From positions 1-46,919 of the forward strand of contig JAJTHZ010000134.1 of the NCBI GenBank assembly GCA_021299185.1: DNA of 46,919 bases, written 5' to 3'. Source of the stretch: Lysobacteraceae bacterium. GTDB taxonomy: Bacteria > Pseudomonadota > Gammaproteobacteria > Xanthomonadales > Ahniellaceae. Shown here one piece after another: positions 1 to 46,919 of the stretch. The notes under the pieces are model-generated. The model made no database searches, was not told the origin of the DNA, and saw only the letters and a list, made by a program, of their open reading frames with translations. The position numbers and the translations under genes were made by a program. Numbering within the stretch: position 1 is the first letter of the stretch; every line of letters begins with the position of its first letter.

Positions 1-2
1 CC

Positions 3-3000
3 GTGTTGGCCCTGGCCTTCGCCGCAGCCGTCGGTGCCGCGGATGCCGAACCGTCGCCGACCCTGCTGCTGCGCGATCCGGCCGTGTCGGCCACCCACAT
101 CGCCTTCGTCTACGCCGGCGATCTGTGGCGCGTCGACCGCGATGGCGGCAATCCGCTGCGCCTGACCGCGGACGCGTCGTCAGACACCGGCCCGGCGTTC
201 TCGCCGGACGGCCGCTGGCTGGCCTTCAGCCGCGCGCACGATGGCAACCTCGAGGTCTATGTGATGCCGGCGGCCGGCGGCACGCCGCGGCGGCTGACCT
301 GGCATCCCGGCCCGGACCGCGTGGCGGGCTGGTCGGCCGACGGCCAGCGCATCCTGTTCGCCTCGCGCCGCGAAGTGGCGCCGACCGGCGAAATGCAGGC
401 ATGGGAGGTCGCGCCGGAGGGCGGTGCGCCGCGGCGCGTGATGGCGGCCGACTTCCACCACGGGCGCTGGAACGGCGCGCGGCTGGCCTACATCCCGTTC
501 GCGCCGGCCTACAGCGGCCTGCTCGGCGGCACCGCGGGCTGGAAGGGCTATCGCGGCGGACTCGCGCCCGCAGTGCACGTGATCGACCCGGCCGCCGGCA
601 CGATCGACGTGGTGCCCGGCGCGCGGGCCAGCCACATCGAGCCGCTGTGGGTGGGCGGCCGCCTGCACTTCATCGCCGACCGCGACGACGCGGCGTTCAA
701 CCTCTACGCCTGGGACGAGGCGACGCGCACGGCGCGGCGCCTCACCGACGAGCGCCCGTGGGACATCCGCGCCGCCGACGCACACGGCGAGACCATCGTG
801 TACGAAGCCGGCGGGCGGCTGAAGGAACTCGACACGCGCAGCGGCACGGTGCGCGAGATCGTGGTGCGCCTGCCGGCCGACCTGCCCGAGACGCTGCCGC
901 GCTGGACGGACGTCGGCGCCGGCGCGGAGGACTTCGCGCTGTCGCCGGGCGGCAAGCGCGTGCTGTTGACCACGCGCGGCGAAGTGTTCAGCGTACCGGT
1001 CGAGGACGGTTCGGTGCGCAACCTCTCGCGCAGCGTCGACGAGCGCGAGTACACCGCGCTGTGGTCGCCGAAGGGTGACCGCGTGGCCTGGGTGGTGCAG
1101 CAGGCCGACGCGCAGGCGCTCGTCGTGCGCGACCAGGCGGGCCTCGATGCCGCGCGCGTGTGGCCGCTGGGTGCCGGTTTCCACCGGCTGCTCGCCTTCG
1201 CGCCGGACGGCGAGCGCATCGCCTACGTCGACCAGCGGCTCGTGCTGTGGGTGGTCCGCCTCGCCGACGGCCGGCGCACGCGCATCGACGCGCAACACCA
1301 CCGGGCGGAGGCGCAGGTCGCGTTCTCGCCGGACTCGCGCTGGCTCGCCTACACCGTGAGCCGCGCGAACCTGCTGTCCGACCTGGTGCTGGCCGAGGTC
1401 GAGGGCACGCGGCGCGCGCGGATCGGCGACGGCATGGCCGACCTCACCGAGCCGGCGTTCTCGCCCGACGGCAAGTACCTGTACTTCGCCGCATCGACCA
1501 ACGCCGGCCCGCACAAGGTGTCGCTCGACCTGTCGAGCCAGGAGCAGAACGAGCGCCGCACCTTCTACGCCGTGGTGCTCGCCGCGGACGGCGAATCGCC
1601 GCTGGCGCCGCGCACCGCCGACGAGGAGCCGGCGAAGGACGAGGAGGCGGAGGCGGAGGACGAGGATGCGTCGACGGGCGCGACGGCGCCGACCCGCATC
1701 GACCTCGACGGGATCGCCGCGCGCGTGGTCCCGATCCCGCTCGCCGAACGCAACTACCGCGACCTCGCGGTGGCGAAGGACGGCGACCTGCTGTTCGTCG
1801 ACGCGGTGCAGGCCGGCGCCAGCGCACCGCCGGAGGGGGAACCGGAGGAAGCCGGCAACGTCCTGCGCCGCTACGACTTCGAGGCCCGCGAACTCGGCGA
1901 TGTCGCCAGCGGCGTGGCGACCTTCGTGCTGTCCGCCGATCGCGAGCACCTGCTCGCGTTGGACACCGAGGGCGCGCTGAAGGTCGGCAAGCTCGAGGAC
2001 GCCGAGACCGAACTGGAGGCGCTGGACGTGTCGGGCGTGCGGCTGCTGGTCGACCCGCGGCGCGAGTGGCGGCAGATCTTCGAGGACGCGGTGCGCATGC
2101 AGCGCGCCTTCTTCTACGCCGAGAACCTGCACGGCGTCGATTGGGACGGCGCCGCCGCGCGCTTCCGGCCGCTGCTCGACCACCTCGGGCGGCGCGCAGA
2201 CCTCAACGACCTGATCGTCGAGCTGATCGCCGAACTCCGGGTGGGTCACAACTTCGTGTTCGGTGGCGACCAGCCGCCGGCGGTCGGCGAGGCCACGGTC
2301 GGCCTGCTCGGTGCCGACGTCACCGCCGACGGCGGGCAGTGGCGCATCGCGCGCATCCTCGAGGGCGGCCGCTGGACGCCGTTCGACGCCGCGCCGCTGC
2401 GGCGGCCCGGCCTCGATGTCGCCGCCGGCGACTACATCCTCGCGGTGAACGGCGCGCCGCTCAGCGCCGCCGACGACATCCACGCCCGCCTCGCCGGCAC
2501 CGCCGGCGTGCAGACCACCCTCACCGTCGCCGCCGACGCGGCGGGGCGGACGAAGCGGCGCAACGTGGTGGTCGAACCGATCGCCGACGACCGCACGCTG
2601 CGGCTGTGGGACTGGGTGGAATCGCGCCGCGCGCGCGTCGAAGCCGCCACCGGCGGCCGCGTCGGCTACGTCTACCTGCCCAACACCACGACCGAGGGCT
2701 ACCGGTTCTTCAACCGCATGTTCTATGCGCAGGTCGACAAGCAGGCGTTGATCATCGACGAGCGCGCCAACAGCGGCGGCCAGGCCGCCAACTACATCAC
2801 CGACGTGCTCGGCGCGCGCCGTTTGGCGGGCTGGCGCGACCGCGAGGGCGCGCCCTTCGAGACGCCCGGCGGCGCGGTGCACGGGCCGAAGGTGATGCTG
2901 ATCGACCAGTACGCCGGCTCGGGCGGCGATTTCCTGCCCTATGCCTTCCGCCGCGAGGGTCTCGGCAAGCTGATCGGCACGCGCACCTGGGGCGGGCTGA

Positions 3001-3263
3001 TCGGCATCTTCGCCAATCCGATGTTCGTCGACGGCGGCGGCATGTCCGTGCCGTTCTTCCGCTTCTACACGCCGGAGGGCGAGTGGGCGATCGAGAACGA
3101 GGGCGTGGCGCCCGACATCGAGGTCGCGCTCGATCCGGTGGCCTTCAACCGTGGCGAGGACAGCCAGCTGGAAGTCGCAATCCGCGAGATCCTGGCCCAG
3201 CTGGAAGCTGCACCGCCCAAGCCGCTGGTGCCGCCGCCGTTGCCGACCGAACCGGGTCGCTGA
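3..3263 (+). CDS. Tricorn-like S41 family serine protease (5' partial)
   Basis: This is a large exported peptidase of the Tricorn/S41 family, expected to trim oligopeptides in the periplasm. The first half is beta-propeller with repeated WD40/TolB-like strands (FSPDG, LTWHPG and similar, residues about 30-650), with an acidic linker near residue 550. A PDZ-like segment (about 770-860) and an S41 catalytic domain (about 880-1065) follow. Candidate catalytic residues are His749 (VGHNF) and Ser973 (AGSGGDFLPYAF), close to the numbering of archaeal Tricorn. The ORF opens with a hydrophobic stretch ending in AADA that looks like the end of a signal peptide but has no basic n-region, so the true start probably lies before the window. 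Length and domain order fit a complete Tricorn apart from that end. It is followed by a REP array. Confidence 0.88.
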   Translation: MLALAFAAAVGAADAEPSPTLLLRDPAVSATHIAFVYAGDLWRVDRDGGNPLRLTADASSDTGPAFSPDGRWLAFSRAHDGNLEVYVMPAAGGTPRRLTWHPGPDRVAGWSADGQRILFASRREVAPTGEMQAWEVAPEGGAPRRVMAADFHHGRWNGARLAYIPFAPAYSGLLGGTAGWKGYRGGLAPAVHVIDPAAGTIDVVPGARASHIEPLWVGGRLHFIADRDDAAFNLYAWDEATRTARRLTDERPWDIRAADAHGETIVYEAGGRLKELDTRSGTVREIVVRLPADLPETLPRWTDVGAGAEDFALSPGGKRVLLTTRGEVFSVPVEDGSVRNLSRSVDEREYTALWSPKGDRVAWVVQQADAQALVVRDQAGLDAARVWPLGAGFHRLLAFAPDGERIAYVDQRLVLWVVRLADGRRTRIDAQHHRAEAQVAFSPDSRWLAYTVSRANLLSDLVLAEVEGTRRARIGDGMADLTEPAFSPDGKYLYFAASTNAGPHKVSLDLSSQEQNERRTFYAVVLAADGESPLAPRTADEEPAKDEEAEAEDEDASTGATAPTRIDLDGIAARVVPIPLAERNYRDLAVAKDGDLLFVDAVQAGASAPPEGEPEEAGNVLRRYDFEARELGDVASGVATFVLSADREHLLALDTEGALKVGKLEDAETELEALDVSGVRLLVDPRREWRQIFEDAVRMQRAFFYAENLHGVDWDGAAARFRPLLDHLGRRADLNDLIVELIAELRVGHNFVFGGDQPPAVGEATVGLLGADVTADGGQWRIARILEGGRWTPFDAAPLRRPGLDVAAGDYILAVNGAPLSAADDIHARLAGTAGVQTTLTVAADAAGRTKRRNVVVEPIADDRTLRLWDWVESRRARVEAATGGRVGYVYLPNTTTEGYRFFNRMFYAQVDKQALIIDERANSGGQAANYITDVLGARRLAGWRDREGAPFETPGGAVHGPKVMLIDQYAGSGGDFLPYAFRREGLGKLIGTRTWGGLIGIFANPMFVDGGGMSVPFFRFYTPEGEWAIENEGVAPDIEVALDPVAFNRGEDSQLEVAIREILAQLEAAPPKPLVPPPLPTEPGR

Positions 3264-3337
3264 GCCCCGGCGCGGCGCACGCGCCGCACCCACCATTGAT
3301 TCGGGCCGCGTCGGGACGCCACCGCGCGGCAACCCCT

Positions 3338-3710
3338 GTAGGAGCGCGCTTGCGCGCGACCGCCACCTTGCACGTGCGGCAGGACCGCGATGGCGCGGTC
3401 GCCCGCAAGCGGGCTCCTACGACAGCGCGCGATGGGCCGCGCTGCGTCCACCCGTAGGAGCGCGCTTGCGCGCGACCGCCACCTCACACGTGCGGCAGGA
3501 TCGCGATGGTGCGGTTGCCCGCGAGCGGGCTCCTACGACTGCGCGCGATGGGCGGCGCTGCGCCCACCCGTAGGAGCGCGCTTGCGCGCGACCGTCACCT
3601 CGCACGCCGCGGCAGGTCCCGAATGCTGCGGTCGCCCGCAAGCGGGCTCGTACGACAGCGCACCATCCACGCGACGGCGCTCTTGTAGGAGCGCTGCGTG
3701 CAGCGCGACC
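3338..3710. repeat. Class-A REP (BIME-like) tandem array, 3 units plus one half unit
   Basis: This gene-free stretch holds three tandem units that begin with GTAGGAGCGCGCTTGCGCG at 3338, 3454 and 3570, an exact 116-bp period. Each unit is a head hairpin followed, after a linker, by an inverted tail ending in CAAGCGGGCTCCTAC (one tail reads CTCGTAC). A fourth, divergent head (GTAGGAGCGCTGCGTGCAG) starts at 3684 and runs up to the stop codon of the tetR gene. The linkers are near-identical within this array and differ from those of other arrays in the window. Confidence 0.9.
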
Positions 3711-4328
3711 TCAGGTGCGACGGCGAGGCGTTGCGGGCGGCGCCAGCGCGCCGAGCATCCGCGCAACGCCGGCCATCGCGCGCGGCAGCGCGCGCTTCGG
3801 CTGCGGCTGTTCGCCGATCCACAGCGCCGCCTCGTAGAGCGCACCGGCCAGCAGATGCGCGGTGGGTTCGGCGTCGATGGCCGGGTCGATCGTCCCGGCG
3901 TGGCGCAACTCGTCAAGCAGGGCCGCGAGCGGGCGGATCGAACTGGTGGCATCGAGTTCGCGCACCGCGCGGTGGCCCAGCACGGCGGGGCCGTCCAGCA
4001 GCAGGATGCGACGCGCGCCGGCATCGAGCATCGCCTCCAGCCAGGCGCGGCACGCCGCCTCAAGCGCGCCCAGGGTCGGGGCCCCGGGCGGCAGCGCGGC
4101 CTCGATGCGCTGCGTGATGCGGGCGTCGAGGCTCGCCATCACGGCCTCGAATAGCCCCTGCTTGCTGCCGAAATGGTGGTACAGCGCGCCCTTGGTCAGG
4201 CCCGCCGCGCGCACCAGTTCATCCAGCGGGGCGTCCGCGTAGCCGTGCGCCGCGAAGGCCTCGGTGGCGCGCGCGAGCAGGCTGGCGCGGGTCGATTCGG
4301 ACAGTTCGGCATTGCTGCGGCGAGGCAT
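3711..4328 (-). CDS. TetR family transcriptional repressor
   Basis: A 205-residue TetR-type regulator. The N-terminal helix-turn-helix (about residues 25-47, with LVRAAGLTKGALYHHF) is canonical. The C-terminal helical domain would bind an unknown ligand. The start at 4328 (MPRRSNAEL) is the first Met before the HTH at the usual distance. The gene is divergent from the sterol-desaturase/MATE pair, and a long perfect palindrome lies between them, so it probably represses both itself and that pair. The stop codon abuts the last REP half unit. The ligand cannot be predicted from sequence; control of an exporter suggests a toxic or lipophilic molecule. Confidence 0.9.
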   Translation of the reverse strand: MPRRSNAELSESTRASLLARATEAFAAHGYADAPLDELVRAAGLTKGALYHHFGSKQGLFEAVMASLDARITQRIEAALPPGAPTLGALEAACRAWLEAMLDAGARRILLLDGPAVLGHRAVRELDATSSIRPLAALLDELRHAGTIDPAIDAEPTAHLLAGALYEAALWIGEQPQPKRALPRAMAGVARMLGALAPPATPRRRT

Positions 4329-4347
4329 GGCGGAGCTCCGGTTGACA

Positions 4348-4388
4348 TACATACCGACGGTACGTATGTTACGTACCGTCGGTATGTA
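4348..4388. promoter_or_regulatory. Perfect inverted repeat, predicted TetR operator
   Basis: The two 18-bp arms, 4348-4365 (TACATACCGACGGTACGT) and 4371-4388, are exact reverse complements around a 5-bp centre. The site lies 19 bp from the tetR start and 40 bp from the desaturase start, in the divergent promoter region. The arms themselves contain overlapping smaller palindromes, which would allow two dimers to bind. A TTGAC at 4342-4346 could belong to a promoter covered by the site. Confidence 0.85.
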
Positions 4389-4428
4389 ACTTACACCCGG
4401 CGCCCCGCGCCGCCAACCGGAGGACCCG

Positions 4429-5289
4429 ATGGACGCTGTTGCCTGGACGCAGATCCTGGAAACCGCCGCGCTGGTGTTCGGCGCCGCGATCGTGCTGTTC
4501 CTGCCATGGGAACTGTGGCGCCTGCGCCGCGCCGGCCGGCTCGACCGCGCGCGCGTGCGCGAGATGCTGGCCAGCGCCAGCCCTGTGGTGCCGACGATCC
4601 TGGTCGGCGGGCTGGTCACGGCCTTCGTGCTGGGCCTGTACGGCGGCGTGGCCGCGCTGGTGCCATGGTCGATTCCGACCAACGGGATCACCGCCCTGAT
4701 CTGCCTGCTCGCGGTCGACTTCATGTACTACTGGGACCACCGCACGGCGCACCGCAACCGCACGTATTGGGCGCTGGCGCACTCGGTGCACCACAGCTCG
4801 CCGGCCTACGACCAGACCACCGGCCTGCGGGTCTCGTTCATCGACGGATTCATCTCGCCGTGGTTCTATGTGCCGGTGGTGGCGGTCGGCTTCGACCCGC
4901 TGCTGGTGGCCGCCTGCCTCGCGCTGATCATCGGCTGGCAGCAGTGGCTGCACACCGAGGCCATCGGCCGCCTGCCGTGGCTGGACGGCTGGCTCAACAC
5001 GCCGTCCAACCATCGGGCGCACCACGGCGTGCAGGCGCAGTACCAGGACAAGAACTACGGCGCGATCCTGATCGTCTGGGACCGTCTGTTCGGCACCTGG
5101 GCGCCCGAATCCGAGGACGAGCCCGTGCGCTACGGCATCACCCACCCGATCGAGAGCACCCACCCGGTCACCGTGCACCTGTTCGAAGCGCGCCGCCTGT
5201 GGCGCGACCTCGCCGCCACGCCGCGCTGGCGCGACCGCTTGCGGCGCCTGCTGCACGCGCCCGACTGGCATCCCGATACCGACCCATGA
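4429..5289 (+). CDS. Sterol desaturase / fatty acid hydroxylase family membrane protein
   Basis: An integral membrane di-iron oxygenase of 286 residues, the usual size for the family. At least four hydrophobic segments are visible (about 10-28, 55-80, 88-102, 145-165). The histidine clusters that bind iron are present: H104-x3-H108, H118-x2-HH122, and H195-x2-HH199. An AGGA Shine-Dalgarno element lies just before the ATG. The substrate is unknown; relatives hydroxylate or desaturate sterols, carotenoids or fatty acids. The stop overlaps the ATG of the MATE gene (ATGA), so the two are translated together, and the upstream palindrome suggests TetR control. Confidence 0.87.
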   Translation: MDAVAWTQILETAALVFGAAIVLFLPWELWRLRRAGRLDRARVREMLASASPVVPTILVGGLVTAFVLGLYGGVAALVPWSIPTNGITALICLLAVDFMYYWDHRTAHRNRTYWALAHSVHHSSPAYDQTTGLRVSFIDGFISPWFYVPVVAVGFDPLLVAACLALIIGWQQWLHTEAIGRLPWLDGWLNTPSNHRAHHGVQAQYQDKNYGAILIVWDRLFGTWAPESEDEPVRYGITHPIESTHPVTVHLFEARRLWRDLAATPRWRDRLRRLLHAPDWHPDTDP

Positions 5290-6656
5290 GCGCACAGATC
5301 GCACCCCGCCCCCGCTGGACCACCGAAGTCCGCCACCTGCTGTCGCTCGCCACGCCGCTGGTGGCGGGCCTGGTCGTTTCCGCGCTGATGGGCGTGGTCG
5401 ACACCGCGATGCTCGGCCCGCTCGGCCCGCTGCCGCTGGCGGCGGTCTCGCTGACCATGAGCGTGTGGGTGATCTTCGTCGCCGGCCTGTACGGATTCCT
5501 GATGCCGGTCGGCATCCTCGCCGGCACCGCGCACGGCGCGGGCGATCCCGCCGCGATCGCCGCCACGGTGCGCGAGGGACGCGCGCTGGCGCTGCGCTCC
5601 GGCCTGCTGGCAGGGCTCGCGATGGCGGCGATCCTGCCGCTGCTGCCCTACCTGGGCCAGCCGCCGGAGGTGATCGCGGCGATCGCGCCGTACTGGCTCG
5701 CGATCTGCGCGATGCTGCCGGGCTTCGCGGTCAGCCTGGTCTACAAGCAGGTCCTGGAGGCGATCGACCGCCCGTGGCTGGCGGTGGCGCTGGCCTTCAG
5801 CGCGGTGCTGTTCAACGCGGCGCTCAACTACGTGCTGATCTACGGCCGCTTCGGCCTGCCGCCGCTGGGCCTCGCCGGCGCCGGACTCGGAACGGTGCTG
5901 GCGATCTGGTTCACCGTCGGCCTGCAGATGGCGGTCTGCCACGGCCGGCCCGCGCTGCGCGCGCGCTTCGGTGGCGTCACGGCGGACCCCGCGCGGCGCG
6001 CGCAACTGCGCCACGAAGGACTGCCAATGGGCTGGCAGTACGTGCTGGAGGGCGGCTCGATGGCGGTGGTCGGCGTGTTCATCGGCTGGCTCGGCGCCAC
6101 CGCGCTGGCCGCCAACCAGGTGGTGATGGCGGTCGCGGGCGTGCTCTACATGGTGCCGCTGGGCATGGCGGCGGCGACCAGCATCCGCATCGCGCAGGCG
6201 ATCGGCGGCGACGCGCGCGAGCGCCTGCGCGCGATCGGCATCGCGGGCCTCGGGGTGGCCACCGCATGGCTGGTGGTCGCGACCGTGCTGCTGACCGCAT
6301 TCGCCGAACCCATCGCGCGCGCCTTCATCGACGATCCGGTGGTGGTCGGTCTCGCCGCCGCGCTGTTTTTCACCGTCGGCCTGATGCAGGTCTTCGACGG
6401 CGTGCAGAGCGTCAGCCTCGGCGCACTGCGCGGCATGCTCGACAGCCACTGGCCAACCCGCGTGTCCCTGCTCGCCTACTGGGGCCTCGCGGTGCCGCTC
6501 GCCTGGCTGTGCGGCATCGCGCTCGACTTCGGCCTGGTCGGCGTGTGGGCGGGCTTCGGCATCGGGCTCGCGGTGGCGGGGGCGATGCTGCTGCGGCGGT
6601 TCCTGGCGTTGACAGGGAACGACGGGGCGACCCAGGTCCAAGCCCGTGACCGATGA
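5286..6656 (+). CDS. MATE family efflux transporter
   Basis: A 456-residue polytopic inner membrane protein with about twelve hydrophobic segments arranged as two similar halves, typical of NorM/DinF-like multidrug and toxin extrusion antiporters driven by Na+ or H+. The N-terminal half begins LATPLVAGLVVSALMGVVDT, matching the family pattern, and the second half begins near residue 240 (GLPMGWQYVLEGGS). The start ATG overlaps the stop of the desaturase gene. With the divergent TetR gene it forms a small inducible oxygenase-plus-exporter unit. The transported compound is not evident. Confidence 0.9.
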   Translation: MSAQIAPRPRWTTEVRHLLSLATPLVAGLVVSALMGVVDTAMLGPLGPLPLAAVSLTMSVWVIFVAGLYGFLMPVGILAGTAHGAGDPAAIAATVREGRALALRSGLLAGLAMAAILPLLPYLGQPPEVIAAIAPYWLAICAMLPGFAVSLVYKQVLEAIDRPWLAVALAFSAVLFNAALNYVLIYGRFGLPPLGLAGAGLGTVLAIWFTVGLQMAVCHGRPALRARFGGVTADPARRAQLRHEGLPMGWQYVLEGGSMAVVGVFIGWLGATALAANQVVMAVAGVLYMVPLGMAAATSIRIAQAIGGDARERLRAIGIAGLGVATAWLVVATVLLTAFAEPIARAFIDDPVVVGLAAALFFTVGLMQVFDGVQSVSLGALRGMLDSHWPTRVSLLAYWGLAVPLAWLCGIALDFGLVGVWAGFGIGLAVAGAMLLRRFLALTGNDGATQVQARDR

Positions 6657-6676
6657 TGAGCGCAGCGAATTGCGCC

Positions 6677-7246
6677 CTAGGAAGCAGCGTGCATGAACGA
6701 CACCGGCGAAGGCACATGCCTGCGCCAACCTCGCTTCTCGACCACGCGCACGTCGGGCTCGATGTGCAGGCGCTCAAGCCAGGCCGCAAGGTGCGGCAGT
6801 TCGTCGTCCGCGGGATCGCCGAGGAACGGCGCCACGCGCACCAGATTGCCGTAGTTGCGCAAGTGCTTTTCAGGGCTGTCGTCGACGACCACGGTACGGC
6901 GCAGGTCGTGGCCGTGACGCTTCACCTTCGCGAGCCGCTTGGCGTGGACCCAGGTATCGTTGGCCAGGTCGCGCTGCAGCGTGCAGCGCTCGCGCGACCA
7001 CACGAAAGCGAGCCGTGACGGGTCGTCGAACAGCACGGGCACGAGCGCGCGCGCGTAGGCGGCCGACGACGATGTCCACACGGCGAGCTCGAAGTGCACC
7101 GCCACGTGGCGCAGGAACTCGCGTGCCCAGGGTCGCAAGTAGACCGCGTACGGTGGCAGGTCGAGGTCCGGCGCGCGCGCGAGCGGGCGTTCGTCGGCGA
7201 ACACGAGGGTCTCGTCGAGGTCCAGCACCAGCAGTATCCGCTGCAT
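6677..7246 (-). CDS. FCP1/NIF-like HAD phosphatase
   Basis: A 189-residue protein with the FCP1-homology (NLI-interacting factor-like) HAD fold. The nucleophile motif DLDETL is at residues 9-14, WTSSS is the second motif, a Lys-rich third region follows, and VVVDDSPEKH is the acidic metal-binding motif. No membrane segment or signal is visible, so it is probably a cytoplasmic phosphatase of unknown substrate. The start at 7246 puts the nucleophile at the normal distance from the N-terminus; the frame stays open upstream but the extra sequence is not HAD-like. It converges with the MATE gene, leaving 20 bp between the stops. Confidence 0.8.
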   Translation of the reverse strand: MQRILLVLDLDETLVFADERPLARAPDLDLPPYAVYLRPWAREFLRHVAVHFELAVWTSSSAAYARALVPVLFDDPSRLAFVWSRERCTLQRDLANDTWVHAKRLAKVKRHGHDLRRTVVVDDSPEKHLRNYGNLVRVAPFLGDPADDELPHLAAWLERLHIEPDVRVVEKRGWRRHVPSPVSFMHAAS

Positions 7247-7481
7247 GCCGGCGACGTTAGCACCGACGGGCGACGCTCGGCACACGGCGCGGGCGTCGCC
7301 GTCGATCGCAATACGCGCGCCGAACACTCGACCCGGTTCGCCCTCGCCGGAAGCCGGCGCGCGCAGGACCTGGCGTTCGCCCAAGGACTGGCGTGGACGG
7401 CGCAGGTCGCCGCAATGCAGGCGCCAAGCCGTGCAGCGCGTTCGAGCGAACGCTTCCCGGGTCGCGACGACCTCCTGCTGC

Positions 7482-9839
7482 TCATGGCTCGAAGCCATTC
7501 GAGAACAGATCGACCACCTGGTACGCGATGCAGGCCGAGTACTCGCTGGACGCGCCGTCGTCGGGGCCGCCGCGTTCGGCCGCGATCGCGGTCAGGAACT
7601 GGCCTTCGAAGTTGCCGGACGTGGTGACGTTCGCGGTGAAGGCGGTCGTGCCGTCCTCGGACGACGTGCCGTTGCTGATCGTCGCGGTCGTGGCCCCCAC
7701 GAAGGTACGGCCTTCTCCGTGGCCACTTACATCGCAGCTCGTCGACCGATACACGGTGATTTCGTAGGTGCCATTGGCCGACTGCAGCGTGCCCGACACC
7801 CAACCCGCGGCACTGCTGCCCGCAGCGCTGGCGAGGACCGGGTAGTTCTGGCCACGGTTCCCCGATGTGCCGGTGTCGGTGCCGTTGAAGTTGACGCCAT
7901 CGGGGTAAACGTCGATCCCGAGCGCGACGTTGGCGAAGGTGCTGTTCAATCCATAGTCGGCGATCGCCGCATCGCGCGAGACGCTGATGCCGGCGCCGGC
8001 GTTGTAGGCGACCGAGTTCTGGCGAAGAATGAACCGCTCGCCGTCGTTGAACCGGATCCCGTCGTTGCCGTTGCCGGCTGAACCCTGCATGCCGCCCTGG
8101 GCGCGTCCGACGAAGTTGCGGTTGATGCTGGCGACCGACAGCGCGCCGCGGACGAGGACGCCGAAGGAGTCGTTGTGCCCGATGAAGTTGCCGTCGATCG
8201 AGTCGTTTTGGCCATCATCGATTTCGATGCCGATGCCGTTGCCTACGTCGCCCGTTCCGCTCTTGCTCAGGCCGATGAAGTTGCGCAGCACGTTTCGGAA
8301 CGTGCCCGGCCCCAGCCGCACGCCGGCGACACTCGCGCGGCCGATGATGTTGCGGTCCGCCGGATCGTTGCCGCCGATGCGCGTGCCGGTGGCGCCGTCG
8401 ACCGTGATGGCGTACTGCGGAACCGAAGGCTCGAAGATCGAGGTCCCGGTGTTGAAGGCGTTGCCGATGATCGTCGCGCGTCCGCTGCCACTGACCCGGA
8501 TCTGCGCCTCGGTCGCACGGTAGAACGCGAGGCCCCGGACGGTGATCTCCTGGTCCGGACCGGGCGTGAGGTTCAACGCCCGCGCGCCGTTGCTCGCCAG
8601 CACCACGCAATGCACGCTGTCGTCGCCGTCGGCTGCCGAGTCGGGGAGCGCGTTCGGTGAACTGCCCGGCTGGGTGAATCCGTCGATGGTCACGGTGCTG
8701 CTGATGGTCGGCAGCGGCGTGGCCAGGCTGATGCTGCGCGGGCAGCTTCCGGAAAGGTTGAACGCGATGGTCTCCTCGATCGCGGTGACGTTCGCATCCA
8801 GGATCGCCTGGCGCAGCGTGCCCGGGCCCGAGTCGGCGCTGCTGGTGACGGTCAGCGTGTCGACGTCGCTGATCGTGCTCTCGCGGGCACCGCGGTCGAC
8901 GCGGCTGCCGATGCGCCGCGGACTGCCGGCGAAGTCGACGCTCGGCAGACCGCCGACGATGCTGTTGGTGCCCGAGTTGACCAGCGACGAGCCGGCCTGC
9001 GGCACGAAGCTGGCGTCGAACATCGGATCGATGCCGACGACGTTGTCGAACTGCGGCGAGGCGCTGCCCCCACTGCTGAAGGTGAATCCGCCGTCGAACG
9101 CGTTGTGGTTTACCGTGACCGCGCCGGTGACGATCACGATCCCGCCGCTCGTGTAGGTGCCGTCCATGACGTTGTTGCGCAGGCGCACGGCACCCGGCGC
9201 GCCCAGGATGCGAACGCCCTCGGTGCCACCGACGAACGTGTTGTTGTGAATGTCGGCGACGAACGGCGCGGTGGCGGCGGTGCGATCGAACTGGAACGTG
9301 CGCCCCAGCGAGCCGGTGACGATGTTGTTCTCCACCCGCACGTTCTTGTCCTTCGTGGAGACGATCGGCCCGAGGTCGTTGTCGATGAACCGGTTGCGCA
9401 ACAGGTTGATGTCGCCGATCACGGTGCTGCTGGTGCCGAAGTCGCGCAGCTCAATGTGGTCGAGTCGATCGAACGTCAGGCGCTCGACGGTCAGGTCGCC
9501 GTCGCGCGGCCGAAGCGCAATGCCGTACCGGCCGGGCGTGGCGGCGGTGATCCGGCTCGACCCGGGGCTGCTGGACTGGAGCAGGCAGCCCGCGGTCCAG
9601 CCACCGCTCAGGCGCAGCGCGCCATTCATGACCACGAAGATGTCGTCCGTCAGGCTGAACGTGCCGCTGCGCACCCGGACATCGTCGTCTTCCGCGCTCT
9701 GTGCGGCCGCGGCCAGGGCGAGCACGAGTTCCGCGGTGTCGTCGGCGCAGTAGGTCGCGGCGTATGCCGGACCAAAGGGGACTGCGCCGAGGACGAACAG
9801 CGCCGTGGCGCAGGTGCATCGGTAACGTGGCGTCGACAT
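7482..9839 (-). CDS. Secreted right-handed parallel beta-helix protein
   Basis: A 785-residue exported protein. A signal peptide is visible at residues 1-29 (basic start, hydrophobic core, AYA cleavage). The mature part is built of short repeated strands with Asn-rich turns (NRFIDND, NNTFVGG, NNVMDG), the hallmark of pectate-lyase-like parallel beta-helices. Around residue 330 is a TLRQAILDAN motif like those of CSLREA-type helix proteins. The protein ends in DLFSNGFEP, a tail often seen on secreted proteins of this bacterial order. No catalytic residues can be assigned, so it may be an adhesin or a polysaccharide-active enzyme. The first in-frame ATG giving a signal peptide is at 9839; the frame continues upstream through a strong hairpin. 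Base composition is less GC-rich than neighbouring genes. Confidence 0.78.
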   Translation of the reverse strand: MSTPRYRCTCATALFVLGAVPFGPAYAATYCADDTAELVLALAAAAQSAEDDDVRVRSGTFSLTDDIFVVMNGALRLSGGWTAGCLLQSSSPGSSRITAATPGRYGIALRPRDGDLTVERLTFDRLDHIELRDFGTSSTVIGDINLLRNRFIDNDLGPIVSTKDKNVRVENNIVTGSLGRTFQFDRTAATAPFVADIHNNTFVGGTEGVRILGAPGAVRLRNNVMDGTYTSGGIVIVTGAVTVNHNAFDGGFTFSSGGSASPQFDNVVGIDPMFDASFVPQAGSSLVNSGTNSIVGGLPSVDFAGSPRRIGSRVDRGARESTISDVDTLTVTSSADSGPGTLRQAILDANVTAIEETIAFNLSGSCPRSISLATPLPTISSTVTIDGFTQPGSSPNALPDSAADGDDSVHCVVLASNGARALNLTPGPDQEITVRGLAFYRATEAQIRVSGSGRATIIGNAFNTGTSIFEPSVPQYAITVDGATGTRIGGNDPADRNIIGRASVAGVRLGPGTFRNVLRNFIGLSKSGTGDVGNGIGIEIDDGQNDSIDGNFIGHNDSFGVLVRGALSVASINRNFVGRAQGGMQGSAGNGNDGIRFNDGERFILRQNSVAYNAGAGISVSRDAAIADYGLNSTFANVALGIDVYPDGVNFNGTDTGTSGNRGQNYPVLASAAGSSAAGWVSGTLQSANGTYEITVYRSTSCDVSGHGEGRTFVGATTATISNGTSSEDGTTAFTANVTTSGNFEGQFLTAIAAERGGPDDGASSEYSACIAYQVVDLFSNGFEP

Positions 9840-9841
9840 GG

Positions 9842-9874
9842 CGTTTCCCAGGGAGAGTGCTTCCCTGGGAAACG
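9842..9874 (-). promoter_or_regulatory. Perfect 13-bp hairpin adjacent to the beta-helix start codon
   Basis: Arms CGTTTCCCAGGGA (9842-9854) and its exact reverse complement (9862-9874) enclose a 7-nt loop. In the mRNA the hairpin ends two bases before the ATG at 9839 and includes the purine-rich GGGAAA where a ribosome binding site would be. It could therefore limit initiation. No U-tract follows, so it is not an intrinsic terminator. Confidence 0.7.
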
Positions 9875-10062
9875 GGATCCCTGCGCGCCACGGCTCATGC
9901 GCCGTCGCTGCGTGTCTCGCCAGGGCCGCGGAGCTTCGGTCGTGGCACCGGCTTTGGCGGCAGGAAACACGGCGCAAACGGGGCTATCGGCGGCATGCCG
10001 CGGCGCTCGAACCGGCAGTGCCAGCGCCACCGCCTGCCCGAGCCGTGCGCCGGACGCGAGTT

Positions 10063-10090
10063 GGGCCCTGGGCCCTGGGCCCCGGGCCCT
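10063..10090. repeat. GGGCCCT short tandem repeat
   Basis: Four imperfect copies of GGGCCCT lie just beyond the rpoH terminator. The same short unit makes up the two blocks at 17136-17171 and 17283-17335, so it is a dispersed GC-rich intergenic repeat type. The remainder of 9875-10062 shows nothing recognisable, although it must hold the promoter of the beta-helix gene. Confidence 0.65.
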
Positions 10091-10091
10091 G

Positions 10092-10121
10092 AAAAAACGA
10101 AGGGCCCGCCGAAGCGAGCCC
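10092..10121 (-). terminator. Intrinsic terminator of rpoH
   Basis: Read on the minus strand, an 8-bp stem GGGCTCGC/GCGGGCCC with one T-G pair closes a TTCG tetraloop. It is followed by TTCGTTTTTT. The stem begins about 30 bp after the rpoH stop codon. Confidence 0.88.
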
Positions 10122-10152
10122 TCCATCCCACCGCGACCGCAATCAAACCGGA

Positions 10153-11013
<861 letters not shown>

Positions 11014-11058
11014 CAGGTCCCTCCTGGGGGCGGGATGGCGTCGTTGGCAGACGCATCC

Positions 11059-11086
11059 TTCGAGTGCCAATCCTACCCGAAGTTCC
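11059..11086 (-). promoter_or_regulatory. Predicted sigma-E (RpoE)-type promoter of rpoH
   Basis: On the minus strand GGAACTT (11080-11086) is followed by exactly 16 bases and then TCGAA (11059-11063), resembling the RpoE consensus GGAACTT-N16-TCTRA. It lies 46 bp before the rpoH start. In E. coli one rpoH promoter is sigma-E dependent, so the arrangement is biologically expected, but no transcription data support it here. Confidence 0.6.
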
Positions 11087-11179
11087 CGTGATGGCTGATT
11101 GAACGTTGCAATGGCAGGCATAGGCCCGTGCCGGAAGGCATGGGCCAAGTCATTGATCGGCCAAAAATTTATCGACCGT

Positions 11180-12136
11180 TCAGTCGGCCGGCTCGGTGCG
11201 CGGCCGGGCCAGGCTGACCACCACCGCGGTGACCAGGATCGCCCCGACCACCCCCAGCGAGACGAACACCGGGATCTTGAACCAGGGGGCGACCAGCATC
11301 TTGGTGCCGACGAAGATCAGCACCACCGCCAGCCCCACCGACAGGTAGTGGAAGCGGTCGGCCATGTCGGCCAGCAGGAAGTACAGGGCGCGCAGGCCGA
11401 GCACCGCGAACACGTTCGAGGTCAGGACGATGAACGGGTCCTCGGTGATGGCGAAGATCGCCGGGATCGAGTCCACCGCGAAGATGATGTCGGTGATCGC
11501 CACCATCACGATCACCACGAACAGCGGGGTGAACCAGCGCACGCCGTCCTGCATCACGGTGAACTGCTCGCCGTGGAAGGTCGGCGTGATGCGCAGGTGG
11601 CCGCGGATCCAGCGCAGCACCGGATTGGCCTCGAGGTCGGGCTTCTCGTCGGCGAACAGCAGCATCTTGATGCCGGTGATCAGCAGGAAGGCGCCGAACA
11701 GGTACAGGATCCAGTGGAAGCGCGCGATCAGGATCGCGCCGACGAAGATCATGATGGCGCGCAGCACGATGGCGCCGATCACGCCGAGGATGATCACCCG
11801 CTTCTGGAACTCCGCCGGCACGGCGAAGTAGGTGAAGATCATCAGGAACACGAAGACGTTGTCGACCGACAGCGACTTCTCGATCAGGTAACCGGTGAGG
11901 AACTCGCCGGCCTTCAAGCCGGCGACCTCGGGGCCCTGGGTCCCCTTCAGGTACCACCACAGCAGGCCGCAGAAGGCGAACGACAGCGCGATCCAGACCA
12001 GCGACCAGCGCAGGGCTTCGCGCACCGACACCTTGTGCGCGCCGTCGTGGCGCAGGGTCACGAGGTCGACGATCACCGCCACCACCACGAAGACGGCGAA
12101 CGCCGCCCACATCCACCACTCGCCGATCGTCTGCAT
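11180..12136 (-). CDS. TerC family integral membrane protein (Alx-like)
   Basis: A 318-residue protein with about nine hydrophobic segments. It carries the acidic signatures of the TerC/Alx family: [10 protein letters not shown] in the first half and [13 protein letters not shown] in the second, whose Asp residues lie in membrane helices. Members are linked to tellurite resistance, alkaline response and manganese export; the Alx type fits best by length and motifs. The start at 12136 (MQTIGEWW) places the first helix directly at the N-terminus. No yybP-ykoY (Mn) riboswitch could be recognised upstream. The next gene upstream is divergent, and rpoH lies downstream on the same strand with its own promoter. 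Confidence 0.9.
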
Positions 12137-12348
12137 GGGCTCGCAAGGTGCGGCGCGAAGCGCCGTCGGGCCGACAAAAGGATGCGGAGGCTAGCACAGC
12201 GCACGGCCACGCGCCCACGATCTCCGGCCCGCTGGGTCACGACGCGCGAGCGCGCGTGATCCCCCAACCGGCCCGCTGCGCGTTGCCCGGACCGCAGCGC
12301 GGGCGTAGGCTGCGCGTGGGGTCGCCGGTCGCGGCCAGGGGTGCGCAC

Positions 12349-13107
12349 GTGGTCGAGGCGCGGCAGACAGGACGGTCGGGATGGCGCGGGCCGGGCACGG
12401 CGTTCGCGCTGTCGCTGGCCGTGCATGCCGGGCTGATCGGTGTCGCGCTGTGGCTGTTCGGCGCGCCGACCGGCGCCGCCCACGGCGAAACGCGCATCGC
12501 GGTGACCCTGGCCGCGGCGCCCGCCGCTTCCGCGGCACCGGTACAGGCAAAGCGGCCCGTCGCGCCCGCGCCGGCAACCGCGGCCCCCGCCCCCGCGGCA
12601 AGCCCCGATGCGCCGGTGCACGTGCCCCACCCCGCGGCGGCGGCGCCGGCGGCGGTGCTCGCTTCGGAGGCCGATGCAGAGGAAGAGGCCCTGCGTCGGC
12701 GGCGCGAGGCGCTGGCCGCCCGCGACGCCGCCGGGATCGCGGTCCCCAGCCACTCGCAGGCCACGCCGGCCACCGCGCGCGCGGGTGCCGACGCCAGCGC
12801 GCAGCGCGGGTTCGTCGAATTGCACGTGCTCGACTGGCTCGCACGCCACCGCGAGTACCCGCGCGCCGCGCGTCGCGCCGGCCTCGAAGGCACGGTGCAC
12901 GTGCGCTTCGTGATCGATCCCGAAGGCCGCATCGCCGATGCCTCGGTGGAGCGCAGTTCGGGGGCGCGCGTGCTCGATCGCGCGGCGCTGGAACTGCTCG
13001 GCCGCGCTTCCCCGGTACCGGGCCTGGCCCAGTACGGGCTGGCGCAGGCGCTGGAACTGCGCCTGCCGATCGACTACCGCCTGCGCCGCGCCGCGCCGGC
13101 GGGTTGA
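12349..13107 (+). CDS. TonB family energy-transducing protein
   Basis: A TonB-like protein of about 252 residues. One N-terminal transmembrane helix (about 13-36, FALSLAVHAGLIGVALWLFG) is followed by a long Ala/Pro-rich periplasmic linker and a TonB C-terminal domain (about 165-245, including REYPRAARRAGLEGTVHVRF and GRIADASVERSSG). It would couple the proton motive force to the outer membrane receptor encoded three genes downstream. The GTG at 12349 is chosen because CAGGGG precedes it and it puts the helix near the N-terminus; an in-frame GTG at 12316 is also possible. An 8-bp gap separates it from the sigma factor gene. Confidence 0.84.
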   Translation: MVEARQTGRSGWRGPGTAFALSLAVHAGLIGVALWLFGAPTGAAHGETRIAVTLAAAPAASAAPVQAKRPVAPAPATAAPAPAASPDAPVHVPHPAAAAPAAVLASEADAEEEALRRRREALAARDAAGIAVPSHSQATPATARAGADASAQRGFVELHVLDWLARHREYPRAARRAGLEGTVHVRFVIDPEGRIADASVERSSGARVLDRAALELLGRASPVPGLAQYGLAQALELRLPIDYRLRRAAPAG

Positions 13108-13115
13108 GGCCCACC

Positions 13116-13646
13116 GTGTCCCCCGGACCCGACCGCGAGCTCGAGCGGCGGCTCGGCGCCGCGTGGGCCGAGCACCGCGACGACCTGCGCCGCTACCTGC
13201 GCCGGCTGGTCGACGACGAGGCGCTGGCCGACGACCTCGCGCAGGAAGCGGGACTGCGCCTGCTGCGCGCCGGCCGCGACGGCGAGATCCGCGAGCCGCG
13301 GGCATGGCTGTTCCATGCCGGCGCCAACCTCGCGCGCGATGCCCTGCGGCGGCGCCTGACGGCGCAGGCCGCGCTCGGCGAGGTCGCCCACGACGAGCCC
13401 GCGGGCCCCGCCGCGCCGGACGAACTCGCCGCGATGGCGCAGGACCTCGGCGCGCTGTCGCGCGCCATCGAGGCGCTGCCGCCGCAGGCGCGGCGCATCC
13501 TGCTGCTGGCGCGCGTCGAGGGACGCTCGCACAAGGAGATCGCGCGTGCGCTCGACCTGGCGCCGAAGACGGTCGAGAACCACCTCGGCCGCGCGGTCGC
13601 GCGGCTGGCCGAACTGCTGGGGCGCCGCCCCGGGGGCAATGCATGA
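13116..13646 (+). CDS. ECF RNA polymerase sigma factor (FecI-like)
   Basis: A 176-residue extracytoplasmic-function sigma factor with only the two domains typical of the class: sigma-2 (about 15-80, DDEALADDLAQEAGLRLLRA) and sigma-4 (about 115-170, with LPPQARRILLLARVEGRSHKEIA and a helix-turn-helix ending KTVENHLGRAVARL). It starts at a GTG. Because it is followed by fecR and a TonB-dependent receptor with an STN domain, it should activate that receptor when ligand binds outside the cell. Its stop overlaps an ATG in the FecR frame at 13639, which would allow translational coupling. Confidence 0.88.
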   Translation: MSPGPDRELERRLGAAWAEHRDDLRRYLRRLVDDEALADDLAQEAGLRLLRAGRDGEIREPRAWLFHAGANLARDALRRRLTAQAALGEVAHDEPAGPAAPDELAAMAQDLGALSRAIEALPPQARRILLLARVEGRSHKEIARALDLAPKTVENHLGRAVARLAELLGRRPGGNA

Positions 13647-13773
13647 ACCGGCATCCGGCGTGCCGGGCGGACCGCGGCGAAGTGCCTGCGATCGAGGCCA
13701 CGGTGCGCCGCGCGCCGGCGATTGGGGGATCGCGCAGCCCGGCGCGTCGTGGGATGAGGACAGGGGACGGCTC

Positions 13774-14706
13774 GTGAACCAGACCATGTACGACACCGCC
13801 GCGCAATGGCAGCTGCGCCTCGAAGCGGGTCCGCTCGGACCCGACGAGGATGCCGCGCTGTCGGCGTGGCTGGCGGCCGACGTGCGGCACCGCATCGCGC
13901 TGGCCGAGGCCGGGATGGCCTGGCACGGCAGCGTGCAGGCGCACCCCGATGCGACGATTGCGTCCGCCAAGTCGCACGCCGCGCCGCGCGCGCCGCGGCG
14001 CGCGTGGATCGGCTGGCTCGCCGGCGCCGCGGCGGCGCCAGCGCTGGCGCTCGCCCTGCTCGCGGCGCCCGGCTGGTGGGCAGTGCTGCGTTCGGACGCG
14101 CATGCGGCGGTCGGCGCGCAGGCTTCGCTGGCGCTGCCCGACGGCTCGCGCGCGATCATCGACAGCGACGGCGCGATCGCCTTCGACTTCGACGGCGACC
14201 GGCGCGAGGTGAGCGTGCTGCGCGGCGCGGCGTGGTTCGAGGTGGTGCCCGACCCGGCGCGACCGTTCCGCGTGCGCGCCGGCGACACCACCGCGACCGC
14301 GCTCGGCACAGCCTATGCGGTGGATCGTCGCGGCGACGCGGTCGACGTCGTGGTCACCCACGGCGTGGTCGAGGTCGCGCTCGCCGGCCAGGCGCCGGTG
14401 CGCGTCGAAGCCGGCCAGGCCAGTCACGGCGGCGCGGCGGCGACCGCGCTCGACGCGCGCCAGGCCGCGGCCACCGCCTGGCGCGAGGGCCTGCTGTCGT
14501 TCTCCGCCGAACCGCTGGCCGACGCGCTGGCGCGCCTCGACCGCTACCTGCCGCAGCGAGTGGTGCTGCTCGACGACGCGCGCGCCACCGAACCCGTGTC
14601 CGCCGTGTTCCCCCTCGCCGACGCCGCGCTGGCGGTGGACGCGCTCGCGCGCAGCCATGGGCTGCGCGTGCGCCGCCTGCCGGGCCTGCTGCTGGTCGGC
14701 GGCTGA
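13774..14706 (+). CDS. FecR family anti-sigma factor
   Basis: An inner membrane anti-sigma factor of 310 residues. The N-terminal cytoplasmic part (AAQWQLRLEAGPLGPDEDAAL, WLAADVRHRIALAEA) matches the FecR N-terminal domain that holds the sigma factor. One transmembrane helix lies near residues 75-97. The periplasmic FecR domain follows (LPDGSRAIIDSDGAI, VLRGAAWFEV, TALGTAYAV) and then an STN-like C-terminal segment (PLADALARLDRYLPQRVVL). The GTG at 13774 has GGGGA 7 bp upstream. The frame is open from an ATG at 13639 overlapping the sigma stop, but the extra 45 residues are not FecR-like. Confidence 0.87.
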   Translation: MNQTMYDTAAQWQLRLEAGPLGPDEDAALSAWLAADVRHRIALAEAGMAWHGSVQAHPDATIASAKSHAAPRAPRRAWIGWLAGAAAAPALALALLAAPGWWAVLRSDAHAAVGAQASLALPDGSRAIIDSDGAIAFDFDGDRREVSVLRGAAWFEVVPDPARPFRVRAGDTTATALGTAYAVDRRGDAVDVVVTHGVVEVALAGQAPVRVEAGQASHGGAAATALDARQAAATAWREGLLSFSAEPLADALARLDRYLPQRVVLLDDARATEPVSAVFPLADAALAVDALARSHGLRVRRLPGLLLVGG

Positions 14707-14731
14707 TCCTACCCTTCGCATCGAACCCCCC

Positions 14732-17086
14732 ATGCATCGGAATCACGCAACCCCCCGCCCCACGATCGCCATCGCCCCGGCCCTCCCCTGTGCCGCGAGT
14801 GCCGCCGATGAGCCGCGCGCCGTGCACGTCGAGCCCGCGCCGCTGCCGCGCTGCCTCGAGCAGATTGCCGCCGCCACCGGCGCGCGCTTCATCGTCAGCC
14901 CCGCGCTGGCCGAGGCCGCGCCACCGTGCCGCGCCGTCGACGGCGCCACCGACGCCGCGATGGCGCTGGATGCCGCGCTGTCGGAGCGCGACGTGGCCTG
15001 GCGCCTGCGCGAGGACGGCGTGTTCCTGGTCGCCGCCGCCATGCCCGTCGCGGCGGGCACGCTGGACACGCTGGCGATCGAGGACACGGCGCTGGAGGGT
15101 GGCGCGACCGACGTCCGCGCGATGCCCCCGGCTTTCCACCCCGCGTTCGCCGACCTCGCTTCGAGCACGCGCTACGAACGCGAGGAACTGGCCGCCAAGC
15201 CGCTGCAGCGATTCAACCAGCTCGGCCGGCTCGCGCCGAACGTCTACAGCAGCGGCGAGTCGCTGAGCATCCGCGGCGTGCCGCGCGACAACGACTACTT
15301 CACCGGCAACGGCGTGTTCCTCGACGGTATCGACATCGGCAGCCTGCTGCTCGACCACAACCTGATCGACATCGGGCGCCTCGATGCGCTGCGCTACGAG
15401 CGCGGCGGCACCGGCTTCTCGATGGGCAGCGGCCTCGCCGGCGGCGCGATCCGCCTCGACACGGCGCTGCCCGAGCCGATGTTCGGCCTGCAGGCGCGCC
15501 TCGGCGGCGGCGAGCGCTCGGCTGCACAAGCCGCGCTCGAGGCCACCGGGCCATTGCTGCCCGATGGCAGCGTCAGCGGGCGGCTCTCGCTGTCGGCCCG
15601 CGGCGAGCCGCGGTTCGTGCGTTCCGCGGTGGTGCCCGCGATCGACGGCGACACCGACCGCCGCGACAACGCGCACCTGCGGCTGCGCTGGGAACCGGAA
15701 TCGCTGCCGGGGTTCACGCTCGACCTGACCGGATTCCACGTGGAGGGCGACGCGCCCGACCGCACGGTCGCGCGCCCCGGCACCGGGATCCCGTTCGATC
15801 TCTTCGACCGGATCAGCTTCGACCGCTCGGCGATCGATTACGACCTGCGCGGCACGGGTCGCGGCCTGCGTGCCGCGTGGGAATCCGCGGGCAGCCTGCG
15901 CGTGGAGGCCTGGGGCAGCGACCTGCGCGCATCGCGCGAGGGCGTGGCCCTGGTGGAGCCGCGGGCGGTGAGCCTGCGCGGCGACGACGAGGATCGGATG
16001 CGCGGCGGCGTCGCGGTGGCGCTGCCCTTCGGTGCGGGCTGGCGCCTGTTCGCCGGCCTCGAACGCCAGCAGTTGCAGCGCGTGGAATCGGCGCTGCGGC
16101 GCCCGCTGCCGGGCTTCGGCAATCCCATTGCAACCGACGTGCGACAGAACATCCTCGAGCTCGACAACACCTCGCTGCTGGCCGAATTGGCCTGGCATGA
16201 CGGGCCGTGGCGCGCCTCCGCGGGGGTGCGTGCGATCGACGAGCGCGTCGACTTCCTGTTCCGCCAGCGCGTCGAGCTGACGAGCGGCGCAGTCGACGAC
16301 CGCATCACGCAGCGCACGCGCAGCACCTATCGCCGCGAGCTTCCCGCCGCCGCCCTCGAATATGCCGTCACGCCAGAGCAATCGGTCGGCGGCTCATGGA
16401 GCCGGGCCTATCGCACCGGCGGCTTCTCCGAGTTCCTGGTGGTCGGCGAGTACCCACCGGAAACGCTCGACACCGCCGAACTGTGGTGGCGCAGCCGCTG
16501 GCTCGACGACCGGCTCGACCTCAAGGCGGCCGTGTTCCGCACCGACTGGCGCGATCGCACCAGCATCGACGGCACGATCGGCGCCGAGATCATCGCGCCG
16601 TTCGAGACGCGCATCGACGGCGCCGAACTGGAATTCGAGTGGGCGCTCGGCGACGCGCTGGCGCTGCGCGGCGGCCTCGGCTGGCTCGATGCCCGGCATG
16701 TCGGCGGCCGCTACCGCCTGGCGTTCCGGGAGTTCGACCTCGAAGGCCAGCGCGCCAACGATACGCCGCGGCACACCGCCCTGCTGGGCGCGATCTGGCG
16801 CGGCGAGGGCGGCTGGAGCGCGGCGCTCGATGCCTACCGCGCGGGGCGCTCGGAATCATCGACCTTCGTGGTGGAAGCGGTGCGCGACGCGGTGCCGCTG
16901 CCGCGCGACGCGTACACGGTGGTCGACGCGCGCATCGCCTGGCAGGGCGAGGCGTTCGGCGTGGCGCTGACCGCGAGCAACCTGTTCGACGAGGAATACA
17001 TCGACCGCTTCGTCGCCCGCCGCGCGTTCAGCCGCATCCTGGGCGAACCGCGGCAGGTGGATCTGGTCGTGAGCTGGACGTGGTGA
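14732..17086 (+). CDS. TonB-dependent outer membrane receptor with STN signalling domain
   Basis: A 784-residue FecA-like receptor. After a signal-like N-terminus (to about residue 25) comes an STN domain (about 28-105, LPRCLEQIAAATGARFIV), which relays ligand binding to FecR. The plug domain (about 140-250) contains LSIRGVPRDNDYFTGNGVFL and ERGGTGFSMGSGLAGGAIRL. A beta-barrel follows and ends in VDLVVSWTW, an aromatic terminus suited to BAM insertion. No classic TonB box is obvious. The neighbouring TonB, sigma and FecR genes make this a complete cell-surface signalling unit. The ligand is unknown; ferric siderophores are usual for STN-containing receptors. Confidence 0.9.
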   Translation: MHRNHATPRPTIAIAPALPCAASAADEPRAVHVEPAPLPRCLEQIAAATGARFIVSPALAEAAPPCRAVDGATDAAMALDAALSERDVAWRLREDGVFLVAAAMPVAAGTLDTLAIEDTALEGGATDVRAMPPAFHPAFADLASSTRYEREELAAKPLQRFNQLGRLAPNVYSSGESLSIRGVPRDNDYFTGNGVFLDGIDIGSLLLDHNLIDIGRLDALRYERGGTGFSMGSGLAGGAIRLDTALPEPMFGLQARLGGGERSAAQAALEATGPLLPDGSVSGRLSLSARGEPRFVRSAVVPAIDGDTDRRDNAHLRLRWEPESLPGFTLDLTGFHVEGDAPDRTVARPGTGIPFDLFDRISFDRSAIDYDLRGTGRGLRAAWESAGSLRVEAWGSDLRASREGVALVEPRAVSLRGDDEDRMRGGVAVALPFGAGWRLFAGLERQQLQRVESALRRPLPGFGNPIATDVRQNILELDNTSLLAELAWHDGPWRASAGVRAIDERVDFLFRQRVELTSGAVDDRITQRTRSTYRRELPAAALEYAVTPEQSVGGSWSRAYRTGGFSEFLVVGEYPPETLDTAELWWRSRWLDDRLDLKAAVFRTDWRDRTSIDGTIGAEIIAPFETRIDGAELEFEWALGDALALRGGLGWLDARHVGGRYRLAFREFDLEGQRANDTPRHTALLGAIWRGEGGWSAALDAYRAGRSESSTFVVEAVRDAVPLPRDAYTVVDARIAWQGEAFGVALTASNLFDEEYIDRFVARRAFSRILGEPRQVDLVVSWTW

Positions 17087-17135
17087 GTGCGCTCGGAGCG
17101 CGGCAGGCACGTCGCTGTGATCGAGGCACGGCTTG

Positions 17136-17335
17136 AGGGTATAGGGCCCAGGGTACAGGGCCCAGGGCCCAGCCGAAGGTTTGGAAGTCCCCGCGAATCC
17201 ACCGCCGACTGGCACCACCGCCTGATGGCTGGCACCGGCCACGCCGCGCATCATCCGTGCGGTTCGTTCCAGACCCGCGCCCCATACCCTGGGCCCTGGG
17301 CCCAGGGCCCTGGGCCCTCAGCCCTCAGCCCTCAC
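17136..17335. repeat. Two GGGCCC-rich blocks in inverted orientation
   Basis: Between the convergent stops of the receptor and QEGLA genes lie a left block (17136-17171, units of GGGCCCAGGGTACAGGG type) and a right block (17283-17335, units of CCCTGGGCCC type). The two are largely complementary, with about 110 bp of unremarkable sequence between them. Transcripts from either side could fold into a long stem. They are related to the short repeat at 10063-10090. Confidence 0.65.
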
Positions 17336-17344
17336 CCCAACCGC

Positions 17345-18616
17345 TCAAAGCCCCAACACCAGATCCTCCGCCTGCACCCGATCCAGCCGGATCCGATTGG
17401 CGAACAGCGAGAACGCGAGCATCCCGGCCAGCCCGTTGGCGCGCGAGATCCAGTGCGGCACGTACAGCGGTGCCTTCAGCCAGCCGGCATCGAACCACGG
17501 CTCCAGCGCGATCACGTCGTGCAGGGTCATCTTGCCGGCGAACAGCAGGCGGATCAGTTTCAGCCGCGAGTTCTTCAGCGCCCAGCGGAAGAAGGTGTGC
17601 ACGCTGAGCAGGCCGTGCAGGTAGACCGTGTCCTTGGTGAACGCAGCACCGCCGGTCAGCGGCACGCCGCGGAACACGCGCTGCGCACTGGTGAACGAGT
17701 CGGTGTCCGACTGCCCGCCGGCGAGGAAGTACTTGAACACGTCGATGAAGTCGGCGCCCTTGAGCGCCATGTCGATCGCGATGATACGCATCGAGATGCG
17801 CTTCATGCGGCCGATGTCGATGCTGCCGGTGATCAGTTCGGCGAAGGTGGCGAGCCCTTCCTGGGTGGCGGTGATGCGCGGCGAGTTGATGCCCAGCGTC
17901 GGCAGGTTGGCCTGCTCGCGGCCATTGAGCGCGGTCAGCGAATGCACGAAGGCCTCGTGCTCGAGCAATTGGTGGCGGTCGTACTCGGAGAACGCGGTCG
18001 CCGAGCGCAGCCGGATGCGCGTCGGGCCGGCGGCGGCCTTGGCCATCAGGGTGGGGTCGATCTCCACCCGCACCTTGTGGTGCACGAAGAAGCGGCTGAT
18101 CTGTTCCTGCAACTCGGCCTGCAGGGTCTCGGCCGACAGGCAGTAGTCGGCCTCCTGCGCGGCGAGTTCGTGCGAGAGCTCGTCGGCCAGGCCGATGAAG
18201 TGGCGCGCGGCGTCGATGTTGTGCACCTCGGAGCCCGGCAGTTCGTCGCCCGGCTTGCCGAACAGGCGGATCGAGTGCTCGGCGACCTCCTCGGTGCCCA
18301 GCGCATCCAGCAGGCGGGTCGCGATGTCGAGCGATTCGGCGGTGCGCCAGATGTAGTCGGCGACCGGGTGGTCGCCGAAGGTGTGCGCGGCCTCCTGCAC
18401 GGCCTCGATCTCGTCGCGCGTGCCGGAGTAGTCGGCGCGCGGGTAGACGATCTCCGGCAGGTGCACACGGCCGTGGTGCCAGCGTTCGAGGAATTCGGCC
18501 TGCGCGCGCGCCGGCCACGAGACCGCCGAGAGCAGCTTGATCGGCTTGGCGGCCTGCACCAGGCGCCGGTCGAGGGCGGCCAGTTCCTGCAGGATGCGCG
18601 CCTCGTCCGGGGCCAT
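17345..18616 (-). CDS. QEGLA-motif protein (DUF1704/MATCAP-like putative metallopeptidase)
   Basis: A 423-residue protein of the flavohaemoglobin-expression-modulating QEGLA family (DUF1704). The defining TATQEGLATF is present. Upstream is H220-E221-AFV-H225, an HExxxH arrangement seen in the related eukaryotic tyrosine carboxypeptidases (MATCAP), so zinc peptidase activity is plausible; the bacterial substrate is unknown. No signal peptide or membrane segment is visible. It starts two bases after the rsgA stop, so the two genes are co-transcribed. The regulatory name comes from early work on flavohaemoglobin and nothing in this window supports that role. Confidence 0.82.
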   Translation of the reverse strand: MAPDEARILQELAALDRRLVQAAKPIKLLSAVSWPARAQAEFLERWHHGRVHLPEIVYPRADYSGTRDEIEAVQEAAHTFGDHPVADYIWRTAESLDIATRLLDALGTEEVAEHSIRLFGKPGDELPGSEVHNIDAARHFIGLADELSHELAAQEADYCLSAETLQAELQEQISRFFVHHKVRVEIDPTLMAKAAAGPTRIRLRSATAFSEYDRHQLLEHEAFVHSLTALNGREQANLPTLGINSPRITATQEGLATFAELITGSIDIGRMKRISMRIIAIDMALKGADFIDVFKYFLAGGQSDTDSFTSAQRVFRGVPLTGGAAFTKDTVYLHGLLSVHTFFRWALKNSRLKLIRLLFAGKMTLHDVIALEPWFDAGWLKAPLYVPHWISRANGLAGMLAFSLFANRIRLDRVQAEDLVLGL

Positions 18617-18618
18617 TG

Positions 18619-19707
18619 TCAGCGCGCGCCGTACTTGTCCGTGAGGCGCTTGCCCAGCGCGCGGTTCATGACCTTCTCGTGGCGCTTGCGCACCTGCTGC
18701 GCGGCGAGGCTGTCGCGCGCCGCGCCCAGTTCCGCCTGCAGCTTGAGCCAGTTGTCCCAATGGCCGCGATCGAGCCGGCCCTCGGCCAGCGCGGCCTGCA
18801 CCGCGCAGCCGGGCTCGGCGCCGTGCGCGCAATCGCGGAAGCGGCAGCCGGTGGCGAGCTCGGCGATGTCGCCGAACTGACCGGCGTCGAGATCCTCCGC
18901 GCCGGTGAGCTTGAGTTCCCGCATGCCCGGCGTGTCGATCAGGCAGCCGCCGGCGGGCAGCGGGATCAGCGCCCGGTGCACGGTCGTGTGGCGACCGCGG
19001 CTGTCGGATTCGCGCACCTCGCTGGTCTTCTGCTTCTCGATCCCGAGCAGGGTGTTGGTGAGGGTCGACTTGCCGGCGCCGGACGAGCCGACCAGCACCA
19101 CCGTGCTGCCGCCGCGCACGAACGGCGCGAGCTGCTCCGCGGTCGCGAGGTCCTTGGCGTTGACCGCCAGCACCACCGCACCCGGCGCGAGGCGCTCCAC
19201 CTCGCGCCGGCGCGCGGCCGGGTCGTCGCAGCGGTCGGCCTTGGTCAGCACCACCACCGGCTGCGCACCGCTGCCCTCGACCAGCACCAGGTAGCGCTCG
19301 ATGCGCCGCGGGTTGAAGTCGTCGTCGAGGCCGCAGACCACCAGCACCACGTCGACGTTCGCCGCGATCACCTGCGCCACGTGGCGCTCGCCGGCCGCGC
19401 CGCGGACCAGCGCGGAACGACGCGGCAGCAGGCGCTCGACCAGCGGCGGCTGGCCCGGCGCGAGCACGACCCAGTCGCCCACCGCCGGCCGCGCCAGCGG
19501 GTCCACGCCCGCGCGCACCATCGATGCCGGTGCGGCCACCGCGAACACCGAGGCGCCGTCGTCGACCCGGTAGCCGCTGCGGTGCTGTTCCACCACGCGC
19601 GCGATCCGGCGGCCGCCATCGGTGGCGGCGCCGGGCAGGGCATCATCTTCCGCGCGCCAGCCGATACGGGCGAGCGCGCTGGCGGCGGGTGATTGCACGG
19701 GGTCCAC
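18619..19707 (-). CDS. rsgA: Ribosome small-subunit-dependent GTPase RsgA
   Basis: A circularly permuted GTPase of 362 residues that assists late maturation of the 30S subunit. An OB-like N-terminal domain is followed by G4 (VVLTKADRCDD), G1 (VLVGSSGAGKSTL), a switch region (SDSRGRHTTVHR) and G3 (LIDTPGMRE), the permuted order typical of RsgA. A C-terminal zinc knuckle follows (CRFRDCAHGAEPGC). The reported start is a GTG at 19707. A second in-frame GTG lies at 19698. A conserved 40-bp promoter-like element ends only 5 bp upstream, so the message may be leaderless or start at the second codon. The QEGLA gene follows in the same operon. Confidence 0.95.
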   Translation of the reverse strand: MDPVQSPAASALARIGWRAEDDALPGAATDGGRRIARVVEQHRSGYRVDDGASVFAVAAPASMVRAGVDPLARPAVGDWVVLAPGQPPLVERLLPRRSALVRGAAGERHVAQVIAANVDVVLVVCGLDDDFNPRRIERYLVLVEGSGAQPVVVLTKADRCDDPAARRREVERLAPGAVVLAVNAKDLATAEQLAPFVRGGSTVVLVGSSGAGKSTLTNTLLGIEKQKTSEVRESDSRGRHTTVHRALIPLPAGGCLIDTPGMRELKLTGAEDLDAGQFGDIAELATGCRFRDCAHGAEPGCAVQAALAEGRLDRGHWDNWLKLQAELGAARDSLAAQQVRKRHEKVMNRALGKRLTDKYGAR

Positions 19708-19712
19708 GGGGC

Positions 19713-19752
19713 CAGTCTAGGGAGCCGCCGGGGAAGTCTCCACCCCCGCGTC
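19713..19752 (-). promoter_or_regulatory. 40-bp element upstream of rsgA, copy 1 of 2
   Basis: This 40-bp stretch matches 42276-42315, upstream of the thioesterase gene, at 35 of 40 positions, including an unbroken 19-bp core (AAGTCTCCACCCCCGCGTC on the plus strand). On the coding strand it reads GGTGGAGACTT, about 14 bases, then CCTAGACTG. The two-block layout suggests a -35 and -10 pair recognised by one sigma factor. Confidence 0.6.
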
Positions 19753-19825
19753 TTCCTGCGCGCGGACCGCCGTGGCGGCGCCTGCACAGCGGGCTGGCTA
19801 GGATGGTGGTTTGGGGGGACCTGCC

Positions 19826-20212
19826 ATGCATCGATTCGCAATCGTGGTGCTGTCGCTCGGCGGCCTCGGCTTCCTGGCCTTCGGGCTCGCCTTCCTGGTG
19901 GCGCCGCTCGCGACCTTCGCCCTCACCGGCGTGTCGATCTCCGGCGCGGTCGCGGCGGCCGAGATCATGGCCTTCTACGGCGGCCTGGAGATCGCGCTCG
20001 GCGGCCTGCTGCTGGCCTGCGCGTGGTCGCCGTCGCGGCGCCGCGACGGCCTGCTGCTGATGGGCGCGGCCTACGCCTGTATCGGACTGGCGCGCGTTGC
20101 CGGCATGCTGGTGCACGGCGCCGACACGCCGTTCCTGCGCATCGCGCTGGGGCTGGAACTGGGGTTGGCCGCGCTGGCGCTGTTCGCGCTGCCGGCGCTG
20201 CGCCGCGGCTGA
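19826..20212 (+). CDS. Small DUF4345-like membrane protein
   Basis: A 128-residue protein made almost entirely of four hydrophobic helices (about 4-30, 36-58, 70-92, 98-124). The pattern AAEIMAFYGGLEIALGG after the first helix resembles the DUF4345 family of unknown function. The ATG at 19826 is preceded by GGGGGGACC. A TAGGAT -10-like box lies at about 19799. It is monocistronic and divergent from rsgA. Nothing suggests a specific role. Confidence 0.75.
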   Translation: MHRFAIVVLSLGGLGFLAFGLAFLVAPLATFALTGVSISGAVAAAEIMAFYGGLEIALGGLLLACAWSPSRRRDGLLLMGAAYACIGLARVAGMLVHGADTPFLRIALGLELGLAALALFALPALRRG

Positions 20213-20243
20213 GCCGCGCCCGCGCCGCGGCCCCGGAGAAAGG

Positions 20244-20265
20244 GCCGGCACGTCCCTGTGCCGGC
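20244..20265. terminator. Hairpin between convergent genes
   Basis: An 8-bp perfect stem GCCGGCAC/GTGCCGGC with a 6-nt loop sits in the 130-bp gap between the convergent DUF4345-like and adaptor genes. No T-tract follows on either side, so it is at best a weak bidirectional terminator or an mRNA end stabiliser. Confidence 0.4.
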
Positions 20266-20342
20266 GGGGGGAGGTGGCGCGGTGGGGGTTCGCGGGACCG
20301 GTGGGGGAGGACCGGGCCCGGCACCGCGCCGGGGGAACGGGA

Positions 20343-21446
20343 TCAGAGAGCAGCCGTGGTCGCCTTCGATTCGGGGGATACCGGAGCAAGCGGCAGCACC
20401 GGCGCGCCGTCGGTCAGCGTGGCCTGGCCGACCACTACCACCTGCTCGCCGGCGGCGACGCCGTCCAGCACCTGCACGCGGTCACCGTCGGCGAGCCCGA
20501 TGCGGACCGCACGCCGCTGCGCCTTGCCATCGGCGACCACGAACACATGGCGGCTGCCGTCGTCCTCGACCACGGCGGCACGCGGCGCGAGCACGGCATC
20601 GGCGATCCGCTCGTAGTTGACGCCGAGGCGCACGAACAGACCCGGCCGCAGGGCGCCATCGGTGTTGTCGACTTCGACCACGGCGGCCAGCGTGCCGCTG
20701 GCACGATCGACCACCGGGGCCATGCGCTGCACGCGCGCGGCGAACGCGCGCCCCGGGATGGCGTCCGCCTCGAAACGCACCGGCGCGCCGGCGTGGATCA
20801 TCGCCGCGGAACGCTCCGGCACGTCGATCCGCGCCTGCAGCACGTCGAAATCGGCGATCGCGAACGCCTGCTCGTCCTTCTTCAGCCACTGGCCGTGCTT
20901 GACGAAGCGGCGCGTCACCACGCCGGCGTACGGCGCGCGGATCGCGGTCTTGTCCAGGTCGAGGCGCGCGAGGTCGACCACCGCGGCCTGGGTCTGCGCC
21001 TCGTAGCGCGTGCGGTCGAAGGCCTCGCGGCTGATCATCTGGCGCTCGATCAGGCGCTGGTTGCGCGCCACGTCGTGCCGCATGCGATCGGCTTCGGTGG
21101 CGACGCGGCGCAGTTCCAGCGCCTGCTTCGCGCTGTCGATGCGCGCCAGCACCTGGCCGGCGACCACGCGATCACCCTCCTCGACCTCGATCGACACCAC
21201 CTCGCCGGGCATCTCGGCCAGCAGCACGGCCTCACGCTCGGCCTCGAGCGTGGCGGTGGCGAGGTAGACCGGCGCGAGCACGCCGCGCTCGACCGCGGCG
21301 ACCTCGACCGGCGTGCCGGGCACGACCGGTGCTTCCTGCGCGGCCACGCTGGCGGTCGCGCCGCCACCGCAGCCCGACAGGCCGGCGACGGTCGCCGCCA
21401 GGACGATGGCCAGCGCGGTGCGACGATGGAGGGTGTTCAGGGTCAC
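20343..21446 (-). CDS. RND-type efflux periplasmic adaptor (HlyD/MFP family) lipoprotein
   Basis: A 367-residue membrane fusion protein. The N-terminal signal with lipobox LSGC (around residues 23-26) predicts an inner-membrane-anchored lipoprotein. The two half-lipoyl motifs (EMPGEVVSIEVEEGDRV and RAPYAGVVTRRFV) flank an alpha-helical hairpin (about 105-165), followed by beta-barrel and membrane-proximal domains. Such adaptors bridge an RND pump and an outer membrane channel, but neither is encoded nearby, so it must pair with a pump elsewhere or have been separated from it. It starts at a GTG two bases after the stop of a 55-codon ORF, implying coupled translation. Confidence 0.88.
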   Translation of the reverse strand: MTLNTLHRRTALAIVLAATVAGLSGCGGGATASVAAQEAPVVPGTPVEVAAVERGVLAPVYLATATLEAEREAVLLAEMPGEVVSIEVEEGDRVVAGQVLARIDSAKQALELRRVATEADRMRHDVARNQRLIERQMISREAFDRTRYEAQTQAAVVDLARLDLDKTAIRAPYAGVVTRRFVKHGQWLKKDEQAFAIADFDVLQARIDVPERSAAMIHAGAPVRFEADAIPGRAFAARVQRMAPVVDRASGTLAAVVEVDNTDGALRPGLFVRLGVNYERIADAVLAPRAAVVEDDGSRHVFVVADGKAQRRAVRIGLADGDRVQVLDGVAAGEQVVVVGQATLTDGAPVLPLAPVSPESKATTAAL

Positions 21447-21448
21447 GA

Positions 21449-21616
21449 TCAGGCGGCCTTGGGCATCTCGACAGAACGGGAAACCGGCGTCACGGCGACC
21501 GGCGAAACCGTCGGCGCGGCGGCAGCAGGATCCGTGCCGGCGGTGTTGGCGGCCTCGAGGGCACGCGCGAATACCGGCAGCAGGGCGTTGAACAGGGTTT
21601 CTTCGAACGACTTCAT
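21449..21616 (-). CDS. Small ORF (55 aa) leading the adaptor operon
   Basis: This short frame encodes MKSFEETLFNALLPVFARAL followed by a Thr/Ala/Pro/Val-rich tail ending SVEMPKAA. It has the best Shine-Dalgarno sequence in the neighbourhood (AAGGAG, 8 bp before the ATG). It ends two bases before the GTG of the adaptor gene, so the adaptor depends on it for efficient translation. The N-terminal half could form an amphipathic helix; no transmembrane helix or known family is recognised. It could be a real microprotein partner of the pump or simply a translated leader. Confidence 0.6.
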   Translation of the reverse strand: MKSFEETLFNALLPVFARALEAANTAGTDPAAAAPTVSPVAVTPVSRSVEMPKAA

Positions 21617-21670
21617 GGCGAACTCCTTGTCGGTGGTTGGCGTCGGGTTGTTGGCTTGGTGTTGTAGGTC

Positions 21671-21698
21671 ACTATAACACCAGATCAGAGCCTGCCCA
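21671..21698 (-). promoter_or_regulatory. Predicted sigma-70 promoter of the adaptor operon
   Basis: On the minus strand TGGGCA (21693-21698), a 16-bp spacer and TATAGT (21671-21676) lie about 55 bp before the small ORF. An A-rich tract (complement of 21716-21730) sits where an UP element would be. The rest of 21617-21939 holds an inverted pair TGACTTCCGG (minus at 21703-21712, plus at 21801-21810) and the palindrome CTTCCGGAAG at 21804-21813, possible regulator sites. TAGCAT near 21904 is a candidate -10 for the divergent aminotransferase. Confidence 0.45.
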
Positions 21699-21939
21699 TA
21701 TGCCGGAAGTCATGTCGTTTTTTCTTTTCCCGACAGACACTTCCGCACGGTGCACAGGGTAGGCCCGGCGAGGCTCGGCCGCCTCTGCCAGAAGATGCAG
21801 TGACTTCCGGAAGGGTTGCGGCCCGGATTCGGGCCGGTTCAGGGCGGGTTGGGGCGCGGTGCGGGCGCCGGCACGCGCCGTGCAGCGGCTCGACCGAAGT
21901 CGGCTAGCATCGGGCCGATTCCCGTTGCAGTGTCCTGCC

Positions 21940-23193
21940 ATGCCCCAACGCGCCTACGCCGCCAGCCCGCGCCTGTCCGAGGTCCGCTACGAGATCCGCG
22001 GGGAACTCGCCCATCGCGCGCGCGAACTCGAATCCCGCGGCGCGGAAATCCTGCGCCTGAACATCGGCAACCCAGGCGTCTACGGGTTCACGGTGCCGGG
22101 GCACCTGCGCGAGGCGATCGAACGCAACCTGACGCGCAGCGAGGCGTACTGCGTCGAGCAGGGCCTCAACGACGCGCGCGCGGCGATCGTCGCCCAGCAG
22201 CGCAAGCGCGGCGCGCCGAACGTGGCGGTGGAAACCACCTTCGTCGGCAACGGCGTCAGCGAACTGATCGACATCGCGCTGCGCGCGCTGCTCGCACCCG
22301 GCGACGAGGTGCTGGTGCCCTCGCCCGACTACCCGCTGTGGACGGCCAGCACCATCCTCAACGGCGGCACCGCCGTGCACTACGAGTGCAGCGCCGCCAA
22401 CGGCTTCCTGCCCGATCCGGATGCACTGGAGGCGCAGATCACGCCGCGCACGCGCGCGCTGGTGGTGATCAACCCCAACAACCCCACCGGCGCGGTGTAT
22501 CCGCGCGCGCTGCTGGAGCGGCTGGCCGACATCGCCACCCGCCACCGGCTGGTGCTGATGTGCGACGAGATCTACGACCAGGTGCTGTACGACGACGCCG
22601 AGTTCGTGCCGATGGGCAAGCTGGCGCCGGACACCCTGGTGGTGTCGCTGTCGGGGCTGAGCAAGGTGCACCGCGCCTGCGGCTACCGCGTCGGCTGGCT
22701 GTCGCTGTCCGGCGACGTCAAGCGCGCGGCCGAGTACGTGCATGGGCTGGTCCTGCTCGCCGCGCTGCGCCTGTGCAGCAACGTGACCGCGCAGTGGGCG
22801 ATCGTGCCCGCACTCACCGGCCCCGACACGATCAGCGAACTGACCCGCCCGGGCGGGCGCATGTTCGAGTCGCGCCGCGCGATCCTGGAGGCGGTCGAAC
22901 GCAGCCGCTTCCTGTCGGTCGCGCGTCCCGCGGGCGCGCTGTACGCCTTCCCCGGCATCGACACCACGCTCACCGGCCCGATCGACGACCACGCCTGGGC
23001 GCTCGACCTGCTGGAGAACGAGCAGGTGCTGCTGGTGCCGGGCTCGAGTTTCAACGTCGCCTACCGCAACCACTTCCGCGTCACGGTGCTGCCGCAGGCG
23101 CCGGTGATCGCCGAGGTGTTCGGTCGCATCGAGCGCTCGCTGGAGCGCCACGCCGCGCGCAACGGCGGCCAGCGCCATGTGGCGGTGGCCTAG
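21940..23193 (+). CDS. PLP-dependent aminotransferase, AlaA-like
   Basis: A class I/II aminotransferase of 417 residues. The N-terminal pattern LRLNIGNPGVYGF is close to that of E. coli AlaA (glutamate-pyruvate aminotransferase), as is the length. NPNNPTGAVY is the conserved substrate and PLP loop. Lys242 in SGLSKVHRACGYRVGW is the Schiff-base lysine, and the downstream Arg of GYRVGW is also in place. The protein is cytoplasmic. It probably makes alanine from pyruvate and glutamate. The ATG at 21940 sits directly before MPQRAYAAS; the frame is open upstream but the extra residues are not family-like. The 3' end overlaps the SGNH hydrolase gene by 17 bp. Confidence 0.9.
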   Translation: MPQRAYAASPRLSEVRYEIRGELAHRARELESRGAEILRLNIGNPGVYGFTVPGHLREAIERNLTRSEAYCVEQGLNDARAAIVAQQRKRGAPNVAVETTFVGNGVSELIDIALRALLAPGDEVLVPSPDYPLWTASTILNGGTAVHYECSAANGFLPDPDALEAQITPRTRALVVINPNNPTGAVYPRALLERLADIATRHRLVLMCDEIYDQVLYDDAEFVPMGKLAPDTLVVSLSGLSKVHRACGYRVGWLSLSGDVKRAAEYVHGLVLLAALRLCSNVTAQWAIVPALTGPDTISELTRPGGRMFESRRAILEAVERSRFLSVARPAGALYAFPGIDTTLTGPIDDHAWALDLLENEQVLLVPGSSFNVAYRNHFRVTVLPQAPVIAEVFGRIERSLERHAARNGGQRHVAVA

Positions 23194-23851
23194 CGCGCTG
23201 TTGCTGGCCGCGGCGGCGATGGCGGTGCACGCCGACGACGCGCCGCAGCGCCTGCTGGCGCTCGGCGATTCCTACACCATCGGCGAGGACGTCGCCGAAG
23301 ACGGCCGCTGGCCGGTGCAGCTCGCCGCCCTGCTGCGCGGCGAAGGCATGGCGGTCGAGCCGCCGACGGTCGTCGCCCGCACCGGCTGGACCACCGACGA
23401 ACTCTCGGCGGCGATGGACGATGCCACGTTCGCGCCGCCCTACGACCTCGTCACCCTCCTGATCGGGGTCAACAACCAGTACCGCGGCCGGCCGCTGGAC
23501 GAATACGAGGCGCAGTTCGACGCGCTGCTGGTGCGCGCGATCGAACTCGCCGGCCATCGCGCCGGGCGCGTGCTGGTGCTGTCGATCCCCGACTGGGGCG
23601 TGACGCCGTTCGCCGCGAAGTCCGGCCGCGACGTCGCGCGCATCGGCGCCGAACTCGACGCCTTCAACCGCAGCGCGGCGGCGATCAGCGCCGGCCGTGG
23701 CGTCGCCTTCGTCGACATCACGCCGATCTCGCGCGATCCGGGCGCGCAGCCGGCGATGATCGCCGCCGACGGCCTGCACCCGTCGGCCGCGCAGTACGCC
23801 CTGTGGGCGCAGCGCGCGCTGCCGGTGGCCAGGCGCCTGCTGGCGCGCTGA
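23177..23851 (+). CDS. Exported SGNH/GDSL hydrolase
   Basis: A 224-residue esterase-type protein. It has a signal peptide (MWRWPSALLLAAAAMAVHA), so it acts in the periplasm or outside. Block I GDSYT with nucleophile Ser32, block III GVNNQ and block V DGLHPS with Asp198 and His201 form the expected catalytic set. The fold matches small lipolytic acyl hydrolases; the substrate is not evident. Its start lies inside the end of the aminotransferase gene, so the two are translated from one message. Confidence 0.87.
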   Translation: MWRWPSALLLAAAAMAVHADDAPQRLLALGDSYTIGEDVAEDGRWPVQLAALLRGEGMAVEPPTVVARTGWTTDELSAAMDDATFAPPYDLVTLLIGVNNQYRGRPLDEYEAQFDALLVRAIELAGHRAGRVLVLSIPDWGVTPFAAKSGRDVARIGAELDAFNRSAAAISAGRGVAFVDITPISRDPGAQPAMIAADGLHPSAAQYALWAQRALPVARRLLAR

Positions 23852-23886
23852 GCGCGGGCCAGCGCGCGCCGCACGCAGCGTGTCCT

Positions 23887-23962
23887 GTGGGAGCCGGTTC
23901 CACCGGCGACCGCCCTGCGGCGAGCCTTCATCAGGCCGATCGCCGGTGGAACCGGCTCCCAC
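23887..23962. repeat. Class-B repeat: perfect 23-bp inverted repeat
   Basis: The arms 23887-23909 and 23940-23962 are exact reverse complements beginning GTGGGAGCCGGTTCC. They enclose 30 bases. The element follows the SGNH gene by about 35 bp and may act as a transcript end. A related single arm (GTGGGAGCCGGCTCCGCC) lies near 29692, and a diverged one (GTGGGAGCGGCGCGTGCGCC) at about 24005. Confidence 0.8.
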
Positions 23963-24091
23963 CCAACCCGAATCTTCGAATCGCCGTGGCAAGGCCCAGG
24001 CCTTGTGGGAGCGGCGCGTGCGCCGCGATGGCGCGATGTCCGGGCGACGCGACGCCGTGGCATCGACACCGGCCCCCGATACACTCCCGCC

Positions 24092-25501
24092 ATGCCCACC
24101 CCGCTCGAAGAACTGCTCGGCGCCCGCCCGCACGACGCGCCGCGGGTGGCGCTGGTCGAAGACCCGGCGGAAGCGCTGGCGCTGCGGCTCGCGCTGGTCG
24201 ACGCCGCGCGCGAGCGCATCGACGCCCAGTACTACATCTGGGAGAAGGACCTCGCCGGCCGCGTGCTGGCGCAGCGGCTGTTCGTAGCCGCCGACCGCGG
24301 GGTGAAGGTGCGCGTGCTGCTCGATGACGTCGAACTGGGACCCAGCGACGTGCCGTGGCTCGCGCTCGACATCCACCCCTGCATCGACGTGCGCGTGTTC
24401 AACCCGTTCCGCAACCGCGTCGACCGCGGCTGGCGGCGCGTGCTGGAGGGCCTGATGGCGTTCCGGCGCCTCAACCACCGCATGCACAACAAGTCGCTCA
24501 CGGTGGACGACACCGCGACCCTGGTCGGCGGGCGCAACATCGGCAACGCCTATTTCGGTCTCGACGTGCGGGCCAACTTCTTCGACCTCGACGTGCTCGC
24601 CACCGGCACCACCGCGCCCGAGGTACGGGCCAGTTTCGAAGCGTTCTGGGACAGTCCGCACGCGCGCCCGCTGAACGAGCTGGCGCGCGTGCGATTCACG
24701 CCGCTGCGCCTGCTCGAGCGGCGCCGGCGGCTCGATCGTTTCGCCACCCGCGCACTGGCGAGCCTGCACAGCGGACCGTGGGACGAGCCGATGGCGCGCA
24801 CCCAACTGGCGCGCTGCGCGCCGCGACTGGCGGCCGCCGACGTCGCGGTGCTGACCGACCTGCCGGACAAGATGCGCGACGGTGCCTCGCCGATCGCCGA
24901 TGGCTTCGCGGCCTTGTGTGAGGGTGCCGAGCGCGAGGCCCTGCTGGAAAGCGCCTACTTCGTCCCCGGTGCGGCGGGCACGGCCGCGTTCGCGGCGATG
25001 GTGGCGCGCGGCGTGCGCGTGCGCGTGGCGACCAATTCGCTGGCCGCCACCGACGTGCCGCTGGTGCACGGCGGCTACGCCGCCTGGCGCCGCCCGCTGC
25101 TGCGCGCAGGGGTCGCCCTGCACGAGGTGCGACCGACCCTGCCCGCGGGGCTTCGCCCCGTGCTGCGCTGGCGACGCTCGCGGGCCGCGCTGCACACCAA
25201 GGCCGCCGCGATCGACCGCCAGCGCGCCTTCGTCGGCTCGATGAACCTCGACCCGCGCTCGGCACGCATCAATACCGAGATCGGCCTGCGCATCGACTGC
25301 CCGGCATTCGCCGAACAGGTCGCCGCCGCACTGGACCGCACGACCGCGCCGGAGCGCTCGTGGGCGCTCGCCCTCGACCCGCGCGGCCGCCTGCGCTGGC
25401 ACGCCGGCGAGGGGATGCTGCGCCGCGAGCCGCGCGCCGGTTGGGCGCGGCGCCTGCTGGCCTTCGTCGTGCGCCTGCTGCCGGTGCACGACTGGCTGTA
25501 G
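24092..25501 (+). CDS. clsC: Phospholipase D-like cardiolipin synthase, ClsC-type
   Basis: A 469-residue PLD-superfamily protein with two catalytic motifs: H132-N-K-(x4)-D followed by GGRNIGNAYFG, and H368-T-K-(x4)-D followed by GSMNLDPRS. Length and N-terminal pattern (ALVDAARERIDAQYYIWEKD) match E. coli ClsC, which makes cardiolipin from phosphatidylglycerol and phosphatidylethanolamine. ClsC needs YmdB for full activity, and no ymdB is visible here. No clear signal or transmembrane helix is present. The TAG stop codon is supplied by the first bases of the adjoining REP element, so insertion of the repeat may have set the C-terminus. Confidence 0.85.
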   Translation: MPTPLEELLGARPHDAPRVALVEDPAEALALRLALVDAARERIDAQYYIWEKDLAGRVLAQRLFVAADRGVKVRVLLDDVELGPSDVPWLALDIHPCIDVRVFNPFRNRVDRGWRRVLEGLMAFRRLNHRMHNKSLTVDDTATLVGGRNIGNAYFGLDVRANFFDLDVLATGTTAPEVRASFEAFWDSPHARPLNELARVRFTPLRLLERRRRLDRFATRALASLHSGPWDEPMARTQLARCAPRLAAADVAVLTDLPDKMRDGASPIADGFAALCEGAEREALLESAYFVPGAAGTAAFAAMVARGVRVRVATNSLAATDVPLVHGGYAAWRRPLLRAGVALHEVRPTLPAGLRPVLRWRRSRAALHTKAAAIDRQRAFVGSMNLDPRSARINTEIGLRIDCPAFAEQVAAALDRTTAPERSWALALDPRGRLRWHAGEGMLRREPRAGWARRLLAFVVRLLPVHDWL

Positions 25502-25985
25502 GAGCGTGCTTGCGCGCGACCGCGGAAAGCGGACCTGGCCGCGCGGTGGGGTGCTGCAATCGCCCGCAAGCGGGCTCCTACAATGCGCGGTAAACATTCG
25601 CGCTGGCGCGTGTAGGAGCGCGCTTGCGCGCGACCGCGGAAACCGGAGCTGGCCGCGCGGTGGGGTGCTGCGATCGCCCGCAAGCGGGCTCCTACAACAA
25701 CCAGGGAAACGTTCGCGCTGGCGCATGTAGGAGCGCGCTTGCGCGCGACCGCGGAAACCGGAGCTGGCCGCGCGGCGGGGGGCTGCGGTCGCCCGCAAGC
25801 GGGCTCCTACAATGCGCGGTAAATGTTCGCGCTGGCGCGTGTAGGAGCGCGCTTGCGCGCGACCGCGGAAACCGGACCTGGCCGCGCGGTGGGGTGCTGC
25901 GGTCGCCCGCAAGCGGGCTCCTACAACAACCAGGGAAATGTTCGCGCTGGCGCGCGTAGGAGCGCGCTTGCGCGCGACCGTGCGC
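25498..25985. repeat. Class-A REP tandem array with alternating linkers, 4 units plus half
   Basis: Heads GTAGGAGCG occur at 25498, 25612, 25727, 25841 and 25956, giving periods of 114, 115, 114 and 115 bp. Each unit has a head hairpin, a GGCCGCGCGG-containing middle and the inverted tail CAAGCGGGCTCCTAC. The linkers alternate: after units 1 and 3 AATGCGCGGTAAA, after units 2 and 4 AACAACCAGGGAAA. The array is therefore a duplicated 229-bp dimer. The fifth head has no tail. Downstream, 26017-26032 is a perfect 16-bp palindrome before the OmpA gene stop. Confidence 0.92.
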
Positions 25986-26066
25986 GGTTCCCTGCGCCCG
26001 ACCTCGACACCACGCTCGCCCGCCGGCGGGCGCCGCGGTCACCGGCGAGCAGGCGCGCGATCTACG

Positions 26067-28109
26067 TCAGATCGGGCAGGCCTTTGCGTCCGCGCCGCTG
26101 GTCCCGGCCACGCGACGCACGAAGGCGCGCGCAGTGGCGGTGAGGCCGGCCGGGTCGCGGATCGTGTAGACGAAGAAGTCGGTGCCGCACCAGTCCACGT
26201 TCGGCGTGTAGGTGATCGTGCCGTCCGGGTTCACGCGGGTCTGGCCGCGGATGCCGGGCAGCGCCGAGACCACGGTCAGCGGATCGCCGTCGGGATCGAA
26301 GTCGTTGAGCAGCACGCGCACCGTGGTCGGATTGGCGAGCGTGGTGGTGGCCTCGTCGTCGACGGCCACCGGTGCGCGGTTGGGCCGCGGCGGGGCGGTG
26401 ACGGTGACGGTGACCCGCGCGGTCGCGGTCAGGCCGGCGGGATCGCGAACGGTGTAGGTGAACGAGTCGGTGCCGGTGAAGCCCGCGCGTGGGGCGTAGG
26501 TGATCGAGGTGCCGGCGATCGTCGCCGTGCCGTTGGCCGGCATGCCGACCGCAGTGATCGCCAGTGCGTCGCCGTCCGGGTCGCTGTCGTTGGCGAGCAC
26601 CGCCACGGTCACGGTCGCGTCGTTGCGCACCGTGGCGGTGTCGTCGACCGCCGCAGGGCCGCGGTTGATGAACTGCACCGGGCCCAGCGTGGTGTCGGTC
26701 TGCACGGTCTCGAAGCGGTACACGTCGACCGTGCGCTTGTGTTCGGCCGGATTGCGCAGCGCGCGCTCGATCCACGGCGCGGGGGCCTTGACCGGCTCGC
26801 GCACCCACTCGATGCGCTTCTCGGTGACGCTCTGCGGCGGCGGCGTCTCGCTGCGCTCCTCGACGGTGAGGAAGGAGATCTCCACGCGCCGGTTGCGCGC
26901 GCGCTCGTCGCGCGTGTTCGGGTATTTCGGCGTGGTCTCGCCCGCGCCGGTCGCGTCGATCTCGGCGGTGTCGACGCCGAGGTCGCCGAGGAACTCCTTC
27001 ACGGAGGCGGCGCGACGCTCCGAGAGCCGCTGGTTGTAGGCCTCGGGACCGAGGTCGCAGGTGTGGCCGGTGACGCTGATGCGCGACACCCGGGTGCCGG
27101 CCTTGAGCGCGTCGGCCAGCGCGGTGAGCGCGGCGCGCGCCTCGTCGGTGAGTTCGGCGCGGTCGAGCAGGAAGAACTGTTCGCTGTCGACCTTCAGTTC
27201 GTTGCGCACCACCACCGGCTCGGACGGCTTCTCGACCGCCACCTCGCGTGCGACCTCGACGTCGCGGTACGGGTTGGTCGGCCGGAACGCGCCGCCGATG
27301 TCCCAGCGCAGGAAGACCCAGCCGCGCGTGTCGGAGTCATCCAGCACGAAGTCACCGTCGCGCTCGTAGTGCTCGACCTCGAGCGACAGGCTCAGCGGCG
27401 AGCCTTCGAAAAACTTGTCGACGCCGGCCGAGAAGGTCAACTGGTCGGAGTCGTAATCGCCCCACTCGTAGTCGACGCCGCCGCGCAGGCGCGCCAGCCC
27501 GCCGTCGAAGAAGCGGCCGATGCGCGCGCCGACGCCGTGGTCGTAGGCCTGCGCGAAGCCGCGCACGGTGGTGGTGACGGTGCGCGTCTGGGTGAACGGC
27601 CGGCCGTTCTGCGTGCCGGTGAGCGTGCTGGTGCCGGCATCGACGAAGGTGTCGGTCAGGCGCTCGTCGGTCAGGCCCTGCGAGACGTAGGCGTCGAGGA
27701 AGAAGCGCTCGCGTTCGAGGCCGACACCGAGGCTGGCCTTGCGATCGCCGTCGGCGTTTCGGTCCACCGCCACGAAGGCCTTGGCCACGGTGACCGAATC
27801 CGGGCGCTCGATGGTGTCCTCGCGGGTCTTGCCGCCCCACAGCCAGTGGTAGTCGAGCTTCAGGCCACCGGCGCCGCCACGGCCGATCCAGCCCTGGCCG
27901 ATCCACGACGAGTCGCCGTCGTTGGCGAACACGTGGAAGGCCTCGCCTTCGACGTTCCCATCGTCGTCCACGCCGAGCGACAGACGGCTGTCGCTGCCGA
28001 CCCAGGACATCGGGATGCTGCCCTCGGCTGGCGGCGGTGGGCTGGACTGGGCCGCGACGGGCGCGGACAGGGCGGCGGCGATGGCAGCGGCGAGCAGGCG
28101 GACACGCAT
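26067..28109 (-). CDS. OmpA family outer membrane protein with C-terminal Ig-like repeats
   Basis: A 680-residue exported protein. The signal peptide ends at APVAAQ (about residue 21). Residues about 30-275 are rich in alternating strands and probably form a beta-barrel (YHWLWGGK, GVDYEWGDYDSDQL). An OmpA-type peptidoglycan-binding domain follows (about 310-430: ISVTGHTCDLGPEAYNQRLS, RARNRRVEI). Two cadherin/Ig-like repeats come last (about 475-570 and 575-670), each with a VLANDSDPDGD- or LLNDFDPDGD-type calcium-binding-like motif. In most OmpA proteins the OmpA domain is the last one, so the order is unusual. The protein probably links the outer membrane to the wall. Confidence 0.85.
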   Translation of the reverse strand: MRVRLLAAAIAAALSAPVAAQSSPPPPAEGSIPMSWVGSDSRLSLGVDDDGNVEGEAFHVFANDGDSSWIGQGWIGRGGAGGLKLDYHWLWGGKTREDTIERPDSVTVAKAFVAVDRNADGDRKASLGVGLERERFFLDAYVSQGLTDERLTDTFVDAGTSTLTGTQNGRPFTQTRTVTTTVRGFAQAYDHGVGARIGRFFDGGLARLRGGVDYEWGDYDSDQLTFSAGVDKFFEGSPLSLSLEVEHYERDGDFVLDDSDTRGWVFLRWDIGGAFRPTNPYRDVEVAREVAVEKPSEPVVVRNELKVDSEQFFLLDRAELTDEARAALTALADALKAGTRVSRISVTGHTCDLGPEAYNQRLSERRAASVKEFLGDLGVDTAEIDATGAGETTPKYPNTRDERARNRRVEISFLTVEERSETPPPQSVTEKRIEWVREPVKAPAPWIERALRNPAEHKRTVDVYRFETVQTDTTLGPVQFINRGPAAVDDTATVRNDATVTVAVLANDSDPDGDALAITAVGMPANGTATIAGTSITYAPRAGFTGTDSFTYTVRDPAGLTATARVTVTVTAPPRPNRAPVAVDDEATTTLANPTTVRVLLNDFDPDGDPLTVVSALPGIRGQTRVNPDGTITYTPNVDWCGTDFFVYTIRDPAGLTATARAFVRRVAGTSGADAKACPI

Positions 28110-28194
28110 ATGGAAATCCCAGGGTTTTCCGATGGTCTTTTTCCCGTCTCGCTAGCGTAACCGCCGGGCCGCGCGCGTGAAAGCAGGGTCAAGT

Positions 28195-28217
28195 CCCGTG
28201 GTGCGCCGCACCACGGG
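28195..28217. promoter_or_regulatory. Perfect 23-bp palindrome in a divergent promoter region
   Basis: Arms CCCGTGGTGCG and CGCACCACGGG (11 bp each) flank a single C. It lies 85 bp from the OmpA-family start and 64 bp from the glutaredoxin start, so it could be an operator serving both or a hairpin in either leader. A TATGAT -10-like box at 28248-28253 faces the glutaredoxin gene. Confidence 0.5.
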
Positions 28218-28281
28218 TCGCGGCGGAGCCGGCCCGCGTCCGCGGGGTATGATTGCGTACGATTCCCGTTTCGGAGTTCCG

Positions 28282-29205
28282 ATGAGCCTCGACCCCGCCC
28301 TGCGCGCCCGCATCGAGGGCCTGCTGTCCGCCAACCGCGTGGTGCTGTTCATGAAGGGCACGCGGCACGCGCCGCGCTGCGGCTTTTCCGCCGCGGCGGT
28401 CAATGCGCTCAACGGCCTGCTCGACGACTACGCCAGCGTCGACGTGCTGGCCGACGAGGACATCCGCAACGGCATCAAGGTCTACGGCAACTGGCCGACC
28501 ATCCCCCAGCTGTACGTGGGCGGCGAACTGGTCGGCGGCTCGGACATCATCCTCGGGATGCTCAATTCCGGCGAACTGCACCAGGTGCTGGGCGTGCCCG
28601 CGCCGGACCGCACGCCGCCGGCGATCACCATCACCGAACGCGCCGCGACCGCGATCCGCGAGGCGACGGCGGACGCAGGGCAGGACCGCCTGCACCTGTC
28701 GATCGACCCGCAGTTCCGCGCGCAGTTCCAGTTGAAGCCCGCCACCGGCGGCGAGATCCGCGCCGAGTCGGCCGGCATCGAGGTCCTGTTCGACCTGCAC
28801 AGCGCGCAGCGCGCCCGCGGGCTGGAGATCGACTGGGCCGAAACGGTGCAGGGTTCGGGCCTGGTGATCCGCAATCCGAACGCGCCGCCGTCGGTCAAGC
28901 CGATGGACGTGCGCGCGCTGAAGGCCGCGGTGGACGCCGGCCAGGTGGTGGTGGTGGACGTGCGACCGCCGGGCGACCGTGCGCGCGCGCCGTTCGCCGG
29001 CGCCCGCGTGCTGGACGAGGACACGGTGGGAGAACTCTCGGCCTTGCCCAAGGACACCCGCCTGGCCTTCCTCTGCCACCACGGCAACAGCAGCCGGTCG
29101 GCGGCCGAGCATTTCCGCGGGCTGGGCTTCCGCGACGTGAACAACGTCGAGGGCGGCATCGACGCGTGGAGTCGCGAGATCGATCCGTCGATTCCGCGCT
29201 ACTGA
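28282..29205 (+). CDS. Grx4-type monothiol glutaredoxin fused to IscA-like and rhodanese domains
   Basis: A 307-residue three-domain cytoplasmic protein. Residues 1-105 are a monothiol glutaredoxin with the CGFS active site (HAPRCGFSAAAV) and WPTIPQLYV, the class that carries [2Fe-2S] clusters. Residues about 112-195 resemble an A-type iron-sulfur carrier (ITITERAATAIREA) but lack the cluster-binding cysteines. Residues about 205-307 form a rhodanese domain with the Cys loop CHHGNSSRS and the terminal GGIDAWS. The fusion suggests a link between sulfur-transfer and cluster delivery. E. coli GrxD is the first domain only. Confidence 0.9.
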   Translation: MSLDPALRARIEGLLSANRVVLFMKGTRHAPRCGFSAAAVNALNGLLDDYASVDVLADEDIRNGIKVYGNWPTIPQLYVGGELVGGSDIILGMLNSGELHQVLGVPAPDRTPPAITITERAATAIREATADAGQDRLHLSIDPQFRAQFQLKPATGGEIRAESAGIEVLFDLHSAQRARGLEIDWAETVQGSGLVIRNPNAPPSVKPMDVRALKAAVDAGQVVVVDVRPPGDRARAPFAGARVLDEDTVGELSALPKDTRLAFLCHHGNSSRSAAEHFRGLGFRDVNNVEGGIDAWSREIDPSIPRY

Positions 29206-29290
29206 GACCGCGAACGCGGCATGCCTGGGAGGGCATCCGATGCGAATCCGATCCGCGCCTGGGCAGGGCGCGACGAAGGAGGCACAGGGG

Positions 29291-29617
29291 ATGAGGAAAG
29301 CGATGCGTTGGAGTTTCGCCGCGGCGCTGGCGATGGCGCTGGCCGGCTGCGGCCAGTCGCCGGACGACCTTGCGATCACCGCCTGCAAGACGGCGGTTGC
29401 CGAGCGCCTGACCGACAAGACCTGGAGCGTGGTCGACGACGAATGGAAGGCCGGCTACAAGGCGGGCGATCCGGGCCTGGCCGAGATCGTGGCGCCGGTC
29501 TACTTCGACAAGGGCCTGCCGGCGGAGACCACGCAGACCGTCACCTGCCGCGTGCAGTTCGATCCCAACAACGCATCCGCGCCACCGTCGGTGATCGGCC
29601 TCGTGTTCCAGTGGTGA
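29291..29617 (+). CDS. Small putative lipoprotein, unknown function
   Basis: A 108-residue protein with a lipoprotein signal (MRKAMRWSFAAALAMALAGC, lipobox LAGC). The mature part has a second and third Cys (ITACKTAV and TVTCRVQF) that could form a disulfide. No family is recognised. GGAGG is 9 bp before the ATG at 29291; an earlier in-frame ATG at 29240 would spoil the signal peptide. It lies 85 bp after the glutaredoxin fusion gene on the same strand. Confidence 0.7.
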   Translation: MRKAMRWSFAAALAMALAGCGQSPDDLAITACKTAVAERLTDKTWSVVDDEWKAGYKAGDPGLAEIVAPVYFDKGLPAETTQTVTCRVQFDPNNASAPPSVIGLVFQW

Positions 29618-29691
29618 GGATCGGGCGCGCCGACTGCAGTCGCTGCTGAAGCAGCTCCCACAGCAGGCTCGCGGCGCGACGCGGCACCTGT

Positions 29692-29715
29692 GTGGGAGCC
29701 GGCTCCGCCGGCGAC
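29692..29715. repeat. Class-B repeat, single arm
   Basis: GTGGGAGCCGGCTCCGCCGG and the following bases match the arm of the inverted repeat at 23887-23962 with few differences. It sits in the gap between the convergent lipoprotein and AMP nucleosidase genes, 26 bp from the latter's stop. The gap also contains AGCTCCCACAGC near 29652, a decayed opposite arm. Confidence 0.55.
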
Positions 29716-29740
29716 TGCGGCAGCCGCCGCGCCGGCGGGG

Positions 29741-30517
29741 TCACTCGTCGAAACGCAGGTGCTTGACGCTCTTGCCGTGGCGGCGGATCAGGCGCAGCGC
29801 CTCGATGCCGATCTGGATGTGGGCGTCCACGAAGTTCTCGGTGACCTTGCGGTCCGAGGCTTCGGTCTTCACGCCTTCCGGGATCATCGGCTGGTCCGAC
29901 ACCAGCAGCAGCGCGCCGGCCGGGATCGAATTGGCGAAGCCGGCGGCGAACACGGTGGCGGTCTCCATGTCGATCGCCATGCAGCGCAACTTGCGCAGGT
30001 ATTCCTTGAAGTGCTCGTCGTGCTCCCAGACGCGGCGGTTGGTCGTGTAGACGGTGCCGGTCCAGTAGTCGTGGCCGAGGTCACGGATCATGGTGGACAC
30101 CGCGCGCTGCAGCGCGAACGCCGGCAGCGCCGGCACCTCCGGCAGCAGGTAGTCGTTCGACGTGCCCTCGCCGCGGATGGCGGCGATCGGCAGCACCAGG
30201 TCGCCGAGCTGGTTCTTCTTCTTCAGGCCTCCGCACTTGCCGAGGAACAGCACGGCCTTGGGCCCGATCGCGCTGAGCAGGTCCATCACCGTCGCCGCGT
30301 TCGCGCTGCCCATGCCGAAGTTGATCATCGTGATGCCGTCGGCGGTGGCGCTCGGCATCGGGCGGTCGCGGCCCACGACCTCGGCGCCGGTCATCGCGGC
30401 GAAGCGGTCGACATAGCCGCCGAAGTTGGTCAGCAGCACGTGCTGGCCGAACTCGGCCAGGGGCTTGCCGGTGTAACGGGGCAGCCAGTTGGAGACGATT
30501 TCCTGCTTGTCGCGCAT
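29741..30517 (-). CDS. amn: AMP nucleosidase, short form
   Basis: A 258-residue member of the PNP/UDP phosphorylase superfamily that lacks the extra N-terminal domain of E. coli Amn (484 residues). Characteristic segments are LLTNFGGYVDRFA, ITMINFGMGSANAATVMDL, FLGKCGGLKKKN and the active-site region CMAIDMETATVF with the purine-binding Asp/Glu pair. The expected reaction is hydrolysis of AMP to adenine and ribose 5-phosphate. GGAGGT precedes the ATG at 30517. It is divergent from the tetR gene at 30646 and may share control from the palindrome between them. Confidence 0.88.
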   Translation of the reverse strand: MRDKQEIVSNWLPRYTGKPLAEFGQHVLLTNFGGYVDRFAAMTGAEVVGRDRPMPSATADGITMINFGMGSANAATVMDLLSAIGPKAVLFLGKCGGLKKKNQLGDLVLPIAAIRGEGTSNDYLLPEVPALPAFALQRAVSTMIRDLGHDYWTGTVYTTNRRVWEHDEHFKEYLRKLRCMAIDMETATVFAAGFANSIPAGALLLVSDQPMIPEGVKTEASDRKVTENFVDAHIQIGIEALRLIRRHGKSVKHLRFDE

Positions 30518-30603
30518 GGGACCTCCGCTGGGGGTCGCCGATTGTAGTGGCGGACCCGCGGCGCCAGCGGGGCCGGGCATGACTTCCGGCCCCTTGCAAG
30601 CTC

Positions 30604-30635
30604 GTATGACGGGTGTAATATTACGCCCGTCATAC
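30604..30635. promoter_or_regulatory. 32-bp palindrome, predicted operator of the adjacent TetR protein
   Basis: GTATGACGGG and CCCGTCATAC form perfect 10-bp outer arms; the centre GTAATATTAC is itself a palindrome, leaving only one mismatched pair over 32 bp. It ends 10 bp before the tetR ATG at 30646, in the divergent region with amn. This layout fits autorepression. Confidence 0.82.
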
Positions 30636-30645
30636 GGAGCTCGCC

Positions 30646-31200
30646 ATGACACCCCGACCCGACCAGAAGCAGGACACCCGCCGGCGCATCGTCGCCGCGG
30701 CGGCCGCGCGGATCCGCGACGAGGGCCTGGAGGCGCCGTCGGTGGCGCAGGTCATGGGGGATGCCGGCCTGACGGTCGGCGGCTTCTACGCGCACTTCGA
30801 TTCGCGCGACACGCTGATGGCCGAGGCGCTGGCGCAGATGCTCGAGGACCAGATCCAGCGCTGGCTGGAGATGCTGCCCGACACCGGTCCGGCCGAGCGG
30901 CGCGTCCAGGCAGCGCGCGGCTATCTGTCGCGCCACAACCGCAACACCGGCGCCGAGCGCTGCCCGATCCCCGCCATCGCCTGCGAAGTCGAACGCGCCG
31001 ACCCGCGCATCCGCGAGGTGGTGGCCGCGCACTTCGACACCTGGGCCTCCGCGCTCACCGACAAGGACGAACCGGACGGCCGCCGCCATGCGCTGGCCGC
31101 GGTGGCGACCATGGTCGGCGCGCTGACTCTGGCGCGCGCGCTGGGCCCGACCCCGTTTTCCGATGAACTGCTCGCCGCGGCGAAGGCCGCGATCCGCTGA
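30646..31200 (+). CDS. TetR/AcrR family transcriptional regulator
   Basis: A 184-residue TetR-type protein. The helix-turn-helix (about 30-52, VAQVMGDAGLTVGGFYAHF) has the GGFYAHF version typical of the subgroup that includes NemR-like regulators. The C-terminal domain contains a Cys in ERCPIPAIACEVER that could be a redox or electrophile sensor, as in NemR; this is inference. The gene is first in a run of same-strand genes (hydrolase, isomerase, xdhC, mocA), 41 bp before the hydrolase, and a palindrome covers its promoter. Confidence 0.9.
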   Translation: MTPRPDQKQDTRRRIVAAAAARIRDEGLEAPSVAQVMGDAGLTVGGFYAHFDSRDTLMAEALAQMLEDQIQRWLEMLPDTGPAERRVQAARGYLSRHNRNTGAERCPIPAIACEVERADPRIREVVAAHFDTWASALTDKDEPDGRRHALAAVATMVGALTLARALGPTPFSDELLAAAKAAIR

Positions 31201-31241
31201 GCGCCCTGCCGCGCGCCGCGCGGCCCCTGAGGAGGCATGCC

Positions 31242-32081
31242 ATGAACACCCTCGCCACCATCCGCACCGCCAACCGCGTCGTCGGCACGCTGGCGCCGAC
31301 GCTCGCCGCGCGCTTCGCGCGCAAACTGCTGATGACGCCGCAGCGCCACCGGGAGAAGGACCACGAACGCGCCGCGCGCGCCAGCGCCGAGCCGGTGACG
31401 TTCCGCTTCGGCCTGTCCGGGGTGCGCTGGGGCGACGCGGGTCCGGTGGTGCTGGCGATGCACGGCTGGAGCGGCCGCCCGACGCAGTTCGCCGCTTTCG
31501 TCGCGCCGCTGGTCGCATCGGGCCGGCAGGTGATCGCGCTCGATGCGCCCGCGCACGGCCGCTCGCCGGGCAGCGAGGCCCACGTGTTCTCCTTCGTCGA
31601 GGCGATCCTCGAAGCCGGCTCCGAACTCAAGGGCATCGAGAGCGTGATCGGCCACTCGATGGGCGGCGCGGCCGCGCTGTACGCCGCGCACCTCGGCCTG
31701 CCGGTGCAGCGCGTGGCCACGATCGGCGCACCCGCCGCGCTGCGCCGCGTGCTGGCGCGCTTCGCCGACTGGGTCGCGCTGCCGCCGCCCGCGGCGAGCG
31801 CGTTCCTCGCCCGCGTCAATCGCCACGTCGGTGTCGACGCCGACGAGATGGACGTGGCCCGCTTCGCCGGCCGGCTCGGCTTCGAGGGCCTGGTGGTGCA
31901 CGACCGCGACGATCGCGAAGTGCCCTTCGCCGAAGCGCAGGCGCTGGCCGCCGCCTGGCCCGCGGCGCGCACGCTGTACACGCGCGGGCTCGGCCACAAC
32001 CGCATCCTCGCCGACGCCGGCGTGGTGGACGCCGCGGTGCGCTTCCTCGCCGCGGCGCCGTCGGCACGACGGGTGGCCTGA
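31242..32081 (+). CDS. Alpha/beta hydrolase
   Basis: A 279-residue cytoplasmic alpha/beta-hydrolase. The nucleophile elbow GHSMGG, the oxyanion segment MHGWSGRP, the acid in VHDRDDREVP and the catalytic His in GLGHNRIL are all present. The N-terminal 50 residues are basic and without clear function. GAGGAGG lies just before the ATG. Its position under the TetR promoter suggests a role in degrading a compound sensed by that regulator; the substrate is unknown. Confidence 0.85.
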   Translation: MNTLATIRTANRVVGTLAPTLAARFARKLLMTPQRHREKDHERAARASAEPVTFRFGLSGVRWGDAGPVVLAMHGWSGRPTQFAAFVAPLVASGRQVIALDAPAHGRSPGSEAHVFSFVEAILEAGSELKGIESVIGHSMGGAAALYAAHLGLPVQRVATIGAPAALRRVLARFADWVALPPPAASAFLARVNRHVGVDADEMDVARFAGRLGFEGLVVHDRDDREVPFAEAQALAAAWPAARTLYTRGLGHNRILADAGVVDAAVRFLAAAPSARRVA

Positions 32082-32145
32082 GCGCCGCGCTTCCCGTCGC
32101 TGCGATCCGCGCCGATACTTCGCCCCACCCGAACGGAGCCCCGCG

Positions 32146-32781
32146 ATGGGCCTGCGCCACGCCGACTGGTACTTCGACTTCATCTCGCCGTTCTCGTGGC
32201 TGCAGTGGCGGCGCCTCGACGCGCTGCGCGACCGCCTCGCGATCCGGCCGGTGCCGGTCGTGCTCGGGGCGATGCTGGCGCGCTTCGAGAACAAGGGCCC
32301 GGCGGAAATCCCGGCCAAGCGCGCCTTCACCTACCGCTTCGTGCACTGGCAGGCGCGCCGCGCCGCCGTGGCGCTGCGCTTCCCGCCGACCCATCCGTTC
32401 AACCCGCTGCCCGCGCTGCGTCTCGCCGTCGCGCTGGATGCGCGCGCCGAGGCGATCGACGCCATCTTCCGCGCGATCTGGGAGCGCGGCGAGGCGATGG
32501 ACACGCCGCAGGCGCTCGCCCCGCTGGCCGCGGATTTCGGCATCACCGACGTGGCGGCCGCGATCGGCGCACCGGCGGTGAAGGAGCGCCTGCGGGCCGA
32601 CACCGAGGCGGCGATCGCCGCCGGCGTGTTCGGCGTGCCCACGCTGGCGATCGACGGCCTGCAGTTCTGGGGCAACGACGCCACGCCGATGCTCGAGGAC
32701 TGGCTCGCCGATCCGACCCTGTTCGAAGGCCCAGAGTTCGCCCGCCTGGCCACGCTGCCGGCGAGCGTGAGCCGCGCGTGA
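32146..32781 (+). CDS. 2-hydroxychromene-2-carboxylate isomerase family (DsbA-like/GST-kappa)
   Basis: A 211-residue thioredoxin-fold protein of the HCCA isomerase type. The N-terminal WYFDFISPFSWL pattern is diagnostic; Ser replaces the CxxC redox motif, as expected for the glutathione-dependent isomerases. GVFGVPTLAIDG near residue 165 is the conserved cis-Pro loop. The helical insert lies between. Members act in naphthalene-type aromatic degradation, though many have unknown substrates. Its stop overlaps the GTG of xdhC (GTGA), so the two are co-translated. Confidence 0.86.
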   Translation: MGLRHADWYFDFISPFSWLQWRRLDALRDRLAIRPVPVVLGAMLARFENKGPAEIPAKRAFTYRFVHWQARRAAVALRFPPTHPFNPLPALRLAVALDARAEAIDAIFRAIWERGEAMDTPQALAPLAADFGITDVAAAIGAPAVKERLRADTEAAIAAGVFGVPTLAIDGLQFWGNDATPMLEDWLADPTLFEGPEFARLATLPASVSRA

Positions 32782-33809
32782 CCGCGGCCGGCGGGCTGCG
32801 CGCGGTGTGCGCGGCGCTGGCCGCCGCCCATGCCGCCGCGCGGCCGGTGGCGCTGGCGATCGTGCACGCGACCGAAGGCTCGACCTACCGCAAGGCCGGC
32901 GCGCTGGTCGCCGTCGATCCCGACGGCACGCGCCACGGCACGCTCAGCGGCGGCTGCCTGGAGCCGGAACTCTCGCGCGCGGCGCAGCAGGCGCTCGGAT
33001 CCGGCACCGCGGTGGCGCTCGACTTCGACACCCGCGGCGACGACGACGCGCTGTTCGGCTCCGGCAGCGGCTGCCGCGGCCGCATGCGCGTGGTCCTGCG
33101 CCCGCTGCTGCCCGGCCGCGATGCAGCACTGCTGGAACGGCTGGCGGGATTGGCGACGCGCGACGGTCCGCTGCGATTGGCCGTGGTCACCGCCGGGCCG
33201 TCGCTGGGCACGATCGTCGCGCGCGACGGCGCGAGCGCGATCGGCGACGCGCCCGCCGCGCTCCGCGAGATCCTCGCCGGCATCGCCGGCGGCGCAGCGC
33301 GCGAAGTCCACGTGGGCCACGCGGCGTCGGTCGACGCGGTGCAGGTGCTGCACCTGCGCCCGGCCCCGCGCGCCCTGCTGGTCGGCGCGGGCCCGGAGGC
33401 CGCGCCGCTGGCCAGCATCCTGCGCGAGATCGGCTGGCGGGTGGACGCCGCCGACCATCGCCCGACACTGCTCGACGTCATCGCCGCACGGGTCGACCAG
33501 GCGCACCGGGGACGGCCGGCGGCGGTGCTGGCGCGACTGGCCGAAGTCGGCTTCGATGCCGTGGTGGTGATGACCCACAGCGCGGAGGCCGACCTCGAGG
33601 CGCTGCAGGCGCTCGCCGGACGCGACGTCGCGCACGTGGCCCTGCTGGGCCCGCCGGCACGGCGCGACGCGCTGCTCGCGCGCCTGCCCGCCGACGCACG
33701 CGACGCGCTGCGCCCGCGCCTGCAGGCGCCCGCGGGACTGCCGCTCGGCGGCGAAGGTCCGGAGGCGATCGCGCTGTCGATCGCCGCCGGCCTGCCCCAC
33801 CGCCGGTGA
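32778..33809 (+). CDS. XdhC/CoxI family molybdenum cofactor insertion protein
   Basis: A 343-residue XdhC-type protein that binds molybdenum cofactor, promotes its sulfuration and delivers it to xanthine-oxidase-family enzymes. The N-terminal XdhC_CoxI domain has EGSTYRKAGALVAV and LSGGCLEPEL. The C-terminal Rossmann-like domain has PRALLVGAGPEAAPLASILR and VVMTHSAEADLEALQAL. The GTG start overlaps the upstream stop and its own stop overlaps the GTG of mocA. The likely client is IorB encoded 1.5 kb downstream. Confidence 0.88.
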   Translation: MTAAGGLRAVCAALAAAHAAARPVALAIVHATEGSTYRKAGALVAVDPDGTRHGTLSGGCLEPELSRAAQQALGSGTAVALDFDTRGDDDALFGSGSGCRGRMRVVLRPLLPGRDAALLERLAGLATRDGPLRLAVVTAGPSLGTIVARDGASAIGDAPAALREILAGIAGGAAREVHVGHAASVDAVQVLHLRPAPRALLVGAGPEAAPLASILREIGWRVDAADHRPTLLDVIAARVDQAHRGRPAAVLARLAEVGFDAVVVMTHSAEADLEALQALAGRDVAHVALLGPPARRDALLARLPADARDALRPRLQAPAGLPLGGEGPEAIALSIAAGLPHRR

Positions 33810-34399
33810 GCGCGCCGGCGCACGCCGCAATCCTGCTCGCGGCCGGCGCGTCGCGCCGCCTCGGCCGGCCGAAGGCGCTGGTCGAGATCGACGGCGAGCC
33901 CCTGGTGCGGCGCACGGCGCGGCACCTGGTGGCGACGGCGCCGCGGGTGCTCATCGTGGTCACCGGCGAGGCCGCGCTCGGCGAACGGATCGACGCCGCG
34001 CTGGCCGGCATCGCGTTCACGCGCGTCGCCTGTCCCGCGTGGGCGCAGGGCATGGGCGCCTCGCTGCGCGCCGGCCTCGACGCCGCCGGCACGTGGCCGG
34101 TGGCCGCCGCGCTGGCCTGCCCGTGCGACCTGCCACGGCTGTCGACCGCGCATCTCGACGCACTGCTCGCGGCATGGCGCGCCGACCCGCACCGCGCCGC
34201 GGCCTGTCGTTACGACGGGATCGTCGGCGCCCCGGCGATCCTGCCGCGCGCGGCCTTCGACGCAATCGCGCGGCTCGACGATCGCGGCGCGCGCGACTGG
34301 CTGCGCGCCCAGGCCGACGTCGCGCAGATCGACGCCCCCGCACTCGCCTTCGACATCGACCGCCCCGAAGACCTGCCCGGCCACGACGCCCCGCGGTAG
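33806..34399 (+). CDS. Molybdopterin nucleotidyltransferase, MocA-like
   Basis: A 197-residue NTP transferase of the MobA/MocA fold. The nucleotide-binding start LAAGASRRLGRPKALVEIDG, the acidic PCDLPRLS and the GAPAILPRAAF substrate loop are present. Next to xdhC and a xanthine-oxidase-family enzyme, CTP-dependent formation of molybdopterin cytosine dinucleotide is more likely than the GTP-dependent MobA reaction. The GTG overlaps the xdhC stop. The TAG stop codon is part of the adjoining REP head (GTAGGAGCG), so the repeat fixed the C-terminus. Confidence 0.86.
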   Translation: MSAPAHAAILLAAGASRRLGRPKALVEIDGEPLVRRTARHLVATAPRVLIVVTGEAALGERIDAALAGIAFTRVACPAWAQGMGASLRAGLDAAGTWPVAAALACPCDLPRLSTAHLDALLAAWRADPHRAAACRYDGIVGAPAILPRAAFDAIARLDDRGARDWLRAQADVAQIDAPALAFDIDRPEDLPGHDAPR

Positions 34400-34690
34400 G
34401 AGCGCGCTTGCGCGCGAACGCCATCTCCCACATCACCGCAAGCCCCCGATCCCGCGATCGCCCGCAAGCGGGCTCCTACGGTCGCACGGCACGCGTCCAT
34501 CGTAGGAGCGCGCTTGCGCGCGACCGCCACCTCCCACACCGCCGCAAGCCCCGCTGCCGCGGTCGCCGGCAAGCGGGCTCCTACGGTCGCACGGCACGCG
34601 TCCATCGTAGGAGCGCGCTTGCGCGCGACCGCCATCTCCCACATCGCCGCAAGCCGCCGATCCCGCGGTCGCCCGCAAGCGGGCTCCTAC
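34396..34690. repeat. Class-A REP tandem array, 3 units
   Basis: Heads GTAGGAGCGCGCTTGCGCG begin at 34396, 34502 and 34607 (periods 106 and 105 bp), each paired with an inverted tail CAAGCGGGCTCCTAC. The linkers (CCATCTCCCACAT type) are shared within the array. The array separates mocA from iorA and may divide one transcript. The remaining 34691-34800 holds a TAGGTT -10-like box at about 34763 and no gene. Confidence 0.9.
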
Positions 34691-34800
34691 GGTCGCACGG
34701 CCACCACCGATGTCCCACGCGCGACCCCACCGCCGGGACTTCCCTCCGTCATCCCACGGGAGTAGGTTCGAGGGCCTGTGCCGGCCGCCGGGAGTAGCGC

Positions 34801-35267
34801 ATGAAACTGACCATCAACGGCAAGGACCACGAGATCGACGCGCCGCCGGACATGCCGCTGCTGTGGGTGCTGCGCGACCTGCTCGGCATGACGGGCACCA
34901 AGTTCGGCTGCGGGCTCGCGCAGTGCGGCGCCTGCACCGTGCACCTCAACGGCGCGCCGGTGCGCGCCTGCGTGACACCGGCCGCCGCGGCGTCGAGCGG
35001 CACGATCAGCACGATCGAAGCGATGGCCGCCGACCCGGTCGGCCGCATCGTGCAGCAGGCCTGGATCGAAGCCGACGTCGTGCAGTGCGGCTACTGCCAG
35101 TCCGGCCAGGTGATGGCCGCCACCGCGCTGCTGCGCGAGAACGCGCGGCCGACCGACGCCGAGATCGATGCCGCGATGAGCGGCAACCTGTGCCGCTGCG
35201 GCACCTACCAGCGCGTCCGCGGCGCGATCCACCTCGCCGCCGGCAAGCTGTCGAAGGAGGACGCGGC

Positions 35268-35271
<4 letters not shown>
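34801..35271 (+). CDS. (2Fe-2S)-binding subunit of aldehyde/isoquinoline oxidoreductase (IorA-like)
   Basis: A 156-residue small subunit of a xanthine-oxidase-family molybdenum hydroxylase. A plant-type ferredoxin domain has [14 protein letters not shown] and a later Cys in VRACVTP. The C-terminal helical domain has CGYCQSGQ and [10 protein letters not shown]. The two clusters pass electrons from the molybdenum site in the partner subunit. GGGAG precedes the ATG. The stop overlaps the IorB start (ATGA). Confidence 0.92.
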
Positions 35272-37454
<2,183 letters not shown>

Positions 37455-37507
37455 ACCGCGCAAACCCGCAGGCCGCGGCCCGGATCACGGCCGCGGCGCC
37501 GTGCGGT

Positions 37508-37737
37508 GACAGGCAGGCGCGCGCTGGCGCGCGACCGCTGCATCACGCTGCCTGCCGCAAGCCTCATCGCCGCGATCGCCCGCCAGCGGGCTCCTACATG
37601 CACCGAAGAATGTAGGAGCGCGCTTGCGCGCGACCGCTGCATCACGGTACTTGCCGCAAGCCTCATCGCCGCGGTCGCCCGCAAGCGGGCTCCTGCACGC
37701 ACCGAAGGAGTGTAGGAGCGCGCTTGCGCGCGACCGC
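37508..37737. repeat. Class-A REP units left of the RAYT gene
   Basis: Two tandem units of about 104 bp plus a closing head (GTAGGAGCGCGCTTGCGCG at 37612 and 37712). The first head is degenerate. Positions 37639-37737 match 38410-38508, on the other side of the RAYT gene, at 95 of 99 positions, linker included. No gene is seen in 37738-37842. Confidence 0.88.
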
Positions 37738-37842
37738 TCCCGGCACCCCGCGTCGATGAACGCCCGCGTGTCGGCCGATTCGTACGCGACGACGCGGAGG
37801 TCCGCCATCGCCGCCAGTCGTCCGCGCAAGCACGATCACCGC

Positions 37843-38346
37843 ATGGAATCGCACCCGACGCCATGCCCGCCCGGACACCGCGCACTTCGCGGCGGGCGGT
37901 TCAGCACGCCCGGCCAGGCCTACCTGGTCACGACCACAACCCGCCTCCGCAGGCCGTGGTTTGCCGACTGGGACTGTGCTCGCACCGCCTGCGCCACCCT
38001 CCACCACGAAGCGCAGTTCGCGGGCGTGACGTTGTTGGCCTGGGTGTTGATGCCGGACCACTGGCACGCGCTGCTGTCGCTGGATGGCTCGCGCACGCTG
38101 TCGCAGGCCGTGAACCGACTCAAGTCGACCAGCGCGATCGCCGTGAACGCCGCTGTCGGTCGACGCGGCCCGGTCTGGGCGCGAGCATTCCACGACCGCG
38201 CCCTGAGAGCGGACGAGGATGCGCTCGCGACCGCCCGCTACATCGTCGCCAACCCGGTGCGCGCGGGCTTGTGCGCGCATGTGGGCGAGTACCCGTTCTG
38301 GAACACCCGATGGATCGACGCCGATCCGGCGTCCCTGCATCCCTGA
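37843..38346 (+). CDS. rayT: REP-associated tyrosine transposase (RAYT)
   Basis: A 167-residue Y1-type transposase of the IS200/IS605-related RAYT family. The HUH-type metal-binding motif is H73-W74-H75 in MPDHWHALL. The catalytic Tyr133 lies in ARYIVANPVRAGL, the diagnostic C-terminal segment. The N-terminal RGGRFSTPGQAYLVTTTT also fits RAYTs. RAYT proteins cut and join single-stranded REP hairpins. REP units with matching linkers lie on both sides. The ATG at 37843 (MESHP) is preferred; an in-frame ATG at 37756 is possible. The reading frame is intact, so the protein may still be active. Confidence 0.9.
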   Translation: MESHPTPCPPGHRALRGGRFSTPGQAYLVTTTTRLRRPWFADWDCARTACATLHHEAQFAGVTLLAWVLMPDHWHALLSLDGSRTLSQAVNRLKSTSAIAVNAAVGRRGPVWARAFHDRALRADEDALATARYIVANPVRAGLCAHVGEYPFWNTRWIDADPASLHP

Positions 38347-38380
38347 GACGGTCGCGAAGCGGCACCTACCCAGGCTTCGC

Positions 38381-38508
38381 AGGCTGGAGCGCGCTGACGC
38401 GCGACCGAGGCATCACGCTGCTTGCCGCAAGCCTCATCGCCGCGGTCGCCCGCAAGCGGGCTCCTACATGCACCGAAGGAGTGTAGGAGCGCGCTTGCGC
38501 GCGACCGC
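38381..38508. repeat. Class-A REP units right of the RAYT gene
   Basis: One degenerate head near 38383 (GGAGCGCGCTGACGCG), one inverted tail CAAGCGGGCTCCTAC, and a complete head at 38482. The 99 bp at 38410-38508 repeat the left flank of the RAYT gene in the same orientation with four mismatches. The following 38509-38595 contains nothing recognisable. Confidence 0.88.
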
Positions 38509-38595
38509 GCCATCGCGGTGCTTGCCTCGAAGTCCACCGCCGCTGGCCTGGCCGCCGCGGCCTCGGCACCCGCGAAGGGATCGCGTGATGCCGGA

Positions 38596-38982
38596 CTACT
38601 CGTCGTCGTCGCCGGCGAGGACCTTCTTCTGCATCTTGTCGAGATAGGCGTCGAGTTCGGCGGTGGAGCGGAACACGTCGGTCACCGGGACCGCCTTGAC
38701 GATGTCGAACACCTTCTTGATCTGCGGCTGCGGGTTGAGCACCAGCACCTTGCCGCCGCGCGCGGCCAGCGCCTTGCGGGCGCGGAACACCGAGCGCACG
38801 CCGGCGGACGAGATGTAGTCCACGCCCTCCAGGTCGAGCACGAGGTTGTCCACCGCGGCGTTGCCGAGCAGCGGCGCGAGGCGCTGGTCGAGGTCCTGGT
38901 AGGTGTGGGTGTCCACGCGGCCGGACAGGGCGACGCGCTGCTGGCGTCCGGTGGGCGGTTCGATGTTGATCTGCAGTTGCAT
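38596..38982 (-). CDS. STAS-domain anti-sigma factor antagonist
   Basis: A 128-residue SpoIIAA/RsbV-type protein. The STAS fold is evident (VALSGRVDTHTYQDLDQRL, NLVLDLEGVDYISSAGVRSV), with Ser58 at the position of the phosphorylated serine of SpoIIAA. When unphosphorylated it would bind an anti-sigma kinase and free a sigma factor. A short acidic/basic tail (KMQKKVLAGDDDE) follows the domain. Its ATG overlaps the TGA of the upstream phosphatase gene by one base, so the two work as a unit. Confidence 0.9.
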   Translation of the reverse strand: MQLQINIEPPTGRQQRVALSGRVDTHTYQDLDQRLAPLLGNAAVDNLVLDLEGVDYISSAGVRSVFRARKALAARGGKVLVLNPQPQIKKVFDIVKAVPVTDVFRSTAELDAYLDKMQKKVLAGDDDE

Positions 38983-41369
38983 CACGCGGTCACCTCTTCG
39001 GGGGCCTCGAGCCGGATCACCAGGTCGAGGCGGTTGCGGCCATCCACCCGTTCGTACTGCGCCGACTCGGACAGTTCTCTCACCAGCAGGACGCCCAGCC
39101 CGCCGACCTCCCGGTCCTCGAGGTCGGCGTCGAGGTCCGGCAGCTCGTGCTCCAGCGGGTTCCAGGCCATGGCGCCGTCGTCGAAGCGCAGGTGCAGGCG
39201 CTCGCCCTCGCGGCGCGCCGTGAGGCGGATCGTGTCGCGCTGCCCCTCGCCGTAGCCGTGGCGCACGGTGTTGCTGAGCACCTCCTCCAGCACCAGCGCG
39301 ATGTCCTTGCGCACCAGTTCGGGCACCGCTTCGGCGGCCAGCGCGTCGTCCAGCGCCGCCGACAGCACCGGCAGCACGGCGAGGCGGTTGGGCATCTCCA
39401 GTTCGATCGGCGGCCGCATGGCCGGCGCGGCGGGCGCGGGCCGGGCCCGCGCCACCGGGCGTCGCAGGGCGAGCAGGGTCAGGTCGTCGTGGGGCGGCTG
39501 GCCTTCGAGGTGCGCGCGCACCGCCCCCAGCAGGCGATCCATGACCGCCTGCGCGTCGCCGCCGCGGGCCCCGCGCAGGCATTCGCCGATCGCCGCCTCG
39601 CCGAACTCGCGGCCGGCGGCGTCGGGCGCCTCGGTGAGCCCGTCGGTCCAGCACACCACCGCATCGCCCGCCTTCAGGCGCAGATGCCACTCCGGGTACT
39701 CCGCGTCCGCATCGAAGCCGAGCGCGGCGCCGGTCTCCATCGGCGGGCGGTCGACGCGCCCGTCGGCGCGCAGCACCGCCGGCGGGTCGTGGCCCGCGCT
39801 GGCCAGCGACAGGGTGCCGATGTGCACGTCGATCACCCCGCACAGCACGGTGGCGAACATCTCGCTGGGGTTGTCGCGCGCGATCTGCCGCGCCACCACC
39901 GACAGCAGCTTGCCCGGCGGCTCGCCGCGGCGCGCGGCCACCTCCAGCAGGGTGGCGACGCGGGCCATGAACAGCGCGGCGGCGACGCCCTTGTCGCTGA
40001 CGTCGCCGACGTAGAAGCAGGTGTAGTGGTCGTCGACCGGGATCACGTTGAAGAAGTCGCCGCCCACCGCGCGCGCGGGCTCCAGCAGCGCGGCGACCTC
40101 CAGTTCCGGCACCTTGCGCGCCAGCGCGTCGCGGCCCGGCACCATCGACTGCTGGATCTCGGCCGCGATCGACAGCTCGGCGTCGATCGCGCGATGCTGG
40201 GCCATGGTGCGCGCCAGTTCCTCGCGCAGCATCGCCTCGGTGGCCACGTCGTCCTGCAGGCGCGACCACTGGTCGGCGACCCGTCGCGCCACGCGCGCGA
40301 AGGCGTCCTCCAGCGTGGCGAGTTCGGTCGCTTCCGAACGCGCGGCGGGAATCGCGGGATCGTCGGCCAGCGACAGCGAGTCGAGCCGGCGGCCGAGTTC
40401 GCGCAGCGGCTCGGTGACGCGCCGGCCCTGCAGGCGCCCGGCCTGCAGCGCGGCGAGCACCACCAGGCCCATCAGCAGCGTGACCAGGGCCAGGTCGACC
40501 AGCGCGCGCGAGACCAGGTGCCAGCGCGAGGTCAGCACCACCACGTGCCAGCCTTCCGGCGTGTCGCGCTCGAAGGCGAGGCTGTCGAACGACGGCGCGG
40601 CGGGCAGGCCCAGCGGCACGAAGCGCGCGGCGTCGTGGGCGCCGGTGTCCAGCCATCCGTCGCGCGGCAGTTGCTGGTGCACGGCGAACGGCAGGCCGGG
40701 CGAGGCGAAGGCCACGCGCAGCGCGGGATCGACCACCAGCAGTTCGAGCCCCGGCTGGGAGGCCGCCACGCTCATCAGGCGGTCGAGCGCATCGAGGCGG
40801 ATCGCGCCCTGCACCACGCCGAGGAAGCGCCCGTCGTCGAGCACGATCGGCGCGCTCGCCGCCGCCATGCGGTCGTTGCCGAAGCCGCGGCCGACGAACA
40901 CACCGGTGAGGAAGGCCCGCCCGGTGTCGCGCGGCACGCGGAAGTAGCCACGGTCGGAAACGTCCACGCCGGTCCAGGTGAAGGGCGCGCCGTCGGCCTG
41001 CCGGCTCGGCCAGCCGCCGACCACGCGGCCCTCGGCGTCGGTGGCCAGCAGGGTCAGGAAGCCGGGGAAGGACACGCTGGTGCGGCCGAGCGCCGCCGCC
41101 AGTGCTTCGGCCGACGGCGGCCAGGCCGCTTCGCCGCTGGCGGCGAAGCGGTCGGCCAGTTGCTGGATCGCGCCGCGGTGGCTCGACAGGTGCAGGCTCA
41201 GTTCTTCCGCGGCCGCGGTGCCGACGGCCTGCACCACATCGGCGCCGTGGCGCAGCCGCACCACGTAGTCGCCGGCCGCCACCAGCAGGCCGAACGCCAG
41301 CACCGGCACGCTGCCGAAGGCGGCGAAGGCGCGGACGAGGCGGTGCTGGATGGACGGGCTGCGGGACAC
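38982..41369 (-). CDS. Membrane sensor fusing PP2C-type SpoIIE phosphatase and RsbW-like kinase
   Basis: A 795-residue sensor regulator. An N-terminal transmembrane helix (about 10-32) and a second near 297-320 enclose a periplasmic Cache-like sensor (FPGFLTLLATDAEGRVVG, DVSDRGYFRV). A HAMP-like region (LQGRRVTEPLRELGRRL) and coiled coil lead to a SpoIIE/RsbU PP2C domain (about 420-645: GGDFFNVIPVDD, GDVSDKGVAAALFMA, HDDLTLL). The C-terminus is a HATPase anti-sigma domain (about 660-790) with N-box EEVLSNTVRHG, DDGAMAWNPL and GGLGVLLVREL. One protein thus holds both the phosphatase and the kinase that act on the STAS partner. Confidence 0.9.
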   Translation of the reverse strand: MSRSPSIQHRLVRAFAAFGSVPVLAFGLLVAAGDYVVRLRHGADVVQAVGTAAAEELSLHLSSHRGAIQQLADRFAASGEAAWPPSAEALAAALGRTSVSFPGFLTLLATDAEGRVVGGWPSRQADGAPFTWTGVDVSDRGYFRVPRDTGRAFLTGVFVGRGFGNDRMAAASAPIVLDDGRFLGVVQGAIRLDALDRLMSVAASQPGLELLVVDPALRVAFASPGLPFAVHQQLPRDGWLDTGAHDAARFVPLGLPAAPSFDSLAFERDTPEGWHVVVLTSRWHLVSRALVDLALVTLLMGLVVLAALQAGRLQGRRVTEPLRELGRRLDSLSLADDPAIPAARSEATELATLEDAFARVARRVADQWSRLQDDVATEAMLREELARTMAQHRAIDAELSIAAEIQQSMVPGRDALARKVPELEVAALLEPARAVGGDFFNVIPVDDHYTCFYVGDVSDKGVAAALFMARVATLLEVAARRGEPPGKLLSVVARQIARDNPSEMFATVLCGVIDVHIGTLSLASAGHDPPAVLRADGRVDRPPMETGAALGFDADAEYPEWHLRLKAGDAVVCWTDGLTEAPDAAGREFGEAAIGECLRGARGGDAQAVMDRLLGAVRAHLEGQPPHDDLTLLALRRPVARARPAPAAPAMRPPIELEMPNRLAVLPVLSAALDDALAAEAVPELVRKDIALVLEEVLSNTVRHGYGEGQRDTIRLTARREGERLHLRFDDGAMAWNPLEHELPDLDADLEDREVGGLGVLLVRELSESAQYERVDGRNRLDLVIRLEAPEEVTA

Positions 41370-41441
41370 GTTCGGGCAGGACGCGGCTGGTAACCGGTGT
41401 CCTGTGGCGGGATGGGCGAGGCTCCCAGCGAGGGAGGGCCT

Positions 41442-41727
41442 TCAGCCGAGTGAACTCGGCTCTACGCGGAGGCCGCGCCCTGGCCTGGTGTTGTAGAGCG
41501 GAGTTCACTCCGCTGCTCTTCGCCGTTGCGCTCCGGGCGGGATTCCTCAGCCGAGTAAACTCGGCTCTACGCGAACGCCGCGCTTCGGCCGGCGGTTGTA
41601 GAGCGGAGTTCACTCCGCTGCTCTTCGACGTTGCGCTCCGGGGGGGATTCCTCAGCCGAGTGAACTCGGCTCTACGCGGGGGCCGCGCCCTGGCCTGGTG
41701 TTGTAGAGCGGAGTTCACTCCGCTGCG
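41442..41727. repeat. Class-C tandem repeat array, 3 units of 105 bp
   Basis: Three units start at 41442, 41547 and 41652, an exact 105-bp period. Each carries two self-complementary hairpins, CAGCCGAGTGAACTCGGCTC (second copy with TAAAC) and AGAGCGGAGTTCACTCCGCT, joined by CTAC and GTAG edges like those of class-A REPs. The third unit ends at CCGCTGCG. The array fills the gap between the sensor gene start and the thioesterase stop; 41370-41441 has no other feature apart from whatever promoter drives the sensor. Confidence 0.9.
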
Positions 41728-41743
41728 CCAAGCCCCCGCCCGC

Positions 41744-42247
41744 TCACTCCCCCGCCGGATCGAATCGCTGCAGGAACGCTCGCCGCTCGGCCTCGACGCC
41801 GCGGCGCAGGTCCATGAAGCGCAGGGCATACGCCTGCAGTTCCCGCTGTTCGTCATCGGTGGGGACGAAGACCGGTACGGTCGCCGGCTGGCGGGCATCG
41901 TCGACCGCCACGAACACGATGATGCAGTGCGTGGTCCGGCGCGGCGTAGCGTCGGCCGCGCGCGGGTCGGCGGCGTGCACGTCGACCCCGATGTGCATCG
42001 AGGTGGTGCCGGTGTGCAGCAGGCGCGCCCGCACCTCCACCAGGCTGCCGATCGCGATCGGGTTCTCGAACTGGATGCCGCCGACGTAGACCGTGACCGC
42101 ATAGCGCCCCGACCACGCGGACGCCAGCGCGTAGCCGGCCTGGTCGATCCACTTCATCACCGCGCCGCCGAACACCTTGCCGCCGTAGTTGACGTCCGCG
42201 GGCTCGGCGAGGAACCGCAGGGTGAGTTCGCGCTGGGTGCCGGGCAT
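41744..42247 (-). CDS. Acyl-CoA thioesterase (hotdog fold)
   Basis: A 167-residue cytoplasmic hotdog thioesterase of the YciA/ACOT type. VNYGGKVFGGAVMKWIDQAGY contains the conserved catalytic region, and VGGIQFENPIAIGSLVEV and THCIIVFVAVDD complete the family pattern. It would hydrolyse acyl-CoA to free acid and CoA. The ATG at 42247 is preceded by GAGGACC at some distance and by the 40-bp promoter-like element at 42276. It is downstream of no other gene and appears monocistronic. Confidence 0.9.
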   Translation of the reverse strand: MPGTQRELTLRFLAEPADVNYGGKVFGGAVMKWIDQAGYALASAWSGRYAVTVYVGGIQFENPIAIGSLVEVRARLLHTGTTSMHIGVDVHAADPRAADATPRRTTHCIIVFVAVDDARQPATVPVFVPTDDEQRELQAYALRFMDLRRGVEAERRAFLQRFDPAGE

Positions 42248-42275
42248 GGCGTGTCGGTCCTCGGGGGGGCGTCCG

Positions 42276-42315
42276 CAGCCTAGGGAACCTCCGGACAAGT
42301 CTCCACCCCCGCGTC
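42276..42315 (-). promoter_or_regulatory. 40-bp element upstream of the thioesterase gene, copy 2 of 2
   Basis: Matches 19713-19752 at 35 of 40 positions in the same orientation relative to its gene. On the coding strand it reads GGTGGAGACTT, 14 bases, CCTAGGCTG. If CTAGGCT is the -10 region, the transcript would start about 23 bases before the ATG, leaving room for GAGGACC. Confidence 0.6.
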
Positions 42316-42462
42316 GCGTCCGCCCGCGGCCCGACGGACGCCGCGGGGCGCGGCGACAGGGACCGTGGGCGAAGGCGCGCGCGTTCGCCGCGCGCCGCCG
42401 TTCCGGCAATCGGTCACAGCCCGGCGATGCGCGGGGGACTATGCTCGGAGGTTTGCGCTAGA

Positions 42463-43077
42463 TTGCCGCCCACGACCCCCGCCCGCGCCGCCCTCGCCTG
42501 CCTCGTCCTGCTGCCCGGCATCGCCGGCGCGTGGCCGTCATGGGCGCCGGGCGAGGGGCCGAAGGGCGGGTTCCAGCGCGCAGCGGCTTCCGAGTGCGAG
42601 GACCTGTCCGGCGAGCCCATCACGTATGGAATGTCCTACGACGTTGCAAGCAGCGGCTTGCCCGGCGCGCCGATCGACATCCATGACATTTGGCTCGCGG
42701 GCGGGTGCGTCGGTTGCCACAACAATACGGCCATGGGCGGACTGCGTCTCGACGTTCCGCACATCGGGTACGGGAACCTGCTCGGGCAGGCCAGCTTCCG
42801 GGACCCGAACACCATCCGCGTGATCGTGAGCGACCCGGATGAGAGCCTGCTGCACCAGATGCTCAGCTGCACGCCGCCGGTCTCGTACCCGCCGATGCCG
42901 CCTACCGCGTCCGGAACCGCCGGCCGCATCGCCATCGGGCTCCGCGCGATGGTCTACGACTGGATCGAGCAGGGCGCGCGCGGCGTGAATGAGGACGGGT
43001 TCCAGCTCAGCGACGTGGTGTTCCGCGACCGGGTCGAGAGCCAGCGCTTCCAGCGTTACCTTGCGCCGACCCCATGA
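42463..43077 (+). CDS. Secreted monohaem c-type cytochrome-like protein
   Basis: About 204 residues with a signal peptide (hydrophobic core ACLVLLPGIAGA) and one haem c site, C82-VG-C85-H86 in AGGCVGCHNNTAMGGLRL. The later part LLHQMLSCTPPVSYPPMPP could supply the second haem ligand, as in periplasmic cytochromes attached to DUF1501/DUF1800 loci. The start is uncertain: TTG at 42463 has GGAGGT 10 bp upstream and gives a clean signal; an in-frame ATG at 42427 lacks a ribosome site. A second similar gene follows 24 bp later, and the DUF1501 operon converges on them. Confidence 0.75.
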   Translation: MPPTTPARAALACLVLLPGIAGAWPSWAPGEGPKGGFQRAAASECEDLSGEPITYGMSYDVASSGLPGAPIDIHDIWLAGGCVGCHNNTAMGGLRLDVPHIGYGNLLGQASFRDPNTIRVIVSDPDESLLHQMLSCTPPVSYPPMPPTASGTAGRIAIGLRAMVYDWIEQGARGVNEDGFQLSDVVFRDRVESQRFQRYLAPTP

Positions 43078-43101
43078 TGGCTTTCTGACGGATACACCGA
43101 C

Positions 43102-43656
43102 ATGTGCCGATCCGCTTTCCTGCTTGCCGCAATGTTGATGACCAGTGCCGTGTCGGCGCAGACCGCCAGTGGCTGCCGCGAGTTGCCGGATTCCGGGACT
43201 ACGGCGATCCGCTATGACGTCAATTACGCAAATGACATCCTGCCGCTCATGCAGTTTACCGTGGGCGTCGACGGCAGCGGACTCTGCCAAACCTGCCACA
43301 TCAGCGGAGGCTCCGCGAACCTGAATCTCGGTGCGAGCTTCGCTCGCGAGCTCCTGATCGTCGACGAAACCACGCTGCTGGAGACCGGCCGCCGGGCATC
43401 CGGGCAGCCCACGCCGCCGCCGGTGCCCCCGGTGCTGCGGGTCAAGCCGGGTGATCCCGCGCGGAGCCTTTTGTTCCTGAAGATCAACTGCGCCTCGCCG
43501 GGCGTCGGCAGCGCGATGCCTTCAGGGACACTCGAGTTCCAGGCGCTGGTTCACGACTGGATCGCGGCCGGCGCCATCATGCCCCCCGAACTCGGTGGCG
43601 ATCGCATTTCGATCGGCAACTTCGAGTCGATCACGCGCGCCGTATTACCGCCGTAA
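43102..43656 (+). CDS. Second secreted monohaem c-type cytochrome-like protein
   Basis: A 184-residue exported protein with a signal peptide (MCRSAFLLAAMLMTSAVSAQ) and one haem c motif, C62-QT-C65-H66, in GLCQTCHISGGSANLNL. It shares the overall plan of its upstream neighbour: haem site in the first half, then PGDPARSLLFLKINC and SAMPSG, and a terminal VHDWIAAGA segment. The pair probably arose by duplication and would be electron carriers or haem-binding structural proteins in the periplasm. Downstream, 43657-43812 holds no recognised terminator. Confidence 0.78.
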   Translation: MCRSAFLLAAMLMTSAVSAQTASGCRELPDSGTTAIRYDVNYANDILPLMQFTVGVDGSGLCQTCHISGGSANLNLGASFARELLIVDETTLLETGRRASGQPTPPPVPPVLRVKPGDPARSLLFLKINCASPGVGSAMPSGTLEFQALVHDWIAAGAIMPPELGGDRISIGNFESITRAVLPP

Positions 43657-43812
43657 GGGCGGAATGGTGCATCGAGCAGGCGAAGCAAGACCGACCGTTC
43701 GGAACGAGCGCTGGTCGAGGCACGCCGATCCCAGGGCTGCTTGACGCCCCAAAATCGACGCGGCGCCCGAAGGCGCCGCACCTTGAAGCCAATCGTCAGG
43801 GCGCTGCGAGAC

Positions 43813-45484
43813 TCAGGTGAAGTTGAGGAACGGCAGCGTGCGCGTGTTCTGCGCCATCACGAGCGCATTGGGGTTGGTACCCGGCGGGGTGACGAAGTTG
43901 TCGATGTTCGGGAACAGCGCAGGGATGTCGGTCGCACTGACACCCATCCATCGTGCAAAGGTCGCGGCCATCTGGTCCACCGCCGTGGTGGGCAGGAACT
44001 CGCCGCGGTTGAAGCACTCGCCTTCAGCGTCCGGCGTACTCATGGCCCCGCCGGGGAAGGTGCGACCCAACACCTGCCACGGATAACGACCGAACATCTG
44101 GCCGCCCGCGAGGGGCCCGCCAGTCGTGGAGGGTGCGCCCATCACCATTTGGATCGAACCCCAGGCGTGGTCGGTGCCGTTGCCGTTGGAATTGATCGTG
44201 CGCGCGAACTCGCTCATGGTGAAGCTCACGACCTCGTTTACCACGCCCGCGTAACCCTGCACGTTGTTCAGCTGCTGGATCGCGTTGTCGAATGCAACCA
44301 TCGCCGCCGAAACCTGCTGGATGAGTCCCTGGTGCCCCGCAGTCAGGTTGAGGTTGGGGATCTGGCCGTCATGCGTATGGTAGCCGCCGGTGCGCACGAA
44401 GAACACCTGGCGGTTGGCCGGAATCGCGCCGACGCCGAATCGGCTGATCGCGATCATGCGCGCCACTTGGCGCAGCTGGTTGCCCAGGCCGGTGTTCGGA
44501 ATGGCGTTCACCGCCGTGATGAACGCCGCCATGCCCGTGAGCGTACTGGTGCCCAGATTGGTGATCTGCTGATTCAGGTTGATCGACAGATTCATCGAGC
44601 GGTCGAGGATGTCGCCGTACTCGCGGCTCATCGGCTGCGGGTAGTTGAAATCCACAAGGCTCTGAAGGATCTCCCGCCGCTTGGCACCGGCCGGATCCGT
44701 GTCGGCATAGTTGGTCAGCGACGTCGCCGGGTTGGCCGGGTTCGTCGACAGCCGGTAGGGGAACACGGCGGCCGAAGTCGGGAAGTACTGGCCGACGAGA
44801 AAGCGCGTCTGGCCGGCGATCGAGATGCACGGCGGCAGACCCTGCGGCGGCGATCCGAGGAGCCGCCCCGCCAGCATGCCACCCCATCCGTTGGGGTTGG
44901 TCGACGAGTTACCGGTACCGATCTGCCACAAGCTGGTCTGGTCGTTGTGCGAATAGAGCTGCGGCGGCCGGCTGTACGCGGTGAAGTTGGACTTGCGCAG
45001 GGGCTCGACCAAGGGACCGACGTTGGCCACAAACGACAGACGGCGGTCATTGAAGAGGCCTTGCAGACCTGGCACGGACGGATTCAGCGCGTAGGCTCGA
45101 CCGTCGTTGAGCGGAGCAGAGGCAGTCGGATTCGTCACGCCCGGCGCGAGGGGTAGCGCATTGGGCAGGTTGACCCCCCGCGACGCTGCCCGAAATCGGG
45201 ATGGCCAATCGGGACGGGCCGATGGTAAGATCGAAAAGTCCACCGCGCGCCGCGACATATTCTGCGTGGCGTGCCGGGTCAGCCGGGATGACGACGTTCC
45301 AGGCGTCATTGCCGCCGTCGAGGTAGATGCAGACCAACGCCTTGTAGTTGGTGGTCACGCTCTGCGCCAGCGCGGAACCCATCAGCGACAGCTGGGGCAC
45401 GAAGGACGAGGCGGCGCCGGACGCGACGAGGCACGAGGCACCCTTGATGAAGTCGCGGCGCTTCTGGAAGTGGATGCGGGACAT
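43813..45484 (-). pseudogene. DUF1501 (Tat-exported sulfatase-like) gene with a frameshift
   Basis: The 5' part, from 45484 with GAGGAG upstream, encodes a Tat signal (KRRDFIKGASCLVASG) and the family start YKALVCIYLDGGNDAWNVVIP. The frame is lost at a run of six G (complement of 45174-45179) after ISGSVAG. The homologous protein resumes in another frame at VNLPNALPLAPG and continues through SHNDQTSLWQIG, FFVRTGGYHTHDGQ and VVSFTMSEFARTINSNGNGTDHAW to 43813. Removing one G restores a single protein of about 556 residues. It could be a true mutation, an assembly error or slippage; as written it is broken. Less GC-rich than most of the window. Confidence 0.85.
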
Positions 45485-45494
45485 GGTCTTCTCC

Positions 45495-45822
45495 TCAGCG
45501 CTGCGTGCTGTATTCGGGCGATACGGCAATCATGTGCAGGACGTACAGCGCCTTGCGGCGCTCGCGTTGCTGCTGCTCGGCCGCAGGCGTGTTCGCCGTG
45601 CCGCCGGTGATCCCCGAGTTCAAGCCACCCGCGCACCGGATGACGTTCATCAGCAAGCCCTTCATGCCGGTGCCGGTGTTCGACGGGCAACTGAAGCTGG
45701 TCGCGTCCGGGACCGTGCCGGACATCGTGCCACCCATCATGCGGGTGTTGAAGAACTCGATCAGTGCGATGTCCTCCGCCACAGTCGGCGATGCCGTGCC
45801 CAGCGGCGCGCCGCCACTATTA
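45495..45822 (-). pseudogene. 3' fragment of a DUF1800 gene, interrupted by an IS630-family element
   Basis: This reading frame (SGGAPLGTASPTVAEDIALI through ALYVLHMIAVSPEYSTQR) matches the C-terminal end of DUF1800 proteins, which typically run to 450-600 residues and finish with a SPEY/SPEF motif. Reading upstream, the frame enters the IS at TA 45821-45822 and its 5' part is absent up to the window edge, except perhaps the ten bases after the IS. DUF1800 normally precedes DUF1501 in one operon; here the two stop and start 10 bp apart. Confidence 0.8.
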
Positions 45823-46909
45823 ACCCGGTGTCTTTGTATCTGAAGTTCACGCTGCCGCGTAGCGGATCTTCGGATGTTGAAAGTAGCTCCTCACCCGCGA
45901 CCGCGATCGCTGAATGGCGCGGAGGTGTTTGCGAACGGTGCGCTTGAGTTCGCCGGAGTCCTTGGGTGGGACATCGCTGTGCACGGCTCGCTTGAGGTCA
46001 CCGTTGAGATATTCATCCGGGTTCAACTCGGGCGCGTACGGTGGCAGATAGAAGACCTCGATCCGTTCCTTGTTGTCGTCAAGCCACGCGCGCACGATGC
46101 GCGCCTTGTGCACGCCGAGATTGTCGAGGATCAGAAACACCTTGCGACCTGCGTCGCGCACGAGGCGCTGCATGAAGTTGATCAGCAGGGTCGTCGACAG
46201 TGCCCCGTCGTACACCATGAAACGCACCTTCCCCTGGTTGGTGATCGCGGAGATCAGCGACTGGCTCTTGCGCCGAGCAGGTATCCGAATCACCGGGGTC
46301 TGGCCGCGGGGCGCGTAGCCGCGGTGCCGCGATTCGTCGCTGCGCAGACCCGTCTCGTCGCCCCAGTAAATCTCGGCCTTTTCGAGCTTCGCGCGATGCT
46401 TGATCTCCACGTAGCGCTTCGCCAGCCACTCGTACACGGCCTGGTCGTTGTGCTCATACGCGCGCCGCTGAGCCTTCTGCGGCGTGTAGCCCCAACGCGC
46501 AAGGTATTCACCCACCGCTCGGATCGACAGCTTGACCCCGCACTTCTCGCCAATCAGCCGCTGCACCGCCTTGCGCGTCCACAGCGCGAACGGCAACTGC
46601 AACTGGTCCGGACAACGCTTGCAGATCCACTCCTGCACGCGACGCTCGTCCACCAGCGTCAACGCTCTCCCCGACGCCACCGGGCGACCACCGCGCGCCA
46701 CGTGCACCACAGCGTCCGGGTCTTGCTCCCAGCGAGCCAGCATCGTCGACAGGTAGGTCACCGCATACCCCGTGATCGACGAAATCTCCGCCAGCGGACG
46801 ACCCTCCTTGCGCAGCATCAACGCCTGCTTGCGCAGTTCGATTCGCGTCTCGGAGCCAGCTTTGCGACGGTCGGAACGAGCCATGTGGAAAGTTTGGCAT
46901 GCATGGGGT
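45823..46909. mobile_element. IS630-family insertion sequence, complete
   Basis: A 1087-bp element flanked by TA on both sides (45821-45822 and 46910-46911), the target duplication typical of IS630/Tc1-mariner elements. The ends begin ACCCGGTG on the left and, in inverse, ACCCCATG on the right, a short imperfect terminal repeat. It carries one intact transposase gene on the minus strand and interrupts a DUF1800 gene in the same orientation. Confidence 0.82.
45847..46884 (-). CDS. IS630 family transposase
   Basis: A 345-residue DDE transposase. The N-terminal half has a helix-turn-helix (EISSITGYAVTYLSTMLARW) and a second winged-helix region. The catalytic acids are in IYWGDETGLRSD, VFLILDNLGVHKA and YLPPYAPELNPDEYL, the standard IS630 arrangement ending in the PELNP-(D)-E motif. 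Length and intact frame indicate a potentially active enzyme. It fills nearly the whole insertion sequence. Confidence 0.95.
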   Translation of the reverse strand: MARSDRRKAGSETRIELRKQALMLRKEGRPLAEISSITGYAVTYLSTMLARWEQDPDAVVHVARGGRPVASGRALTLVDERRVQEWICKRCPDQLQLPFALWTRKAVQRLIGEKCGVKLSIRAVGEYLARWGYTPQKAQRRAYEHNDQAVYEWLAKRYVEIKHRAKLEKAEIYWGDETGLRSDESRHRGYAPRGQTPVIRIPARRKSQSLISAITNQGKVRFMVYDGALSTTLLINFMQRLVRDAGRKVFLILDNLGVHKARIVRAWLDDNKERIEVFYLPPYAPELNPDEYLNGDLKRAVHSDVPPKDSGELKRTVRKHLRAIQRSRSRVRSYFQHPKIRYAAA

Positions 46910-46919
46910 TAAGATTTAG

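Follow-up and report, generated by a model that had tools for sequence, protein, structure and literature searches.

An intact RAYT gene between matched units of a REP array in a draft Lysobacteraceae genome: an ordinary REPtron

The window, that is, the whole stretch of DNA analysed (46,919 nucleotides), is contig C24 of the draft genome of a Lysobacteraceae bacterium (4.84 Mb in 270 contigs). It carries a gene, rayT, which judging by its sequence is an intact RAYT (TnpA-REP) and by family a HUH/Y1 single-strand nuclease. RAYT genes are a well-known kind of domesticated transposase gene. The product of rayT matched the Pfam family Y1_Tnp (3.1e-10), the NCBIfam model REP_Tyr_transpos (NF047646; 132.3 bits, cut-off 80) and the solved TnpA-REP structure PDB 4er8 (1e-5), while its score with the IS200 transposase model NF033573 was below the cut-off (25.6 bits, cut-off 55). 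The residues H73, H75 and Y133 were invariant in all 45 aligned RAYT loci.

The gene is surrounded by REPs of one class, class A (Table 1). The REP+ sequence is GTAGGAGCGCGCTTGCGCGCGACCGC and REP- is the reverse complement of GTAGGAGCCCGCTTGCGGGCGACCGC; at this locus up to 4 mismatches were allowed. The original prediction of an intact rayT with REPs on either side was borne out, with five REPs upstream and three downstream; the start it gave, 37508, falls 5 nt ahead of the first REP. The 99-bp direct match that it described across the gene, linker included, was found as well, 95 of 99 positions being identical between 37639-37737 and 38410-38508. A repeat search of the window returned a family of 126 nt in three copies (37516-37641, 37615-37740 and 38386-38511), and the upstream flank matched the downstream flank by BLAST over 165 columns at 88%. 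Thus, the "99-bp direct repeat" is one period of an array, REP+ L1 REP- L2, where L1 and L2 are the two linkers. Two such periods are located upstream (period 99) and one downstream. The three units beside rayT had gapped identities of 90.5%, 92.1% and 92.1%, and in this alignment the distance of the downstream unit from the upstream ones does not exceed that between the latter two, as expected in one array. The closest intact pair of REPs flanking the gene is inverted, and a degenerate direct REP+ at 38383 precedes the downstream intact one. Single REP strands had no unusual folding stability for their composition (200 shuffles each; 33 and 16 shuffles were as good for two intact REPs and 11 for the degenerate one). 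For the 85-nt upstream REPIN none of 200 shuffles was as stable, and the effect was less marked for the downstream REPIN (2 of 200).

Table 1. Features of the rayT locus, numbered by position in the window
Feature	Position	Strand	Remarks
rayT, REP-associated tyrosine transposase, 167 aa	37843..38346	+	HUH motif H73/H75, Y133
Probable degenerate REP- right behind the rayT stop codon	38349..38369	-	gapped alignment to REP-
Upstream array, five class-A REPs (+ - + - +)	37513..37737	+	L1 spacers 33 nt, L2 spacers 14-15 nt
Upstream copy of the 99-nt match (L1, REP-, L2, REP+)	37639..37737	+	95/99 to 38410-38508
Downstream array (degenerate REP+, L1, REP-, L2, REP+)	38383..38508	+	
Downstream copy of the 99-nt match	38410..38508	+	95/99 to 37639-37737
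Class-A REP	37513-37538	+	
Class-A REP	37572-37597	-	
Class-A REP	37612-37637	+	
Class-A REP	37671-37696	-	
Class-A REP	37712-37737	+	last upstream of rayT
Class-A REP, degenerate	38383-38408	+	4 mismatches; downstream of rayT
Class-A REP	38442-38467	-	
Class-A REP	38483-38508	+	

The sequence directly 3' of the rayT stop codon, CGGTCGCGAAGCGGCACCTAC, aligns to REP- with gaps, and its score was reached by 1 of 2000 shuffles and, among 1235 background slices taken from the window, by 2. If this REP- is real, the array stays in phase across rayT. The order of elements is then probably REP+ L1 REP- L2 REP+ L1 REP- L2 REP+ (rayT) REP- spacer REP+ L1 REP- L2 REP+, and the gene probably occupies the spacer slot of one array unit, a placement that rests on degenerate REP copies. 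The short spacer between the degenerate REP- and the REP+ at 38383 was not recognisably L2 (222 of 500 shuffles were as good), and no relic of L1 was found beside rayT (105 and 261 of 500 shuffles aligned equally well). It was also considered that L1 might be the remnant of an internal deletion of a rayT element, as known for MITEs and insertion sequences, which was unsupported (against the 105 nt past the last upstream REP, 105 of 500 shuffles were as good).

Three other RAYT genes were identified in the genome, on contigs C112, C35 and C219, with 55, 51 and 46% identity to rayT, respectively; no second copy of rayT was found in the genome, the best paralogue being the one with 55% identity. 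Class-A REPs were absent from the 2.2-3.0 kb examined at each of these loci, which carry GTGG-tagged REPs, distinct at each. Among the four RAYTs found in the genome, only rayT at 37843-38346 has adjoining class-A REPs. A pairing of each tnpA-REP with its own REP family has been described in PMC6006769. The genes on C112 and C35 are open through to the terminal stop. The paralogue on C219 (L012, 1501-1953, minus strand) has an in-frame stop in the middle of the gene with REPs still around it, and this locus is probably a decaying REPtron.

Class-A REPs are found at 408 sites of the genome with up to 2 mismatches, as compared to none for the reversed-pattern control. Linkers were surveyed at 54 loci with class-A REPs from among these sites (the window, L045-L061 and L105-L140), counting only those with a G-type REP at one end and a C-type REP at the other (97 L1 and 93 L2), with same-type and same-strand pairs excluded. 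Comparison of all pairs within and between 44 arrays, the two sides of rayT being treated as one array, gave a median L1 identity of 87.1% within arrays against 58.8% between them (88 and 4568 pairs, 41 arrays), and a median L2 identity of 86.2% against 46.2% (76 and 4202 pairs, 42 arrays). Shuffled linkers gave 48.6% (L1) and 41.7% (L2), a baseline taken from a count with random between-array pairs in which the rayT sides stood as two arrays. L1 retains some likeness between arrays and is 30-33 nt long in 95 of 97 cases, whereas L2 varies by array in both sequence and length (12 to 125 nt). The best match of a linker, ties excluded, was located inside its own array for 59 of 87 L1 and 57 of 81 L2. 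Since linkers are alike within arrays and unlike between them, matched linkers are expected for units of one array. Two arrays have unusually long repeat units of about 190-210 nt; their L2-type spacers measure 124 nt in L117 (contig C52) and 104 and 125 nt in L119 (contig C78).

The idea that each array has linkers found nowhere else does not hold strictly. With thresholds of at least 80% for L1 and at least 75% for L2, 14 of the 44 arrays had both linkers in common with another array, and 30, the rayT array included, shared no pair. Six of the 14 are pairs at contig ends (C13/C241, C125/C22 and C120/C121), which are probably adjacent in the genome and represent one array each; contigs end inside class-A arrays with matching linkers at L046 and L048, L126 and L127, and L055 and L110. 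For the other eight, the array with the same two linkers lies at a distant place, which shows that such sharing is detectable. One group consists of C6:4264-4516 (L106), C50:5144-5511 (L050), C5:16391-16533 (L105) and C53:58-418 (L056), and two further pairs are C6:13093-13474 (L049) with C249:6736-6868 (L134) and C18:14239-14370 (L058) with C118:11976-12185 (L125). The array at C6:4264 resembles a mosaic of two linker families. Distant sharing may have come about through whole units that spread, through arrays recombining with each other or through misassembly; two of the eight arrays sit near contig ends, and errors of a draft assembly at repeat arrays may bear on linker sharing either way. 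As far as the sequences indicate, linkers may travel occasionally in this genome.

A site lacking rayT was searched for with the RAYT protein in 61 genomes (own included) and in 398 genomes of the order, with the STAS neighbour in 21 genomes and a contig collection, and with the MoCoBD neighbour in 10 genomes of the family. No relative of the same genus was present among the 60 relatives. The SpoIIE/STAS pair downstream of rayT has distant relatives at four loci (L141-L144, among them L143 of Vulcaniibacterium tengchongense and L144 of Pseudoxanthomonas kalamensis), and no RAYT was found in the 16-20 kb around them. The MoCoBD gene upstream of rayT has relatives in G001 (62%) and G002 (47%), and neither a RAYT nor a class-A REP was found in the 13-15 kb around these (L201, L202). 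Each of the six loci has relatives of one neighbour only, and none is close enough to provide an empty site; therefore, no base-exact empty site was found among them.

The flanks of RAYT genes were compared, by the true position of each gene, at 45 loci, which comprise the four loci of this genome, the best-scoring 16 of 29 new loci from the first search of relatives and all 25 new loci from the search of the order (L170-L194); the set stops short of weaker matches and of matches for which no DNA was returned, and at 6 of the 45 loci one side was shorter than 1400 nt. A direct match between the two flanks of at least 80 nt and at least 80% was present at 11 of the 45 RAYT loci of the order, including the rayT locus and its C219 paralogue, and an inverted match was present at 5. 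Mismatched pairs of flanks from these loci gave 1 direct and 21 inverted matches in 1980, and a smaller control of 250 mismatched pairs gave 0 and 3. The direct flank match at the rayT locus is beyond chance. For three of the loci with a direct match, all in other genomes, the flank block was compared with the whole genome of its owner. In G213, it was found at 97% and 94% at the RAYT locus, and the next full-length copy had 75%, with pieces of about 90 nt elsewhere at up to 91%. In G351, the values were 91% at the RAYT locus and 76% for the next match near full length, with pieces of about 85 nt elsewhere at up to 90%; in G004, copies of 90%, 85% and 84% were found at the RAYT locus and the others had at most 82% over the full length. 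The lists for these genomes also contained pieces of 25-45 nt with higher identity, which are the REPs themselves. As the best copies of the block lie at its own locus in all three, the pattern recurs, less sharply in G004. Inverted rather than direct matches were seen in L018 (G033; 162 nt at 90%) and L016 (G010; 251 nt at 75%). No fixed rule of REP orientation emerged across RAYT loci, as the 28 loci with REP calls on each side of the gene comprised 18 inverted and 10 direct ones, by a crude detector that misses degenerate REPs; 17 of 45 loci had no REP call on one or both sides. In a limited search of the literature, no statement was found on the frequency of long direct matches between the flanks of RAYT genes.

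The most plausible reading of the rayT flanks is a single local BIME/REPIN array that rayT interrupts. With a probability of roughly 0.78, we consider the locus to be a REPtron, in which a single RAYT of this form sits amid its cognate class-A REPs, arranged as a local tandem array, acts in trans and leaves the REPINs to be amplified locally, the two flanks being units of one array. In such a mechanism RAYT would act in trans on single-stranded REP hairpins, probably by cleavage, and would spread REPINs, each made of two REPs in inverted orientation around a spacer of about 31 nt, to other sites, where a REPIN together with local flank would then be amplified in tandem. Amplification of this kind would leave each array with its own linkers, and the repeats on the two sides of rayT would match through their common membership of one array. 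The near-constant L1 and the array-specific L2 fit a REPIN (REP+ L1 REP-) that first spreads and is then copied in tandem on the spot, along with the flank of the site. The original prediction went further, suggesting that rayT with its matched flanks could be the element that moves or that seeds new arrays. A mobile composite unit of this kind, excising and inserting as one element with flanks that seed new arrays, would agree with a gene bracketed by direct repeats that contain REPs, with neighbours that are not conserved together (no RAYT lies near the STAS relatives, L141-L144, or the MoCoBD relatives, L201 and L202) and with the distant arrays that share both linkers, by which arrays or units could spread with their linkers. 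We regard it as highly improbable, however, because the closest other copy of the gene is only 55% identical, the L1 of the rayT locus was found at three places genome-wide with up to 3 mismatches, all of them at this locus, and matched linkers are typical of arrays that contain no transposase. That linkers differ in the other class-A arrays, as the original prediction states, is correct for the rayT locus, where the best match to any other surveyed array was 68.6% for L1 and 56.2% for L2, yet it is equally true of most surveyed arrays (30 of 44). As the rayT array shares no linker pair and its L1 occurs only here, there is no sign that the block has moved to or from elsewhere; linker spread seems to occur in this genome (8 of 44 arrays), but was not seen from the rayT locus. 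The label REPtron, a published term, is right for this intact RAYT with cognate REPs on both sides, whereas a role of the locus as a moving or array-seeding element was not supported.

Within the reading of the locus as a REPtron in one local array, two orders of events come into question. The array may have built up with rayT already in place, and copies of its units may have crossed the gene through gene conversion, unequal exchange or the action of RAYT on its own flanks. We give this order about an even chance, considering the matched flanks at RAYT loci (11 of 45 direct, 5 of 45 inverted) and the clustering of REPs near RAYT genes described in PMC2817692; insertion into an array would agree with these data too, however, and inverted matches occurred also in the mismatched control (21 of 1980). 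Alternatively, rayT, possibly with one REP, may have been inserted at a REP and split an older array, which would agree with units across the gene being as alike as the tandem units upstream and, given a genuine degenerate REP-, with an array that keeps its phase past the gene. This seems to be the less likely order, as no relic of L1 was found beside the gene (105 of 500 and 261 of 500 shuffles were as good), the order being judged from one allele. A more speculative and rather improbable extension is that RAYT prefers its own locus, so that the gene tends to become bracketed by long matched direct repeats, as at 11 of 45 loci, which would make it prone to loss or duplication through recombination. 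This would act as a switch by which the transposase is lost while the REPs stay, and array units with both linkers would in parallel travel without the transposase gene (8 of 44 arrays).

The locus is an ordinary REPtron, and its matched flanks are typical of the arrays of this genome and do not indicate movement of the gene as a unit. It resembles the REPtron or RAYT (TnpA-REP) loci of Stenotrophomonas, Pseudomonas and E. coli in its HUH/Y1 protein, GTAG-tagged REPs on both sides, abundant cognate REPs and one gene per REP class, and differs from them only in detail, namely in the REP sequence, the 99-nt period and the near-identical flank units on both sides. According to PMC2817692, RAYT genes are always flanked by two inverted REPs, and the flanks lie in BIMEs in a third of cases; at rayT the nearest intact pair is inverted, as is the degenerate REP- behind the stop codon, but a degenerate direct REP+ comes before the downstream intact one. 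The same source describes BIMEs that take in the 3' end of a rayt gene. The rayT gene is similarly located physically within a BIME, although the units of this array are built of REPs and spacers with no evident fragment of rayT (by eye; the spacers were aligned only to the immediate flanks of rayT). In Pseudomonas fluorescens SBW25, tandem clusters of near-identical REPINs with flanking sequence have been reported, one beside each RAYT (PMC3116915), and near-identical tandem units that take in non-REP flank thus lie next to a RAYT in both cases. At the rayT locus the units are present on both sides of the gene. IS200/IS605 elements also have a Y1 transposase bracketed by hairpins, but rayT has no near-identical second copy, the three other RAYTs being 46-55% identical and accompanied by other REPs. 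A further source (PMC8266576) states that there is no evidence for the mobility of tnpA-REP genes and that the mechanism of REP/BIME spread remains to be elucidated. The present locus adds, from a sparsely represented family, a REPtron in which one RAYT is cleanly paired with one REP class. Where matched linkers occur next to a RAYT, they are not readable as a trace of transposition unless the remaining arrays of the genome are taken into the comparison. If it is true that RAYT itself makes direct matched flanks, these would offer a handle on the spread of REPs and BIMEs.

Other repeats are also present. A tandem array of another palindromic repeat, with arms GAGTGAACTCGGCTC / GAGCGGAGTTCACTCC unlike class-A REPs, is located in the window at 41442-41726 (period 105, 2.7 copies). 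Runs of short tandem repeats, 7, 14 or 21 nt long and with units like TGGGCCC or CCCTGGG, were found at 10062-10091, 17136-17167 and 17287-17338 of the window and at 1251-1375 of L119, and a similar run lies within an L2-type spacer of another array. Further palindromes tagged with GTAG or GTGG and unlike class A, at 3685, 23887-24030 and 29640-29720 of the window, are possibly REPs of other RAYTs or of further classes.
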